Of a DNA stretch of 64,000 bases, positions 1 to 64,000 are shown piece after piece (the stretch's first letter is position 1; each line of letters starts with the position of its first letter). This stretch comes from Kribbella sp. VKM Ac-2569. Lineage in GTDB: Bacteria > Actinomycetota > Actinomycetes > Propionibacteriales > Kribbellaceae. The DNA lies in contig NZ_SGXJ01000006.1 in assembly GCF_004216905.1 (NCBI RefSeq), forward strand, positions 248,001 through 312,000, in the 5' to 3' direction. The notes beneath the pieces were generated by a model. The model was not told where the DNA came from, ran no database searches, and saw only the letters and a program-made list of their open reading frames with translations. The translations under genes were made by a program, and so were the position numbers.

Positions 1-1729
1 CCAGACTGCGTCGTACGGCGGCCGGTGACGCGACGGCCTCGAGTGCGCGCGCGGAGAAGACGCCGACCGCGAAGTGACCGATCAGCCGGTACAGCCGGGC
101 TTCCTCGGGGCTCAGCGCGCCGTAGCTCAGGTCCGCGCTGGATCGTACGGCGAGCTCGCCGATGCTCAGCTCGTCCAACCGCGACGCCTCGTCCCGCAAC
201 CGCCGCGCCAGCTCACGTGCACTCAGATCAGGCCGCTGCGCCAGGCGGCTGCCGACGATCCGGATCGCCAGCGGGAGGTTCGCGCACGCCGCGAGGATCT
301 CCTCGGCCTCGGGCGAGGACGGGTCGATCCGGCCGTCTCCAGCGACCGACGACAGCAGGAGGGCTGCCTCGCGGTCGTCGAACGTGTCGAGCGGCGTACT
401 GTCCGCACCTGCCAGGTCCATCAGCCGGTTGCGACTTGTCGCCACGACGGCCGAGGCGCCGGTGCCGGGCATCAGTGGAGTCACCTGACCTGCGGTGGCC
501 ACGTCGTCGAGGATGATCAGCACGCGGCGGCTGGCCAGCTCGGAGCGCAACATCGCAGACCGCCGCTCCGGGTCGGTCGGGATCGCGTAGTCAGGCAGGT
601 TCAGGCTGAGCAGCAGATCGGTCAGCGCGGCGGCCGGGTCGCGTGGGTGCGTCGCGCCGTGCATGTCCAGGTAGATCTGCCCGTCCGGGAAGTACTCCCG
701 GACCAGGTGCCCGAGCCGTACGGCCAGCGAAGTCTTCCCTGTCCCCGGCGCACCGGAGATGACAGCGATCGGCGGCCGTACCGGGTCGCGACCGCAGACC
801 AGGTCGCGCAGCTGTTCCAAGAGCTCCTGCCGACCGCTGAAGTCGGCCAGGTCGAGCGGGAGCTGGCTCGGCGGCCGCAGCGGATCGGTCAGCTCGGGCG
901 CCGCCATCGGTCCGGGTTGTGCGGTCGGTCCCGGGCGGTCCGCCGTACGGTCTGCTGGGATGCCTGGGTTGGGCCAGTTGGCCGAGCGGCCGTTCTCGGC
1001 GCGGGCGCCGGCGGCCTCCAGTTCCGGACCGGGCTTGATGTCCAGCTCGTCGGCCAGCGTCTGCACAGCCTTCGCGTACGCCGCTCGCGCCTCACCAACT
1101 CGCCCCGCGGCAACGAGTGCGTCGACGAGGCGCCGCCAGAGCTGCTCGTCGTACGGGTCCTCGGTGAGGCGTGCACTCAGCAATACGGCGGCACCGGTCG
1201 CGTCGCCGTACTCGAGCCGCAGGTCCAGCAGGCTGTCGACGAGCCCGCGGTGCTGCGCCTCCAAGCGTCCGATCGAGCCCTCCCACGCCGCCGGCATCGG
1301 CAGATCCTCGAGCGGGCGTCCGCGCCAGAGCGAGTACGCCCGGGACAGCACCTGCATGGCCTGCCGGCCGTCACCCTGGTCGCGGAGGTGGCCACCCTCC
1401 GCGAGCAGCGACTCGAACAGGCTGGCATCGAGCTCGTCGACACCGACCTCGATGCTGTAGCCGGCGGCCGACGTGTCGATCGGCGCGGGCAGCCCGGCGT
1501 CCTGCAGCACTCCCCGGAGCGCACGGACGTACGTCCGGATGTTCGCGGTCGCGGACCGCGGCGGGGTGTTCTCCCAGAGCGCGTCGGCGATCAGATCGGT
1601 CGAGACGAACCGGTTCGGGTGCAGCAGCAGCGTGGCGAGCAGCTGGCGCGGTTTGGCGGCCTTGAGCGGCTGGCCCGGGACGTGAACGAGCCGCAGAGGT
1701 CCGAGGATCCCGTACCTCAGACTGTCCAC
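1..1729 (-). CDS. AfsR/SARP-family transcriptional regulator (C-terminus cut by window edge)
   Basis: Read on the minus strand from a GTG preceded by a GGAGAGG ribosome site, this frame gives 576 codons and is still open at the window edge. Residues about 5-95 form the OmpR-like winged helix of SARP proteins (opening DSLRYGILGPLRL), residues about 100-245 the bacterial transcriptional activation domain (EDPYDEQLWRRLVDAL), and a P-loop GAPGTGKT lies at residues 326-333, starting an NB-ARC/STAND ATPase. A Pro-rich linker at about 245-290 separates them. This order is the AfsR/DnrI-like layout; such proteins activate secondary-metabolite or stress genes. The target is not visible and the TPR/sensor part lies outside the window. 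Confidence 0.9.
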   Translation of the reverse strand, partial: MDSLRYGILGPLRLVHVPGQPLKAAKPRQLLATLLLHPNRFVSTDLIADALWENTPPRSATANIRTYVRALRGVLQDAGLPAPIDTSAAGYSIEVGVDELDASLFESLLAEGGHLRDQGDGRQAMQVLSRAYSLWRGRPLEDLPMPAAWEGSIGRLEAQHRGLVDSLLDLRLEYGDATGAAVLLSARLTEDPYDEQLWRRLVDALVAAGRVGEARAAYAKAVQTLADELDIKPGPELEAAGARAENGRSANWPNPGIPADRTADRPGPTAQPGPMAAPELTDPLRPPSQLPLDLADFSGRQELLEQLRDLVCGRDPVRPPIAVISGAPGTGKTSLAVRLGHLVREYFPDGQIYLDMHGATHPRDPAAALTDLLLSLNLPDYAIPTDPERRSAMLRSELASRRVLIILDDVATAGQVTPLMPGTGASAVVATSRNRLMDLAGADSTPLDTFDDREAALLLSSVAGDGRIDPSSPEAEEILAACANLPLAIRIVGSRLAQRPDLSARELARRLRDEASRLDELSIGELAVRSSADLSYGALSPEEARLYRLIGHFAVGVFSARALEAVASPAAVRRSL

Positions 1730-1945
1730 TCGTCCGACCTCTCCACTCTTGAACCGACCTATCGTGGCATCCGGCTGTACGCACCGGGAAGGCCGATGTA
1801 CGCCGGATGTATCTCAGTCCGGCACTGTAGTCACAGGTACCGGGGGGAGGGCAGGCCCGGAGGTGGCGACTTGACCGCCGTCACACCGGGCCTGGCACTG
1901 GGAGAGAGTTCGGGATCGGGGGTCCTGGACTACGGGGACCGGTGC

Positions 1946-2779
1946 CTACTGGCCACCGGTGAATGGCGGCTGTCCGTCCTGTGGCGCGGGGGAACCCGCA
2001 GGCGGCCCGCCCACCGGTGGCTCTCCCTGGTACTGCCCCTGACCAGGCTGGCCCTGGTACGGCGGCTGCTGCGCGGGCTGCTGGTAGCCACCCGGGATCT
2101 GCTGCTGCGGCGGGTAGTTGCCCTGGTCCCCCGGCATCTGCGGGTGGATCTGGCCCGATGACGGCGCACCCGGCTGCATCTGCGGCGGCGCCTGCTCACC
2201 GGCGACCGAGCCGATCGTGCCGAACGAGACCTGCGGCACCGCGCGGACCTGCTCGTCCTTGACCTCGAAGTAACCGGCCTTCTCGAACTTGAAGCCGCCC
2301 GCGATCAGGTTCGACGGGAACGCCTCGATGCGGGTGTTGTAGTCGCCGACGTTCGCGTTGTAGAACCGGCGGCCGGCCGCGATCCGGTCCTCGGTGTCGG
2401 TCAGCTCGCGCTGCAGACCGAGGAAGTTCTGGTTCGACTGCAGCTGCGGGTACTGCTCGACCGAGATCATCATCTGACGCAGCGCGCCGGACAGCTGACC
2501 CTCCGCAGCGGCCCGCTGCTCCGGGTTGGAGCCCTGCACGTTCACCGCCTGGGTGCGCAACCGGGCGACCTCTTCGAACACGTGCCGCTCGTGCGCGGCG
2601 TACGCGCGCACGGTCTCGACCAGGTTCGGGATCAGGTCGTACCGGCGGTGCAGCTCGACGTCGATCTGCCGCCACGACTCCTGGATCAGGTTCCGCTGCT
2701 TGACGAACCGGTTGTACGACGTGATCAGCATGATCGCCAGAATGACGATCACCGCGACCACGATGATGACCCAAACCAT
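1946..2779 (-). CDS. LemA family membrane protein
   Basis: A 277-residue protein with an N-terminal membrane helix (residues 2-22, very rich in Val and Ile) followed by the helical LemA domain (LIQESWRQIDVELHRRYDLIP, then NFLGLQRELTDTEDRIAAGRRFYN). The last 70 residues are a Pro/Gln/Gly-rich tail. I chose the ATG at 2779 because a GGGAG site precedes it and the longer frame would run into the neighbouring gene. LemA proteins are anchored with the domain outside the membrane; their function is poorly defined. It lies downstream of pyrE and another membrane protein on the same strand and may be co-transcribed. Confidence 0.9.
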   Translation of the reverse strand: MVWVIIVVAVIVILAIMLITSYNRFVKQRNLIQESWRQIDVELHRRYDLIPNLVETVRAYAAHERHVFEEVARLRTQAVNVQGSNPEQRAAAEGQLSGALRQMMISVEQYPQLQSNQNFLGLQRELTDTEDRIAAGRRFYNANVGDYNTRIEAFPSNLIAGGFKFEKAGYFEVKDEQVRAVPQVSFGTIGSVAGEQAPPQMQPGAPSSGQIHPQMPGDQGNYPPQQQIPGGYQQPAQQPPYQGQPGQGQYQGEPPVGGPPAGSPAPQDGQPPFTGGQ

Positions 2780-2816
2780 GACGAGCTCCCGAGAGTTGGC
2801 AGTGCTGGGAGCGACT

Positions 2817-3548
2817 CTACGGGTAGCCGGGTCCGCCCGCCGGTGGCTGCTGGCCGCGAGGGTCGACGCCCGCGTAGTCACGCCAGACGTACCCAGGGAC
2901 GTTCAGAACCACCTGTTCGAGCAGCCCGAGGCGGTTCAGCACCTCGCTCGGGTTGTGCGCGCCGCTGTCCCAGCCGACCAGCGAATTCCCCTCGACCCGC
3001 CAGCCGATCTCGCCGCGGGCGAGCAGCATCTCCATCATCCGCGGCGTCACGACCGCGTGCCCGAACCGCTCGTCGTCGGCCTTCACCCGGAACGCCCGGT
3101 TGAACTGCTCGCTCTCGAACTGGATGTCCCGGAAGCCGAGCGCGTTGGCCACCGCGCCGCCGAAGATCCCCTCGTGCGTCACCTCGAGGTGCGGCAGCGC
3201 GCCAGGTAGTTGCAGCACGACGACACCGAAGTTGTGGGTGGTCGTCCGTCGCTGACCTTTCCCGTTCGTGGTGTGGGTCTGGTAGCTGTAGTCGAAAGCA
3301 ACCATCTGGTGACCGTTGAACGGACCCGACAGCACGTTCTTCGCGCGCCGGTTGTCGCCCGTGCGGAACGGCGTACCGGCCCATTGACCGGCCAGTGAGT
3401 TGTTGACCGGCACGTACGACCAGCCGTACTGGGCGGCGAGGCCGGCGAACATCTCCCGGCGCTTCTTCGCCCGGTAGTAGTTGAAGTAGGCGAGACCGCC
3501 GCCGACCACGAGCGCCAGCAGGATGAACAGAACGGTGTTGCTCTCCAT
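2817..3548 (-). CDS. Membrane-anchored protein of unknown function (DUF3137-like)
   Basis: A 243-residue protein with one N-terminal membrane helix (residues 6-25: VLFILLALVVGGGLAYF) and a basic stop-transfer segment YYRAKKRR. The remainder (WSYVPVNN, NHQMVAFDYSYQT, RVEGNSLVGWDSG) is predicted to be cytoplasmic or surface beta-rich sequence, resembling DUF3137-type proteins, but I do not recognise a catalytic motif. The tail is Pro/Gly rich. Its ATG overlaps the pyrE stop as ATGA, so the two are translationally coupled. The LemA gene follows after 37 bases, and LemA/DUF3137-like pairs in one operon suggest a shared envelope role (inference). Confidence 0.8.
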   Translation of the reverse strand: MESNTVLFILLALVVGGGLAYFNYYRAKKRREMFAGLAAQYGWSYVPVNNSLAGQWAGTPFRTGDNRRAKNVLSGPFNGHQMVAFDYSYQTHTTNGKGQRRTTTHNFGVVVLQLPGALPHLEVTHEGIFGGAVANALGFRDIQFESEQFNRAFRVKADDERFGHAVVTPRMMEMLLARGEIGWRVEGNSLVGWDSGAHNPSEVLNRLGLLEQVVLNVPGYVWRDYAGVDPRGQQPPAGGPGYP

Positions 3549-4093
3549 CAGCCGAGCCCCAGGTCCTCGAGACCGAACACGGACCGGTACTCGAGGCCCT
3601 CCGCCTCCACCCGCTCCTGCGCACCGGTCGACCGGTCCACGATCACCGCGACCGCGACCACCTCGGCCCCGGCCTCGCGCAACGCCTCGACCGCGGTCAG
3701 CACCGATCCCCCGGTCGTCGAGGTGTCCTCGACGGCGAGCACCCGGCGACCCTTTACGTCCGGTCCCTCGATCCGCCGCTGCAGACCGTGCGTCTTCTCG
3801 GCCTTCCGTACGACGAACGCGTCGAGCGTCCGCCCCTCCTGGGCCGCCGCGTGCAGCATCGACATCGCGACCGGGTCCGCGCCGAGCGTCAGTCCGCCGA
3901 CAGCGTCGTACTCCAGGTCTTTGGTCAGCTCGAGCATCGCCGGGCCGATCAGCGGCGCAGCGGCCGCATCGAGCGTGATCCGGCGCAGGTCGACGTAATA
4001 GTCGGCTTCCTTACCCGACGCCAGCGTCACCCGGCCGTGCACGATCGCCTTGCTCTTGACCTGCTCCAGCAGTCCGTCCCGGTCGTAGCTCAT
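3548..4093 (-). CDS. pyrE: Orotate phosphoribosyltransferase
   Basis: PyrE transfers the phosphoribosyl group of PRPP to orotate, giving OMP in de novo pyrimidine synthesis in the cytosol. The 181-residue protein has the family's usual length. The PRPP-binding motif VLAVEDTSTTGGS is at residues 118-130, and residues 94-108 (VVRKAEKTHGLQRRI) form the flexible catalytic loop region with Lys and His residues. A longer in-frame extension upstream to 5062 is only the antisense of tdh; the ATG at 4093 is the natural start. The gene heads a minus-strand operon with two membrane proteins and is divergent from tdh. Confidence 0.96.
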   Translation of the reverse strand: MSYDRDGLLEQVKSKAIVHGRVTLASGKEADYYVDLRRITLDAAAAPLIGPAMLELTKDLEYDAVGGLTLGADPVAMSMLHAAAQEGRTLDAFVVRKAEKTHGLQRRIEGPDVKGRRVLAVEDTSTTGGSVLTAVEALREAGAEVVAVAVIVDRSTGAQERVEAEGLEYRSVFGLEDLGLG

Positions 4094-4205
4094 GAGCCTT
4101 GAGCTTAGATCACGGGCGGGGCGCACCCAGTATGCAGTTGGACTGTAAAGGCTGTGTACGACGTGTCGATGGACGGCGATGGTTGCCCGGGACGACGATG
4201 TGGGC

Positions 4206-5255
4206 ATGAAGGCGCTCGTGAAGGCTGAGGCCAAGCCTGGTCTGTGGTTGCAGGAGGTCCCGGAGCCGAAGATCGAGGCTGACGAGGTCCTGATCAAGGT
4301 GCTCCGCACCGGGTTGTGCGGCACCGACCTGCACATCCAGAACTGGGACCACTGGGCGCAGAAGAACGTGCCGGTGCCGATGGTGACCGGGCACGAGTTC
4401 TGCGGTGAGGTGGTCGAGGTCGGCGTCGGCGTCCGTGACGTCGCGGTCGGCGACCTGGTCAGCGGTGAGGGACACCTGGTCTGCGGCCGCTGCCGCAACT
4501 GCCGGGCAGGACGTCGCCATCTGTGCATCAAGACGCGAGGCCTCGGCGTCCACGTGCCGGGTGCGTTCGCGGAGTACGTCGCTCTGCCCGCCATGAACGC
4601 GTGGGTACACAAGGACAAGGTCGACCTCGACGTCGCCGCGATCTTCGACCCGTTCGGCAACGCCGTCCACACGGCCTTGTCGTTCCCGCTGGTCGGTGAG
4701 GACGTGCTGATCACGGGCGCCGGCCCGATCGGGGTGATGGCCGCTGCGGTCGCGCTGCACGCCGGCGCGCGGAACGTGGTGATCACCGATCTCTCGGAGT
4801 ACCGCCTCGACCTGGCGCGGAAGATCGGCGTGACCCGTGCAGTGAACGTCGCCGACGAGACGATCGCGCAGGCGCAGCAGAGCCTCGGGATGCGCGAGGG
4901 GTTCGACGTCGGGATGGAGATGTCCGGGCAGCCGGCCGCGCTGCGGGAGCTGCTCGCGAACATGACGCACGGCGGGAAGGTCGCGATGCTCGGCCTGCCG
5001 TCCGACGAGATCGCGATCGACTGGGGCACGGTGGTGCTCAACATGCTGACCATCAAGGGCATCTACGGCCGGGAGATGTTCGAGACCTGGTACTCGATGT
5101 CGGTGATGCTGGAGCGCGGGCTCGACCTGACGCCGGTGATCACCCACCGGTTCGGGTACGGCGACTTCGAGCGGGCCTTCGACGTGGCGCGCCAGGGGCA
5201 GTGCGGCAAAGTGATCATGGACTGGACGGCTGAGACGCTGGAGGAGAAGCACTGA
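4206..5255 (+). CDS. tdh: L-threonine 3-dehydrogenase
   Basis: Tdh oxidises L-threonine to 2-amino-3-ketobutyrate with NAD. This is a 349-residue zinc-dependent medium-chain dehydrogenase. From the chosen ATG (MKALVK) the catalytic zinc ligands Cys38, His63 and Glu64 ([13 protein letters not shown]) and the structural zinc cysteines 93, 96, 99 and 107 fall at the classical positions, which supports this start over the ATG nine codons earlier. The Rossmann motif GAGPIGVMA follows near residue 173. Its stop overlaps the kbl start (ATGA), forming the two-gene threonine-to-glycine pathway. Confidence 0.96.
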
Positions 5256-6439
5256 TGTTCGGGCGGATGCGGGACGACCTGACGACGACCATCGGCGAGA
5301 TCCGGGACGCCGGGCTCTACAAGTCCGAGCGGGTGATCACCTCACCCCAGCAGTCGATGATCTCGGTTGCGTCGGGCAACGAAGTACTGAACTTCTGCGC
5401 GAACAACTACCTCGGCCTGGCCGACCATCCCGAGGTGGTCGCCGCGGCCCGGGACGCCTTGGACCGTTGGGGTTTCGGGATGGCGTCGGTCCGTTTCATC
5501 TGCGGGACGCAAGAGATCCACAAGGACCTCGAAGGTGCGCTGAGCAACTTCCTCGGGACCGAGGACACGATCCTCTACAGCTCCTGCTTCGACGCGAACG
5601 GCGGCCTCTTCGAGACGCTGCTCGGCGCGGAGGACGCGATCATCTCCGACGAGCTGAACCACGCCAGCATCATCGACGGCGTCCGGCTCTCGAAGGCCCG
5701 CCGGTACCGGTACAAGAACCGGGACATGGCCGACCTCGAGGCCCAGCTGAAGGACGCCGCCGACGCGCGGTACCGGCTGATCGCCACCGACGGCGTGTTC
5801 TCGATGGACGGGTACGTCGCTCCGCTCGACGAGATCTGCGACCTGGCCGAGCGGTACGACGCCCTGGTGATGGTCGACGACTCGCACGCGGTCGGTTTCG
5901 TCGGACCGGACGGCGCCGGTACCCCGTCGCTGTTCGGCGTGAAGGACCGCGTCGACATCGTCACCGGCACACTCGGCAAGGCCCTCGGCGGCGCGTCCGG
6001 CGGCTACGTGTCCGCTCGCCGCGAGATCGTCGAGTTGCTCCGCCAGCGCTCCCGCCCGTACCTGTTCTCGAACTCGCTGGCACCGTCCGTCACCGCTGCC
6101 TCACTGAAGGCACTGGAGTTGATCGGCACCTCGAGCGACCTGCGCGACAAGCTCGCCGCCAACACCGCACTCTTCCGCAGCAAGATGACCGAGGCCGGTT
6201 TCGACGTACTCCCCGGCGACCACCCGATCTCCCCCGTGATGATCGGCGACGCCGCCGAAGCGGGCCGCCTGGCCGACAAACTCCTCGACCTCGGCATCTA
6301 CGTCATCGGCTTCTCGTACCCCGTCGTACCCCAGGGAAAGGCCCGCATCCGGGTCCAGCTCTCCGCCGCGCATTCCACCGAGGACGTGGAGCGCGCCATC
6401 GCTGCGTTCGCCGAGGCTCGCGCCGCCCTGGCGGGGTAG
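5255..6439 (+). CDS. kbl: 2-amino-3-ketobutyrate CoA ligase (glycine C-acetyltransferase)
   Basis: Kbl cleaves 2-amino-3-ketobutyrate with CoA to glycine and acetyl-CoA, the step after Tdh. At 394 residues it has full family length for the alpha-oxoamine synthase group of PLP enzymes. The PLP lysine is Lys242 in [10 protein letters not shown]; the cofactor-binding DDSHAVG motif is at residues 208-214, and the CoA-side glycine motif LGLADHPE is near residues 54-60. Translation is coupled to tdh by the ATGA overlap. Together they let the cell use threonine as a carbon, nitrogen or glycine source. Confidence 0.96.
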
Positions 6440-6499
6440 TTCGTCCGGTCGGGCCGGACGCCGTTAGGGTTGTCCGGTTCGCACTGGGTGAGGAGCTTT

Positions 6500-7087
6500 A
6501 TGCGCCAGATGCTGGCCGTTGTCGGAGTACTGGGTTTGGCGTGTGCTGCCGGGTGTGGGGCGGACGGTGGGCCGGTGGCTACGGCGCCGTCGCCTGCCTC
6601 CTCGAGTGCACCGTCCGTGACGCCTTCGGAGCCGGTCGGGGCGTACGCGCCGCCGTCGCCGGCGCGGAGCGCTCCGGTCGCGCGGACGAAACCGACGATG
6701 CTGAGTCTTTCCGCAGCGGGGACGAAGTACCTGCAGATCACCCGGCCGTACAACGTCGCGCTCGAGCGGTTCGAGAAGGCGGCCAACGAGAACATGTCGC
6801 TGACGACCCTGCAGGCCAGGGCCAAGGCGGTGGCCGCGGCGAACCTCGCCGAGTCCGGCGCACTGAGGTCGACCGTCTGGCCCGCCAAGGTCTCGACGCA
6901 GATGCGGGCCCTGGCGAAGGCCGATGCCGCCGCCCGACCGCACTGGCTCCTGGCCGCGGCGGCCGAGAGCAAGTCCGAGATGGCCGACCACGTCGAACAG
7001 GCCACAGCCGCCGGCGGCAAGGCCCCGTCCACCCAGATCCGCCAACTCCTCGGCCTTCCCAAGTACGACGAAAAGGACTACAGCTGA
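6500..7087 (+). CDS. Putative lipoprotein of unknown function
   Basis: A 195-residue protein starting at an ATG with a GGTGAGGAGC ribosome site. Residues 1-18 are a signal peptide ending in a lipobox-like AAGC, so Cys19 would be lipidated and the protein anchored to the outer face of the membrane. Residues 20-65 are a Pro/Ala/Ser linker typical of exported actinobacterial proteins, and the rest is an Ala-rich, mainly helical domain (KYLQITRPYNVALERFEKAANENMS) of a type found in small secreted hypothetical proteins. I do not recognise a catalytic motif. It stands alone, downstream of kbl on the same strand. Confidence 0.8.
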   Translation: MRQMLAVVGVLGLACAAGCGADGGPVATAPSPASSSAPSVTPSEPVGAYAPPSPARSAPVARTKPTMLSLSAAGTKYLQITRPYNVALERFEKAANENMSLTTLQARAKAVAAANLAESGALRSTVWPAKVSTQMRALAKADAAARPHWLLAAAAESKSEMADHVEQATAAGGKAPSTQIRQLLGLPKYDEKDYS

Positions 7088-7098
7088 CGGCACCATCA

Positions 7099-7118
7099 GT
7101 GGTACCGCCGTGGTACCG
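7099..7118. promoter_or_regulatory. Tandem GTGGTACCG operator upstream of vapBC
   Basis: The nonamer GTGGTACCG occurs twice, at 7099-7107 and 7110-7118, each enclosing the palindrome GGTACC. The 11-bp phase puts both on one DNA face, immediately before the vapB start at 7126. Ribbon-helix-helix antitoxins bind such short repeated palindromes to autoregulate their operon; assignment to VapB is inference. Confidence 0.6.
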
Positions 7119-7125
7119 TTGATGC

Positions 7126-7401
7126 ATGGCCATGAACCTGCGACTCCCGTCCGAAGTGGCAACAGCCCTTCAGGCGGAGGCGGAACGGACCGGTCAATCC
7201 CAGCAGCAGATCGTCCGGGACGCGCTCGGCCGTCGACTGCACCTGATCGACGACGAGGATCCGGCGGGTGAGCGCGAACGCGCTCGGGCCGCGCAGGCTG
7301 TGCAGCCGGCTCGCGTCCCGTATCGCAAGGTGCGGCCGCGGCTTCGACTGCCGAAGGGAACCACCAGCCTCGACCTGCTCGGTCGGGACGACCGCTTCTG
7401 A
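7126..7401 (+). CDS. vapB: VapB-type ribbon-helix-helix antitoxin
   Basis: A 91-residue protein whose N-terminal 35 residues (MNLRLPSEVATALQAEA, then GQSQQQIVRDALGR) have the beta-strand-helix-helix pattern of MetJ/Arc repressors: alternating NLRLP strand and two amphipathic helices. The basic, Pro-rich C-terminal half ending in SLDLLGRDDRF is the expected toxin-binding region. Either the ATG at 7126 or the one at 7132 could be used. The stop overlaps the toxin's ATG (TGATG), the classic antitoxin-first toxin-antitoxin layout. It should neutralise the PIN toxin downstream and repress the operon. Confidence 0.85.
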   Translation: MAMNLRLPSEVATALQAEAERTGQSQQQIVRDALGRRLHLIDDEDPAGERERARAAQAVQPARVPYRKVRPRLRLPKGTTSLDLLGRDDRF

Positions 7402-7811
7402 TGCGGGTCTACTTCGACAGCAGCGCGCTGATCAAGCGAGCCGTCGCCGAAGAGGAATCCGACGACCTGGTGGACTTCCTCGACGCACACTACGAGCAGG
7501 GCGACGTGCTCGCATCGTCCTCGCTCGCGTGGGTCGAGGTCTCGCGCGTCGTACTCGCCCGAGTGCGGGCGCCTGCCGACGCCGGTGAGCTGATCGACGG
7601 CGCGATGTCCGGTATCGACGAACGCCAGATGACGGCCGAAGTCGTCAGCGTCGCCCGGCGGATCGAGCCGCTCGTCCTGCGCAGCCTCGACGCATTGCAT
7701 CTCGCAACGGCGGTGCTGATCGACGCCGACCTCGTTGTCACGTACGACGAACGCCTCGCCGACGCGTGCCGCCGCAACGCACTCGCCGTCGCGTCGCCGG
7801 GGCGTCGCTGA
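7401..7811 (+). CDS. vapC: VapC-type PIN-domain ribonuclease toxin
   Basis: A 136-residue PIN-domain protein, the usual VapC length. The acidic metal-binding residues are visible: Asp6 in MRVYFDSSALIK, Glu in WVEVSRVV near residue 47, Asp in LRSLDALHLATA near residue 95, and Asp in VVTYDERLADA near residue 116. VapC toxins are Mg-dependent ribonucleases that cut specific tRNA or rRNA sites when their antitoxin is degraded. It overlaps vapB by one base. No residue of the active site looks missing, so the module is probably functional. Confidence 0.9.
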   Translation: MRVYFDSSALIKRAVAEEESDDLVDFLDAHYEQGDVLASSSLAWVEVSRVVLARVRAPADAGELIDGAMSGIDERQMTAEVVSVARRIEPLVLRSLDALHLATAVLIDADLVVTYDERLADACRRNALAVASPGRR

Positions 7812-7843
7812 CATTTGTCGGTGCGGCCGGGCAGGATGCGTGC

Positions 7844-8929
7844 ATGGTGGTGATGAGTGGGCGGGCAGTCAATCGGGCGACGTTGGCGCGGCAGGTTCTG
7901 CTGGGTCGGGAAGCGGTGCCGGCGGTTGAGGTGGTCGGCCGGCTGGTGGGGATGCAGGGGCAGGAGGCCAAGCATCCGTACGTCGGGTTATGGTCGCGGA
8001 TCGACGGGTTCGCGGAGTCCGAGCTGGATCAGGCGGTCCGGGAGCACGACGTCGTACGGGGAACGCTGTTTCGCGGGACGTTGCATCTGGTGACCGCGGC
8101 GGACTACCTGCGGTTCCGGGTGACTGTGGCGCCGGTGCTCGAGGCGGGGTTGAAGGTGTTGGGGGAACGCGGCGCGGGGCTCGAGCCGGACAAGGTCGTG
8201 GCCGCGGCGAAGAAGCTGCTGGCGAAGGAGCCGTTGACGTTCACCGAGGTGCGCGACGCGTTGCAGCAGCAGTTCCCGGACGTCAACGAGCGAGCGCTCG
8301 GGTTCTGCACGCGGATGCTGGTGCCGTTGGTGGTGTACCCAACAGACGTCCGCTGGTCCTGGACGGCGAACTCCAAGTTCACGCCGGCCGAGGAGTGGAT
8401 CGGGAAGAAGCTCCACCAGCGCTCCGAGACCAAGGAGCTCATCACCCGCTACCTGCAGGCGTTCGGCCCGGCCACGCCGACGGACTTCCAGACCTGGTCC
8501 GGTTTGCAGAAGGCGAAGCCGTTGTTCGACGAACTGGAGCTCGAGACGTTCACGGACGAGGCCGGCAAGACGCTGTACGACGTACCGGATGCGCCTCGCC
8601 CCGATCCGGACACATCGGCGCCGGTGCGCTTCCTGCCGGAGTTCGACAACGTGCTGCTGTCACACGCGAAACGGGAGCGGATCATCGCGGACGAGCACAA
8701 GCCGGCCGTGTTCACGAAGAACCTCCGGGTCAAGGCGACGTACACCGTCGACGGCCTGGTGGCCGGACTGTGGACGACCGAGAAGAAGCGTGGTGTGGCC
8801 ACTCTCACGCTCACTCCGTTCGGCCGGACGCTGAAGAAGACACAGGCGGAGCTGGAGCGCGAGGGCGACGGGCTGCTCCGGTTCCTGGAACCCGATGCCA
8901 AGTCCTACGAAATGGTTACTACCGGTTAA
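7844..8929 (+). CDS. Winged-helix protein of the AlkZ/HTH_42 family
   Basis: A 361-residue protein with the fold signatures of PF06224 (HTH_42): RQVLLGREAVPAVEVVGRLVGMQGQ at the N-terminus (given in part), VRGTLFRGTLHLV, and a C-terminal LPEFDNVLLSH and VDGLVAGLW. The Gln-X-Gln motif at residues 38 and 40 corresponds to the catalytic QxQ of AlkZ-type DNA glycosylases, which unhook DNA crosslinks; whether this paralog is a glycosylase is inference. The ATG at 7844 has an AGGA seven bases upstream; the ATG at 7853 is an alternative. It stands alone between vapBC and an aldo/keto reductase. Confidence 0.8.
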   Translation: MVVMSGRAVNRATLARQVLLGREAVPAVEVVGRLVGMQGQEAKHPYVGLWSRIDGFAESELDQAVREHDVVRGTLFRGTLHLVTAADYLRFRVTVAPVLEAGLKVLGERGAGLEPDKVVAAAKKLLAKEPLTFTEVRDALQQQFPDVNERALGFCTRMLVPLVVYPTDVRWSWTANSKFTPAEEWIGKKLHQRSETKELITRYLQAFGPATPTDFQTWSGLQKAKPLFDELELETFTDEAGKTLYDVPDAPRPDPDTSAPVRFLPEFDNVLLSHAKRERIIADEHKPAVFTKNLRVKATYTVDGLVAGLWTTEKKRGVATLTLTPFGRTLKKTQAELEREGDGLLRFLEPDAKSYEMVTTG

Positions 8930-8991
8930 TGAGGTTGTTGTCACACGTCGGATGACTGGGCCAGAAACCCTTTGCCGGGTGGAATGGGTAG

Positions 8992-9816
8992 ATGAACACA
9001 GTCCCCTCCATCACTCTGGACAACGGCGTCGAGATCCCGCAGCTGGGCCTGGGGGTCTGGCAGGTCGAGGACGCAATCGTCACTGACGTTGTGGCGTCGG
9101 CGTTCGAGACCGGCTACCGGCACATCGACACCGCAGCGATCTACGGCAACGAGACCGGCGTCGGCCGGGCGATCGCGGCGTCGGGCATCCCGCGTGACGA
9201 CCTGTTCATCACCACCAAGCTGTGGAACTCCGAGCAGGGGTACGACAGCACGCTGAAGGCCTTCGACACGAGCCTGGAAAAGCTCGGTCTGGAGTACGTC
9301 GACCTGTACCTGATCCACTGGCAGTCGCTGCAGCGGGACCTGTACATCGACACCTGGAAGGCGTTCGAGCAGCTGTATGCCGACAAGCGGGTGCGCGCGA
9401 TCGGCGTCTCGAACTTCCACGAGCCCGCGCTGCGGCGGATCTTCGAGGAGACCACGATCCGGCCCGCGGTGAACCAGATCGAGCTGCACCCGGCGCTGCC
9501 GCAGGACGAGCTCCGCGCGTTCAACGCCGAGAACGACATCGTCACCGAGGCGTGGAGCCCGCTGGCCTCCGGCGAGCTGCTGGCGAACCCGGCGCTCGCG
9601 ACGATCGGCGCGAAGTACGGCAAGTCGGGGGCCCAGGTGATGATCCGCTGGCACCTGCAGCTCGGCAACGTGGTGATCCCGAAGACCGTCACGCCGAGCC
9701 GGATCCAGGAGAACTTCGAGGTCTTCGACTTCCGCCTGGACAACGACGACATGGCCGCGATCGCGGACCTGGAGACCGGCGTCCGCACCGGCGGCGACCC
9801 GGACGTCTTCGGCTAA
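8992..9816 (+). CDS. Aldo/keto reductase
   Basis: A 274-residue NADPH-dependent reductase of the AKR5-like group (2,5-diketo-gluconate reductase type). The catalytic tetrad Asp46, Tyr51, Lys76 and His109 is intact, in GYRHIDTAAIYGNE, FITTKLW and LYLIHW. The phosphate-binding end VVIPKTVTPSRIQENF, which contacts NADPH, is present near residue 225. It reduces aldehydes or ketones; the physiological substrate cannot be read from sequence. Its TAA overlaps the TAG of the convergent LysR gene. Confidence 0.93.
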   Translation: MNTVPSITLDNGVEIPQLGLGVWQVEDAIVTDVVASAFETGYRHIDTAAIYGNETGVGRAIAASGIPRDDLFITTKLWNSEQGYDSTLKAFDTSLEKLGLEYVDLYLIHWQSLQRDLYIDTWKAFEQLYADKRVRAIGVSNFHEPALRRIFEETTIRPAVNQIELHPALPQDELRAFNAENDIVTEAWSPLASGELLANPALATIGAKYGKSGAQVMIRWHLQLGNVVIPKTVTPSRIQENFEVFDFRLDNDDMAAIADLETGVRTGGDPDVFG

Positions 9817-10706
9817 ATCAGGTCCAGGAAGCGCGCCAGGACTGGCGAGCGGTTGTCCGGCGACCAGGCTACGGAGAGTTGCCACGGTGGTAGGTCGTCG
9901 GACAACTCGCGGTAGACGACCGTGTCGGGGTTGGACGGCGGCGTCGGGCTGATCAGCAGCGAGATGCCGAGTCCGGCCGCGACCAGCGACACGATCGTCT
10001 GTACGTCGGCCGCCTCCTGCTCGATCCGCGGGGTGAACCCGACCTCCCGGCAGTACCCGACGATCGTGTCGTGCACCGCCGGCCCGCTCGGCCGCGAGTA
10101 GAACACGAACGGCTCCTCCGCGAGCTCAGCCAGCCGTAGTCGTTTCCGCCGCGCCAGGCGATGCCGGGCCGGCAGCGCAGCCACCAACGAGTCCTCGGCA
10201 ACCACCCGCGACGTCAGCTTCGGCGCGAGCTGTACGACGGCACTCGCACCGCCCGGCGTACTGGGCCGAAGCAGGCCGACGTCGATCCGCCCGTCACACA
10301 ACGCCTCGGTCTGCCGCAGCGTCGTCCACGACTCCAGGTCCAGCACCACCTCGGGATACGCCTGCCGGAACGCACCCAGCAGCCGCGGCAGCGCGTCGAA
10401 CGTTGCCGACTGCACAAATCGCAGCCGCAACGTCCCCAGCTCACCGCGTTGCGTCCGCTGCGCCGTGCGGACCGCCTCGTCCGACCGCCGCAGCAGGTCC
10501 TGCGCGTCGGCGAGGAACGTCGCGCCCGCGGCCGTCAGCACGAATCTGCGCTTCACGCGAGCGAACAGCTCGACGCCCAGATCGTGCTCGAGTGCCGCGA
10601 TCTGGCGACTCAGCGACGGCTGGGTCAGGTGCAGCCGCGTGGCCGCACGCCCGACGTTCATCTCCTCGGCCACCACCACGAACGACCTGAGCTGGCGCAG
10701 TTCCAT
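9813..10706 (-). CDS. LysR-family transcriptional regulator
   Basis: A 297-residue LysR-type regulator. Starting at the ATG at 10706 (MELRQLRSFVVVAEEMNVGRAA) the N-terminal winged helix has normal LTTR length; the recognition helix lies in LTQPSLSRQIAALEHDLG. Residues 90-290 form the two-lobed effector domain. It is convergent with the aldo/keto reductase and divergent from a small unknown gene, with an LTTR-like palindrome in the intergenic space, so it probably autoregulates and controls that promoter. The effector is unknown. Confidence 0.92.
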   Translation of the reverse strand: MELRQLRSFVVVAEEMNVGRAATRLHLTQPSLSRQIAALEHDLGVELFARVKRRFVLTAAGATFLADAQDLLRRSDEAVRTAQRTQRGELGTLRLRFVQSATFDALPRLLGAFRQAYPEVVLDLESWTTLRQTEALCDGRIDVGLLRPSTPGGASAVVQLAPKLTSRVVAEDSLVAALPARHRLARRKRLRLAELAEEPFVFYSRPSGPAVHDTIVGYCREVGFTPRIEQEAADVQTIVSLVAAGLGISLLISPTPPSNPDTVVYRELSDDLPPWQLSVAWSPDNRSPVLARFLDLI

Positions 10707-10744
10707 ACCCACATCATGCACCAGACACATCAACTCCACACGGA

Positions 10745-10767
10745 ACTTTCATTGGACGTATGAAGGT
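10745..10767. promoter_or_regulatory. LysR-type palindrome between divergent genes
   Basis: TTCAT (10748-10752) and ATGAA (10760-10764) form a perfect inverted repeat with a 7-base spacer, extended outward to eight-base imperfect arms (ACTTTCAT / ATGAAGGT). The enclosed T-N11-A spacing fits an LTTR box. It lies 40 bases upstream of the minus-strand LysR start, so it is a likely binding site for that regulator (inference). Confidence 0.55.
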
Positions 10768-10804
10768 CCAGGTTCCTACTGTCGAAGGGTCGAAAGGAAC
10801 CACC

Positions 10805-11050
10805 GTGCAATACATCCCGTTCTCGATGATCAAATCGATCCACGAGCAAACCCACTCTGCGATGCCCGACGCCCCGATGCGTCCTTATGTCCCGAAACGC
10901 CACCCGATCCGCGACGCCGTACGCCGGTGGCGCGAGCGCCGTACCCCGGCGCTGCCCGTTGTCGACCTGAAGCTGCTCCCGACCGACCTGTGCCAAGCTG
11001 AGCTTCGTGATCGAGGTACGTCGCCTGCGGGTGTTGCGCGCGCTTGCTGA
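10805..11050 (+). CDS. Small basic protein of unknown function
   Basis: A possible 81-residue product from a GTG preceded by AAAGGA six bases upstream. It starts MQYIPFSMIKSIHEQTH, then a proline-rich stretch and a basic segment RDAVRRWRERR. Third positions are strongly G/C from about codon 15 onward, as in real genes here. I recognise no family. Doubts are the 44-base overlap with the following LysR gene and its short length. It sits just downstream of the LTTR palindrome, so it may be the target of the divergent LysR regulator. Confidence 0.4.
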   Translation: MQYIPFSMIKSIHEQTHSAMPDAPMRPYVPKRHPIRDAVRRWRERRTPALPVVDLKLLPTDLCQAELRDRGTSPAGVARAC

Positions 11051-11906
11051 CCACGGGACTGTGACCGCGGCCGCCGAGGTGCTGCATCTGACGCCCTCGG
11101 CGGTCTCGCAGCAACTGGCGGCCCTGGAGTCCGAGGTCGGCCAGGAACTGCTCGAACGCCGCGGCCGCCGGGTCGCGATCACGTCGGCCGGCCGGCTGCT
11201 CCTCGCCCATGCCGACACCATCCTCGCCGAGGTAGAACGCGCCGAGGACGCGATGCGGCTGCACGCGAACGGCGCGAACGGCGAGGTCCGCGTCGTCGCC
11301 TTCGCGACCGCGATCACCCTGCTGGTCGCACCGGCGCTGACCAGGCTCCGCGAGACCAGCCCCGGCCTCACCCTCGTCGTCCGCGACGCCGAGGGCCACC
11401 AGGGCATCACCCATCTACTCGACGGCGACGCCGACGTCGCGATCGCCGTCGAGCACCGCGGCTCCCCGCGGCACGACGACAAGCGGCTGGTCCGGATCCC
11501 GTTGTACGCCGAGCCGTTCGTCGCCGTCCTGCCGTCGACACACCCGGGCGCGGACCACGACACGATCGAACTGGGCATGCTCGCGGACGACGACTGGGTG
11601 ATGACCGGACCCGGCAACCCGATCCGCGACGTCGTACTGCTCGCCTGTGAGCAGGCCGGGTTCCAGCCGCGGATCGTCCACCAGTCCGACGATTTCCGCG
11701 CCGTCGCGGCCCTGGTCGCGGCCGGCGGCGGCGTCTCGCTCGTCCCACGCCTCGCCGTACCCGAGCCGACCCTCGCGCTGATCCGTCCGCTCCCGGATCC
11801 CGCGCCGACCCGCCGCGTGTACGCCGCCGTCCGCAACAGCCGGGCCGATCACCCGCTGATCACCGCAACCCTCGCAGTACTCACCGAGGTCGCCGAGAAG
11901 CTGTAG
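11007..11906 (+). CDS. LysR-family transcriptional regulator
   Basis: A 299-residue LysR-type regulator starting at GTG (IEVRRLRVLRALADHGTVTAAAEVLHLTPSAV in part). The helix-turn-helix HLTPSAVSQQLAALESEVG is complete, and the C-terminal part has two substrate-binding lobes (VRVVAFATAITLLVAP; GGGVSLVPRLAV). It resembles the LTTR subgroup with a short N-terminus seen next to transport or degradation genes. No divergent partner is present; the small gene upstream overlaps it and the SDR gene converges on it. The regulated genes cannot be told. Confidence 0.92.
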   Translation: MIEVRRLRVLRALADHGTVTAAAEVLHLTPSAVSQQLAALESEVGQELLERRGRRVAITSAGRLLLAHADTILAEVERAEDAMRLHANGANGEVRVVAFATAITLLVAPALTRLRETSPGLTLVVRDAEGHQGITHLLDGDADVAIAVEHRGSPRHDDKRLVRIPLYAEPFVAVLPSTHPGADHDTIELGMLADDDWVMTGPGNPIRDVVLLACEQAGFQPRIVHQSDDFRAVAALVAAGGGVSLVPRLAVPEPTLALIRPLPDPAPTRRVYAAVRNSRADHPLITATLAVLTEVAEKL

Positions 11907-11920
11907 TCAGTTGGAGCTGA

Positions 11921-12715
11921 CTACTCTCCACGAGACTTTGCAGCCGAGGAAGCGGGACGGCGGCCGTCCAGCCCTACAGTCGACACGCGCGCAATGAGCG
12001 CGCGGGGCGTGAAGCGCGCGGCGACCATCAGGAGCTTGTAGCGGCGGCTCGGGATCGAGATCGCCTTGCCTCGCTGCAGGTCCTTCCAGGCCGCGGCGAC
12101 CAACTCGTCCGCGTCCAGCCACATGAACGACGGGATGAGCGACTTGTCCATCCCCATCCGCTCGTGGAACTCGGTGTGCACGAACCCCGGGCACAACGCC
12201 ATCACCGCGACACCCTGTGCGTGCAGCCCGGTCGCCAACCCGGCGGAGAAGCTCGTCACCCAGGCCTTGTGCGCGCTGTAGATGTTGCGCTGCAGGAATC
12301 CGGCCACCGAGGACACGTTGATCACCGCACCCGAGCCCCGCTCGATCATCGGAAGTACGGCGGCATGCGTGAGCCGCAGTACGACGCGAACCAGCAGATC
12401 GAGTTGCTTCTCCTCGACCTCGACCGGGTTCTCCCAGAACGGCTTCTTCTGCCCGAAGCCGGCGTTGTTCACCAGCAACTCGATCGGCCCGGTCCGGAAC
12501 CGCTCCTCGACGCGCGCCAGATCGGCCGCGTCGGTCAGGTCGGCGGCCAGCACCTCGCACTCGACATCGTGCAGCCGCGTGATGTCGGCGGCGACCTCCT
12601 TGAGGCGCGCCTCGTCCCGCGACACCAGCACCAGGTCGTACCCCTCGAGCGCGAGCTTGTCCGCGAACGCCCGGCCGATCCCGGTCGCCGGCCCGGTGAC
12701 GAGCGCAGTCGGCAT
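11921..12715 (-). CDS. Short-chain dehydrogenase/reductase
   Basis: A 264-residue classical SDR. The NAD(P)-binding glycine motif TGPATGIG is at residues 7-14, NNAG at 83-86, and the catalytic Ser135/136, Tyr146 and Lys150 are in NVSSVAGF and YSAHK. I chose the ATG at 12715, preceded by CGGGAGGAC, over the upstream in-frame ATG. The C-terminal 40 residues (RRYKLLMVAARFTPRALIAR) are hydrophobic and basic, as in SDRs of the DltE/YqjQ type that associate with the membrane. The substrate is unknown. It is divergent from a HAD phosphatase gene. Confidence 0.92.
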   Translation of the reverse strand: MPTALVTGPATGIGRAFADKLALEGYDLVLVSRDEARLKEVAADITRLHDVECEVLAADLTDAADLARVEERFRTGPIELLVNNAGFGQKKPFWENPVEVEEKQLDLLVRVVLRLTHAAVLPMIERGSGAVINVSSVAGFLQRNIYSAHKAWVTSFSAGLATGLHAQGVAVMALCPGFVHTEFHERMGMDKSLIPSFMWLDADELVAAAWKDLQRGKAISIPSRRYKLLMVAARFTPRALIARVSTVGLDGRRPASSAAKSRGE

Positions 12716-12767
12716 CGTGCAGTCCTCCCGTCGGTGACGCACCCAGTGTGTCACCTACCCTGATCAC

Positions 12768-13406
12768 GTGCTGGCGGACATCGACACCTGGGTTCTGGAC
12801 CTCGACAACACGTTGTATCCGGCCGAGGTGGGACTGGCCGACCAGATGAACGTCCGGATCCGGGCGTACCTCGCCGACCTGTTCGGCACCGACGAAGCCG
12901 AGGCCCTTCGGTTGCAGGCACAGCTCGTCGCCGAGCACGGGACGACCCTCCGCGGCCTGATGAACACCCGGTCGATCGACCCACACGACTACCTCGCGTG
13001 GGAGCACACGATCGACTACGAAGTACTTCGTCCCGATCCCGTGCTGGCAGAGATCCTCACCGGGTTGCCGGGGCGGCGGTACCTGTACACGAACGGCTCG
13101 GCGTACCACGCGCAGCAGGTGCTCGGGCGCCTCGGACTGACCGAGTGCATCGACGGCGTCTTCGACATCCTCGCCGCCGACCTGATCCCGAAGCCGTACG
13201 ACGAGAGCCTGGACGCCTTCCTGACCTCGTTCGGGATCGACCCGGTGCGGGCCGCGATGTTCGACGATCTCGAGGTGAACCTGACCGGGCCCCACGAGCG
13301 CGGGATGACGACGGTCTGGGTGACCGGCGGGACGCCGTACGAGCAGCTCGCGGCCCGGCGCTGGCGGGCGGCCGACCTGCCCGGGTTCCTACGAGCAAAC
13401 ATCTGA
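12768..13406 (+). CDS. HAD hydrolase, pyrimidine 5'-nucleotidase type
   Basis: A 212-residue HAD-superfamily hydrolase starting at GTG. The nucleophile motif DLDNTLY places Asp11 and Asp13, motif II is YTNGS near residue 107, and motif IV is MFDDLEVNL near residue 163. The DLDNTLYP signature and length match the SDT1/pyrimidine 5'-nucleotidase group, which dephosphorylates UMP and CMP; the exact substrate is inferred. It is divergent from the SDR, 52 bases apart, so both probably share one promoter region. Confidence 0.9.
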   Translation: MLADIDTWVLDLDNTLYPAEVGLADQMNVRIRAYLADLFGTDEAEALRLQAQLVAEHGTTLRGLMNTRSIDPHDYLAWEHTIDYEVLRPDPVLAEILTGLPGRRYLYTNGSAYHAQQVLGRLGLTECIDGVFDILAADLIPKPYDESLDAFLTSFGIDPVRAAMFDDLEVNLTGPHERGMTTVWVTGGTPYEQLAARRWRAADLPGFLRANI

Positions 13407-13454
13407 TGAATCACTGGACTGGCTCGGCCGGACAGGCTGAGCATGTACAGATGT

Positions 13455-13468
13455 GACCAGAAGTGGTC
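13455..13468. promoter_or_regulatory. Palindrome upstream of the GntR regulator
   Basis: GACCA-GAAG-TGGTC is a perfect inverted repeat with a 4-base spacer, 32 bases before the GntR start. FadR-type regulators bind TGGTC-like palindromes with such arms, so this may be an autoregulatory operator (inference). Confidence 0.5.
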
Positions 13469-13500
13469 TGAGGACTTACTCTTCGGGAGGAGGTGAGGGG

Positions 13501-14199
13501 ATGGCTGCTACGGACAAGGCACTGGCCGGGTTGCGGCAGATGATCGCGTCCGGGGAGCTCGGGCCGGGGGCGAAGTTCCCGCCGGAGCCCGAGTTGTGCG
13601 ACCACTTGGGCGTGTCCCGGAGCTCGCTGCGGGAGGCTGTGCGGTCGCTCGGCGCGCTCGGCGTGATCGAGTCCCGGCACGGGTCGGGCACGTACGTCAC
13701 CGCGCTGGACCCGGCCGCGATCATCGGCAGGTTCTCGCTGTCGGTCGAGCTGATCCCGCTCGAGGGAGTGCTCGAACTGCTGGAGGTACGCCGGGTGCTC
13801 GAGGCGCACGCCACCGCCGCCGCGGCCGCCCGCCAGGACCCGGAACTCGAAGCGCAACTGAGCTCGGTCCTCGATCGGCTCGAGTCGACCACGGACGCGA
13901 CCGAGATCCAGCACCTGGACGCCGAGTTCCACGGCCTGATCTGCGCGGCCGGCGGCAACCCGACGGTCACCGCACTCACTGGCGTGATCCGCGGTCGCGG
14001 CGGCCACTACCGGATCTTCGAGCCCGGCGCCGACTTCGACGCGATCAAGCAGACCAGCGACCGCGGCCACCGCGCAATCCTGGCCGCGATCACCACCCGC
14101 GACCCCGCGGCCGCCGCCACCGCCGCGTCCGCCCACATCGCCCAGACCGAGCTCTGGCTGCGCGCCCTCCGGCCCGTCCCGCAACCGGCGCTGCCATGA
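13501..14199 (+). CDS. GntR-family regulator, FadR subfamily
   Basis: A 232-residue regulator with an N-terminal GntR winged helix (LGPGAKFPPEPELCDHLGVS, then SRSSLREAVRSLGALGVI) and a C-terminal all-helical FCD domain (LLEVRRVLEAHATAAAAA; LDAEFHGLICAAGGN, in which Asp and His would bind metal). The start at 13501 follows an excellent GGGAGGAGGTGAGGGG ribosome site. FadR-type proteins sense small organic acids. The following GNAT gene overlaps its stop (ATGA), so the two are co-expressed, but the metabolic target is not evident. Confidence 0.92.
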   Translation: MAATDKALAGLRQMIASGELGPGAKFPPEPELCDHLGVSRSSLREAVRSLGALGVIESRHGSGTYVTALDPAAIIGRFSLSVELIPLEGVLELLEVRRVLEAHATAAAAARQDPELEAQLSSVLDRLESTTDATEIQHLDAEFHGLICAAGGNPTVTALTGVIRGRGGHYRIFEPGADFDAIKQTSDRGHRAILAAITTRDPAAAATAASAHIAQTELWLRALRPVPQPALP

Positions 14200-14627
14200 G
14201 GTGGAGGTTGCGGCCGGCGACGGCGAACGACCTCGAGGAACTCGTCGAACTCCGGGCCGTCGCCATGCGCCCGGACCTCGAACGCCTCGGGCGGTACGAC
14301 GATCATCGCGTCCGGCAACGCCTGCGTGACGCGTACACACCCGAGCACACCCGGATCATCGAGGTCGACGGCGAGTTCGCCGGATCCATCAGCATCCGGC
14401 CGGCCGAGGACCGCCACTGGCTCGAGCATTTCTACCTTGCCCCGCACCACCAGGGCCGCGGCCTCGGTTCCGCCGTACTGCGTTCCGTCCTGGACGAAGC
14501 CGGCGCCGCGACCGTCGCGCTGAACGTGCTGCAGGGCAGCCCGGCCCGGAAGTTGTACGAGCGCCACGGCTTCGTCACCGAGACCGAGGATCCGGTCGAC
14601 GTCTTCATGGTTCGGAAATTTCTCTGA
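14196..14627 (+). CDS. GNAT-family N-acetyltransferase
   Basis: A 143-residue single-domain GNAT. The acetyl-CoA-binding motif A is HFYLAPHHQGRGLGSAVL near residues 76-93, with the Q/RxxGxG/A loop QGRGLG, and the C-terminal motif is ARKLYERHGFVTE. It is translationally coupled to the GntR regulator by an ATGA overlap. The substrate, small molecule or protein, cannot be assigned. Confidence 0.88.
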   Translation: MRWRLRPATANDLEELVELRAVAMRPDLERLGRYDDHRVRQRLRDAYTPEHTRIIEVDGEFAGSISIRPAEDRHWLEHFYLAPHHQGRGLGSAVLRSVLDEAGAATVALNVLQGSPARKLYERHGFVTETEDPVDVFMVRKFL

Positions 14628-14699
14628 CCTGTCGAGATCTTGCGCACCGATCGTCGGGTGCATAACCTCCAGACAATTCGTCCGGGAGGGGATCCGCCG

Positions 14700-16652
14700 A
14701 TGTCCCGTTCGCACATGATCGCGGTCGCCGTGACGACCGCGCTCCTCGGTGCCGTGCTCACATCTCAACCAGCCGCCGCAGGCCCCGCGCCGCGGCTCAC
14801 CCGGGCCGGGCTCGATCCCGCTTTGGTGACCGGCCGCGGCGCCGACGTACCGTTCGTCGAGCAGGAGGCGGAGAACGCCGTCTTCACCGGCGAGCAGCTC
14901 GGCCCGGGGCGGGAGGCGTACACGCTCCCGGCCGAGGCTTCCGGGCGTACCGCCGTACGGCTGCAGCCCAAGCAGTACGTCGAATTCACGCTGACGCAGC
15001 CCGCGAACGCGTTCACGTTGCGGTACAGCATCCCGGACGCGCCGGCCGGCGGTGGGATCACCGCGCCGCTCGACGTGAGCGTCGACGGGAAGCACCGGCG
15101 GACGATGACGCTGACGTCGCAGTACGCGTGGCTGTACGGCATGTATCCGTTCTCCAACGACCCGAACGTCGACCCCATCCCGGGCTGGTGGAAGCCTGAC
15201 CCGGACCCGGTCGCCAAGCCGTTCCGACCGAACCACTTCTACGACGAGCAGCGAGTGATGCTCGACCGGACGTACCTGGCCGGCTCGCGCATTCGGTTCG
15301 CGGTACCTCGTGAGACCACGGCGGCGTGGACCGTGCTCGACGTCGCGGACTTCGAACTGGTGAAGGCCCCGTTGAAGCAGCCAGCACGGTCGCTCGACGT
15401 ACGGCTGTTCGGCGCCGACCCGACCGGACGACGGGACGCCGCGCCCGCGATCGAGCGCACGATCGCGGCCGCGCAGCGGATCGGCTGGTCGGTGTTCATC
15501 CCCGCGGGGACTTTCCAGATGAACCGGCACATCGTCGTCGACCAGGTCACGATCCGCGGCGCGGGCAACTGGTGGACGATCATCAAGGGCAAGGTGCTCC
15601 CGCTCGCCGAGCCCGCGCCGGACAAGTCGGTGCACAGCGCACCTGGCTTCTACGGCAAGTACGCCGCCGACGGCGGGAGCACCGGCGTACATCTGTCGGA
15701 CTTCGCGATCGAGAGCGATGTCAGCGAACGCATCGACACCGACCAGGTGAACGGAATCGGCGGCGCGATCGGCGGCGGCTCCACGATCGAGAACCTGTAC
15801 CTGCGCCACACCAAGGTCGGCATCTGGCTCGACGGCCCGATGGACAGCCTGCTGATCCGCAACAACGTCATCACCGACGCGGTTGCCGACGGCATCAATC
15901 TGCACCTCGGCGTCTCGAACGTCCGGGCCACCAACAACTTCGTCCGCAACAGCGGCGACGACGGGCTGGCGATGTGGTCGGAGGCGAACCCTTCCGGTGT
16001 GGTCAATCACGACAACGTCTACGACCACAACACCGTGCAGACACCCGTGCTCGCGAACAACATCGCGATCTACGGCGGCCGGGACAACGCGGTGACCGAC
16101 AACCTGGTCGCCGACCCGATCCGCGAGGGCAGCACGTTGCACGCCGGCTCGCGATTCAACGCGACGCCGTTCGAGGGCACGCTGACGTTCGCCCGCAACA
16201 CCACGGTCCGCGGCGGTCCGCGCGATCTCAACTGGAACATCGGCCTCGGCGCGATCTGGCTGTACGCGCTGCAGTCCACGATGTCCGCTCCGATCGAGAT
16301 CGTCGACAGTTCGTTCCTGGACTCGACGTACAACGCGATGATGTTCGTCGTCGACTGGCCGGTGAAGGACGACTACGCGATCACGGGAGTCGCCGTCCGC
16401 AACATCAAGGTCGACGGCACCGGGACCAACGTGGTGAACGCCCGGGTCGGCGGCTGGGCGACGTTCGAGAACGTCGAAGCCCGAAACGTCGGAGCCCCGT
16501 TCGTCAACAACTGCGGCACGTTCCACTTCAACGGCCCACCGGAGTTCGACGTACGACTCCTCGCCGGCAACGACGGCGGCTGGGCCGGCGCAACGTGGTG
16601 CGAAGACCGCCCCGCCGTCGTCCCGCCACCGCCGCCGTCTCCGTGGAACTGA
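14700..16652 (+). CDS. Secreted parallel beta-helix glycosidase, GH87-like (alpha-1,3-glucanase/mycodextranase type)
   Basis: A 650-residue exported protein: signal peptide at 1-28 (cleavage after AAA), a carbohydrate-binding-module-like beta-sandwich at about 50-222 (VEQEAENAVFTG; YVEFTLTQPANAFTLRYSIP), then a right-handed parallel beta-helix starting SLDVRLFGADPTGRRD. Asp397 in VADGINLH and the pair Asp420-Asp421 in NSGDDGLAMW have the 23- and 24-residue spacing I recall for the catalytic aspartates of GH87 alpha-1,3-glucanases. It probably attacks alpha-1,3-linked glucan, for example from fungal walls. A polysaccharide lyase or epimerase is a weaker alternative. A GGGAGGGG site supports the ATG at 14700. 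Confidence 0.68.
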   Translation: MSRSHMIAVAVTTALLGAVLTSQPAAAGPAPRLTRAGLDPALVTGRGADVPFVEQEAENAVFTGEQLGPGREAYTLPAEASGRTAVRLQPKQYVEFTLTQPANAFTLRYSIPDAPAGGGITAPLDVSVDGKHRRTMTLTSQYAWLYGMYPFSNDPNVDPIPGWWKPDPDPVAKPFRPNHFYDEQRVMLDRTYLAGSRIRFAVPRETTAAWTVLDVADFELVKAPLKQPARSLDVRLFGADPTGRRDAAPAIERTIAAAQRIGWSVFIPAGTFQMNRHIVVDQVTIRGAGNWWTIIKGKVLPLAEPAPDKSVHSAPGFYGKYAADGGSTGVHLSDFAIESDVSERIDTDQVNGIGGAIGGGSTIENLYLRHTKVGIWLDGPMDSLLIRNNVITDAVADGINLHLGVSNVRATNNFVRNSGDDGLAMWSEANPSGVVNHDNVYDHNTVQTPVLANNIAIYGGRDNAVTDNLVADPIREGSTLHAGSRFNATPFEGTLTFARNTTVRGGPRDLNWNIGLGAIWLYALQSTMSAPIEIVDSSFLDSTYNAMMFVVDWPVKDDYAITGVAVRNIKVDGTGTNVVNARVGGWATFENVEARNVGAPFVNNCGTFHFNGPPEFDVRLLAGNDGGWAGATWCEDRPAVVPPPPPSPWN

Positions 16653-16656
16653 CGGT

Positions 16657-16738
16657 TCCCCAGGCCATCACAATTAGCCGATGCCGGCGCGCTCCGGCGT
16701 GGTCGCTTCCTGATCCGGCGATTGTGATGGCCTGGGGA
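16657..16738. repeat. Palindromic repeat element, copy A
   Basis: The ends are a perfect 18-bp inverted repeat, TCCCCAGGCCATCACAAT at 16657-16674 and its complement at 16721-16738, closing 46 bases that contain an inner GCCGG/CCGGC hairpin. The same terminal sequence recurs in copies B and C. It fills the space between two convergent genes and supplies the last 21 codons and stop of the MFS gene. It could act as a bidirectional transcription terminator or be a MITE/REP-like mobile palindrome. Confidence 0.88.
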
Positions 16739-18233
16739 TCCGGAAGGCGGCCGTGAGGACGATCGCGCCAAGCAGGACGATGGCCGCGGCGACGCCGGCC
16801 GCGGTGTGCATGGCGTGGACGAAGGCGTCGTTCGCGAGTTGCACCAGGTCGGGGCGGTGCAGTGCGCCGGCCGCGTGGCGGGTCGCCTCGGCCGACGTAC
16901 CGATCGCCTCCTCGTTCGGCAGGCCGGTCAGGGCGGGCGCGATCTGGTGCTGGTACGTCGACGACACGACGGTCCCGAGTACGGCGACACCCAGCACGCT
17001 GCCCACCTGGCGCAGGGCGTTGCTGACCGCGGAGCCGGCCCCGATCCGATCCATCGGGAGCGTCGCCATCACGGCCGCGGTCGTCGGCGCGACGGTCATA
17101 CCGATCGCGAGTCCAGCGAGGCCGCCGATGATCCCGATCACCAAGAGCGACGTGCTGACGTCGTACGTGAGGTTGAGCGCGAAGCACGCTGCGAGGGTGA
17201 GGACCGCCGTACCTGACACCTTCGCGACACCGAGCCGCGCGGCCAGCCGGGCACCGAGTGGGGCGCCGACGACCACGCCCATTGCCCCGGGCAACGACAT
17301 CAGGCCCGCGTCCAGGGCGCTCATGCCGCGGGCGCCCTGGAGGTAGAACGCGAGGTAGAAGGCCTGCCCAGTAATGGTGAGGAAGACCGCCGCCAGCGAG
17401 AGGTTGCCCGCCGCGAACCGGCGATTGCGGAACAGGCGCGGGTCGAAGCTCGGCTCGGGTTCGCGCCACTCGGAGTACAGGAATCCGGCGAGCAGCACGA
17501 GGCCGGCGCCGATGCTTGCCCAGACCTGCCAGCGATCCCAGCCGCCTTGGTGACCGCCTTCGATCAGCCCGTACGACAGGCCGAGCAGTCCCAGCGTGGA
17601 CAGGCCGAGGCCGAGCGGGTCGAGCCGGCGGCGCTGCGGGCTGCGCGGGTTCGGGAGTACGACGGCGGCGCCGATCAGACCGAAGGCGACGATCGGCAGG
17701 TTGATCGTGAAGACCGAACCCCACCAGAAGTGATCGATCAGCACCCCGCCGAGCACCGGCCCGACGGCGACGCCGACACCGGCCGACGACGACCAGACCG
17801 CGATCGCACCGGCCCGGCGCTCCGGCGGGAAGGTCCAGCCGATGATCGCCATCGACGTGGGCATGATCAGCGCACCGCCGAGCCCCATGGTCGCGCGGGC
17901 GAGGATCAGGCCGGCCGGGTCGGTGGCCCACGCTGCCCAGGCGGAGGCGATGCCGAAGATCAGCAGGCCGAGCATCAGGACGGTTCGGTGGCCGTAGCGG
18001 TCCCCGAGGGCGCCGGCCAGGAACAGGGCGGTGGCGAACAACAGCGAATAGATGCCGACGGCCCACTGCAGCTGGCCGGGCGTGGCGCCGAGACCCGCTA
18101 CGGGATCGGCGAGGCGTTCGAGAGCGATACCGAGGACGGTCGAGTCGATCCAGATCAGGACGGCCGAGACGACCAGGATCGCGAGGATGCGGCGCTGGTG
18201 GATTGGACCTTGCGGGGGGTCGATCGCAGACAC
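16674..18233 (-). CDS. MFS multidrug exporter, DHA2 family (14 membrane segments)
   Basis: A 519-residue major facilitator protein. Motif A is GALGDRYGHRTVLM after TM2, and motif C of antiporters is visible as GVAVGPVLGGVLID in TM5; about 14 hydrophobic segments place it in the DHA2/EmrB group of proton-driven drug exporters. The GTG start at 18233 follows AGGAG; the far longer in-frame extension crosses the MarR gene and is not coding. The C-terminal tail after FRIP is read from palindromic repeat copy A. It is divergent from a MarR gene over a perfect operator, so it is probably drug-inducible. Confidence 0.93.
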   Translation of the reverse strand: MSAIDPPQGPIHQRRILAILVVSAVLIWIDSTVLGIALERLADPVAGLGATPGQLQWAVGIYSLLFATALFLAGALGDRYGHRTVLMLGLLIFGIASAWAAWATDPAGLILARATMGLGGALIMPTSMAIIGWTFPPERRAGAIAVWSSSAGVGVAVGPVLGGVLIDHFWWGSVFTINLPIVAFGLIGAAVVLPNPRSPQRRRLDPLGLGLSTLGLLGLSYGLIEGGHQGGWDRWQVWASIGAGLVLLAGFLYSEWREPEPSFDPRLFRNRRFAAGNLSLAAVFLTITGQAFYLAFYLQGARGMSALDAGLMSLPGAMGVVVGAPLGARLAARLGVAKVSGTAVLTLAACFALNLTYDVSTSLLVIGIIGGLAGLAIGMTVAPTTAAVMATLPMDRIGAGSAVSNALRQVGSVLGVAVLGTVVSSTYQHQIAPALTGLPNEEAIGTSAEATRHAAGALHRPDLVQLANDAFVHAMHTAAGVAAAIVLLGAIVLTAAFRIPRPSQSPDQEATTPERAGIG

Positions 18234-18246
18234 GAAGTCTCCTATG

Positions 18247-18303
18247 ATTGACAGGACCCTGACGAGGTTTTCCATCGTCCTCGATTGACAGGAACCTGTC
18301 AAT
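18247..18303. promoter_or_regulatory. MarR operator region between exporter and regulator
   Basis: A perfect 20-bp palindrome, ATTGACAGGAACCTGTCAAT, lies at 18284-18303. The same left arm ATTGACAGG recurs at 18247-18255 with a degraded right arm. Both lie between the divergent MFS and MarR starts and would let one MarR dimer repress both promoters; the full site is 24 bases from the MarR ATG. Site-regulator pairing is inference. Confidence 0.75.
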
Positions 18304-18326
18304 CTCCTTTTCGGCAGAATGTGCTC

Positions 18327-18758
18327 ATGGATCCCACTGACGAGACCGGCTGTGTGACGTTCCTGGTGCGGCACGCCTGGCTGAGCATGCGATCCGCGCT
18401 CGCGGTCGCGCTCGACGAGCACGGCCTGTCGGTCCAGCAGTACGGCACGTTGCTGTGCGTCCGCGAGGCGCCGGGACTCACCGTGGCCGAGGTCGGCCGC
18501 GTGGTCGGCACGACGCGACAGTCCGCGAACGAGCTGATCACCGGGATGGAGCGGGCCGGCCTGGTCGAACGGCGGCCGAACCCGAAGGACCGCCGTACCC
18601 AGCAGGTGCATCTCACCCCCGGCGGCGAACGCCGGCTGGCCGAGGCGGCCCCGGCGATCCGCAAGGTCGAGGACGAACTCGAGGGCACGTTCAGCGCAAC
18701 TGACCGCGCCACCGCGCGCGCCTGGCTTGCCCACATGGTCACGGCCGTCGAGGGTTAG
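18327..18758 (+). CDS. MarR-family transcriptional repressor
   Basis: A 143-residue MarR regulator: dimerisation helices at both ends, and a central winged helix (LTVAEVGRVVGTTRQSANEL, then MERAGLVERRPNPKDRRTQQ with the wing DRR). It likely represses the adjacent DHA2 exporter and itself through the palindrome just upstream, and releases DNA on binding an exported drug or phenolic compound. The ATG at 18327 is preferred; a GTG two codons earlier and a TTG inside the operator are alternatives. No strong ribosome site is seen. Confidence 0.92.
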   Translation: MDPTDETGCVTFLVRHAWLSMRSALAVALDEHGLSVQQYGTLLCVREAPGLTVAEVGRVVGTTRQSANELITGMERAGLVERRPNPKDRRTQQVHLTPGGERRLAEAAPAIRKVEDELEGTFSATDRATARAWLAHMVTAVEG

Positions 18759-18762
18759 GGGC

Positions 18763-19914
18763 ATGCGCGCACACGCTGAGCGGTTGAACGGCCTCGGTAC
18801 GACGATCTTCGCGGAGATGTCCGCGCTGGCGGTGGCGACCGGATCGGTCAACCTCGGCCAGGGCTTCCCGGACCGCGACGGGCCGGACTCACTGCTTGAG
18901 GACGCGATCGCGGCGATCCGGGCCGGCGCGAACCAGTACGCACCGGGTCGTGGGGTACCCGCGCTGCGGCAGGCGATCGTCGACCACCAGAAGCGGTTCT
19001 ACGACCTCTCGTACGACCCGGACACGCAGGTCCTGGTCACCACCGGCGCGACCGAGGCGATCGCGGCCGCGCTGCTCGCGTTCGTCGAGCCCGGTGACGA
19101 GGTGATCGCGCTGGAGCCGTACTACGACTCGTACGCGGCAGGGATCGCCTTCGCCGGCGGACGGCGCGTACCAGTGACCCTGCGAGCACCGTCGTACCGG
19201 CTGGACCTCGACGAACTGCGCGCCGCCGTCACACCGCGGACGAAGGTGCTGCTGATCAACTCACCGCACAACCCGACCGGGACCGTCCTCAACGACGAGG
19301 AATTGCGCGGCATCCGCGACGTCGCCCTCGAACACGACCTGATCGTCATCACGGACGAGGTCTACGAACACCTCGTGTACGACGGGACGCACCGGCCGCT
19401 CGCGACGTACGACGGGATGGCGGACCGGACCGTGTCGATCAGCAGCGCTGGAAAGACGTTCGCGGTCACCGGATGGAAGATCGGGTGGGTCACCGGTTCG
19501 TCTGAGGTGGTGACGGCGGTGACCACCGCCAAGCAGTTCCTCACCTTCACGTCGGGCGCGCCTTTCCAGCCGGCTGTCGCGAACGCCCTTGCCCTGGGCA
19601 CCGATTACTACGACGCCCTGCGCGCCGACCTCCAGTCCCGCCGCGACCTGCTGGCAACCGGCCTGGCCGACCTGGGCTTCGAGGTCCACCTCCCCGCCGC
19701 CACCTACTTCATCACCACCGACATCCGCCCCCTCGGCCACACCGACGGCATCGAATTCTGCCGCATGCTCCCCCAACGAGCCGGCGTAGTAGCCATCCCC
19801 CACCAAGTCTTCTACGACAACCCCGAACCAGGCCGCCCCTTGGTCCGCTGGGCCTTCTGCAAACAACCCGAGGTACTACAAGAAGCCCTGACCCGCCTCC
19901 AGAAGCTGAGTTAG
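18763..19914 (+). CDS. PLP-dependent class I aminotransferase (DapC-like)
   Basis: A 383-residue fold-type I aminotransferase. The PLP lysine is Lys231 in SSAGKTFAVTGWKIGW, the cofactor Asp and Tyr are in VITDEVYEHLVYDG near residue 198-207, and NSPHNPTG is at 166-173. Similarity of layout (MSALAVATGSVNLGQGFPD) is to actinobacterial N-succinyldiaminopimelate aminotransferase (lysine/peptidoglycan pathway) and to kynurenine/methionine aminotransferases; I cannot separate these from sequence alone. It follows marR by four bases. The TAG overlaps the TAA of the convergent membrane protein gene. Confidence 0.88.
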   Translation: MRAHAERLNGLGTTIFAEMSALAVATGSVNLGQGFPDRDGPDSLLEDAIAAIRAGANQYAPGRGVPALRQAIVDHQKRFYDLSYDPDTQVLVTTGATEAIAAALLAFVEPGDEVIALEPYYDSYAAGIAFAGGRRVPVTLRAPSYRLDLDELRAAVTPRTKVLLINSPHNPTGTVLNDEELRGIRDVALEHDLIVITDEVYEHLVYDGTHRPLATYDGMADRTVSISSAGKTFAVTGWKIGWVTGSSEVVTAVTTAKQFLTFTSGAPFQPAVANALALGTDYYDALRADLQSRRDLLATGLADLGFEVHLPAATYFITTDIRPLGHTDGIEFCRMLPQRAGVVAIPHQVFYDNPEPGRPLVRWAFCKQPEVLQEALTRLQKLS

Positions 19915-20375
19915 CGGTGGTTGAACCAGAGTTTGGTGGGGCGTTGGAGCATGAGGGTCAGGAGGGTGACGTGGATGGCTAGGCCCAGGAGGCTTGCCGG
20001 TAAGGCCATTACGCCGCCTGCGATACCGAGGGCTGCTACGGCGATCAGGACGTAGCGGGACCAGGGGCGGCGTTTGCGGAGGTAGAGGGCGGGGACGAGG
20101 TAGACGACGGCGCAGACCAGCGCGGCCGCGACGGCGACCGGGGTGTTGCCGCGGGAGCCTGTGAGTACCTCGGAGATCTGGCCGCCTGCGGACGTCAGGG
20201 CTAGCGCCGCCAGCAGCAGGCACATCGCGCCCAGCCCGGCGGAGATGACCGCGGCGACCGTCACCTGCTTGGGTGTCGCCGCCTGGTAGCTGTGCGTGTC
20301 CGGCACCGCACCGAACAGTCCGCTGTACGGCCCCGGCCCACCATCAACCGGCTCGTCACCACGCTGCTCAGCCAT
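19911..20375 (-). CDS. Small integral membrane protein of unknown function
   Basis: A 154-residue protein with an acidic, Gly/Pro-rich cytoplasmic N-terminus of about 35 residues and four hydrophobic segments (VTVAAVISAGLGAMCLLLAA; VAVAAALVCAVVYLVPALYL; VLIAVAALGIAGGVMALP; LLGLAIHVTLLTLML). A basic loop RKRRPWSRY lies between segments two and three. I recognise no specific family beyond actinobacterial hypothetical membrane proteins. The ATG at 20375 (MAEQRGDEP) is chosen over the longer frame, which would run towards the divergent reductase gene. Confidence 0.75.
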   Translation of the reverse strand: MAEQRGDEPVDGGPGPYSGLFGAVPDTHSYQAATPKQVTVAAVISAGLGAMCLLLAALALTSAGGQISEVLTGSRGNTPVAVAAALVCAVVYLVPALYLRKRRPWSRYVLIAVAALGIAGGVMALPASLLGLAIHVTLLTLMLQRPTKLWFNHR

Positions 20376-20477
20376 CCGCTTCCTTCCACGACCCCCGCCC
20401 CGATCCTCCCAGATCACCAAAACCGATTCCTTTCTCACGCGCGGCCGGTCTATTCACCAAAGACCGGAAGGAGCAGC

Positions 20478-21029
20478 ATGCGCAAGATCATCGCCTCGGC
20501 GCTGATGACGCTCGACGGAGTCGTAGAGGACCCAGGAGGCTACAGCGGTACGGCGTACGGCGGCTGGGCGCAACCGTACTTCGGCCAGGAATCGGTGCGT
20601 CTGTCCATCGAGAAGCTGGCGACCTGCGACTACTTCCTGTGTGGGCGGCGTACGTACGAGATGTTCGCCGCCGCCTGGGGAAACGCCGACGGGCCGTACG
20701 CCGATCGTCTGCGAAGCCTGCCCAAACTCGTTGCCTCCAGCACCTTGACCGGGAAGCTGACGTGGAACGCGACACTGCTGGAAGGCGATGCGATCGCTGC
20801 TCTCCGGCAGATCAAGAAGGAGGACGGCGGCGACATCATGATGTACGGCAATCCGGCGCTCCTGCGCAGCCTGCTGGAGCACGGCCTGGTCGACGAGCTG
20901 GAGATCATGCTGCACCCGCTGGTGCTGGGCACGGGTCAGATGCTGTTCGCGGAACGCACCGAGCTGAAACTGGTGCGTCAGAAGACGCTGCAATCAGGCG
21001 TTCTGGTGTTGACCTACGAACCTGCATAG
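20478..21029 (+). CDS. Dihydrofolate reductase-like protein (RibD C-terminal domain)
   Basis: A 183-residue protein with the RibD_C/DHFR-like fold: MRKIIASALMTLDGVVEDPG at the N-terminus, CDYFLCGRRTYEMFAAAW, DIMMYGNPALLRSLLEHGLVDEL and MLHPLVLGTGQMLF in the family order. Such stand-alone proteins probably use NADPH to reduce an unknown small molecule. They are not the folate enzyme. The ATG follows a GAAGGAG site. A strong hairpin follows the stop and separates it from the convergent surface-protein operon. Confidence 0.9.
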   Translation: MRKIIASALMTLDGVVEDPGGYSGTAYGGWAQPYFGQESVRLSIEKLATCDYFLCGRRTYEMFAAAWGNADGPYADRLRSLPKLVASSTLTGKLTWNATLLEGDAIAALRQIKKEDGGDIMMYGNPALLRSLLEHGLVDELEIMLHPLVLGTGQMLFAERTELKLVRQKTLQSGVLVLTYEPA

Positions 21030-21034
21030 ACGAA

Positions 21035-21061
21035 GGGGCCTGGTCGGATTGACCAGGCCCC
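21035..21061. terminator. Bidirectional hairpin between convergent genes
   Basis: GGGGCCTGGTC (21035-21045) and GACCAGGCCCC (21051-21061) form a perfect 11-bp stem with a 5-base loop, directly after the DHFR-like stop and before the end of the convergent 873-residue gene. No T-run follows, as is common in high-G+C actinobacteria. Confidence 0.8.
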
Positions 21062-21077
21062 AACACGTCAGCGAACC

Positions 21078-23699
21078 TCAGGAGGTGGCGCGCCTGCGGA
21101 AGAGGCTGGTGGCGCCGATGGCGGCACCGAAGACCGCCAGGCCGGCGAGAAGGCGGATCCAGCTGCGGTCGCCTTCACCGGTGGCCCCGGCCAGCTTGAG
21201 CGAGTACGCCGTTGCGCCGGCCGCACCCTCGGGAGCACCGAAAGGCATTGACTCGGTCTTGGCGCGGTCGGCGCCGGCGGAAAGCAGGCTGTAGCGGCGG
21301 CCGAAGTCGCGTGCGGTGTCGGCGCCGTTCTTGGTCAGCACCTTCGCACCTTCCTTCGAGAGCCGGCCGGCGCCGTCGGGGATAGCGGGCGCTTGTTCGG
21401 TGGCGGTGGTGAGACCGTCTGCCAGCTTGCCCGAACCCTCGGCCGCGGAGCCAATGCCGGTCGCCAGATCCTTGGAACCCTGCGCCAGCTGGTCCGAGCC
21501 GGTCTTGGCCTGGCCGACGCCGTCGGCCAGTTTGCCCGTACCGCCGGCCAGCAACCCGAGCCCGTTGCCGAGCTGCCCGGTGCCGTTCGCCAGCACGCCG
21601 GCACCTGCTTTGAGCTTGCCAGTGCCGGTGGACAGCGCACCCGCTCCCGTGTCGAGCTGGTCAGCGCCGTCCGACAGCTGGGTGAGGCCGGCCAGCAGCG
21701 TTTTACCACCTGCCTGGATCTGTCCGATGCCACCCTGCAGCCCGTTGACCCCACCACGCAGGGTCTTCTTGGCCGGCGTGTCCTTGGAAGTGCCGATGCC
21801 GCCCTGGACGCTGGCAACCACTCCGGACACCAGCTGAGTCACACCGGCATCCACCGCCATGAGTCCCTGCATCAGACCGGGCTCCGAGTCCGGGCAGCCC
21901 GCGACCCGGTTGTCGAGCCCGCACTGCAGCTGCGCAATACCTGGTACGGCGCGCTGGGTCAGCCGGCCCTTCAGGTAAGCGAGCGCAGCCTGCAGTCTGG
22001 CGGAATCCGGCAGCGGCTTGTCCAGATCGGGCACCGGGTCACCCATCGAGCCCATCTGGGCGATCACCGAGTCGAGGATCATCTTCTTGACCGGATTGGT
22101 CTCCGGCCCGACGTTCAGCGCCCCGGCCGGCCCGTTCAGCTGCGCGGCAGCGGCGCCATAGCAAGCCTCGTCGTACGTTCCGGCCGGCTTGCCCTTGCTG
22201 ACCGCAGTGAGCGCGTCCGCCGCACAGTGCACGCCACCGCGCATCTTGTCGATTCCCGGACCGGAGGCCGCGAGCTGCTTCTTCAGCGTCTCCAATCCGC
22301 CGAGCAGCGTTCCCTCGGTTCCGACCGAGCCGATCCCCGCGCGGAGCTGTGCCACGCCGTCGTGCAGGCCTTTGGCCTTGGTGGGCAGTTGGCCGATGCC
22401 GCCGTACATCTGACCGAGCCCGTCCTCGACGCTCTTCAGCCCGCCGCTGACCTGGTTCAGTCCGTCGATCAGGGCAGGAGCCTTGCCGGTGGCCTCGTCC
22501 AGGCCGGAGGCGAGTTTGCCGGTGCCGGTCTTCAGCCGGCCAGCACCTGCGGCAAGGTCCTTCGCGCCTTTCTGCAGCTCACCCGCGCCCTTGTCCAGCT
22601 TGTCCGCACCCTTGGCGGCCTCGCCGGTCTTCGTGCGTAGCAGAGATGCACCTGACTCGAGCTCAGCCATGCCGTCGGCCAGCCGCGACGCACCGCCCGA
22701 GAGCTTCGTGGCACCAGGCGCGGCCTGGTTGGCGAGGCCTTCGTTCAGGGTCTTCGCACCGGCGTTCAGCTGGAGCAGGCCGGAGAGCAGCTTCTGGGCG
22801 CCGTCCCGCAGCCGGATCAGGTTCGAGTCGAGCGTCGTACCGCCCTCGACCAGGTCTGCGCCCTTCTCTGCGCCGCTCTGATACCCGGAGACCGCGGTCT
22901 TGAACGACGGGCTTTCCAGCGGGCTGACCGGCAACGCGGTCAGCTCGGCCTCGGGGACGATCGCGTCCTTGACCTCGGCCGCCCAGCCGAACTCCGCGGT
23001 CGCGGCGCCGACGGGCGGGAACAGCGTCGCGGTGAAGCTCAGCTTCGTACCGCCCTTGCCGTCGCCGGCCTTGTTCGCCTCGGCCGAGGTGACATCAGCG
23101 AATTCGGGCGGCAGCACAGTCGTCAGCTGACCGACCATCGGGATGACGACGTCGGCCTCCTCGACGACCTGCTTGCCGTACCCATCGGTGATCGTCACCG
23201 ACTCGGTCTTGGCCGTGGTGTTCTCCACGACGTAGTGCGCCTCCAGCCGGCCCTTCTTGCCGACGACGTCACTGGGCTTGGACAGCTTCTTGCCGTTCAG
23301 GGTGTAGGTGACGGCGATCTTGATCGGCAGCTTCTTCTTGTCGAAGTCACTGACGGTGCGAATCCGCTGCTCTCCGTCCACCGACAGGTCCACAGCCATC
23401 TTGCCGTGCTCGACCGAGAAGCCGCCGAAGCTGTCCAGGTTGCGCAGGCTGTCGGTCGACACCGGGTTGGTGAGTTTCACCTTTCCGGTGCCGGCAAAGG
23501 CGAGTTGCTCGTAGATGCGGGCGCCTTCGACCTTGCCGCTGGGGTCGAGTCTGGCCTGCACAGTCTCGGTGTTGGTGACCGTGACGGGTCCGGCGGAGAG
23601 TGCGCTCGACGTGGCCAGCGCCGGGGACGTCGACAGGACGAAAGCGGAGGGGACGGCGATGACGACAGCCAGTCCCCGGGTGATGCGTCGGGCGGTCAC
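21078..23699 (-). CDS. Large secreted, membrane-anchored protein with X3-Leu-X2-Gly heptad repeats
   Basis: An 873-residue protein: signal peptide (1-30, ending ALATS), a beta-rich region at about 40-290, then two long blocks of degenerate heptads with Leu and Gly at fixed places (GASRLADGMAELESGASLL; GTGKLKAGAGVLANGTGQLG) at about 300-480 and 640-800, a spacer between them with four Cys, and a C-terminal membrane helix (LLAGLAVFGAAIGATSLF) followed by RRR. The repeats match the X-X-X-Leu-X-X-Gly heptad type (TIGR03057) found in YhgE/Pip-like proteins. The topology implies a long filament outside the cell. Its GTG overlaps the stop of the upstream membrane protein. Confidence 0.85.
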   Translation of the reverse strand: MTARRITRGLAVVIAVPSAFVLSTSPALATSSALSAGPVTVTNTETVQARLDPSGKVEGARIYEQLAFAGTGKVKLTNPVSTDSLRNLDSFGGFSVEHGKMAVDLSVDGEQRIRTVSDFDKKKLPIKIAVTYTLNGKKLSKPSDVVGKKGRLEAHYVVENTTAKTESVTITDGYGKQVVEEADVVIPMVGQLTTVLPPEFADVTSAEANKAGDGKGGTKLSFTATLFPPVGAATAEFGWAAEVKDAIVPEAELTALPVSPLESPSFKTAVSGYQSGAEKGADLVEGGTTLDSNLIRLRDGAQKLLSGLLQLNAGAKTLNEGLANQAAPGATKLSGGASRLADGMAELESGASLLRTKTGEAAKGADKLDKGAGELQKGAKDLAAGAGRLKTGTGKLASGLDEATGKAPALIDGLNQVSGGLKSVEDGLGQMYGGIGQLPTKAKGLHDGVAQLRAGIGSVGTEGTLLGGLETLKKQLAASGPGIDKMRGGVHCAADALTAVSKGKPAGTYDEACYGAAAAQLNGPAGALNVGPETNPVKKMILDSVIAQMGSMGDPVPDLDKPLPDSARLQAALAYLKGRLTQRAVPGIAQLQCGLDNRVAGCPDSEPGLMQGLMAVDAGVTQLVSGVVASVQGGIGTSKDTPAKKTLRGGVNGLQGGIGQIQAGGKTLLAGLTQLSDGADQLDTGAGALSTGTGKLKAGAGVLANGTGQLGNGLGLLAGGTGKLADGVGQAKTGSDQLAQGSKDLATGIGSAAEGSGKLADGLTTATEQAPAIPDGAGRLSKEGAKVLTKNGADTARDFGRRYSLLSAGADRAKTESMPFGAPEGAAGATAYSLKLAGATGEGDRSWIRLLAGLAVFGAAIGATSLFRRRATS

Positions 23700-24295
23700 G
23701 CACGGTCTCCTTCGGTCGAGGCAAGCTCACGGGTGTCGTCGGCCGGAACCCAGGCATCTTCTTCGGTCGGCTCGTCGGGTGGAACCTCGGAACGCTCAGC
23801 GGCCGGCGCCGGTCGCGGCCGCTGGAGCGAGGTCGCCAGGAACCCGAGCCCGGCCGCCAGCAGTACGCCGGTGGCCGCCGACGGCGACTGGGCCAGGAAG
23901 GCCGGGCTGTCCGCGGTATAGGTCTCCTCGTACACGGCGACCATCGCGGCAGCGCCGAGCAGTAAGGTCCACAACGGGATCCGGTCGGCCGAGCCGGCCG
24001 TGAACGCCACGCACACGGCCACGACGGCGACGGCCGCGACGGCGCGGCCGGACGCCGAGTCAGGCAGATAGAGCGCCCGTACGGCGAATCCGAGCCAGGC
24101 GACGAACAGCCCGATCAAGAAGCCGGCCGCGCGCATCGCCGGCGTGCGATCCTGCACCAGCCCCACCACGCCGCCCAGTGCCCCGCCGACCAGTGCCACG
24201 TGCTGCGTATCCAGACCGAGAGCTTCCCCGACCAGACACAACAGACACGCGACGACGGCCAGCAGCGCACCGGATACCAGGGTGCTGCGCTGCAT
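23696..24295 (-). CDS. Integral membrane protein of unknown function
   Basis: A 199-residue protein with about five hydrophobic segments (LVSGALLAVVACLLCLVG; VALVGGALGGVVGLV; AGFLIGLFVAWLGFAVRAL; AVAAVAVVAVCVAFTAG; LWTLLLGAAAMVAVY) and an acidic, disordered cytoplasmic tail of about 45 residues (PPDEPTEEDAWVP). The ATG at 24295 follows GGAGGA. It overlaps the heptad-repeat protein by GTGA and is first in a two-gene operon, so it may help export, anchor or regulate that surface protein (inference). I recognise no family. Confidence 0.75.
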   Translation of the reverse strand: MQRSTLVSGALLAVVACLLCLVGEALGLDTQHVALVGGALGGVVGLVQDRTPAMRAAGFLIGLFVAWLGFAVRALYLPDSASGRAVAAVAVVAVCVAFTAGSADRIPLWTLLLGAAAMVAVYEETYTADSPAFLAQSPSAATGVLLAAGLGFLATSLQRPRPAPAAERSEVPPDEPTEEDAWVPADDTRELASTEGDRA

Positions 24296-24355
24296 TGAGT
24301 CCTCCACTCACTGTGGGACTCCGGGGACCCCCCGCCGGAAAATCCAAGTTTCAGG

Positions 24356-24379
24356 TACTTGAACTACTGTTCAGTACTT
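24356..24379. promoter_or_regulatory. Near-palindrome upstream of the membrane/surface protein operon
   Basis: TGAAC (24361-24365) and GTTCA (24370-24374) are perfect inverted arms with a 4-base spacer, flanked by GTACT on the left and GTAC on the right, which is out of register by one base. It is 61-84 bases upstream of the operon's ATG, a plausible operator for a TetR- or MarR-type regulator not present here. Confidence 0.35.
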
Positions 24380-24491
24380 TGCTGACGGACGTTCCTACCA
24401 AGCAGTAACCATTGGTTTCAAGAGCGGAGAGATACCGACTGGAAACTGCCCGAAGTTCAAGTGTTTGAAGGCATTCCAGGACAATGCAAAA

Positions 24492-24520
24492 GCCGGGCCG
24501 GTCAGGGAGACCGGCCCGGC
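24492..24520 (-). terminator. Rho-independent terminator of clpB
   Basis: A 12-bp perfect stem, GCCGGGCCGGTC / GACCGGCCCGGC, with a 5-base loop lies 15 bases after the clpB stop. On the minus strand the stem is followed by TTTTGC, so it has the T-run of an intrinsic terminator. Confidence 0.85.
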
Positions 24521-24534
24521 TCGAGCAGTGATCG

Positions 24535-27114
24535 TCAGGCGGAGACGTCCAACGCGTCCTTCGACTCGTTGAGGGTTACCTTGACGGTTTCGCCGTCGCG
24601 GATGGTGCCGTTGAGCAGGCCGCGGGCGAGTTCGTCGCCGATCGCGGACTGGACCAGGCGGCGGAGCGGGCGGGCGCCGTACACCGGGTCGTACCCGGTC
24701 AGCGCCAGCCACTCCATCGCGCCCTCGTCGACGTCCAGCGTGATCCGCCGATCGGTCAGCCGCCGCTGCAGCGCGACGATCTGCAAGCCAACGATCTGCG
24801 TCAGCTCCTCGCTGCCGAGCGCGTCGAACAGCACGATCTCGTCGAGCCGGTTGATGAACTCCGGCTTGAACGACTGCCGCACCACGGCCATCACCTGGTC
24901 GCGCTTGGCCTTGTCGTCCAGCGACAGATCTGCCAGGTACGCCGAACCCAGGTTGCTGGTGAGGATCAGGATCACGTTCCGGAAGTCGACCGTACGACCC
25001 TGGCCGTCGGTCAGCCGGCCGTCGTCCAGCACCTGCAGCAGGATGTCGAAGACCTCGGGGTGCGCCTTCTCCACCTCGTCGAGCAGAATCACCGAGTACG
25101 GACGGCGACGGACGGCCTCGGTCAGCTGGCCACCCTCTTCGTACCCGACGTACCCGGGCGGCGCGCCGACCAGCCGCGCGACGCTGTGCTTCTCGCCGTA
25201 CTCCGACATGTCGATCCGGACCATCGCCCGCTCGTCGTCGAACAGAAAGTCCGCGAGCGCCTTCGCCAACTCGGTCTTACCCACACCGGTCGGGCCGAGG
25301 AACAGGAACGAACCGGTCGGCCGGTCCGGGTCGGAGATGCCCGCGCGCGCCCGCCGTACGGCGTCGCTCACGGCCTTGACCGCCTCGCGCTGACCGATCA
25401 GCCGGTGCCCGAGCTCGTCCTCCATCCGGAGCAGCTTGCCGGTCTCGCCCTCGAGCAGCCGGCCGGTCGGGATGCCGGTCCACATCGCGATCACCTCGGC
25501 GATCTCGGTCGGCCCGACCTCCTCGTTCACCATCGCTTCGGGGCCTTCGGCAACCTCTTCCTGGGCGTCGGCCTCCTCGAGCTCCTTGGTGAGCTGCGGA
25601 ATCTCGCCGTACAGGATCCGGGCCGCGGTCTCCAGGTCGCCGTCGCGCTGGGCGCGCTCGGCCTGGCCGCGCAGCTCGTCGATGCGCTCCTTGATCTCAC
25701 CGACCCGGTTCAGGCCGGTCTTCTCCCGCTCCCAGCGGGCCTCGAGCGCGCGCAGCTCCTCCTCGCGGTCGGCGAGGTCGGCGCGCAGCCGCTCCAGCCG
25801 TTCCTGCGACGAGGGGTCGTCCTCGCGGGACAGCGCCAGCTCCTCCATCTTCAGCCGGTCGACAGTACGGCGCAGTGAATCGATCTCGACCGGGGACGAG
25901 TCGATCTCCATCCGCAGCCGGGACGCGGCCTCGTCGACCAGGTCGATCGCCTTGTCGGGCAGCTGGCGACCGGTGATGTACCGATTCGACAGCGTCGCCG
26001 CCGCGACCAGCGCGGAGTCGGAGATCGCGACCTTGTGGTGCCCCTCGTAGCGCTCCTTCAGGCCACGCAGGATGGCGATCGAGTCCTCGACCGACGGCTC
26101 GCCGACGAACACCTGCTGGAAACGACGCTCCAGCGCCGGGTCCTTCTCGATGCGCGTCCGGTACTCGTCCAGGGTGGTCGCACCGATCATCCGCAGCTCA
26201 CCGCGCGCCAGCATCGGCTTCAGCATGTTGCCGGCGTCCATCGCGCCCTCGCCGGACGCACCGGCGCCGACGACAGTGTGCAACTCGTCGATGAACGTGA
26301 TGACCTGACCGTCGGACTCCTTGATCTCGGTCAGCACGGCCTTCAGCCGCTCCTCGAACTCACCGCGGTACTTCGCACCCGCGACCATCGCGCCGAGGTC
26401 CAGGCTGATCAGCCGGCGGCCACGCAGCGACTCGGGCACGTCACCGGCCACGATCCGCTGGGCCAGCCCCTCGACGACGGCGGTCTTGCCGACGCCGGGC
26501 TCACCGATCAGGACCGGGTTGTTCTTGGTACGGCGGGACAGCACCTGGACCACGCGCCGGATCTCGGTGTCCCGGCCGATCACGGGGTCGAGCTTGCCGT
26601 CGCGAGCCCGTTCGGTGAGGTCGACGCCGTACTTCTCCAGCGACTTGGTGGTGCCCTCGGCCTCCGGCGAGGTGATCCGGCGGTTGCCGCGCATGTGGTC
26701 GAACGCCTGCAGCAACGCCTCTGGCGTCACGCCGACCGCACTCTTCGCAGCTCCCTCGACGGTCGCGAGCGCGATCAGCAGGTGCTCGGTGGAGACGTAC
26801 TCGTCCCCGAGCCCGAGGGCCCGCTGCTCCGCCTGGTTCAGCACGTCACCGGTCTTCGGCGACAGGCTCGGCGCCTGCACGCTGCCACCGCTCGCCTTCG
26901 GGAGTCGGCTCAGCTGCTCGGCGGTCTTCCGGCGTACGGCGTCGAGGTCGCCACCGGCCGCTTCGAGCAGGCCGATCGTGGTGCCCTCGGGCTGCGCGAG
27001 CAACCCGGACAGCAGGTGAATCGGTTCCACGGTCGGGTTGCCCGCCGCGGAGGTCTGACGGATCGCGACCGACAGGGTTTCGCGCGCGAGGGTCGTCAAC
27101 CGCTGAACGTCCAT
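24535..27114 (-). CDS. clpB: ATP-dependent disaggregase ClpB
   Basis: ClpB is a hexameric AAA+ chaperone that pulls polypeptides out of aggregates together with DnaK. The 859-residue protein is complete: Clp-N domain (1-145), first AAA module with Walker A GEPGVGKT at 204-211, the long coiled-coil middle domain (about 400-520: [20 protein letters not shown]), and a second AAA module with GPTGVGKT near residue 600 and sensor/arginine-finger segments. It lacks the ClpP-docking tripeptide, as ClpB should. A HAIR operator 58-78 bases upstream indicates HspR control, as in other actinobacteria. Confidence 0.97.
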
Positions 27115-27171
27115 CTAGTTCCAGCCTTTCAAGTTCCAGCAACAACAGTCACTAGATACAACTTATCCAAA

Positions 27172-27192
27172 CTTGAGTCCATTCCACTCAAC
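27172..27192. promoter_or_regulatory. HAIR operator (HspR site) upstream of clpB
   Basis: CTTGAGT (27172-27178), seven bases, then ACTCAAC (27186-27192) matches the HspR-associated inverted repeat CTTGAGT-N7-ACTCAAG at 13 of 14 positions. HspR bound here, with DnaK as co-repressor, would shut off clpB until heat shock. Confidence 0.9.
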
Positions 27193-27236
27193 TCTGGAAA
27201 ATCCCAGGGACAAGTCAGGGTCCCGGGGCATGACTG

Positions 27237-27265
27237 AGGGGTGGCACCGGTACGGCGCCACCCCT
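27237..27265. terminator. Hairpin downstream of a GNAT gene
   Basis: AGGGGTGGC (27237-27245) and GCCACCCCT (27257-27265) form a 9-bp stem with an 11-base loop just past the stop of the minus-strand acetyltransferase. It separates that gene from the clpB promoter. Confidence 0.65.
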
Positions 27266-27277
27266 CGTGGAACAGGC

Positions 27278-27814
27278 TCAGGTGGTGAACTCCGACGCGC
27301 GGATCCGGTACACCTGCAGATTCAGGTTGTAGTACTTGTCGGTCTCGCCGACCCATTCCATGCCGAGCCGTCTCGCGGTGGCGATCGCGCGCTTGTTGGC
27401 CGGTCGCGCGACGGCGAACAGTTCGTCGACCTCGCCGTCGCCGAACGCCCAGCCCATCAACGCGTGGCTGGCCTCGGTCGCGTACCCGAAACCCCACGCG
27501 CTCGGCCGCAACTGCCAGCCGATCTCGAGATCCTCCTCGTACGGCGGGAGCAGGCGGATCAGCAACGCGCCGACGACCTCACCGTCGTCCCGGCGCGCGA
27601 TCGCCCAACGGCCCGCGGGTACGACGAAGTTCGGCTGGGCCTCGATCCAGGACTGCAGGATCAACCGCATGGTTGCGGCGTCCGGCACCTTGTCGATGGC
27701 CGGTGACAGCCAGGGCGCCACGTCGGCGGAGCCAAAGATCTCCAGCGCGGCGTCGGCGTCGTCTTCCTCCCAGTCCCGGAGCAGCAGCCGGTCCGTCTCC
27801 AGCTTCAGCGTCAC
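27278..27814 (-). CDS. GNAT acetyltransferase, RimJ/RimL type
   Basis: A 178-residue GNAT of the RimJ/RimL group (Acetyltransf_3): LETDRLLLRDWEEDDADAAL at the N-terminus, the acetyl-CoA motif IGWQLRPSAWGFGYATEAS near residues 98-116, and NKRAIATARRLGMEWVG in the C-terminal part. Relatives acetylate protein N-termini or small molecules; the substrate is not known. It lies between the two chaperone operons on their strand but is bounded by hairpins on both sides, so it is probably transcribed alone. Confidence 0.9.
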   Translation of the reverse strand: MTLKLETDRLLLRDWEEDDADAALEIFGSADVAPWLSPAIDKVPDAATMRLILQSWIEAQPNFVVPAGRWAIARRDDGEVVGALLIRLLPPYEEDLEIGWQLRPSAWGFGYATEASHALMGWAFGDGEVDELFAVARPANKRAIATARRLGMEWVGETDKYYNLNLQVYRIRASEFTT

Positions 27815-27863
27815 CTCGCCAGGGTATGCGTTGCCCGCCGGAAGACAACAGGACGAACGAGAA

Positions 27864-27897
27864 CCGCAGGGCGGTCCTGGAACGGACCACCCTGCGG
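27864..27897 (-). terminator. Long hairpin downstream of the dnaK-hspR operon
   Basis: CCGCAGGGCGGTCC (27864-27877) pairs with GGACCACCCTGCGG (27884-27897) over 14 bp with one mismatch and a 6-base loop. A second imperfect stem, GTGGAGG...CCTCCAC (27936-27968), lies nearer the hspR stop. They probably end the operon transcript. Confidence 0.7.
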
Positions 27898-28032
27898 GGG
27901 TCGAAGGGCGCTGGGGGGTTAGCGCACCTTCGACTGTGGAGGCGTCGTGGGGGAACGACGACCTCCACCGGACCGGAGGCTCCGAGGGGGATCAGAACAC
28001 TCCGGTGGCCCTATGAGATGTACGGCGGAGGA

Positions 28033-28487
28033 TCAGCGAGGGCCGAGTTCCAGGGGCTGGGTGCGGATCCATCGCGTCGTGGTCTGCTGCCGGCCCATGG
28101 CGATCACGTCGCCTGCGGGACCGGCCGAGAAGACCCGGCTGGCGGCGGGACGCCGGGAGGCGCCGACACCGCGCTGGACTTCGGCCAGGAGCTGGTTGAC
28201 CCGCTGACGCAGGTCCTCCACCTCCGACTGTAGCGCGAGGACGTGCCGAATTCCCGCGAGGTTGACGCCTTCTTCCTGGGACAGGTGCTGCACATAACGC
28301 AGCCTCGCCACGTCGTACGCCGAGTACCGCCGGCCGCGGCCGGACGCCCGGCTCGGCACTACCAGGCCGAGCCGGTCGTACTGGCGCAACGTCTGCGGAT
28401 GCATGCCGGCCAGTTGGGCCGCCACCGAGATCACGTAGATCGGGGTGCGGTCGTCCCAGGTCGGCACCTGGCTGAACGGGATGCCCA

Positions 28488-28491
<4 letters not shown>
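28033..28491 (-). CDS. hspR: Heat-shock repressor HspR (MerR family)
   Basis: HspR represses dnaK and clpB operons by binding HAIR sites with DnaK as co-repressor. This 152-residue protein has the MerR winged helix: YVISVAAQLAGMHPQTLRQYDRLGLV, with the wing RGRRYSAYDVARL, and the C-terminal helix SEVEDLRQRVNQLL for dimerisation. The hydrophobic/basic C-terminal tail is longer than the core. The GTG at 28491 overlaps the dnaJ stop; the next codon, ATG, may be used instead. Being the last gene of the operon it controls makes a negative feedback loop. Confidence 0.96.
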
Positions 28492-29651
<1,160 letters not shown>

Positions 29652-29681
29652 CTGGCGCCTCCCCTCCCGTCGTGGTCGGTA

Positions 29682-30371
29682 CTACTCCGCGGACCTGTCC
29701 GCGTCTTCATCAGTGCTCTCCACCGGTACGTCGGCCTTCGCGGCCTCGCCCGGCAGTTGTTCGGTCGGCTCCGACACGGCCACTCGCGCCGCCCGCAGGA
29801 TCCGCTCACCGTGGCGGTAGCCCGGTTGCATGATCATCGTCGCGGTCGGACCCTCGACCTCGTCGGAGTAGTTGTGCAGCAGGGCCTCGTGGATCCGCGG
29901 GTCGAAGGTGTCGCCCTTCTCGCCGAACTTCACCAGGCCGAGCTTCTCGGTGACCCGCTCCAGCGACTCGGCGACAGCCTTGAACGCGCCCTCGAGCTCA
30001 CCGGCTTCGCGGGCCCGGCCGACGTCGTCCAGGATCCCGAGCAGTTCGGACAGCACCGTGCCGATCACCAGCTCGCGGGACGCTTCCCGCTCCCGGTCCA
30101 CGCGGCGCTTGTAGTTCACGTACTCGGCCTGCAGTCGCTGCAGGTCCGCTGTACGCTCCGCGAGCGCCTCGGTCAGCAGGGCCTCCTGGGCGGACGGACC
30201 GATCAGATCGGACGGGTCCCGCGGCGGCTGTCCGCTCGGGGCCCCCGCCGCGGGAGCCGCGGACTGGTCCGCAGGCTCCCGCAACTTGCCGGTTTCCGGG
30301 TCGATCCGGCGCTTGTCGCGGATGACGGGCTCCCCGTCACCGAACTCGCTGCCAGTCGGTCGATCCGTCAC
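29682..30371 (-). CDS. grpE: Nucleotide exchange factor GrpE
   Basis: GrpE dimers release ADP from DnaK. This 229-residue protein has an acidic/Pro-rich disordered N-terminus (about 1-65), the long dimer helix ([19 protein letters not shown], then [16 protein letters not shown]), and the beta-domain signature [14 protein letters not shown]...[19 protein letters not shown] (quoted in part). The GTG start overlaps the dnaK stop as GTGA, giving translational coupling. The C-terminal tail is acidic ([12 protein letters not shown]). Confidence 0.96.
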
Positions 30372-32239
30372 TTGTCCTCCGTCTTGTCCTGCGGCCGGTC
30401 CTCGTCCACGATCTCGGCGTCGACGACATCGTCGTCGTTGCTGTTGCTGCTGCCGGTCGTGTCCTCGGAGGTGGCGCCGTCGTCGGTCGAACCGCCGGCG
30501 GCCTGGGCGTTCGCGTACATCGCGGCGCCCATCTTCTGGCTGGACTGGGCGAGCTTCTCCGAGGCGGCCTTGACCGCGTCGGCGTCGTCACCCTCGAGGG
30601 CCTTCTTCAGCTCGGCCACGCCGTCCTTGACCTCGGTCTTGACGTCGTCCGGAACCTTGTCCTCGTTCTCCTGCAGGAACTTCTCGGTCTGGTAGACCAG
30701 CGACTCCGCCTGGTTGCGGTTCTCCACCGCCTCGCGGCGCTGCCGGTCCTCCTCGGCGTACTGCTCGGCGTCGCGGACCATCTGGTCGATGTCGGTCTTC
30801 GGCAGCGCGGAGCCACCCGTGACCGTCATCCGCTGCTCCTTGCCGGTGGCCAGGTCCTTGGCGTTCACGTGCACGATGCCGTTCGCGTCGATGTCGAAGG
30901 TGACCTCGATCTGCGGCACGTTCCGCGGCGCCGGCGGCAGGCCGGTCAGCTCGAAGTTGCCGAGCGACTTGTTGTCGCGGGCCATCTCGCGCTCGCCCTG
31001 GTACACCTGGATCATCACCGACGGCTGGTTGTCCTCGGCCGTGGTGAAGATCTCCGAACCCTTGGTCGGGATCGTGGTGTTGCGCTCGATGATCTTGGTG
31101 AACACGCCGCCCTTGGTCTCGATACCGAGGCTCAGCGGGGTCACGTCGAGCAGCAGGACGTCCTTGACCTCACCCTTCAGCACACCGGCCTGCAGGGAGG
31201 CGCCGACCGCGACGACCTCGTCCGGGTTCACACCCTTGTTCGGGTCCTTGCCGCCGGTCAGCTCCTTGACCAGCTCGGCGACCGCGGGCATCCGGGTCGA
31301 ACCGCCGACCAGGATCACGTGGTCGATCTTGGCCACGTCGATACCGGCGTCCTTGATGACGGCCTTGAACGGGGCGCGGGCGCGCTCCAGCAGGTCGTTG
31401 CTCATCTTCTGGAACTCGGCCCGGGAGAGCTTCTCCTCCAGGTGCAGCGGGCCCGCGTCGGTGAGGCTCAGGTACGGCAGGTGGATCGTGGTCTCGGCCG
31501 CGGCGGACAGCTCGATCTTCGCCTTCTCGGCGGCCTCGGTGAGGCGCTGCATCGCCATCTTGTCGCCGGACAGGTCGGTGCCGTTCTTGTTCTTGAACTG
31601 AGTCACCAGCCACTGCACGATCCGCGCGTCCCAGTCGTCACCACCGAGGTGGTTGTCACCGCTGGTCGCCTTCACCTCGAAGACACCGTCGCCGATCTCC
31701 AGCAGCGAGACGTCGAACGTGCCGCCGCCGAGGTCGAAGACCAGGATGGTCTGCTCGGTGCCCTTGTCCAGGCCGTAGGCGAGCGCGGCCGCGGTCGGCT
31801 CGTTGACGATCCGGTGCACCTTCAGGCCCGCGATCTCGCCGGCCTCCTTGGTCGCCTGGCGCTGCGCGTCGGAGAAGTACGCCGGCACGGTGATGACCGC
31901 GTCGGTGACCTGCTCCCCGAGGTACGCCTCGGCGTCCCGCTTCAGCTTCTGCAGCACGAACGCGCTGATCTGCTGCGGCGTGAACTTCTTGCCGTCGATG
32001 TCGACGCTCCAGGCCTCGCCCATGTGGCGCTTGACCGAGCGGATGGTGCGGTCCACGTTCGTGGTGGCCTGGCGCTTCGCCACCTCGCCGACCAGGACCT
32101 CGCCGTTCTTGGCGAAAGCCACCACCGAGGGCGTCGTGCGCGCTCCCTCGGCGTTGGGGATGACGGTGGGCTCGCCACCTTCCAGTACGGCGATGACGGA
32201 GTTCGTCGTACCGAGATCGATACCGACCGCGCGGGCCAT
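30368..32239 (-). CDS. dnaK: Hsp70 chaperone DnaK
   Basis: DnaK binds exposed hydrophobic segments of unfolded proteins in an ATP-driven cycle with DnaJ and GrpE. The 623-residue protein has the signature [17 protein letters not shown] at 6-22, phosphate motif [21 protein letters not shown]-site [10 protein letters not shown], the interdomain linker [14 protein letters not shown], and a C-terminal lid ending in an acidic tail ([17 protein letters not shown]). It heads the operon dnaK-grpE-dnaJ-hspR and has two HAIR sites upstream, so HspR is its repressor; DnaK is itself HspR's co-repressor. Confidence 0.98.
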
Positions 32240-32255
32240 TCTTTACCTCCACGAA

Positions 32256-32276
32256 GTTGAGTGATACAGACTCAAT
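32256..32276. promoter_or_regulatory. HAIR operator 1 of dnaK
   Basis: GTTGAGT-N7-ACTCAAT at 32256-32276 matches the HspR inverted repeat core TTGAGT-N7-ACTCAA. It is 17 bases upstream of the dnaK ATG, downstream of the likely promoter, where a bound repressor would block transcription. Confidence 0.88.
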
Positions 32277-32320
32277 GTTGCCCGTTCGTCCGCCTCGGTT
32301 CAAATCCGTGACTGAACAAA

Positions 32321-32341
32321 CTTGAGTTCACTGGACTCAAC
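32321..32341. promoter_or_regulatory. HAIR operator 2 of dnaK
   Basis: CTTGAGT-N7-ACTCAAC at 32321-32341 is a 13/14 match to the HAIR consensus and identical in both arms to the clpB site. It is 65 bases from HAIR 1, about six helical turns, so both could be bound co-operatively around the promoter. Confidence 0.9.
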
Positions 32342-32456
32342 ATTGCACGACGGTCAGGTCATTCCCAAGGGCGGCCCCCGATTTCGGGGTCCCGGCCAGG
32401 GTGCGGCCAGGGAGACCCCTCCCGATGCAAACGTTTACCGTGCGATCCTGCTCAGT

Positions 32457-32933
32457 GTGAAACTCCGCCCGATGACCGCAGCCGACCTCGGCGCGGTTCT
32501 CGCGCTGAATGCCTCCGCCGCGGGGCTCGTCGACCCCCTGAACCCCGACCGCCTGGACTGGCTCCGGCTGATCGCCGCACACGCCGTCGTCGTCGACCTG
32601 GACGACGTACCCGCCGGGTTCGTCCTCACGTTCACCCCGGGTTCGGCGTACGACGGGCTGGCGTTCGAGGCGTTCACCCAGACGTACGCCGACCGGTTCC
32701 TGCTCATAGAGCGAATCGTGATCGCCGCCGAGCACCGGCGCACCGGCATCGCGACCCAGGTCTACCGCGCGATCGAACGAGCCGCCAAGCCCTTCGACCG
32801 CACAGTCGCCGCCGTCCCGACTGACACGCCGGCGATCGACTTCCACCACGCCCGCGGCTACATCGAGGTCGCCAAACAACGCCTCCCCAACGGCACCACC
32901 ACCGCCCTCCTGTCCAAGGAACTGTCCGACTAG
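32457..32933 (+). CDS. GNAT-family N-acetyltransferase
   Basis: A 158-residue GNAT from a GTG start (KLRPMTAADLGAVLALNASA), which gives the normal GNAT N-terminus; the longer frame runs into the dnaK operators. Motif A is IERIVIAAEHRRTGIATQVY near residue 84-103 with the RRTGIA acetyl-CoA loop, and the C-terminal part contains DFHHARGYIEVAKQRL. It is divergent from dnaK, 217 bases apart, and might respond to HspR through HAIR 2 (weak inference). Repeat copy B begins 11 bases after its stop. Confidence 0.85.
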   Translation: MKLRPMTAADLGAVLALNASAAGLVDPLNPDRLDWLRLIAAHAVVVDLDDVPAGFVLTFTPGSAYDGLAFEAFTQTYADRFLLIERIVIAAEHRRTGIATQVYRAIERAAKPFDRTVAAVPTDTPAIDFHHARGYIEVAKQRLPNGTTTALLSKELSD

Positions 32934-32943
32934 ATTGCGACCG

Positions 32944-33019
32944 CCAGGCCATCACAATTGAACGTCCCTCGCCTGGCCACGCGGGCACGGCCAGCCGGCC
33001 GTCAATTGTGATGGCCTGG
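32944..33019. repeat. Palindromic repeat element, copy B
   Basis: Perfect 18-bp inverted ends, CCAGGCCATCACAATTGA at 32944-32961 and its complement at 33002-33019. The 40-base interior has a second hairpin, CTGGCC...GGCCAG, and the segment CGCCTGGCCACGC (32970-32982) that is identical in copy C at the same distance from the left end. It sits between the GNAT gene and the DUF559-like gene. Confidence 0.9.
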
Positions 33020-33058
33020 AGATCGCCTGTGGACAACTCCCGACGCGACATGCGCTAG

Positions 33059-33991
33059 GTGCGCCACCATGAAGACGTGCCCGAGGTCATCGATGTGCTG
33101 CTGCGACGGGAGGGCGTGGCGACGTTCGGAGAGCTGCGGGCGATCGTGTCCGGCCACGCGATTCGCGCCGCCCTGGCCGGCGGATCGATCCGCCGGATCG
33201 CGAAAGGCGTCTATGCGCTGCCGACTGCGCCCGATCCGATCGCGGCCGCCCGTGCCCAGGGCGGGCTGGTGTCGCATCTCAGCGCAGCGGTGCTGCACGG
33301 ATTCGACGTGCTGGAACTGCCGGACAAACCCCAGATCACCGTCCCGCGCGGGCAGCACCGACGGCTGAGTCCGGTGAAGTGCGAGCTGCACTGGGCCGAC
33401 AACGTGCCGTCCGACGGCCCGTGCACCAGCAGGCTCCAGACGGTTCTGGACTGCGCGCGGACCTTGCCGTTCGCGGCCGGTCTCTCGATCGCAGACTCCG
33501 CGCTCCGCGGTCGTGTCCTGGACCGCTCCCAGCTCATGGTCGCCGCTGCGGAGCTGAGCGGACCGGGCTGTCGACGGGCGCGGCGGGTTGCGGCCGCTGC
33601 GGACGGACGGGCCGAGTCGCCGCTCGAATCGGTGCTTCGCGCGATCCTGATCGAGGCGGGCATCATCGGGTTCGAGCCACAGGTCGTGGTGCGCGACGGC
33701 ACCTTCTCGGCCCGGATCGACCTGGCCAACTCGGCGCTGATGATCGCGCTCGAGGCCGACAGCTTCGCCCACCACGGGACTCGTACGGCGCTCGCCCGCG
33801 ATTGCCGTCGGCATGTCAGCCTGACGGTTCGCGGCTGGCGGCTCCTGCGGTTCTCCTGGGAGGACGTGATGTTCGACCGCGAGTGGGTGGTCGCCGCGAT
33901 CCGCGCGGCGGTGGCCGGATCTCCAGGCCATCACAATGCTCGGGAATCGCGCCTGGCCACGCTGGGATCGATCGGCCAGGGGCAATTGTGA
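33059..33991 (+). CDS. DUF559/AbiEi-like protein with restriction-endonuclease-type domain
   Basis: A 310-residue protein from GTG (a second GTG at codon 7 is possible). The first 70 residues look like the winged-helix antitoxin domain of AbiEi proteins (VIDVLLRREGVATFGELRAI, RIAKGVYALP). The C-terminal part (about 215-285: SARIDLANSALMIALEADSF, LTVRGWRLLRFSWEDV) is the DUF559/Vsr-like fold of short-patch nucleases, with Asp and Glu in the IDLA...IALEAD positions as candidate metal ligands. The last 22 residues and the stop codon come from repeat copy C. It is bracketed by copies B and C. Function is unknown; DNA repair, defence or mobility are possible. Confidence 0.78.
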   Translation: MRHHEDVPEVIDVLLRREGVATFGELRAIVSGHAIRAALAGGSIRRIAKGVYALPTAPDPIAAARAQGGLVSHLSAAVLHGFDVLELPDKPQITVPRGQHRRLSPVKCELHWADNVPSDGPCTSRLQTVLDCARTLPFAAGLSIADSALRGRVLDRSQLMVAAAELSGPGCRRARRVAAAADGRAESPLESVLRAILIEAGIIGFEPQVVVRDGTFSARIDLANSALMIALEADSFAHHGTRTALARDCRRHVSLTVRGWRLLRFSWEDVMFDREWVVAAIRAAVAGSPGHHNARESRLATLGSIGQGQL

Positions 33992-33999
33992 TGGCGTGG
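33923..33999. repeat. Palindromic repeat element, copy C
   Basis: CCAGGCCATCACAAT (33923-33937) and ATTGTGATGGCGTGG (33985-33999) form a 15-bp inverted repeat with one mismatch. It has the same internal CGCCTGGCCACGC (33950-33962) and GGCCAG as copy B. It lies between the convergent DUF559-like and hutI genes and encodes the end of the former, using the TGA of ATTGTGA as stop. Confidence 0.88.
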
Positions 34000-34009
34000 G
34001 GGTTCGCCC

Positions 34010-35173
34010 CTACACCAGTCGCCCGGCGATGAAGGTTTGCGTGACCAAAGGGACCGCCGGGCGGTAGGCGAGGTGTAGGTAGGACGGGGCGTCCAGGACG
34101 GCTAGGTCGGCTTGGGTGCCGGGGGTTAGGTGGCCTAGGTCGGGGCGGCGGAGGGAAGCGGCTCCGCCGGCGGTGGCGGACCAGAGGGCTTCGGCGGGGG
34201 TCATGTGCATTTCGCGGACGGCGAGCGCGATGCAGAAGGGCATGGAGGACGAGTAGCCGGAGCCGGGGTTGCAGTCGGTGGCGAGGGCTACGGTGACGCC
34301 GGCGTCGAGGAGGCGGCGGGCGTTCGGGTACGGCGACCTCGTGGAGAACTCGATCGCGGGCAGCAGCCCGGCGACGACGCCACTCGAGGCGAGCGCGTCG
34401 ACGTCGGCATCGGTGAGATAGGTGCAGTGATCGGCCGAGGCGGCGCCGACCTCGGCCGCGAGTTGGACGCCGGGCCCCTCGCCGAGTTGGTTGGCGTGCA
34501 CTCGCGCTTGCAGGCCGCGCGCGATCCCGGCCTGGAGGATCGCCCGTCCTTGGTCCGCGTCGAACGCGCCACGCTCGACGAAGACGTCGATCCACCTCGA
34601 GTGCTTGGCCGCCGCGTCGAGCATCGGCCCCGTCACGAGCGACACGTAGCCCACCGGGTCGTCGGCGTAATCGGCCGGTACGACGTGCGCACCGAGGTAC
34701 GTCGTCTCTTCGGTGAACTGCCGCGCGATCTGCAGCCCCCGCGCCTCGTCCGCGACCGTCAGCCCGTACCCGGACTTGATCTCGACGGTCGTCGTCCCCT
34801 GCCGGCGCATCTCCGCGACCAGCCGGGACACGTTCGCGGTCAGCTGTTCGTCGGTGGCCTCCCGCGTCGCCGCCACCGTGGTCCGGATGCCGCCCGCGGA
34901 GTACGGCGTACCGGTCATCCGGGCCGCGAACTCCTCGGCCCGGTCGCCGGCGAACACCAGGTGCGAGTGCGAGTCGACGAACCCCGGGATCACTGCCCGC
35001 CCGCCGAGGTCGATCGCACTGTCGGCCGCCGGCGCCTCGCGCCGCGATCCGACCCACGCGACCATGCTCCCGTCGATCACGAGCGCCGCGTCGTGGAGCT
35101 CACCGAGCAACCCGCCATGGGCGGGATCGTTCGTCACCAACGACCCGATACCGGTCAGCAGGAGTGAGCTCAC
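34010..35173 (-). CDS. hutI: Imidazolonepropionase
   Basis: HutI hydrolyses 4-imidazolone-5-propionate to N-formimino-L-glutamate, step three of histidine breakdown. The 387-residue amidohydrolase has the metal-binding HxH in DSHSHLVF near residue 67, substrate Arg/Tyr region [20 protein letters not shown] near 158, a metal His in VHANQLGE and the Asp in ALATDCNPG. The GTG overlaps the hutF stop as GTGA. Last gene of the long minus-strand hut cluster. Confidence 0.96.
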
Positions 35174-36480
35174 GAGGTCACCGCCGCGATCGAGGTGGAC
35201 AGAGCGGACGGTGCGTCGATCGTCGAGTGCTTGCCCGCAGCAACTACCCGTCGGCCGGAGACAACTACGTCGGTGACGTCCGCTGCCGTCGCGGCGAACA
35301 CCGCGGTCTCCACGTTGCCGCCGGTGCCCGCCGTACGGACGCTGTCGAGGCGAATCGCGACGAGGTCTGCGCGAGCGCCGGGCGCGATCACTCCCGCGTC
35401 CTCGAAGCCGATCGAGCGGTGGCCGTCGACGGTTGCCGCCTTGAGGAGCTCCGCCGCGGACCAGTGACCGCGCTCCTGGGACGCCAGCCGTTCATCCAGC
35501 TCGACGGCTCGCATCTCCTCAAACAGATCGATCGCCGCGTGACTGTCCGAGCCCAGCGTCAACGGCGAGCCCGCATCCCGCAGCTGCACCGACGGACCGA
35601 TCCCGTCCGCGAGATCGCGCTCTGTCGTCGGGCAGAAGCAGGAGTACGCCGCGGAACTCCCGAGCAGCCCGATGTCGACCGAGGTCAGATGCGTCGCATG
35701 CACCGCACTCGTCCGCCCGGACAGGAAACCGGCCTCGTCGAGCAACTGCGTCGGGGTCCGGCCGTACGCCGCGAGGCAGGCCTCGTTCTCCGCGACCTGC
35801 TCGGACAGATGGATATGAAGCGGTACGTCGGGAAACGCCGACGCGACCACCCCGAGCTGATCCTGCGGAACGCCCCGCACCGAATGCGCCGCCGCACCGA
35901 TCACGACATCGTCCGCGCCGGCGAGCTGCGCGACCCGGGAGGCCCAGGCCGTGGCGTCGCCGTCGCTGAAGCGTTGCTGGACCTCGTTGAGCGGCTGGTC
36001 GATCCCACCCGCGATGTAGCAGGTGTCGAGCAACGCGATCCGGAGGCCGGCGTCACGCGCCGCCGCGATCAGCGCCGTACCCATGGCGTTCACATCGTCG
36101 TACCGTCGACCGCCGGGTGCATGGTGCAAGTAGTGGAATTCGCCGACCGCGGTGATCCCGGCGAGCAGCATCTCGGCGTACACGGCCTTTGCGAGCTCGT
36201 AGTACGTGTCGGGGGTGAGCGCGGCGGCGACGGCGTACATCTGCTCGCGCCAGGTCCAGAACGTGCCGCGCTCGGTCTGCGTGCGGCCGCGGAGCGCGCG
36301 GTGAAAAGCGTGACTGTGACAGTTCGCGAGCCCGGGGACGACGAGGCCGCTCAGCACCTGGGCGTCGCCGGGGTCGACACCAGCCACCACCGAGGCGAAG
36401 CGACCGTCGACCACCGACACCAGAACTCGTCCAGCGAGACCGTCGGGGAGGAGAGCGGTCTCGCACCAGTACGACGTCAC
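35170..36480 (-). CDS. hutF: Formimidoylglutamate deiminase
   Basis: HutF deiminates N-formimino-L-glutamate to N-formyl-L-glutamate and ammonia, the branch that avoids direct formamide release. The 436-residue amidohydrolase has the metal motif [11 protein letters not shown] (HxH), [23 protein letters not shown] and the metal Asp in [11 protein letters not shown]. The Arg-rich [15 protein letters not shown] segment is typical of HutF rather than of guanine or cytosine deaminases. It overlaps both neighbours by four bases. Its product needs a deformylase, which is probably the M20 enzyme upstream. Confidence 0.94.
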
Positions 36481-37664
36481 TTCGCGAGATCCTTCAGTAC
36501 GGCGGCCAGCGCGTCGACGCCGGCCAGGCAGTCGTCCAGCTCGGCGTACTCGGCCGGGGAATGCGAGATGCCCGTCGGGTTGCGGACGAACAGCATCGCG
36601 GTCGGGATCCCGGCGTCCGAGAACACGCCCGCGTCGTGCCCCGCGCCGGTCGGCAGCACCGGTGCGCCGTCGAGCACGTTCACCAACCGGTCGCGCAGTC
36701 CGGCCGGGAAGTCGACGACCGGCGAGACCGACTCAGGTGTCACCTCGAGCGTCGTACCGTCCCGCTCGGCGCGTTCCGTCGCCTGCTTGATGATTGCTGC
36801 GAGCAACGATTCGAGCGTGGCGGTGTCGGCGGCGCGGGCGTCGAGCCACGCGGTGACCTGGGACGGTACGGCGTTCGTCCCGTTGGGCTCCACCGAGAGC
36901 CGGCCGAACGTTGCGCGGGCGCCGGCGAGCCGGGCCTGCTTGTTGGCGGCGAGGGCGGTCATCGCGTACGTGAGCATCGGGTCGTGCCGGTCCTCCATCA
37001 GCGTGGTGCCGGCATGGTTGGCCTCACCACCGAACGTGAACCGGAATCGCCCGTGCGGCCAGATCGAGCTGGCCACGCCCACCGGCGCGGTCAATCCGCG
37101 ACCCTGCTCCACGTGCAGCTCGACGAAGGTCCCCATCCTCCTCAGCAACGGCGACGGACCGACTCGGGCCGGGTCGAGACCCGCATCCTCCAGGGCCTCC
37201 CCCAGCCCGACGCCGGCCCGATCCTTCAACTGCAGAGCCTTCTCGGCGGACAATACTCCGGCCGCGACCCGGGACCCCAGACAGGGCATCCCGAATCGCG
37301 ACCCTTCTTCTTCTACGAATGCCCCGATGCCGATCGGCACCCCAGGCTCGAATCCCTCTGCCCGCAACTGATCAACAGCCGCTAGCGCCGACACGACCCC
37401 GAGCGGGCCGTCGAACGCCCCGCCGTCGATCACCGAATCCAGATGGCTACCGGTGACCACACCAGGTCCGTCCGAGGCACCCCACCATGCGATGAGATTG
37501 CCTATGCCGTCGGATTCGACGGTCAGGCCGCGGGCGGCGCACTGGTCCAGGAACCAGTGCGTCGCCTCGCGTTCGGTGGGAGACCAGCCGCCGCGGGTGT
37601 AACCGCCGGTGTCGGGGTTACGGCCGATGGCGGACTCGTCCGCCCAGAGGGATTCGAAGCTCAA
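36477..37664 (-). CDS. M20 amidohydrolase (allantoate amidohydrolase/N-carbamoyl-amino-acid hydrolase family)
   Basis: A 395-residue di-metal hydrolase of the Hyu/AllC group. Metal ligands are visible: His74 in TGSHLDSV, Asp85 in GGAFDGPLG, the paired Glu in FVEEEGSRF near 118-120 and His in LHVEQGRGL near 183; the dimerisation lid domain follows. The start is a TTG, eight bases past the stop of the transporter gene, because no ATG or GTG is in frame nearby. Annotated relatives hydrolyse allantoate, but its coupling to hutF suggests it removes formyl from N-formylglutamate here (inference), as no HutG is present. Confidence 0.85.
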   Translation of the reverse strand: MSFESLWADESAIGRNPDTGGYTRGGWSPTEREATHWFLDQCAARGLTVESDGIGNLIAWWGASDGPGVVTGSHLDSVIDGGAFDGPLGVVSALAAVDQLRAEGFEPGVPIGIGAFVEEEGSRFGMPCLGSRVAAGVLSAEKALQLKDRAGVGLGEALEDAGLDPARVGPSPLLRRMGTFVELHVEQGRGLTAPVGVASSIWPHGRFRFTFGGEANHAGTTLMEDRHDPMLTYAMTALAANKQARLAGARATFGRLSVEPNGTNAVPSQVTAWLDARAADTATLESLLAAIIKQATERAERDGTTLEVTPESVSPVVDFPAGLRDRLVNVLDGAPVLPTGAGHDAGVFSDAGIPTAMLFVRNPTGISHSPAEYAELDDCLAGVDALAAVLKDLAK

Positions 37665-37671
37665 GACAGAC

Positions 37672-38595
37672 TCACGTCAGGGGGTTCTTCGACAGCCAGT
37701 CCTTGGCGACCGCGTCCGCGCTCTCCTTGCCGACGTCGATCCGCTTGACCAGGTCGGTCAGGGCGTCGGTGGTCAGCTTGGCGTCGACGGCGTTCAGCGT
37801 CGCCACGACGTCGTCGGACTTGTGGTCGGTCCGGATCAACGGAACGATGTTGTTCGGCGGCAGGATCTTCTCCGGGTCGTCGAGCTGCACCAGGCCCTGG
37901 TCCTTGATCACCGACTGGGTGGTGAACAGGTTCGTCACCTGGATCTGGTTGTCGGTCAGCGCCTTGATGCTCAGCGGACCGCCCGCGTCCAGCGTCTTGT
38001 ACTCCTTGAACTCGACGCCGTACTTCTCCTTCAGGCCCTTCAGACCCGCCGACCGGACCTTGAACTCCGAGCTACCGCCCGCAACGAGGTTCTTGCCCTT
38101 GAGGTCGCCCAGCGACTTCAGGCTGTACTTGTCCGCGGTCGCCTTGGTGACGACGATCGTGTCCTCGTCGGCGGCCGGCGACTTGTCCAGCACCTCGAGC
38201 CCGGGCGTCAGCGCCTTCTTCAGCGCGTCGTACGCCTTGTCGGGGTCGGTCTCGGTGGAGCTCTTGTCGAAGTACGCCAGCGCGGCGCCGGTGTACTCCG
38301 GCACCAGGTCGACGGACCCGTCCTTGATGGCGGCCATGTAGGTCTCGCGGTTGCCGATGTTCGGCTTCTTCTTCACCTCGATGCCCTTGGCCGCCAGTGC
38401 CTGGCCGTAGATCTCCGCCAGCAGCTGGCTCTCGGAGAAGTCGGCGGACCCGACGGTGATGCTGGTCACCTTGGACGGCGCGGGCGAGTCCCCCGCCTTG
38501 TCGCTGCCGAGCTGGTCGCCCCCACCCCCACAGCCGGCCAGGCCGAGCACCGCCATCCCGGCGATCGCAGTACGGATGAGTGTGGATCTCAACAC
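37672..38595 (-). CDS. ProU/OpuC-type ABC transporter substrate-binding lipoprotein
   Basis: A 307-residue extracytoplasmic solute receptor anchored by lipid at Cys22 (GLAGC lipobox), with a Gly/Ser/Asp linker. The OpuAC fold is shown by ITVGSADFSESQLLAEIYGQAL, NIGNRETYMAAIKDGSVDLVPEYTG (in part) and QVTNLFTTQSVIKDQGLV. Family members bind betaine, choline, carnitine, proline betaine or histidine. Inside a hut locus, histidine or urocanate is the most probable ligand (inference; HutXWV of proteobacteria is of this family). The GTG start follows GGAGG. Confidence 0.9.
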   Translation of the reverse strand: MLRSTLIRTAIAGMAVLGLAGCGGGGDQLGSDKAGDSPAPSKVTSITVGSADFSESQLLAEIYGQALAAKGIEVKKKPNIGNRETYMAAIKDGSVDLVPEYTGAALAYFDKSSTETDPDKAYDALKKALTPGLEVLDKSPAADEDTIVVTKATADKYSLKSLGDLKGKNLVAGGSSEFKVRSAGLKGLKEKYGVEFKEYKTLDAGGPLSIKALTDNQIQVTNLFTTQSVIKDQGLVQLDDPEKILPPNNIVPLIRTDHKSDDVVATLNAVDAKLTTDALTDLVKRIDVGKESADAVAKDWLSKNPLT

Positions 38596-38674
38596 GAGAG
38601 CCTCCAGTGTTCTCGTTCAGCCATCGACCGGTGCCGATGGATGTCGTTCAAGTTCATCAGGTACGACGGACAGT

Positions 38675-39325
38675 TCAGCCGATCTTGAGTCCTGGCGAGA
38701 CGGTGATCCGCCCGATCAGCGCGAAGAGTGCGTCGAGGGCGATGGCGAGGAGTGCCACCAGCAGGGCGCCGGTGAACATCTGCGGGAAGTCACGGAGCTT
38801 CAGCCCGTCGACCACGTAGCGCCCGAGGCCGCCGAGCGACACCAGTGCGGCGATCGTCGCCGTGGACACGATCTGCAGGGTGGCACTGCGGATGCCGGAG
38901 ATGATCAGCGGCAGCCCGATCGGGATCTCCACCTTGGTGAGGATCTCGCGGCCGGTCATCCCCATCCCGCGCGCGGCGTCGATCGTGGCCGCATCGACAC
39001 CCGACAAACCGGCGTACGTCGAGGCCAGGATCGGCGGGATGCCCAGCGCGACCAGCGCGATCAGCACCGGCAGGAAGCCGATCTGATCGGTCAGCAGCAC
39101 CGCGATCATCAGCAGGCCGAGGCTCGGCAGGGCGCGCGCGGCGTTGCCCAGGTTGATGGCCAGGAACGCTCCGCGCCGGGTATGCCCGATCCGCAGACCG
39201 ATCGGCAAGGCGATCACGACGGACAGGCCCAGCGCGGCGAACGTGTACCAGAGGTGCTCGACGATCCGCGCCCAGATCCCCTCGTTGCCGGACCAGTTGA
39301 ACGAGTCGGTCAGGTATTCCCACAT
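38675..39325 (-). CDS. ABC transporter permease (ProW/OpuCB type)
   Basis: A 216-residue permease with about six membrane helices and the EAA-type cytoplasmic loop AATIDAARGMGMTGREILTKV (in part), which docks on the ATPase. The start at 39325 (MWEYLTDSF) is one base past the upstream permease's stop. It is one of two different permeases, so the transporter is a heterodimer as in OpuCB/OpuCD. It imports the ligand bound by the lipoprotein encoded next. Confidence 0.9.
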   Translation of the reverse strand: MWEYLTDSFNWSGNEGIWARIVEHLWYTFAALGLSVVIALPIGLRIGHTRRGAFLAINLGNAARALPSLGLLMIAVLLTDQIGFLPVLIALVALGIPPILASTYAGLSGVDAATIDAARGMGMTGREILTKVEIPIGLPLIISGIRSATLQIVSTATIAALVSLGGLGRYVVDGLKLRDFPQMFTGALLVALLAIALDALFALIGRITVSPGLKIG

Positions 39326-39326
39326 G

Positions 39327-39983
39327 TCACGCCACCTCCGCCACGGGTGTCGCAACCCGCGCCCAGGGAGTCAGGACCCGCTGCAAAGTGACCAGGATCA
39401 GGTCCGCGATCAGCGCCAGGGCCAGCGACAGCACCACGCCGACCACGACCGGGGTGAGGAAGTCCTTCTGGAAGCCCAGCGTGAACAGCTCCCCCAGCCC
39501 GCCGATCCCGATCACCGCGCCGACGCTCACCATCGAGATGTTCGCGACCGTCACGACCCGCAGACCGGTGAAGATGACCGGTACGGCGATCGGCAGATCC
39601 ACCGCGATCACCCGGTGCAGGGCGCCGTACCCGACCGCGATCGCCGACTGCCGGACGTCGGGCGGCACGGAGCGGAGTCCGTCGATCACGTTGCGGATCA
39701 GCAGGGACACCGTATAGATGGTCAGCGCGACGATGATGTTGACCGTGGACAGCACCTTGGTGCCGAGCACCGCCGGGATCACGATGAACAACGCGATCGA
39801 CGGGAGCGAGTACAGGACGCCGCCGAACGCGATCAGCGGATTCGCCAACCAGGCGTAGCGCGTCGCGACGTACCCCAGCGGCACCGCGATGATCAGCCCG
39901 AGGATGACCGGAACGATCGCCAGATAGAGATGCTCGCGTAACTGTTCCCAGATCAGCCCCAGGTTGTCGCCGATCCACGTCAT
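39327..39983 (-). CDS. ABC transporter permease (OpuCD type)
   Basis: A 218-residue permease with six membrane helices and the EAA loop DVRQSAIAVGYGALHRVIAVD (in part). ATGA overlap with the ATPase gene couples the two. It pairs with the downstream permease to make the channel of the ProU-type importer. Confidence 0.9.
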   Translation of the reverse strand: MTWIGDNLGLIWEQLREHLYLAIVPVILGLIIAVPLGYVATRYAWLANPLIAFGGVLYSLPSIALFIVIPAVLGTKVLSTVNIIVALTIYTVSLLIRNVIDGLRSVPPDVRQSAIAVGYGALHRVIAVDLPIAVPVIFTGLRVVTVANISMVSVGAVIGIGGLGELFTLGFQKDFLTPVVVGVVLSLALALIADLILVTLQRVLTPWARVATPVAEVA

Positions 39984-40978
39984 GACCGGAGCGCCTCTGC
40001 GACCGTGGCTTGGTCGATGACGCCGACGGCCTTGCCGTTGTCGTCCACGCAGACCCCGCAGCCTGTCGGCGAGGTCAGTACGGCGTCCAGGGCCGCGCGC
40101 AGCGAATCACCGCGTTTGAAGACGGAGCCGACCGGCAGCAGCTCCTCGGACCCGTTCCGCCACCCGAGCGGTACGCCGTCCTGCAACGCCAGCTCGTCCG
40201 GCAACGGCTTCACCGGCAGCGCTTCCGGATGCACGAACGTCAGCGCACGGTAACCCCGGTCCTGCCCGACGAACCCGCGGACGAACTCGTCGGCCGGGTT
40301 GGCGAGCAGCTCGGCCGGCGGCGCGAACTGTGCGAGCTTGCCGCCGACCCGCAGTACGGCGACGTTGTCCCCGAGCTTGATCGCCTCGTCGATGTCGTGG
40401 GTGACGAACACGATCGTCTTGCCGATGTCGCGCTGCAGCCGGAGCAGCTCCTCCTGCAACTGGTGGCGGACGATCGGGTCGACCGCGCTGAACGGCTCGT
40501 CCATCAGCATGATCGCCGGATCGGCCGCCAGCGCACGGGCGACGCCGACTCGTTGCTGCTGGCCACCGGACAGCTGGGCCGGGTACCGCTCGGCGAGCTT
40601 GACGTCGAGGCCGACGCGTTCGAGCAGTTCCATCGCCGTACTGTGCGCCTTGCGCTTGTCCCAGCCGATCAGCTTCGGCACGGTGGCGACGTTCTCCACG
40701 ACCGTCTTGTGCGGGAACAGGCCGGCGTTCTGGATCACGTACCCGATCCCCCGGCGCAACGTCACGGCATCCTTGCCGTTGATGTCGTCGCCGTCGATCG
40801 AGATGGTCCCGCTGGTCCGCTCGATCGTGCGGTTGATCATCCGCAGCGACGTGGTCTTGCCGCAGCCGGACGGGCCGACGAACACGGTGATCTGGTTGCT
40901 CGGGATCCGTAGGGACAACTTGTCGACGGCGACGGTGCCGTCCGGATACCGCTTGGTGACATCCTCGAACTCGATCAT
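39980..40978 (-). CDS. ABC transporter ATPase with CBS domain (ProV/OpuCA type)
   Basis: A 332-residue ATPase. Walker A is GPSGCGKTT near residues 37-45, the signature LSGGQQQRVGVARAL, Walker B IMLMDEPFSAVD, and H-loop VTHDIDEA. A C-terminal part (GDSLRAALDAVLTSPTGCGVCVDDNGKA, in part) is a single CBS-like domain, the ionic-strength or nucleotide sensor of osmolyte importers. The ATG at 40978 follows AAAGGG; the 15-codon upstream extension is not needed. It heads the transporter gene set and lies 150 bases after hutU. Confidence 0.92.
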   Translation of the reverse strand: MIEFEDVTKRYPDGTVAVDKLSLRIPSNQITVFVGPSGCGKTTSLRMINRTIERTSGTISIDGDDINGKDAVTLRRGIGYVIQNAGLFPHKTVVENVATVPKLIGWDKRKAHSTAMELLERVGLDVKLAERYPAQLSGGQQQRVGVARALAADPAIMLMDEPFSAVDPIVRHQLQEELLRLQRDIGKTIVFVTHDIDEAIKLGDNVAVLRVGGKLAQFAPPAELLANPADEFVRGFVGQDRGYRALTFVHPEALPVKPLPDELALQDGVPLGWRNGSEELLPVGSVFKRGDSLRAALDAVLTSPTGCGVCVDDNGKAVGVIDQATVAEALRS

Positions 40979-41128
40979 GGCGCCCTTTCGCGCTCGTCGT
41001 CTGCGAGATCCCCAACAGCCCAATCGACCCTAGCGGACCGCGCGACCGATGCCACGTGATCGCACGGTTTCCCGGTCCGTGAGAAAGTGCACCGTAGCAA
41101 TACAGATAACCACGGTCGCACTCTGCGA

Positions 41129-42784
41129 TCAGCTTTCCCGCATCGGCACCCGCACACCCCGCTGGTCGGCGACCTCGACGGCCTTGTCGTAACCGGCATC
41201 GACGTGCCGGATGACACCCATCGCCGGGTCGTTGGTCAGTACCCGCTCCAGCTTCTGCCGGGCCAGATCGGTGCCGTCGGCAACCGACACCTGGCCGGCG
41301 TGGATGGAGCGGCCGATGCCGACGCCGCCGCCGTGGTGGATCGACACCCAGGACGCGCCGCTGGACACGTTCACCATCGCGTTCAGCAACGGCCAGTCCG
41401 CGATCGCGTCCGAGCCGTCCAGCATGCCTTCGGTCTCCCGGTACGGCGAGGCCACGCTGCCGGTATCCAGGTGGTCGCGACCGATCACGATCGGCGCCTC
41501 GAGTTCACCGGAGGCCACCATCTCGTTGAACCGCAGCCCGGCCTTGTCGCGCTCGCCCTGGCCGAGCCAGCAGATCCGGGCCGGCAGGCCCTGGAACGCG
41601 ACCCGCTCGCCGGCCAGCTTGATCCACCGGCTGAGGTGCTCGTTGTCCGGGAACAGGTCCAGGATCGCCTGGTCCGTCTTCGCGATGTCCGCCGGGTTGC
41701 CGGACAGCGCCGCCCACCGGAACGGGCCCTTTCCTTCACAGAACAACGGCCGGATGTACGCCGGAACGAAGCCGGGGAACTCGAACGCGCGACTGTAGCC
41801 CGCCTTCCGCGCCTCGTCCCGGATCGAGTTGCCGTAGTCGAACACCTCGGCGCCCGCGTCCTGGAACCCGACCATCGCCGCGACGTGCCGCGCCATCGAG
41901 GCTTGCGCGCGCTCGGTGAACCCGGCCGGGTCCTTCTCCCGCGCGGTCGCCCAATCCTCGAAGTCGATGCCGACTGGCAAGTACATCAACGGGTCGTGCG
42001 CCGACGTCTGGTCGGTGACGATGTCGATCGGCGCACCGAGCTCGAGGAGCTCGGGCACGATCACCGCGGCGTTGCCGAGGACACCGATCGACAGCGGACG
42101 GCGCGCCTTCTTGGCCTCTTCCGCCAGGCGCAGCGCATCGTCCAGAGAGGACGCCCGTACGTCGAGGTAGCGGTGCTCGATGCGCCGGTCGATCCGCGTG
42201 GAGTCGACGTCGATACAGATCGCGACGCCGTCGTTCATCGTGACCGCCAGCGGCTGCGCGCCACCCATGCCGCCGAGTCCGGCGGTCAGCGTGACGGTGC
42301 CGGCCAGCGAGCCGCCGAACTTCTTCTCGGCGACCGCGCCGAACGTCTCGTACGTGCCCTGCAGGATGCCCTGCGTACCGATGTAGATCCACGACCCGGC
42401 CGTCATCTGGCCGTACATCGTGAGCCCCATCGCCTCGAGCTTGCGGAACTCCTCCCAGGTGGCCCAGTCGCCGACCAGGTTCGAGTTCGCGATCAGCACC
42501 CGCGGCGCCCACTCGTGCGTCTGCATCACGCCGACCGGGCGGCCGGACTGGACGAGCATCGTCTCGTCGTCCTTCAGCGTGGTCAGGGTGCGCACCATCG
42601 CGTCGAACGAGTTCCAGTCGCGGGCGGCCTTGCCGGAACCGCCGTACACGACGAGTTCGTCAGGGTGCTCCGCGACCTCGGGGTCGAGGTTGTTCTGCAG
42701 CATCCGCAGCGCGGCTTCCTGCTGCCAGCCGCGGGCGGTCAGCGTGGTGCCGCGAGGCGCGCGTACGGGACGGGGTCCGGACAT
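41129..42784 (-). CDS. hutU: Urocanate hydratase
   Basis: HutU adds water to urocanate to give imidazolonepropionate, using tightly bound NAD as an electrophile. The 551-residue protein is full length, with the NAD-binding [12 protein letters not shown] near residue 170, the catalytic-region Cys in [16 protein letters not shown] and the conserved [15 protein letters not shown]. It directly follows hutH on the same strand, 16 bases apart, matching pathway order. Confidence 0.97.
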
Positions 42785-42800
42785 GGGTGATCCAGCCTTT

Positions 42801-44342
42801 CTAGTTCAGCGGGCCGGTGACGGCCTCGGCGGCGGTGACATAGGTGCCGTCGGCAACGAGCCCGACGGAGTGCTCGATCTCGGGAGCGAGATGCCGGTCG
42901 GTGCCCGGACCCTCGACGTGCTCCCGCAGGGCGGCCCGGACGGCGGCGGTGGCCGGTGCCGGGTCCAGCGGCGCGCGCAGGTCGAGCGCCCGCGCGGCCG
43001 TGAGGATCTCGATCGCCAGCACCCGCTGCAGGCCGTCGACCGACTTGCGCAGCTTGCGTGCGGCGGACCAGCCCATCGAGACGTGGTCCTCCTGCATCGC
43101 GCTGCTCGGGATCGAGTCGACGCTGGCGGGTACGGCGAGGCGCTTCAGCTCGGACACGATCGCGGCCTGCGTGTACTGCGCGATCATGTGGCCGCTGTCG
43201 ACGCCCGGATCGTCGGCCAGGAATGCGTTCAGGCCGTGGTTGCGGGCGACGTCGAGGAAACGGTCGGTACGTCGTTCGCTGATGCTGGCGAGGTCCGCGA
43301 CGGCGATCGCGAGGAAGTCGAGCACGTACCCGACGGGAGCGCCGTGGAAGTTGCCGTTGGACTCGACCCGCCCGTCCGGGAGGACAACCGGGTTGTCGAT
43401 CGCGGCGGCGAGCTCGCGGCCGGCGACGCTCGCGGCGTGCGCGGCGGTGTCGCGGGCGGCTCCGTGGACCTGGGGCGAACACCTGAGGGAGTAGGCGTCC
43501 TGCACCCGGTTGCAGTCCGGACCGCGATGGCTGGCGACGATCGCACTGTCCTTGAGGATCGCGCGCAGGTTAGCGGCGGACGCCGCCTGGCCGGGGTGCG
43601 GGCGAAGGGCCTGCAGGTCCTCGGCGAACACTCGGTCGGTGCCGAGCTGGGCCTCGACGCTCATCGCGGCGGCGAGGTCGGCGGACTTGAACAGCCGGTC
43701 GAGGTCGGCGAGCGCGAGGAGCAGCATGCCGAGCATGCCGTCGGTCCCGTTGATCAGCGCGAGGCCTTCTTTCTCGGCCAGGACGACCGGTGCGAGGCCG
43801 TGCTGCTGGAGGGCTTCGCCGGCGTCGAGAAGGTTGCCGTCGGCATCGCGGACCTTGCCTTCGCCCAGGATCGCGAGGGCGACGTGAGACAGCGGGGCGA
43901 GGTCGCCCGAGCACCCGAGGCTGCCGTACTCGTGGACCACCGGCGTCAGGTGCGCGTTGAGCAGACCGGCGTACGCCTGGGCCGTCTCGACCTTCACTCC
44001 GGTGCGGCCGGTGGCGAGGGTGGACAGCCGGAGCAGGGCCAGCGCCCGGACGACCTCGGTCTCCACCTCGGGACCGGAGCCGGCCGCGTGCGAGCGGATC
44101 AGACTGCGCTGCAACTGCGCCCGAAGCTCCGGCGCGATGTGCCGCGTGGCGAGCGCACCGAACCCGGTCGAGACCCCGTAGTGCGGGGTGTCCGCGTGGG
44201 CCAGCGCCTCGATCGCGGCGCGCGACTTCGCGATCTCCTCGAGTGCCTGGTCGTCGATCCGTACCTGCGCGCCGTACCGTGCGACCGCGACCACTTCGGC
44301 CGGGGTCAGCGGTCCGACGCCGACATTCACTGTGTGTTCCAC
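42801..44342 (-). CDS. hutH: Histidine ammonia-lyase
   Basis: HutH converts L-histidine to urocanate and ammonia. The 513-residue length is typical when the GTG at 44342 ([20 protein letters not shown]) is used. Catalytic Tyr55 in HYGVSTGFG and His85 in IRSHAAG are present. The cofactor-forming tripeptide that cyclises to MIO is Cys144-Ser145-Gly146 in GCSGDLAPL, with Cys in place of the usual Ala. QDAYSLRC and NFHGAPVG follow. A 20-bp palindrome 54 bases upstream is shared with a second HutH-like gene at 48 kb. First gene of the hut operon. Confidence 0.96.
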
Positions 44343-44395
44343 CCGAACATTGCACCGCGCCGGATCGCTCCTGGACAGCAGCGCCGTACCACTAT

Positions 44396-44415
44396 CCGTC
44401 TCGAATCTGAGACAG
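44396..44415. promoter_or_regulatory. hut operator, site 1
   Basis: CCGTCTCGAATCTGAGACAG is a near-perfect inverted repeat (GTCTC / GAGAC core) in the 107-base space between divergent hutH and the GNAT-membrane-IclR operon. A perfect version stands before the second HutH-like gene. It is probably bound by one hut regulator; the IclR protein encoded nearby is the best candidate. Confidence 0.75.
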
Positions 44416-44449
44416 CCGTCACGACCCTCTGTAGCCGTAGAGTCCTGCC

Positions 44450-45346
44450 ATGGTGTTCGAGGTCCGGACGGCGCGTCCGGAGGATGCGGTGGGGATCGCC
44501 CGGGTCTGGGCCGCGACGATGCCACAGCTGGTGAAGACGGCACGGGCGATCGAGCTGCAACTGAAGCACGGTCGCAGCCAGGAGGTGCTGATCGCCGTCG
44601 ACGGACCGGACGTGGTCGGGTACGCGAGTATCTACCTGCCGCCGGCGGATGCCGAGGCGCCGCGGGTGCGGGTCACGCTCCAGGTGCCGCCGGAGTACCG
44701 CAAGCGCGGGATCGGGAGTGCGTTGACGACCGCGATCACGGAGCGGGTCACCGAGCTCGGCGCCGGGCGCTTGCTGGTGGTCGTGGCGGACGACGAGGAC
44801 TCGAAGACGTTCGCGACGAAGCGCGGATTCACGATCGACCGGCGGATGTCGCACTCCGCTGCCGACCTGACAGCGGCGCTCGAGCCGGTCGCATCGCCGG
44901 AGGGTCTGCGGGTGGCGACGTACGACGAGTTGGATCCGAAGCAGTTGTACGACGCCGAGGTCCAGGTGCGTGACGACGACCCGAGCGGGCTGTCGGGCGG
45001 ACCGGCGTACGAGGAATGGGTCCGTACGTCGTGGTCGAACCCGGACAACCGGTTCGACCTGAGTGTCGCCGTACTGGACGGGGACCGGGTGCTGTCGTTC
45101 GTGACCACGACCGCGGATCCGGACCGGAAGATGATCTGGTCGAACCTGACCGGGACGATCCCCTCGGCGCGTGGCCGCGGGCTGGCGAAGGTGGTGAAGT
45201 CCGTGGCGCTCGCCCGCTCACGGGATGCCGGGTTCACGGTCGCATCGACCGGGAACGACGCGGCGAACGAGCCGATGCTCGCGGTGAACCGGTGGCTCGG
45301 CTACCAGGAGACCGGGGGCGCCTGGACCGCGGAGAAGGCACTGTGA
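44450..45346 (+). CDS. Tandem-domain GNAT acetyltransferase
   Basis: A 298-residue protein with two GNAT folds. The N-terminal domain carries the acetyl-CoA loop EYRKRGIGSALTTAI near residues 83-97; the C-terminal one has PSARGRGLAKVVKSVAL near 252-268 and NRWLGYQETGG at its end. The substrate is unknown; this two-domain type includes enzymes that acetylate amino acids or mycothiol precursors. It is divergent from hutH over the shared palindrome and is followed with overlap by a small membrane protein gene, so it may be part of the hut regulon. Confidence 0.88.
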   Translation: MVFEVRTARPEDAVGIARVWAATMPQLVKTARAIELQLKHGRSQEVLIAVDGPDVVGYASIYLPPADAEAPRVRVTLQVPPEYRKRGIGSALTTAITERVTELGAGRLLVVVADDEDSKTFATKRGFTIDRRMSHSAADLTAALEPVASPEGLRVATYDELDPKQLYDAEVQVRDDDPSGLSGGPAYEEWVRTSWSNPDNRFDLSVAVLDGDRVLSFVTTTADPDRKMIWSNLTGTIPSARGRGLAKVVKSVALARSRDAGFTVASTGNDAANEPMLAVNRWLGYQETGGAWTAEKAL

Positions 45347-45534
45347 AGCGGCTCGCGACCTCGCTGGCGTTCTTCCTGGTGCTGGCGCTCGTCATCGGGT
45401 ATGTGGTGTCCGGGCCGGCGTTCATGGACTGGGGTGTGGCCGGCGGGCTGTTCGCGGTCGCGGTCGCGGGCGAGGGCTTCCGGTTCTGGCTGCGCCGGAG
45501 CCGCGCGAAGAAACGGCAGTCGTCCGGGATCTGA
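45343..45534 (+). CDS. Small membrane protein of unknown function
   Basis: A 63-residue protein starting at a GTG that overlaps the stop of the GNAT gene (GTGA). It has two hydrophobic segments (LATSLAFFLVLALVIGYVV and WGVAGGLFAVAVAGEGFRFW) and a basic tail RRSRAKKRQSS on the cytoplasmic side. Translational coupling and two good membrane helices support it as real. No family recognised. Confidence 0.7.
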   Translation: MKRLATSLAFFLVLALVIGYVVSGPAFMDWGVAGGLFAVAVAGEGFRFWLRRSRAKKRQSSGI

Positions 45535-45559
45535 GGCAGGGCGGGGTTACAGTGCGGTT

Positions 45560-46318
45560 GTGAGCGGCAACGTTCCCGCCTCGACCCGAACCCTGCGGGT
45601 CCTGACGTTCCTGGCCACGCAGCCCGGTCCCGTACCGATGGAGCGCATCGCCTCCGCGGTCGGGTTGCCGCGCTCGTCGACGTACCACTTGCTGCGGGCA
45701 ATGATCGACGAGGGATTCGTCGTACATCTGCCCGAGGAGAAGCGGTACGGGCTCGGGGTGGCGGCCTTCGAGATCGGGTCCGCGTACCTGCGGCACGATC
45801 CGCTCGAGCGGTTGGCCCGGCCGTTGCTCGCGCAACTGGTGCACGAGGTGGGGCAGACGGCGCATCTCGGCGTACTGCATGGTCGGGAGCTGGTGTACCT
45901 GCTGAAGGAGCAGCCGCCGCGACCCGTCACGTTGGTGACCGATGTCGGCGTACGGCTGCCTGCCACGCTCACGGCGTCCGGTCGGGCGTTGCTCGCCGAG
46001 CTGCCGCCTGCTCAGGTACGGGCGTTGTTCCCGACGCCGGAGTCCTTCGTACGCCGTACCGATCTGGGACCGCAGACGCTGACCCAACTGCGCCGCATCC
46101 TCGCCGACGAGAAACGCCAGGGCTTCGCCGTCGAGGACTCCTTCATCACCCCCGGCGTCGCCTCGGTGGCCAGCGCCGCCGTCGACCACGCCGGCCACCC
46201 GGTAGCCGCCATCAGCGTCACCTTCCGCACCGACGCAGTCCCCGCCACCGACCGCCCCCACCTGGCCCACAAGATCCGCCAAGCAGCCAAAGCCCTGACC
46301 CGCCGCCTCCACGGCTGA
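45560..46318 (+). CDS. IclR-family transcriptional regulator
   Basis: A 252-residue regulator with the IclR winged helix (TLRVLTFLATQPGPVPMERI, ASAVGLPRSSTYHLLRAM) and C-terminal GAF-like effector domain (ETAHLGVL-type HLGVLHGRELVYLLKEQ; FAVEDSFITPGVASVASAAV). The GTG at 45560 gives a normal N-terminus. It lies 25 bases after the membrane protein gene, in an operon divergent from hutH. It is the nearest candidate for the regulator binding the two GTCTCG palindromes, with urocanate or histidine as likely effector; that is inference. Confidence 0.9.
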   Translation: MSGNVPASTRTLRVLTFLATQPGPVPMERIASAVGLPRSSTYHLLRAMIDEGFVVHLPEEKRYGLGVAAFEIGSAYLRHDPLERLARPLLAQLVHEVGQTAHLGVLHGRELVYLLKEQPPRPVTLVTDVGVRLPATLTASGRALLAELPPAQVRALFPTPESFVRRTDLGPQTLTQLRRILADEKRQGFAVEDSFITPGVASVASAAVDHAGHPVAAISVTFRTDAVPATDRPHLAHKIRQAAKALTRRLHG

Positions 46319-46324
46319 ACCGGC

Positions 46325-46630
46325 CTACCAGGAGGACTTGGTCACGCCGGGGAGTTCGCCTCGGTGGGCTAGTTCGCGGAAGTGGATTCGGGAGAGGCCG
46401 GCTTTGCCGATGTAGCCGCGGGGGCGACCATCCGTCATGTCGCGGTTGCGGATGCGGGTGGGGCTGGCGTCTCTCGGGAGCTTTTGGAGCTTCAACTGCG
46501 CCTCGGCGCGGTCAGCGGGCGACGTGGCCGGGGCGGCGATGATCGCCTTCAGGGCGGCCCGGCGCTCGGAGTAGTGGGCGACGGTACGGCGGCGGTGGTT
46601 GTTGCGGGCGATCTTCGCCGTGGTGGCCAT
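46325..46630 (-). CDS. rpsN: Ribosomal protein S14, zinc-independent (C-minus) paralog
   Basis: S14 is part of the head of the small ribosomal subunit. This 101-residue form has the long S14 sequence ([33 protein letters not shown]) and no cysteine, so it is the C-minus type that does not need zinc. It directly follows L33 (stop and start adjoin). Under zinc starvation it would replace a zinc-binding S14 encoded elsewhere, releasing zinc. A Zur box lies upstream of the L33-S14 pair. Confidence 0.95.
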
Positions 46631-46798
46631 CTACCGCTCTTCGCGGAAGTCGACGTGTTGGCGGAGTTTGGGGTCGTACTTGCGGATTACCAGGCGGTCG
46701 GGATTGTTCCGACGGTTCTTGCGGGTTACATAGGTGAAGCCGGTACCCGCCGTACTGCGGAGCTTGACGATGGGGCGGAGGTCGTTGCGCTTGGCCAT
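46631..46798 (-). CDS. rpmG: Ribosomal protein L33, zinc-independent (C-minus) paralog
   Basis: A 55-residue protein, [18 protein letters not shown]...[17 protein letters not shown] (in part), clearly L33 of the large subunit. It lacks all four zinc-binding cysteines and is the C-minus form. It heads the L33-S14 operon, with the ATG 42 bases from a Zur box on the divergent intergenic region. The TAG is immediately followed by the S14 ATG. Confidence 0.94.
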
Positions 46799-46840
46799 GC
46801 TGTCCTTTCTCTGACCGGTGACCCATAGGGTACTTTGTAC

Positions 46841-46855
46841 TGGTTATCATTTTCA
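46841..46855. promoter_or_regulatory. Zur box between divergent zinc-economy operons
   Basis: TGGTTATCATTTTCA has the TG-N3-AT-N-AT-N3-CA symmetry and AT-rich core of actinobacterial Zur sites. It lies 42 bases before rpmG and 17 before the CobW-like gene, so zinc-loaded Zur would repress both directions. Confidence 0.8.
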
Positions 46856-46872
46856 ACAAGACAGGAGAGCAG

Positions 46873-47955
46873 ATGATTCCGGTGACCTTGCTGACGGGGC
46901 TCGACGACGGGTTCCGCGGCGCCGTCGCGGGGAATCTGCTGGCCGCCGCCGGCCCGCGGGGCGTCCTGGTGGAGTACGACGTGAGCGCCCTGAGCACCGG
47001 CTCCGTCGTACGGATCGCACGCACCGCCACCGGCGTGATCGACCGCGAGGTGGTCACGATGGACCACCCGTGCGTCTCCTGCGCGATGCGCGGATCGCTG
47101 GTCCAGCTGCTCGCAAGCATCGCCGCCGTTGAGCTGTACGACATCGCGATCGTCAACGTCCCCACCGCCGGTGACACGCACGCGATCGCGACCGAGATCG
47201 ACCACGACACCGACCTCGCTGTCGACGCTGTCATCACCACCGTCGACACGACGACCGCGACCGCCGACCTCACCGGCGAAGAGCTGATCCGGGAGCGCGG
47301 CATCCCGACCGCCGCGGAGGACGGCCGAGCGATCGCCGAGGTTGTCGTACGGCAGCTCGAGTACGCCGACGCAGCCGTCCTCACCACCGACGACGAAAGC
47401 ACCAGCGCGCTCATCCAGGCGATCAACCCGAGGCTCCTGGTCAAGACCAGTCCGGCCGGCCTGCTCGGTGTACGGCTGCATGTTCCCGGCGTCACCGTCG
47501 AGCCCGGCTCGATCGCGGCGCCTGTGGACGGGCGAACGTTCGTCTGGCAGTCCGCCCGGCCGTTCCACCCCGAGCGGCTGTACGACGCCCTCGAGGATCT
47601 GGTCGCCGGCACGGCCCGCGGCCGCGGCACGCTCTGGATCGCGACCCAGCACCGCAGCCGGCTCAGCTGGGACAGCTTCGGCACGAACGTCTCGATCGGC
47701 GTCCTTGGTCCGTGGCTGGCCGACCTCCCGGCCGACCGCTGGGCAGGCGTCGGGCAGCAGCACCAAGCACGGTCGGCCCTCGAGTGGCACCCCGAGTACG
47801 GCGACCGCGCGTCGTACCTCTCACTGACCGGCGTCGACCTGGACGTCCGGGAATTACGCGAGCGCCTCGACGGTTGTGTCCTGCGTGCGGACGAAGCGGT
47901 CCACCCCCTGACCGATCCGTTCGCCCCCTACTTGGAAGGAAGTACTGCAGCATGA
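46873..47955 (+). CDS. CobW-like protein (COG0523) with degenerate GTPase motifs
   Basis: A 360-residue protein of CobW/ZigA type by layout and context, but the key motifs are gone. Where GxxGxGKT is expected the sequence is GLDDGFRGA at residues 9-17, so the P-loop Lys and Thr are lost; the guanine-specificity NKxD is TTDD in VLTTDDES; and the metal CxCC is C67-V-S-C70. The C-terminal CobW_C domain ([25 protein letters not shown]) is well kept. It overlaps rpmE2 and follows a Zur box, so it belongs to the zinc-starvation response, perhaps as a non-GTPase zinc carrier. Confidence 0.85.
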
Positions 47956-48197
47956 AGAAGGACATCCACCCCGACTACCGCCGGGTCGTCTTCCGGGACA
48001 AGTCCGGCAACTTCAGCTTCCTCACCGGTTCGACCCGCGAGAGCAACGAGACCATCGAGTGGCACGACGGGAACACCTACCCGGTCGTCGACGTCGAGAT
48101 CTCGTCCGCGAGCCACCCGTTCTACACGGGCCAGCAGCGCGTGATGGACACCCAGGGCCGCGTGGAGAAGTTCCGCAAGCGCTACGGCCAGAAGTAA
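47952..48197 (+). CDS. rpmE2: Ribosomal protein L31 type B, zinc-independent
   Basis: An 81-residue type B L31 ([39 protein letters not shown]) without any cysteine. It substitutes for zinc-binding L31 when zinc is scarce. The ATG overlaps the stop of the CobW-like gene (ATGA). Together with S14 and L33 in the divergent operon it forms a Zur-controlled ribosome-remodelling set; no L28 paralog is present here. A strong terminator follows. Confidence 0.96.
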
Positions 48198-48213
48198 CCC
48201 CGCCGTACCCCCC

Positions 48214-48244
48214 AACGGCCCGCTCGGTCTCCGAGCGGGCCGTT
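48214..48244 (+). terminator. Terminator of the cobW-like-rpmE2 operon
   Basis: AACGGCCCGCTCGG (48214-48227) and CCGAGCGGGCCGTT (48231-48244) form a 14-bp perfect stem with a 3-base loop, 17 bases after the rpmE2 stop. No long T-run follows. Confidence 0.85.
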
Positions 48245-48263
48245 CGCATGTCCGGAGACTCAA

Positions 48264-48283
48264 CCGTCTCGGATTCGAGACGG
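48264..48283. promoter_or_regulatory. hut operator, site 2
   Basis: CCGTCTCGGATTCGAGACGG is a perfect palindrome with 8-base arms and a 4-base spacer, 54 bases upstream of the HutH-like gene. It matches site 1 before hutH (44396-44415) at 16 of 20 positions, at the same distance of 54 bases from the start codon. Confidence 0.78.
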
Positions 48284-48336
48284 GAAGATGGCGGGGGTAG
48301 TGGGAGTTCGTGGGTGGGGCGGATCACACTGTGCGC

Positions 48337-49758
48337 ATGGAGCCGGTTGAACTGACGGGTGCGGGGCTGTCGCCGTTGGAGGCGGTGGCGCTCGGGCAGC
48401 GGCGTACGGCGGTGCGGTTGAGCGACGACGCCCGGAAGCGGATGTACGAGTCGGCGCAGGTAGTGGCCGAGGTCGCGAGGCGGCGGCCGGTGTACGGGCG
48501 GACCACGGGTGTCGGGGCGAACCGGGACGTGCTGACGTCCGACCCGGAGCACGGCGCGCGGTTGCTCGGATCGCATTCCACCACCGGTACGACGTCGTTC
48601 CCGAAGGACGTCGTACGGCTCGGGCTCCTGATCCGGGTCAACCAGCTCGCGGCGGGCGGGTCCGGGCTCGACCCGGCGGTGGCCGACGCGATCGTTGGCC
48701 TGCTCAACGACGACGACCTGCCCGACCTGCACCGCGGCGGCGCGATCGGCACCGGCGACCTCGGCCCGCTCGCCGAACTCGGGCTCGCTCTCGGCGACGT
48801 CATCGACGGAACCAGTGCGCTCCCGCTGCTGTCCAGCAACGCGCTCACGCTCGCCGAGTGCTGCCTCGCGTACGTCGAGGCCGCAACGCTGATCAACGTC
48901 GTACCGCTGGTCGGCGCCCTCTCCCACGTCGCACTGCGCGGCAACGCCGAGGTGTACGACGTCCGGGTCCACGAGGCCCGTCCGCAGCCGGGTCAGATCC
49001 GGGTCGCGCGCAGGATGCGTGACCTGCTCGAAGGGCTCCCGCTGAAACCGGCCCGGGTTCAGGATCCGTTCGGGTTGAGGGCTTTCGCCCAGGTGCTCGG
49101 CCCGGCCGTCGACCATGCCGATGCCCTGGGCAACAGCGTGCGGATCGACATCAACGCGGCTGCGGAGAATCCGCTGGTGGCCGGCGACACCGTGCTGCAC
49201 AACGGCAACTGGCACGCGATGCCGATCGCCATCGCCCTCGACTCGCTCCGGCTCAGCCTGCACAGCGTCGCCACCCTGTCGACGACCCGGGTGGCGAACC
49301 TCGTCGACCCGGAGTACACCGGCCTCAGTGCGTTCCTCGCGAGCGGCGCCGAGGCGAGCTCGGGCGTGATGATGATCGAGTACGTCGCCCACGACGCCCT
49401 CGCCGCGGTTCGCTCGGCCGCGCAACCCGCGACTCTCGGTACGGCGACGCTGTCCCGCGGCGCCGAGTTGCACGCCAGCTTCGCGCCGCAAGCCGCCGTA
49501 CTGACCAAGCAACTCCTCGACGCACTCCGCGAGGTCCTCGCCAGCGAACTCGTCACCGCAGTCCGCGCGATCCGCCTGGCCGCCCTGACTCCCGATGATC
49601 TCGCCCCGGCGCCCGTCGGCCCGTGGCTGACCGACGCTCTCGCGGCCCTGCCGGACGACCTGGCCGACCGATCGCTCCGGGAGGACCTGGAGATCGCCCG
49701 CGGCATACTCACGCAGTGGGGCGACCGCCAGGTCGAACATCCCGCCGAGTCCGGTTAG
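48337..49758 (+). CDS. HutH-like aromatic amino acid lyase homolog lacking the MIO tripeptide
   Basis: A 473-residue protein aligned along its length with histidine/phenylalanine ammonia-lyases: Tyr53 in PVYGRTTGVGANRD, His80 in LGSHSTTG, the QDPFGLRAFAQVLGP motif, ENPLV and NGNWHAMPIA. But where the MIO-forming Ala-Ser-Gly should be (GASGDLAPL) it has G138-T139-G140-D141-L142-G143-P144. Threonine in place of serine would not make normal MIO, so it is either catalytically altered or regulatory. It shares the operator of hutH. The stop overlaps that of the convergent gene. Confidence 0.88.
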   Translation: MEPVELTGAGLSPLEAVALGQRRTAVRLSDDARKRMYESAQVVAEVARRRPVYGRTTGVGANRDVLTSDPEHGARLLGSHSTTGTTSFPKDVVRLGLLIRVNQLAAGGSGLDPAVADAIVGLLNDDDLPDLHRGGAIGTGDLGPLAELGLALGDVIDGTSALPLLSSNALTLAECCLAYVEAATLINVVPLVGALSHVALRGNAEVYDVRVHEARPQPGQIRVARRMRDLLEGLPLKPARVQDPFGLRAFAQVLGPAVDHADALGNSVRIDINAAAENPLVAGDTVLHNGNWHAMPIAIALDSLRLSLHSVATLSTTRVANLVDPEYTGLSAFLASGAEASSGVMMIEYVAHDALAAVRSAAQPATLGTATLSRGAELHASFAPQAAVLTKQLLDALREVLASELVTAVRAIRLAALTPDDLAPAPVGPWLTDALAALPDDLADRSLREDLEIARGILTQWGDRQVEHPAESG

Positions 49759-50597
49759 AGGCGGTTGTAGGCCTTCAGCGTGCGGAGGGCGCCGACCGTG
49801 ACGATGCCGCGGTACTCGAGGGTGGCGGCCGGGCCCGGCGGTTCCCAGGTGATGGCCCAGCCGCCGTCGTCCTGCTGGTCCTCGATGAGGCGGTCCAGGT
49901 GGGCGTCGAGCTGGGCGTCGGTGAAGAGCGGACGCCAGAAGCTGTCCGGAGTCGACGCGAACTGCAGCGGAGTCACGCCGTACGTCGGATCCCCGGCGTC
50001 GGCACGGTAGTGCCCGAGCTTGGGGAGCCACTCGCGGACGCGGTCGAAGTCGACGTCGTCGGTGTGCTCCAGGAACTCGAGTGCCTCGTGCATGCCGTGG
50101 GCGTCCTCCGGGAACCCCTTCGCCAACTGCGCGGCGCACCAAACGGCGGCCCGTTCGCGCCACGGGTGCTCGATGTCGAGCTTGTGCAGCCGGCCTACCA
50201 GGCCCGCGGTGGGGTTGATGTCGGGTTGGTAGGTCCACTCGGTGATGTGCTCGGCGCGCGGGTATCCCTCCACCGCCGGACCACACAACGGCACGGCACC
50301 GTCGGCCGTCGCGGTCCGATCGAGCCAGTCTGCCGCCCGTCGGACCATCTCCTCGTCCCGGGCACCCGCCGCGAGCAACGTGTCGAACGCGACCTCGACG
50401 TCCAGCGGGAGGCTGTCCGGACACCGCTTGTCCGGCTCCAGCCCATGCCCGAACCCGCCGTCGGCGTTCTGGAACCCACGGAGCGCGTCGACCACCCCCT
50501 GCGGATCAGCCCCCTCGAAAACCGCCGCGAAGAGCCGCCGCTCGAGCACCCGAGCGTCCCGCCGTACAAAGTCCCGACCTGCCGTGAAGATGTCCAT
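49755..50597 (-). CDS. Alpha/alpha-toroid (prenyltransferase/squalene-cyclase-like fold) protein of unknown function
   Basis: A 280-residue protein with repeated QW-like motifs: GFQNADGGFGHGLEPD near residue 38-53 and EDQQDDGGWAITWE near 244-257, the hallmark of the alpha/alpha-toroid fold of prenyltransferase beta subunits and terpene cyclases. It is shorter than true cyclases and lacks the DxDD acid motif, so no catalytic role is assigned. I chose the ATG at 50597 (MDIFTAGRDF) because the longer frame runs through the kdpE end. It follows kdpE by 53 bases on the same strand. Confidence 0.8.
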   Translation of the reverse strand: MDIFTAGRDFVRRDARVLERRLFAAVFEGADPQGVVDALRGFQNADGGFGHGLEPDKRCPDSLPLDVEVAFDTLLAAGARDEEMVRRAADWLDRTATADGAVPLCGPAVEGYPRAEHITEWTYQPDINPTAGLVGRLHKLDIEHPWRERAAVWCAAQLAKGFPEDAHGMHEALEFLEHTDDVDFDRVREWLPKLGHYRADAGDPTYGVTPLQFASTPDSFWRPLFTDAQLDAHLDRLIEDQQDDGGWAITWEPPGPAATLEYRGIVTVGALRTLKAYNRL

Positions 50598-50650
50598 ACC
50601 CCCACCCTTACCCATCCCCACACCCAGGTCTTGAACGAATCGGACAGGCT

Positions 50651-51328
50651 TCACGGCTCGAAGCGGTAGCCCATTCCTGGTTCGGTGAGGAGGTGTTTCG
50701 GTCGGGCGGGGTCGGGTTCGAGTTTGCGGCGGAGCTGGCCCATGTAGAAGCGGAGGTTGCCGCTGGCGGACTCGTAGCCGGGGCCCCAGACCTCGGTGAG
50801 GAGCTGGCGCTGGGACATCAGCTTGCCGGGGTTGCGGATCAGGACCTCCAGCAGGTGCCACTCGGTCGGCGTGAGGCGGATGTCCTCGCCGTTCTCCAGG
50901 GTGACGCGCTTCGCGGCCAGGTCGACGACGGCGCCGCCGACAGTCACGATCGGCTGGTCCTGGGCGAGGTTGCTGCGCCGGAGTACGGCGCGCATCCGGG
51001 CCAGCAGCTCATCGATCCCGAACGGCTTCGTCACGTAGTCGTCCGCGCCGGCATCCAGCGCCTCGACCTTGTCGGTCTGGTCGGTCCGCCCGGACAGCAC
51101 CAGGATCGGCGCGTCGGTCCAGCCGCGCAGTCCGCGGATCACGTCCACGCCGTCGAGGTCCGGCAGCCCGAGGTCGAGGATCACCAGCTCCGGCGGATGC
51201 TGCGCGGCGACCTTCAACGCCGACGTACCGGTGCCGGCCAGATGCACCTCGTACCCCCGCGCCTTCAGGTTGATCTGCAACGCCCGCACGATCTGCGGCT
51301 CGTCATCAACCACCAAAACCCTGGTCAT
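50651..51328 (-). CDS. kdpE: Response regulator KdpE
   Basis: A 225-residue OmpR/PhoB-type response regulator. The phosphoacceptor is Asp52 in LVILDLGLPDLDGV, with the acidic pair VDDE at 7-10 and Lys in DYVTKPF. The C-terminal winged helix (LTPTEWHLLEVLIRNPGKLM; LRRKLEPDPARPKHLLTEPG) binds DNA as direct repeats. It activates kdpFABC when KdpD senses low potassium or high osmolarity. The ATG overlaps the kdpD stop (ATGA). Confidence 0.95.
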   Translation of the reverse strand: MTRVLVVDDEPQIVRALQINLKARGYEVHLAGTGTSALKVAAQHPPELVILDLGLPDLDGVDVIRGLRGWTDAPILVLSGRTDQTDKVEALDAGADDYVTKPFGIDELLARMRAVLRRSNLAQDQPIVTVGGAVVDLAAKRVTLENGEDIRLTPTEWHLLEVLIRNPGKLMSQRQLLTEVWGPGYESASGNLRFYMGQLRRKLEPDPARPKHLLTEPGMGYRFEP

Positions 51329-53898
51329 GGACCCTCCTGCTCGGATCGTTCGCGCGCTCCGGGGACCGGCGCGTCAGGGCGGAGGGTGGCGGTCGGGATC
51401 GCGACCACCATGGTCAGTCCACCACCTGGGGTGTCCTCGGGCTGCAAGGTCCCGTGCATCGCCTCGGCGAGTCCTCGGGCCAGGGCGAGCCCGAGCCCGA
51501 CGCCGACCGTGTTGTCGGTGTCGCCGAGTCGCTGGAACGGCGCGAACACCCGGTCCCGCTCCTGGCGCGGGATCCCCGGTCCGCGGTCGATGACCCGGAT
51601 CTCCACGGTGTCGCCGAGCGCGCTCCCGGTGACCAGCGGCGCCCGGCCGTCCGGCGAGTAGCGGATCGCGTTCGCCAGGATGTTCGCGACCACGCGCTCC
51701 AGCAGCGCCGGGTCCGCCTCGACCAGCGGCAGCGTGTCCGGGATGTCGACCGTCACCCGATCGGCGTCGTCGCCCAGCTCGGACAGTACGCCGGGGAGGA
51801 TCTCGTCGAGCGCCATCGGACGGGTGAAGACCGGGAGTACGCCGGCCTGCAGGCGACTGAGGTCGAGCAGGTTGTCCACCAACCGCGACAACCGGTCGAG
51901 TGACTCGTCTGCGGTCTCCAGCAGCTCGGCCCGCTCGGATTCGCTCCACTCGACATCATCGCTGCGCAGCGAAGTCACCGAGGCCTTCGCCGACGCCAGT
52001 GGGGATCTCAGGTCATGACCGACGGCGCGAAGCAACGCCGTACGCAGCTTGTCGGCCTCGGCGAGTGGCTTCGCCTCGGCGGCCGCCTCACTCAACCGGC
52101 CCCGATCGACCAGCGCCGCCGCATGCGCCGCGAACGCCCCGACCAGCCGCCGCTCGTCCGCCTGCAGCTGATGGCCCTGCAGCACCAGCACCAGGTCGTC
52201 GCGGGCGGGAATCTCCGCGTCGGCCTCCTCCGGCCGGGTGCAGGTGAGCGACCCGGCCGAGGCGAGTGGTCGCCACACCTCGGTCAGCTCGTCGTCGTCC
52301 ACGCGCTCCATCAGGCACGCCCCGGTCATCCCGAACGCCTCGCGGACCCGCTCCAGCAGGGCGGGCAGCGCTGTCTCGCCACGCAGTACCGATCCGGCCA
52401 AGGTCGCCAACGTCTCCGATTCCGCGGCCGCCCGCGCCGCTTGTCTGGTACGGCGTGCCGCGCGATCGACGACCGTACTGACCATGGCCGCGACCAGGAC
52501 GAAGATCAGCAACGCCAAGGCGTTGTTCAGCTCGGCGATCGTGAAAGTCCGCTTCGGCGGCGTGAAGAAGTAGTTCAGCACCAGCGAGCCGGCGATCGCG
52601 GTCACCATCGCCGGCCACATCCCGCCGACCAGCGCCACCACGATGACGGCGAACAGGAACGCCAGCACGTTGCTGGTCAGGTTGAGCGTGTCTCCGCCGA
52701 GCCCGAGGACCAGCGCAAGCACCGGCGGCAGGAGGACGGCCAGCACGAAGCCCTGGATCTTCCGTTTCCGGGACAGACTGCCCCGAAGCCTGGGCAACCT
52801 GCCGCGGCCCATCAGCGAGTGCGTAACGAGGTGTACGTCGATATCGCCGGAGTCGCGGATCGTCGTCGACCCGATGCCCGGGCCGGTGAGCAACGTCGAC
52901 AGCCGGCTCCGGCGCGAGCCGCCGAGGACGAGCTGCGTGGCGTTCTCCGCCCGCGCGAAGGTCAGCAGCGCGGTGGGGATGTCGTCGCCGACCACCTGGT
53001 GGTAGGTCCCACCAAGCTTCTCGACCAGGTTCCGCTGCTCGGCGAGCTTGCTCGGGTTCGCGCCGGTCAGCCCGTCGGACCGCGCGACATGGACGGCGAG
53101 CAGATCGCCGCCCGACGACCGCGCTGCGATCCGGGCGGCACGCCGGATCAGCGTCTCACCCTCGGGACCTCCTGTCAGCGCGACCACGACGCGCTCGCGA
53201 GCCTCCCAGGTGGAGTCGATGTCGTGCTCCGCGCGGTACTGCTGCAGACCGGCGTCCACCCGGTCCGCGAGCCAGAGCAGCGCGAGCTCCCGCAGCGCGG
53301 ACAGGTTGCCGACCCGGAAATAGTTGCCCAGGGCAGCGTCGATCTTGTCGGCGGTGTACACGTTCCCGTGCGCCATCCGCCGGCGGAGCGCCTCCGGCGT
53401 CATGTCGACGAGCTCGATCTGGTCCGCGGCCCGCACCACCCGGTCCGGGACCGTCTCCTGCTGCGGTACGCCGGTGATCTTCTCGACCACGTCGTTGATC
53501 GACTCGAGGTGCTGGATGTTCAACGTCGAGATCACGTCGATCCCGGCGTTCAGCAGCTCGTCGATGTCCTGCCAGCGCTTCTCGTGCCGGCTGCCCGGCA
53601 CGTTGGTGTGCGCCATCTCGTCGATCAGCGCGACGTCCGGGCGCCGGGCCAGGACCGCGTCGAGGTCCATCTCGGTGAAGCTGGCGCCGCGGTAGTCGAG
53701 GATCCGTCGCGGCACCGTCTCCAGACCGTCCAGCATCTCGTCGGTGTACTTGCGGCCGTGGGTCTCCACGAAACCGACCGCGACGTCGGTTCCCCGGGCG
53801 CGCCGGCGGCGGCCCTCGCCCAGCATCTTGTAGGTCTTTCCAACGCCGGGCGCGGCCCCCAAGTAGATCCGCAGATGCCCGCGGCCGCTCTTGCTCAT
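51325..53898 (-). CDS. kdpD: Potassium sensor histidine kinase KdpD
   Basis: An 857-residue sensor kinase with all KdpD parts: an N-terminal KdpD domain with Walker A GAAPGVGKT near residues 13-21 and the MAHTNVPGS segment, a UspA-like domain (about 240-360), four clustered membrane helices near 400-490 (FVLAVLLPPVLALVLG and following), a GAF-like region, then the kinase with phosphoacceptor His in VGHDLRSPLASAKA and N/G boxes NAIRYSPDG, RDRVFAPF, VGLGLALARGL. It phosphorylates KdpE. It starts 17 bases after kdpC. Confidence 0.96.
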   Translation of the reverse strand: MSKSGRGHLRIYLGAAPGVGKTYKMLGEGRRRRARGTDVAVGFVETHGRKYTDEMLDGLETVPRRILDYRGASFTEMDLDAVLARRPDVALIDEMAHTNVPGSRHEKRWQDIDELLNAGIDVISTLNIQHLESINDVVEKITGVPQQETVPDRVVRAADQIELVDMTPEALRRRMAHGNVYTADKIDAALGNYFRVGNLSALRELALLWLADRVDAGLQQYRAEHDIDSTWEARERVVVALTGGPEGETLIRRAARIAARSSGGDLLAVHVARSDGLTGANPSKLAEQRNLVEKLGGTYHQVVGDDIPTALLTFARAENATQLVLGGSRRSRLSTLLTGPGIGSTTIRDSGDIDVHLVTHSLMGRGRLPRLRGSLSRKRKIQGFVLAVLLPPVLALVLGLGGDTLNLTSNVLAFLFAVIVVALVGGMWPAMVTAIAGSLVLNYFFTPPKRTFTIAELNNALALLIFVLVAAMVSTVVDRAARRTRQAARAAAESETLATLAGSVLRGETALPALLERVREAFGMTGACLMERVDDDELTEVWRPLASAGSLTCTRPEEADAEIPARDDLVLVLQGHQLQADERRLVGAFAAHAAALVDRGRLSEAAAEAKPLAEADKLRTALLRAVGHDLRSPLASAKASVTSLRSDDVEWSESERAELLETADESLDRLSRLVDNLLDLSRLQAGVLPVFTRPMALDEILPGVLSELGDDADRVTVDIPDTLPLVEADPALLERVVANILANAIRYSPDGRAPLVTGSALGDTVEIRVIDRGPGIPRQERDRVFAPFQRLGDTDNTVGVGLGLALARGLAEAMHGTLQPEDTPGGGLTMVVAIPTATLRPDAPVPGARERSEQEGP

Positions 53899-53915
53899 AG
53901 CCCCATGCTCTCAGC

Positions 53916-54548
53916 TCAGCCCAGCGCAGCCAGTGCAGCGTTGAGCTTGACCACGTTCACTCTGGGCTCCCCGAGGAAGCCCAGGGTCCGGCCCTCCGTG
54001 ATGTCCTTCACCAGCTTCTGGACCTGTTCGACGCTCAGGCTCCGCTCACGGGCGACCCGGTTGACCTGCAGAGCGGCGTACGCCGGGCTGATGTTCGGGT
54101 CGAGACCGCTGCCGCTGGCCGTGACCGCGTCCGGCGGGACCTGGGACGGGTCGACGCCCTCCAGCGCCGCGACCGTCTTGCGCCGCTCCTCGATCGCGGC
54201 TAGCAGGTCGGCGTTGTTCGGTCCGAGGTTCGAGCCGCCACTGGCCTTCGCGTCGTAGTCGCTCGCGGACGGGCGGGTCTGGAACCACGTCGGGTCGGCG
54301 ACCATGATCGCCTTGCCGTCGGAGTCCTTCTTTCCGCTGTCCATGGTGTACGCCTGGCCGATCAGGTCCGAGGCGACCTCCTTGCCGTTCACCTTGATGA
54401 TCGACCCGTTCGCGTTGCCGTGGAACAGCGCCTGGGCGACACCGGTCATCACCAGCGGGTAGACGATCCCGAGGATCGCCGTGAAGACGAGCAGCGCCCT
54501 GAGCGCCACTCCGAACTGCCGGACCGAGCCGGGCAGATTGCTTGCCAT
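53916..54548 (-). CDS. kdpC: Potassium-transporting ATPase subunit C
   Basis: KdpC is the single-span subunit that stabilises the KdpAB complex and aids ATP binding. This 210-residue protein has one N-terminal membrane helix (ALLVFTAILGIVYPLVMTGVA) and the conserved GSNLGPNNADLLAAIEER and ASGSGLDPNISPAYAALQVNRVA (in part). The ATG at 54548 is preferred over TTG codons just upstream. It lies 13 bases after kdpB. Confidence 0.95.
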   Translation of the reverse strand: MASNLPGSVRQFGVALRALLVFTAILGIVYPLVMTGVAQALFHGNANGSIIKVNGKEVASDLIGQAYTMDSGKKDSDGKAIMVADPTWFQTRPSASDYDAKASGGSNLGPNNADLLAAIEERRKTVAALEGVDPSQVPPDAVTASGSGLDPNISPAYAALQVNRVARERSLSVEQVQKLVKDITEGRTLGFLGEPRVNVVKLNAALAALG

Positions 54549-54561
54549 CAACAACGACCTT

Positions 54562-56579
<2,018 letters not shown>

Positions 56580-56583
<4 letters not shown>

Positions 56584-58241
56584 AGTCCCTCCGCGAGGGG
56601 TCCGAGAGTCAGTGCGGGGAAGTAGGTCAGGCCGGTCACGATCAGGACGACACCGACGAGCATCGTGACGAACAGGGCTTTGTGGGTGGGCAGCGTGCCC
56701 GGGGTCACCGGGACCGGGTGCTGCCGCGCGAGCGAGCCGGCCAGGGCGAGCGCGAACACGATCGGCACGAACCGGCCGAGGAGCATCACCAGCCCGAGGG
56801 CCGTGTTGTAGAACGGGATGTTCGCGCTGATACCGGCGAACGCGCTCCCGTTGTTGTTGCCGGCCGATGTGAAGGCGTACAGCACCTCCGAGAAGCCGTG
56901 CGGGCTGTCGGTGTTGAGGATCGAGGCGCGCGCCGTCGCCAGTCCCATCGCGATCGAGGTCCCGACGAGGACCAGGGTCGGCGTGGTGAGGATGTAGAGC
57001 GAGACCAGCTTCATCTCGCGCGCGGTGATCTTCTTCTTCAGGTATTCCGGCGTACGGCCGACCATCAGGCCCGCGACGAACACCGCGAGCACGGCCAGGA
57101 TCAACATGCCGTACAGCCCGGTCCCGGTACCGCCGGGCGTCACTTCGCCGAGCATCATGTGGAACAGCGGCACGCCGCCGCCGAGCGGCGTGAACGAGTC
57201 GTGCATCGAGTTGACCGCGCCGGTCGACGTACCCGTCGTGGAAACCGCGAACAGAGTCGACGCCCACTCACCGAAGCGGGTCTCCTTGCCCTCCATCGCG
57301 GCACCGGCGGCCTGGGTCGCGGAACCCGCGCCCTGGACCTCGAAGAGCGTCGCGAGGACGACGAACGCCGACCAGATGGTCGCCATCACGCCGAGGATCG
57401 CGTACCCCTGCCGCTTGTCCTTCACCATCAGGCCGAAGGTCCGGGTCAGGCAGACCGGGATGACCAGCAGCAGGAAGATCTCGAACAGGTTGGACAGCGG
57501 GTTCGGGTTCTCGAACGGGTGCGCGGAGTTGGCGTTGTAGTAGCCGCCGCCGTTCGTGCCGAGCTCCTTGATGACCTCCTGGCTGGCGACGGTGCCGCCC
57601 GGGAGGGTCTGCGTCTGGCCGACCACCGAGGTGACCTCGTGACCGCCGGAGAAGTTCTGTACGACGCCCATCGCGACCAGCGCCACGGTCCCGATCACGG
57701 CGATCGGCAGCAGCACCCGCAGTACGGTCCGGGTCAGGTCGACCCAGAAGTTGCCGAGCCGGTCCGTCCTCGACCGGGAGAAGCCACGGATCAGGGCGAT
57801 CGCGACCACGATGCCAACGGCCGCGGACAGGAAGTTCTGCACCGCGAGACCGGCGAACTGGACCAGGTGGCCCATGACCGCCTCGGGCACGTAACTCTGC
57901 CAGTTCGTGTTCGACACGAACGACGCGGCAGTGTTGAAGGCCAGCCCGGACTCGACGTTCGGCAGGCCGAGCGAGAGCGGCAGCCAGTGCTGCAGCCGCT
58001 GGAGCAGGTACAGCAGAACGACACTGAGCGCGGAGAACGCGATCAGCGAACGGGCATAGACTGCCCAGGTCTGATCGACCTTCGAGTCGACGCCGAACAG
58101 CTTGTACGTCGCGCGCTCGATCCGCAGGTCCTTGTCGGACGTGTAGACCCTGGCCATGTACCCGCCGAACGGACGGTAGACGGCCGCCAGGCACGCGAGG
58201 AGAAGGCCGACCTGCAACAGGCCGGCTGCGGTGTCGGACAT
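56580..58241 (-). CDS. kdpA: Potassium-transporting ATPase subunit A
   Basis: KdpA carries the potassium-selective channel-like pathway. The 553-residue protein has about ten membrane helices and the four selectivity-filter regions, for example [54 protein letters not shown] and [12 protein letters not shown]. Its ATG overlaps the kdpF stop (ATGA). With KdpB, C and F it makes a high-affinity, inducible K+ pump. Confidence 0.97.
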
Positions 58242-58330
58242 CAGAACCTCTCGGGAAAGACCAGGGCGGCGATCAAATAGAGGACCAGAGCAGCGGCCAC
58301 TACCAGGCCGGCGATGTTCTCCGCGTTCAT
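58241..58330 (-). CDS. kdpF: KdpF, small lipid-like subunit of the Kdp pump
   Basis: A 29-residue protein, single hydrophobic helix (IAGLVVAAALVLYLIAALVF) ending PERF, exactly the KdpF pattern. It begins the operon and overlaps kdpA as ATGA. KdpF stabilises the KdpABC complex in the membrane. It is too short for most gene finders but position and sequence make it secure. Confidence 0.93.
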   Translation of the reverse strand: MNAENIAGLVVAAALVLYLIAALVFPERF

Positions 58331-58369
58331 GCCTTCACTGCACACCGTTGGATGCCCGGTCAGGAGGGT

Positions 58370-58423
58370 TCTCGCAGGCCTCTCACACCCGCCGACACAG
58401 CTCTCACAGGCTTCTCACATACT
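58370..58423. promoter_or_regulatory. 11-bp-phased direct repeat array upstream of kdpF (candidate KdpE site)
   Basis: TCTCGCA at 58370 and TCTCACA at 58381, 58402 and 58413 repeat with spacings 11, 21 and 11 bases; a degenerate unit CCGACAC at 58392 fills the gap, giving five units in one phase. OmpR/PhoB-type regulators such as KdpE bind head-to-tail repeats of 11 bases. It is 40-93 bases upstream of kdpF. Confidence 0.7.
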
Positions 58424-58466
58424 TACGCCTGGCATTCCCACCAACAGATGAGGGAAGAACACGCAC

Positions 58467-59090
58467 GTGACTGAACTGGACACCCCCGCCCCCGCCGAGC
58501 AGTTCTTCTCCGCGGAGACCCGGACCGCCCTCGCCGACGCGAGCCGCAAGCTCGCCGAACGGCTCCAGGCGCACACCGACGCCCTGCTCGCGATGACGGG
58601 CGACGAGGATCACACGACGCTGTTCGAGCACAACGCCGCGCTCGAAGGTGTGGTCGAGGACTGGAACGACGCGGTCTTCGAGCACACCGGTACGTCGCCG
58701 TTGCTGCTGGACGACGCGGCCGACGACGAGGAGGACGAAGACGCCGAGCAGGACCAGGTGATCAGCGTGGTGTCGCGGTTCGACCTGCGCGTGTTCGACC
58801 TGGACGCGCTGCTCGAGGCCGGACGCGCCGCGCAGGAACGGCACCCGGCCGAACTGGACGAGTCCGGCGACCGCGAGCCGGTCGACTCCGCCGAGCAGGC
58901 GATCTACGAGATCAGCCGTGAGGTCGGCGAGGCCTGGTTCGAGCTGCCCGGTATCGAGATGGTGGCCGGCGCCCGCGCGTACGTCGTACCCGAGCCGCCC
59001 TTCGAGCCGCTCGACGCGGAGGCCGACGACGTCGTCACCGAACTCGTCGCCCCGAACGGCGAGGCCATCTATACCGAGGCCTGGGCCTAG
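58467..59090 (+). CDS. Acidic cytoplasmic protein of unknown function
   Basis: A 207-residue, strongly acidic protein from GTG preceded by GAGGGAAG. Helical N-terminus (ETRTALADASRKLAERLQAH), an Asp/Glu-rich stretch DDAADDEEDEDAEQDQ at about 90, then ISVVSRFDLRVFDLDALLEAG and VGEAWFELPGIEMVAGARAYV. I recognise only a conserved actinobacterial hypothetical protein. It is divergent from kdpF and shares its promoter region, so it might respond to KdpE (weak inference). Confidence 0.78.
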   Translation: MTELDTPAPAEQFFSAETRTALADASRKLAERLQAHTDALLAMTGDEDHTTLFEHNAALEGVVEDWNDAVFEHTGTSPLLLDDAADDEEDEDAEQDQVISVVSRFDLRVFDLDALLEAGRAAQERHPAELDESGDREPVDSAEQAIYEISREVGEAWFELPGIEMVAGARAYVVPEPPFEPLDAEADDVVTELVAPNGEAIYTEAWA

Positions 59091-59893
59091 ACGAGTAGTT
59101 CACCGTCCAGCACCGTGACCGCTTGGCCCTTCAGGTAGACGCGGTCGCCGGCCTGCACGACCTGGACGACACCGCCTCGGGCGGACGCCTGGTAGCCCAC
59201 CAACTCGTCCCGCCCGAGGCGCTCGGCCCAGTACGGCGCCAGGCTCGTGTGCGCGCTCCCCGTCACCGGATCCTCCGGGATCCCGCTCGCGGGCGCGAAG
59301 AACCGCGAGACGAAGTCGTACGCCGAACCCTGCGCCGTCACGATCACGCCGCGAAGGCTCTCCCGCTGCGTGATCGCGGCGATCGCGTCGTAGTCCGGCG
59401 CCACCGCGAGCACCGCCGCCTCGTCGCGGACGACGACCAGCAGGTCACGGAGCTCGCCGGTGACGTAGACCTCCGCCGGCTCCACCCCCAGCGCGGCGCC
59501 GAGGCCGTCGGGCGTCGGCACCTCAATCGGCCGGTTGACCGGAAAGTCCAGCGTGATCCCGTCGTCCGCAACGTCCGCCACCAACACCCCACTCAGCGTC
59601 GCGAACGAGGCCTTCCCGGACACCTTCCCGTCCGCCGCCAGCACATGGGCAGTCGCCAGCGTCGCGTGCCCGCAGAGCACCACTTCCTTCGTCGGCGTGA
59701 ACCACCGCAGGTCCCACTCTGCCTGGGCTCCCGCCGACGGCCGGACGAACGCGGTCTCCGCGTGCTTCATCTCGGCTGCCACCGCTCGCATCCAGCCCTC
59801 GTCCGGCCAGTCCCCGGCCTCGAGCACACACACGCCCGCCGGATTCCCGGCGAAGGCTCGGTCAGCGAACGCATCAACCACGCGGATCCTCAT
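59087..59893 (-). CDS. PhzF-family isomerase
   Basis: A 268-residue member of the PhzF/DapF-like fold group. The N-terminal IRVVDAFADRAFAGNPAGVCVLE and catalytic Glu46 in MKHAETAFV match the family; the second half has DFVSRFFAPASGIPEDPVTGSAH and LVGYQASARGG, both typical. PhzF of phenazine synthesis isomerises DHHA; most homologs are stand-alone isomerases of unknown substrate, as here with no phz genes. It is convergent with the acidic protein gene (overlap of four bases). Confidence 0.92.
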   Translation of the reverse strand: MRIRVVDAFADRAFAGNPAGVCVLEAGDWPDEGWMRAVAAEMKHAETAFVRPSAGAQAEWDLRWFTPTKEVVLCGHATLATAHVLAADGKVSGKASFATLSGVLVADVADDGITLDFPVNRPIEVPTPDGLGAALGVEPAEVYVTGELRDLLVVVRDEAAVLAVAPDYDAIAAITQRESLRGVIVTAQGSAYDFVSRFFAPASGIPEDPVTGSAHTSLAPYWAERLGRDELVGYQASARGGVVQVVQAGDRVYLKGQAVTVLDGELLV

Positions 59894-59977
59894 ACGCCGA
59901 CGCTAACCACTGCGGCACCCCTCGTTCCATAACCACTTTCCGCCCGAGTGGCCATCGAACCGCCCCGCAAACCGTAG

Positions 59978-60457
59978 TCAGAGCTGCTTCTCGAACCAGT
60001 GGTCGGCGTAGGGCTCGGCATTGAAGGCTGGGACCTCCTCGTAGCCCGCTGAGCGATAGAGGGCGATCGCCTCGGTCAGGCTGCGATTGGTTTCCAGCCG
60101 TACGGCGGGAGCACCGTGGGCAATCGCCTCGCGTTCCAGTTCGGCGAGGAGGCGGCGCCCCAACCCGAGACCGCGGGCATCGGGAGCCACCCACATTCGC
60201 TTGATCTCGGCAGGCTCGTTCCCGTGAAACTTAAGTGCACCACACCCGACCGGCTCCGAGTGGAGTGTTGCTACGAGCAACAACCCGGCGGGCGGGGTCA
60301 ACTCGGCATTGTCTGCGGAGATGCTGCGAGACCTGTCGAAGCCGGCCTCGAAGCGCTCACCGAGCTCAGCGAAGTACGACTCCAAGCAGTACTGCGCCAC
60401 CGCCACCCGCGGATCCACCACACCAACCCGCACCAACGACCGATCCACCTCACTCAT
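59978..60457 (-). CDS. GNAT-family N-acetyltransferase
   Basis: A 159-residue GNAT with motif A EIKRMWVAPDARGLGLGRRLLAELE (in part, loop RGLGLG near residue 95-100) and C-terminal YRSAGYEEVPAFN. The N-terminus up to about residue 20 is poorly conserved but the ATG at 60457 is the only good start. Substrate unknown. It stands alone between phzF and the cysteine dioxygenase gene, all on the minus strand. Confidence 0.88.
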   Translation of the reverse strand: MSEVDRSLVRVGVVDPRVAVAQYCLESYFAELGERFEAGFDRSRSISADNAELTPPAGLLLVATLHSEPVGCGALKFHGNEPAEIKRMWVAPDARGLGLGRRLLAELEREAIAHGAPAVRLETNRSLTEAIALYRSAGYEEVPAFNAEPYADHWFEKQL

Positions 60458-60553
60458 CCCCTGACCTTAGTCAGACAACGATGCATGCCGATTGGGGACC
60501 GGGGAACGCTACCCACCTGGAACGGTCGGTAGAACTCCCCGCTCCCCTCGGAC

Positions 60554-61114
60554 TCAGTCGAGCGGGCGGAGTTCGTCGGCGTACGAGACGGAGACCCGGC
60601 GGAGTACGCCGTCCTTGACCGAGTACTGGCCCATGCGCCACAGGGGCGGGCTGTAGGCGTGGATGGTGACGCTGCCCTTGTCCAGGCCGACGACGCGGTG
60701 GATGTGGTCCGGGCCGAAGCCGTACACGTCGCCGGCCTCGATCTCGGTCTCGACCGACTCGACGCCGATGGCCAAGTTGTGCTCGACGAGCTTTCCGCGG
60801 GCGACCGCGACGGCGCCTGACGAGACGTCGTGGTCGTGCCAGCCGGTGTCGTTGACCGGGGTCCAGCAGATCAGCCAGACGTCGACGTTGGCGTCGCGGT
60901 GCAGCGAGGCGAAGACGCGTTCGTCGTCGCTGTAGGCGACCTTGTCCTCCCACAGGTGTGGCTGCGCCGCGAGGCCGCCGGCCAGCTCGGCCAGCTCGTC
61001 AGGGGTGAGATCACGTCCTGGAAGGTCGTCGAGCGACAGACAGTTGTTGAGCTCCACGAGCCGGCTGGCCTGGCGCGCCGGGACGTTGGGTACGTCGATT
61101 GGCTGAGCAGTCAC
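60554..61114 (-). CDS. Cysteine dioxygenase type I
   Basis: A 186-residue cupin of the CDO family. The iron ligands are His93, His95 (GWHDHDVSSGAV) and His139 (PDHIHRVVG), giving a three-His site. CDO oxidises cysteine to cysteine sulfinate with O2. The bacterial form may also accept 3-mercaptopropionate. Its GTG overlaps the stop of the amidohydrolase upstream (GTGA), so the two genes are coupled and controlled by the divergent LacI regulator. Confidence 0.92.
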   Translation of the reverse strand: MTAQPIDVPNVPARQASRLVELNNCLSLDDLPGRDLTPDELAELAGGLAAQPHLWEDKVAYSDDERVFASLHRDANVDVWLICWTPVNDTGWHDHDVSSGAVAVARGKLVEHNLAIGVESVETEIEAGDVYGFGPDHIHRVVGLDKGSVTIHAYSPPLWRMGQYSVKDGVLRRVSVSYADELRPLD

Positions 61115-62013
61115 TGCACTCCCCTCTCAGGAGTAGATGTACCGGAGCCGAACAGCAGCCGGTAAGGATTGTCGTGGCGGATCACCGCGGTCGCGGCGTC
61201 GCCTTGGCGAAGTTCGACCGTGTCGGCGTACGGCCGGTCGGTGCCGTGCACGACCTGGTCGATGCCGAGGACCCGAGCGACCGCGTCGATCCCTTGTGGG
61301 CCGTAGCTCGACGTGTCGACGTACAGGTTCGGGTCGATCGTGCCGAGCCGGCCGCCGCGCGCGGCCAGCCGCTCGTGGTGCACAGGCGCAAGACCGGCAG
61401 CGGCAACGAAGCACAAGCGGAGATCGGGGTACGAGCGTCGCCCGCCGAAGGCATGCCACGCCCACCAGGCCGCCTGCAACTGTGTCGTGTAGTCGACAAC
61501 CGGCGCCCACCACCCCGGCGCCTCGGTCGGTCGCGCCGTACCGGGGTGCACCAGGATCGGCCTGCCCGCCCGCTCGGCGACGCGCAGCAACTCCGCCTGC
61601 GCCTCCCAACCTTTCGGCGTATCGAGGACGTGGGCCGGCAGCTGCAGTCCAAGAAACCCCTTGTTCAGAAGGGATTCCAGCCCAGCAACATCAGGCTCGA
61701 GCAGATCGACGGAAGCCCATGCCCGGAACGGCTTCGGGAACTCCGCGGCGCCGTCATGCCAGGCGGCGAGCAGCTCCGCATCCCCGAGTTCCTCGACACC
61801 GAGCGGACTCGACAGCGACACCGCGGCCAGCGTCGTACCGGAGTCCTGCTCCAAGGCGACCCGCTTACCGAGCTCGTGTGCCGCGGGATCCACGTCGTAC
61901 GGCGCTTCGCAGGTGGTGTGCAGCGTCCAGCCGTCGAGGTACGGCGGCTCGCGGCGGGCCCGGAGCCGGTCGACGAAAGCTTCCGGCCAGAGATGCTGGT
62001 GGACGTCGATCAT
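61111..62013 (-). CDS. Amidohydrolase-superfamily protein (amidohydrolase 2)
   Basis: A 300-residue TIM-barrel metal hydrolase or decarboxylase of the Amidohydro_2 group: HxH at residues 5 and 7 (MIDVHQHLWPEAF), a barrel His in ILVHPGT near residue 160, and the metal Asp in VVHGTDRPYAD near residue 266. Members include dihydroorotase-unrelated lactonases, decarboxylases and hydrolases; the substrate is not evident. It heads the operon with cysteine dioxygenase and has two LacI-type palindromes at its promoter. Confidence 0.87.
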   Translation of the reverse strand: MIDVHQHLWPEAFVDRLRARREPPYLDGWTLHTTCEAPYDVDPAAHELGKRVALEQDSGTTLAAVSLSSPLGVEELGDAELLAAWHDGAAEFPKPFRAWASVDLLEPDVAGLESLLNKGFLGLQLPAHVLDTPKGWEAQAELLRVAERAGRPILVHPGTARPTEAPGWWAPVVDYTTQLQAAWWAWHAFGGRRSYPDLRLCFVAAAGLAPVHHERLAARGGRLGTIDPNLYVDTSSYGPQGIDAVARVLGIDQVVHGTDRPYADTVELRQGDAATAVIRHDNPYRLLFGSGTSTPERGVQ

Positions 62014-62043
62014 CGGCCCCTCCCCTCGCCTGTTTGATCAGAT

Positions 62044-62079
62044 TGAAGCGCTTCAGGATGATTAGAGTGAAGCGCTTCA
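62044..62079. promoter_or_regulatory. Two identical LacI-type operators
   Basis: The perfect 12-bp palindrome TGAAGCGCTTCA occurs at 62044-62055 and 62068-62079, 24 bases apart, between the divergent amidohydrolase and LacI genes. The CG centre with symmetrical arms is a typical LacI/GalR site; paired sites would allow one regulator to control both directions. Confidence 0.88.
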
Positions 62080-62129
62080 ATGCCCGGTCTGTCAAGTTTC
62101 TGTCCACGGCGGCGGCTAGGGTCTTGAGC

Positions 62130-63131
62130 ATGCCGGGAACCAGCCGGAGGCCGACCCTCAAGGACATCGCCGCCGAGACCGGGCTCTCGATGGCCGCCGT
62201 GTCGTACGCGCTGCGCGGTCTGCACGGCACACCCGAGACCCGGCAACGGGTCCAGGACGCCGCCGACCGCCTCGGCTACCAGGCCGATCCGGTCGCCCGC
62301 GCGCTCGCCTCCGGCCGCAGCGGATCCATCGGCGTACTGTGCGCTTCGCTCGAGGATCTCTGGCAGCAACGCGTCGCCGCCGCACTCGGCCGCGAGCTCT
62401 TGGCCCCGGACCGGAACGCCTGGATCATCGACTCGGCCGGCGACGCCGACCGCCAGCTCGAGCTCGCCCAGCACCTGGTCGACCACCGCGCCGACGCGAT
62501 CGTGGTGATCCCGATCGACCCCTCCGCGAAGGCCTGGGCCGCGATCGCCCAGCAGGCGCCGGTGATCGCGATCGGCGACGCGCTTCCCGGCGCGAAGGCG
62601 AAGTCCGAGGTGATCCTCGACAACGAGACCGGCGTGAGTACGGCACTGCGCCGCCTGTCGGACGCCGGCCACCGCAACATCGGCGTACTGAGTCCGACCC
62701 GCCGCCTCGAGCGCCCCGCCGAGGAGATCGCTCAGCGCGTGGCGGCCGACCTCGGCCTGAAGATCCGCCTGCTGCAATGCCCGCACGACCTGGCCGGCGC
62801 GACCGCTGTCGCCCGCACGCTGCTCTCCGGCAGCACGCGCCCGACCGGCATCCTCGCGCTCGCCGACTCGATGGCCTTCGGGGTGTACGCCGCCAGCCGC
62901 GAACTCGGCCTGCGCATCCCGGAAGACCTGTCGCTGCTCGGGTACGACGACCAGCCGATGTCCCAGCTGCTCACGCCGCCACTGTCGACCTTCCACTGGC
63001 CCCTCGACGACCTGGTCAGCCACGTCGTCTCCCGCGTGACGTCCGCCGTCGACACCAACCGCCGAGTCCGCCGGACCACACTCACACCGACCCTGATCGA
63101 ACGCGGCTCGGTCGCCGCCCCGCCTAACTGA
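62130..63131 (+). CDS. LacI-family transcriptional repressor
   Basis: A 333-residue LacI/GalR regulator. The HTH is PTLKDIAAETGLSMAAVSYALRG (in part) with the hinge helix ADPVARALASGRSGSIGVL, and the periplasmic-binding-like effector domain follows, with VILDNETGVSTALRRL and LGYDDQPMSQLLTPPLST. It is divergent from the amidohydrolase-CDO operon and likely represses it and itself through the two TGAAGCGCTTCA sites. The effector may be a sugar or an amino/thiol compound; unknown. Confidence 0.94.
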   Translation: MPGTSRRPTLKDIAAETGLSMAAVSYALRGLHGTPETRQRVQDAADRLGYQADPVARALASGRSGSIGVLCASLEDLWQQRVAAALGRELLAPDRNAWIIDSAGDADRQLELAQHLVDHRADAIVVIPIDPSAKAWAAIAQQAPVIAIGDALPGAKAKSEVILDNETGVSTALRRLSDAGHRNIGVLSPTRRLERPAEEIAQRVAADLGLKIRLLQCPHDLAGATAVARTLLSGSTRPTGILALADSMAFGVYAASRELGLRIPEDLSLLGYDDQPMSQLLTPPLSTFHWPLDDLVSHVVSRVTSAVDTNRRVRRTTLTPTLIERGSVAAPPN

Positions 63132-63302
63132 GCGGGACAGCCACCGATGCGCGACAGGTTCCACGCGGTCGAAACTAGACTAATCCACTGCACTTACTGC
63201 CCCTTGTCCATGATCCGGACGTCGGCCAATTCCTCGATCCTCGCGGCCCCCAGCCTCTTGTGGTGCACTGGACGCAACTGGTGGACCGCCGGGGGGGTGA
63301 AC

Positions 63303-64000
63303 ATGACAGACGGCCTCGTCGGGAGGGACCGAGAGCTCGCCACCCTGTCAGCCTGCCTCGACGCCGCTGGGACGGGCCGGCCACAACTCGTCGTCTGTCG
63401 GGGCGAGCCCGGCGTCGGCAAAACCCGGCTGGCCCGGGAGCTGGTGGTGCGCGCCCGCGGGGAGGGGTTCCTCACCGGCTTCGGTGCTGCAGTGGAGGCC
63501 TCCGGGTCTCCGCCGTACTGGTGCTGGTGGCAGGCACTGCGCGGAGTGGACGAGGTCGTCGGGCTGGACGATCTGGCCCGGGAACGCGGCCTGGAGGCCC
63601 AGCTGTCGGGTCTGCGCGACACCGGCGGTCCCCAGCTGGGGACGACTCCCGAGGACCGGTTCCGGCTCTTCGACGGCGTCGCGCGGCTGGTACGGGAGGT
63701 GGCCCGGCGGTCGTCCCTGCTGCTGGTGCTCGATGACATGCACTGGGCCGACGAGGCCAGCCTTCGACTGCTCCAGCACGTGGCGAAGGCGCTGCAGGAC
63801 GAGCGGCTGCTGCTGGTAGTCAATGCGCGCCGACAGTCAGGAGGCCCGGAGATCGACGTCCTCGGCACCCTGCTGAGCGAGCCGGTCGCCACCGATCTGG
63901 CTCTCGGCGGGCTGGACGGTACGGCGGTACGTCGGCGCCTCCTCGAGCTCACCGGACGCGCCGTCGACGACGCCCTGGTCGAGCGGGTCCGGGCCTCGAC
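63303..64000 (+). CDS. LuxR/AAA-type (LAL-like) regulator, N-terminal part
   Basis: The ATG at 63303 follows a G-rich ribosome site and opens a frame that is still open at the window end (232 codons). Walker A is [11 protein letters not shown] near residues 40-50 and Walker B LLLVLDDMHWAD near 146-157, with MTDGLVGRDRELATL at the N-terminus. This is the AAA/STAND ATPase head of large ATP-binding LuxR regulators (LAL/MalT-like) or of an AfsR-type protein; the DNA-binding end lies outside the window. GTG or ATG starts further on are unlikely. Confidence 0.85.
   Translation, partial: MTDGLVGRDRELATLSACLDAAGTGRPQLVVCRGEPGVGKTRLARELVVRARGEGFLTGFGAAVEASGSPPYWCWWQALRGVDEVVGLDDLARERGLEAQLSGLRDTGGPQLGTTPEDRFRLFDGVARLVREVARRSSLLLVLDDMHWADEASLRLLQHVAKALQDERLLLVVNARRQSGGPEIDVLGTLLSEPVATDLALGGLDGTAVRRRLLELTGRAVDDALVERVRAS

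Follow-up and report, generated by a model that had tools for sequence, protein, structure and literature searches.

Short palindromes scattered through a genome, of the kind considered here, have to our knowledge had their spread linked to one enzyme family, the RAYTs. REPINs, as set out in the cited part of PMC3116915, are REP doublets in inverted arrangement near cognate RAYT genes; their ends are conserved and their spacers are constrained in length. A given RAYT gene is mostly single-copy, and the cited sections of PMC8266576 report no evidence of its own mobility and describe the RAYT mechanism as unresolved. A second, unrelated point of comparison is the EDxHD homing endonuclease I-Bth0305I, which in the cited account (PMC3943268) acts as a dimer on a target of nearly 60 bp.

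Here we describe a locus of Kribbella sp. VKM Ac-2569 (genome G000) where similar palindromes bracket a gene of another type. The window, by which we mean the whole 64,000-nucleotide stretch analyzed (positions 248,001 to 312,000 of contig NZ_SGXJ01000006.1), holds three copies of the repeat, two of them around a DUF559 gene. We consider the best reading to be a system that resembles REP/RAYT but rests on an unrelated enzyme, a predicted Vsr/EDxHD-like nuclease that also carries a winged helix.

Results

A palindromic repeat of nearly fixed length

The palindromic repeat claimed in the first-pass annotation is real. The spaced core CCATCACAA-N44..56-TTGTGATGG occurs three times in the window and had a maximum of 0 across 100 dinucleotide shuffles. 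Element A, a dispersed copy with orthologues in other Kribbella genomes, has approximate limits of 16652..16743 (core 16660-16735), and a predicted gene ends 7 bases before it. Element B occupies 32937..33026 with its outer blocks (GCGACCG ... AGATCGC), with a 76-bp core at 32944-33019 and the arms CCAGGCCATCACAATTG and CAATTGTGATGGCCTGG. Element C has its core at 33923-33999, extends over 33917..34006 once its outer blocks are included, and shares bases with the 3' end of the DUF559 ORF. None of the three has an assigned strand.

B and C lie between two flanking genes outside the unit, a GNAT acetyltransferase gene (32322..32933, + strand; the true start is probably later, e.g. 32472) and hutI, encoding imidazolonepropionase (34010..35173, - strand). 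Counted from the core limits, 10 bases separate the GNAT stop (TAG, 32931-32933) from element B, and another 10 separate element C from the hutI stop (34010), so the 11-base spacings first given were right within one base. The two copies do bracket one gene, as had been noted, but the right copy is not wholly outside it, the stop of the ORF (TGA, 33989-33991) sitting within the right arm of C. As RNA, the stretches of A, B and C (85-88 nt) fold at -48 to -57 kcal/mol. Within 32800-34200, the span that contains B and C, we found no terminator-like hairpin with a T tract, and nothing matching in Rfam.

The class I repeat, as we call units with this core, consists of inverted ends and a variable middle, with nearly fixed length. 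Its arms are of the CCAGGCCATCACAATTG type, with positions 7-13 invariant across the 48 arms of G000 units, and arm conservation extends outward for ~6 bases (CGGACC) and then ends. The core-to-core span is 66 or 67 bp in 159 of 181 distinct pattern matches from the fetched DNA, which includes 18 loci of unrelated taxa. The interior is variable except for a GC at its center, which carries ~1 bit in the 67-bp class and 1.8 and 1.6 bits in the 66-bp class. It folds no better than shuffled sequence (median z -0.07, with 15 of 159 below -2), giving no general sign of an inner hairpin. Since the search pattern fixes the inner 9 bases of the arms, their conservation among pattern matches is not independent evidence; in a half-site search permitting decay, arms were still far more alike than interiors. 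The repeat can be described as layered: outermost is a block of the GCGGACC/GGTCCGC type, next comes a core specific to the allele (here GGCCATCACAATTG), and a variable interior makes up the third layer. The outer block is common to families I, II and III, the core differs by protein subfamily, and the interior length is nearly fixed within each family, the whole repeat measuring ~90-96 bp.

The bracketed gene encodes a predicted winged-helix nuclease

The 310-codon ORF between B and C (33059..33991, + strand, starting at GTG 33059 or GTG 33077) is a DUF559/MTES_1575 gene. Its earlier description as DUF559/AbiEi-like is upheld: the Pfam DUF559 match (1.1e-5) is over that model's curated cut-off and the MTES_1575 match (5.8e-8) under that model's, the AbiEi_4 match is weak (0.025), and PADLOC AbiEi models match down to 3.3e-10.

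The predicted model, built on a five-sequence alignment with a mean pLDDT of 67, suggests a winged helix at residues ~1-58, a middle region and a C-terminal Vsr/EDxHD-like nuclease fold at ~184-286. In this model of pLDDT 67, the nuclease domain would superpose on 3hrl with Z 8.2 (83 residues, 3.5 A), on the I-Bth0305I catalytic domain (3r3p) with Z 8.1 (85 residues, 2.9 A) and on Vsr with Z 6.9 (91 residues, 3.0 A). The winged helix matches an AbiEi antitoxin at Z 7.2, one among many winged-helix matches. These Z values appear middling. Profile comparison gave E values of 0.018 to 3hrl and 0.62 to 3r3p, and Foldseek returned no match at E<0.001 for the full-length AlphaFold model against the PDB. 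Ten residues do not vary among 46 Kribbella representatives: E190, Q208, R219, D221, E232, H239, D248, C249, R251 and W260. Of these, E190, D221, H239 and D248 could correspond to the EDxHD motif, a suggestion rather than a computed alignment. In the portion of PMC12907096 cited here, the Caulobacter DUF559 protein VsrA is linked to DNA damage in cells without a cytosine methyltransferase, which fits a nuclease activity in the broader DUF559 family.

Of 38 Kribbella genomes, 36 have DUF559 homologs. In a second genus of the order, probably Nocardioides, 73 of 78 genomes have DUF559 matches, many of the weaker ones perhaps belonging to other DUF559 families. There was no match among 72,556 plasmid records, and IMG/VR, searched for viral carriage, held one relative (36% over ~100 residues). 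Internal stop codons interrupt the DUF559 genes L241 (G020), L268 (G031) and L270 (G014), which are probably decaying copies.

Class I repeats are dispersed through the genome

A half-site search of G000 allowing up to 3 mismatches returned 69 half-sites, versus 12 for a reversed control. Full units of 75-77 bp, with up to 3 mismatches in both arms, number 24, A, B and C among them, and at least one more lies beyond these, at locus L038, where the right arm is weaker. By simple gene calls, 20 of the 24 lie no more than 15 bp from the 3' end of a predicted gene. The 21 units outside called genes occupy 10 convergent, 9 codirectional and 2 divergent gaps, and 3 overlap a called gene. Across the G000 loci L034-L058, the nearness of units to stop codons exceeds what plain avoidance of coding DNA seems to need.

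The exact class I core pattern was found in 24 of 38 Kribbella genomes, at 0-43 copies per genome, and in none of 255 other genomes of the order. Class I matches in unrelated taxa are scattered, among the matches listed, and look like chance. At L391 (G001:C137:1-1400), three near-identical class I units stand in tandem at a 207-bp spacing.

Gene and repeats differ as a block at the GNAT-hutI locus

The hutI locus was examined in 30 of 38 Kribbella genomes, with 1.5 kb fetched. Twelve carry a DUF559 gene 75-100% identical to that of the window with CCATCACAA units on both sides (class I), and three of these genomes (G005, G033 and G035) show a mismatch in one of the two arms of the upstream unit. 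Another 13 carry a 53-61% identical gene without CCATCACAA units (class II), flanked by units of the same design with the cores CACTCACCAA, CACTGACCAA, CACACACCAA, CACTCAGCAA and variants; when one mismatch was permitted, a motif check located such units, 79-80 bp long, on both sides of the gene in 13 of 13 class II alleles. The gene of G020 is 74% identical, with an internal stop and a different core. Four genomes have no DUF559 gene within 1.5 kb, and in one of them, G003, a 60% identical gene lies ~1.5 kb away. At several class II loci (L246, L254, L258 and others) the 3' repeat overlaps the coding sequence, so that the protein tail, of the type LTK...RAA-stop, is encoded by the repeat.

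Allele classes differ in the gene and in its two repeats at once, as a block at a fixed locus. Between G000 and G029, identity in 60-base windows is ~0.8-1.0 in GNAT and hutI and 0.45-0.8 between their stops. Placed on a hutI tree, with G020 taken as class I, allele class requires 7 changes, at least 4 of them on well-supported branches. The CCATCACAA gene type was found at the GNAT-hutI locus only, and the early proposal, in the simple form of a whole unit jumping to new places, is not supported; what is scattered is the short repeat. The gap between GNAT and hutI, where the proposal had called for a look at relatives, lacks a DUF559 unit in G012 (L093) and G011 (L098), but other, partly shared DNA is there instead, and these are not clean empty sites.

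Flanking repeats match the protein they flank

By one fixed criterion, matching palindromes stand on both sides of 74 of 97 Kribbella DUF559 loci, a set from which six partial matches were left out and in which four loci are counted twice. The same holds for 14 of 30 loci in the second genus, its best-scoring ones, versus 6 of 294 random positions in fetched loci of both genera. The Kribbella count is likely low, since automatic detection misses real units; for the hutI-locus gene of G004 it found none, and the motif check found both.

Each DUF559 subfamily has its own arm type. Among the 70 distinct genes that have a matched pair, the more alike two proteins are, the more alike their arms (Spearman 0.72 between protein identity and arm similarity, a value reached in 0 of 500 permutations), and this correlation partly reflects shared descent. 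As for tying specificity to one protein region, a regression favored residues 59-120 (standardized coefficient 2.3; winged helix 0.8), but its predictors are collinear and we therefore make no claim that these residues set specificity. On a Kribbella rubisoli contig (L139), a class I repeat (unit 2528-2593) lies just upstream of a 32%-identical DUF559-type gene (~2678-3544), so other DUF559 subfamilies may also be tied to repeats.

Copy number is higher where the cognate gene is present

The two units beside the gene itself are part of the copy counts except where noted. Class I units number 13-43 in the 13 genomes with a CCATCACAA-flanked gene (the 12 described above and G036) and 0-22 in the other 25 (p 4e-7, relatedness ignored). 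Without the two flanking units, the 13 gene-bearing genomes still hold 11-41 copies (p 7e-7, again ignoring relatedness). For class II (CACTCACCAA) the counts are 1-21 in the 12 assigned gene-bearing genomes and 0-16 in the 26 without (p 3e-4, or 0.002 minus the two own copies, relatedness ignored in both). Class III (CAGGCAGAACC) copies occur in 7 genomes, including 6 of 6 with that gene type. Away from the gene they are found in 6 of 38 genomes, 5 of these among the 6 gene-bearing (p 7e-5, with relatedness ignored), the sole copy in G021 being the gene's own. G002 has class III copies without a class III gene and contains a partial DUF559 gene. A phylogeny-corrected comparison yielded 4 independent pairs, of which on average 3.4 agree and 0 disagree, too few for a test.

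A further core, CACTGAYCAA (class II'), was predicted beforehand in 4 genomes, which contain 27, 18, 3 and 2 copies; in G014 both of the 2 copies are the gene's own flanks, as is at least one of the 3 in G028. Eight unpredicted genomes contain 22, 11, 9, 7, 2, 2, 1 and 1 copies, which indicates that repeats without a cognate gene are common, and in G004, with 11, that core was later found beside the hutI-locus gene. At the locus, G029, which is closely related to G000, bears a class II allele, yet its genome contains 22 class I copies. The 12 class II copies of G011 come with no DUF559 homolog at E 1e-20. We infer that orphan repeats are remnants of replaced alleles, a reading that fits G029 and that G011 keeps conditional.

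Adjacency to DUF559 genes, which the first-pass annotation had led us to look for, does not extend to most copies, as 22 of 24 in G000 do not adjoin one. Judged by immediate neighbors alone, this is the outcome that would speak against the proposed link; the association does exist at the level of the genome and in the gene's own flanks.

Units have moved, occasionally

In G013, the likeness of three class I units runs from GCGGAC to GTACGC and, save for a few bases on the left, stops there, which marks where the unit begins and ends. Of 5 related class I units in G008, 3 sit between class II arms. The three composites resemble one another and may be one event copied; they are shorter than plain insertion into an 80-bp unit would give. 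Three related units of G004 are fused to the arms of another family, and four tandem cases inspected by eye have members of different families meeting at, or close to, the outer blocks. A class II-type unit and a class I unit are no more than 300 bp apart in 4 of 26 cases in G001 and 2 of 10 in G002 (p 0.005 and 0.009, respectively, under a null restricted to a tenth of the genome). Because the G013 copies are alike only inside the unit, and because units are nested or fused, we conclude that units have moved.

One G017 unit is absent from G000, where 14 bp of other DNA lies between flanks that are 94-96% identical; a second G017 site was left out, G000 being too diverged there. Copy A is common to 8 genomes and absent in 2 resolved ones, whose empty site holds ~54 bp of other DNA (G022, G033, G005 and G023 were left out of the resolved set). 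No target-site duplication is visible at the one G017 empty/occupied site, at copy A or at the three G013 copies, and no clean empty site appeared in 3340 flank pairings, many of them the same locus repeated, or in site alignments. Comparison of 43 orthologous pairs showed more divergence in the interior than in the flanks, which include coding DNA. Many units hold conserved positions in relatives, indicating that movement is occasional, not frequent.

Discussion

The association between gene and repeat is a matter of observation. The flanking arms change with the DUF559 protein and copy number is higher with the cognate allele, which supports the suggested protein-palindrome link and the analogy drawn with REP palindromes and RAYTs; a mobile gene unit in its simple form is the part of that early interpretation that was not supported. 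We think it probable that the locus is part of a REPtron-like system, in which a predicted DUF559 nuclease has cognate, non-autonomous palindromic repeats. That the nuclease drives the spread of the repeats is something we infer from this association.

We propose a model where the DUF559 protein would bind the two inverted cores as a dimer and nick or cut at the shared outer block. The unit might then be copied or moved elsewhere, with the outer block as the preferred join point. Such a division of labor, with recognition in the core and cutting and joining at the outer block, would explain how cores can differ between families while the outer block is shared, why tandem neighbors meet at the outer block, and why the length between the arms is near-fixed and its sequence free.

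Other explanations have to be weighed against this model. The repeats could be operator-type sites of an autoregulating DNA-binding protein, their dispersed copies forming a regulon, and the AbiEi-like N-terminus, the two sites around the gene, the conserved cores with nearly fixed spacing and the retained central GC would all suit a regulator. We consider this unlikely, as 20 of 24 copies are within 15 bp of gene 3' ends and only 2 in divergent gaps, the nuclease residues are invariant in 46 representatives, and units nest, fuse and, in three cases from one genome, are alike between unlike flanks. That same placement just past stop codons, with 10 of 24 between convergent genes, and the -48 to -57 kcal/mol folding of A, B and C as RNA bring to mind bidirectional terminators or 3' mRNA stabilizers that the host maintains and that bracket the DUF559 gene only incidentally. 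This is very unlikely in our view: the interval 32800-34200 around B and C has no terminator-like hairpin with a T tract, the copies share a core that changes with the DUF559 allele, and copy number runs from 0 to 43 among congeners.

Homing offers a different account of the locus itself, in which the nuclease would cut alleles without its repeats and a repeat-gene-repeat cassette would replace the resident by gene conversion, the dispersed repeats being by-products or protected sites. Block-wise difference with limits near the unit ends, repeated class switches on the hutI tree and a predicted fold near that of an EDxHD homing endonuclease, from a family described in the cited part of PMC3943268 as dimerizing on a target of nearly 60 bp, speak for it. 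Flanking coding constraint could also set the exchange limits, though, and homing alone does not account for up to 43 copies per genome, which leaves it improbable. Terminal inverted repeats, small size and dispersal are equally the marks of classical MITEs, here of an unrelated and unseen transposase, flanking DUF559 genes by chance. However, several repeat families each match the DUF559 protein that they flank, and no target duplication was seen; we regard chance flanking by MITEs as extremely improbable.

Returning to the nuclease with its cognate repeats, it is tempting to extend the proposal. A large family of actinobacterial DUF559 winged-helix nucleases may be an independent, non-HUH counterpart of REP/RAYT, each recognizing its own repeat through an allele-specific core and spreading it by cutting a shared outer block, with cassette exchange at fixed loci diversifying the cores and leaving layers of live and orphan repeats. 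We hold this wider view to be evenly balanced between right and wrong. Our literature search, with most subscription papers and all of bioRxiv outside its scope, found no description of DUF559-associated repeats, and the data suggest a seemingly undescribed way for bacterial genomes to gain dispersed repeats. Were another enzyme family, unrelated to RAYTs, to have cognate repeats of its own, the arrangement would have to have arisen at least twice, and a DUF559 family without a described function would gain one. Further, the natural specificity swaps, with different cores at one locus, make protein-DNA recognition directly testable.

How, then, does the system stand among those already known? 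Like MITEs, the repeats are short and dispersed, with terminal inverted repeats; unlike them, they showed no target duplication at the sites compared and have no known parent transposase, and it is the partner nuclease type that tracks the repeat core. The winged-helix N-terminus is shared with AbiEi antitoxins of type IV toxin-antitoxin systems, whereas no AbiEii toxin gene lies directly beside the Kribbella gene, whose neighbors are GNAT and hutI. The predicted nuclease fold and the invariant E, D, H and D that could match EDxHD suggest kinship with I-Bth0305I and Vsr, and the proposed dimer would be a further likeness to I-Bth0305I, described in the cited account as dimerizing on a long target (PMC3943268). 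In contrast to those enzymes, the Kribbella gene lies outside an intron, is linked to dispersed cognate palindromes and has a winged-helix N-terminus.

The closest resemblance in design is to REP/REPIN-RAYT systems, at least as the cited parts of PMC3116915 and PMC8266576 portray them. Shared with these are an inverted doublet whose ends are conserved and whose spacer is less so, though constrained in length, the extragenic position, dispersed copies together with copies flanking one cognate gene, tandem clusters, and the coevolution of protein and repeat. Several features differ. The Kribbella interior shows no excess pairing, unlike that of REPINs; the class I arm profile is without the GTAG tag, which some class IV arms contain; and exact matches number 0-43 per genome and family pattern, compared to the hundreds to thousands given for REPs in the sources as cited. 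A Y1 transposase (PF01797) was found in 1 of 38 Kribbella genomes (G008, L378 = G008:C7:51482-51820), with none in the other 37, G000 included, which makes RAYTs an unlikely agent. The partner is instead a DUF559 protein, a predicted Vsr/EDxHD-like nuclease with a winged helix, and not an HUH Y1 transposase. As the HUH enzyme is what defines REP/RAYT, we place the Kribbella system beside it, as a counterpart rather than a member.
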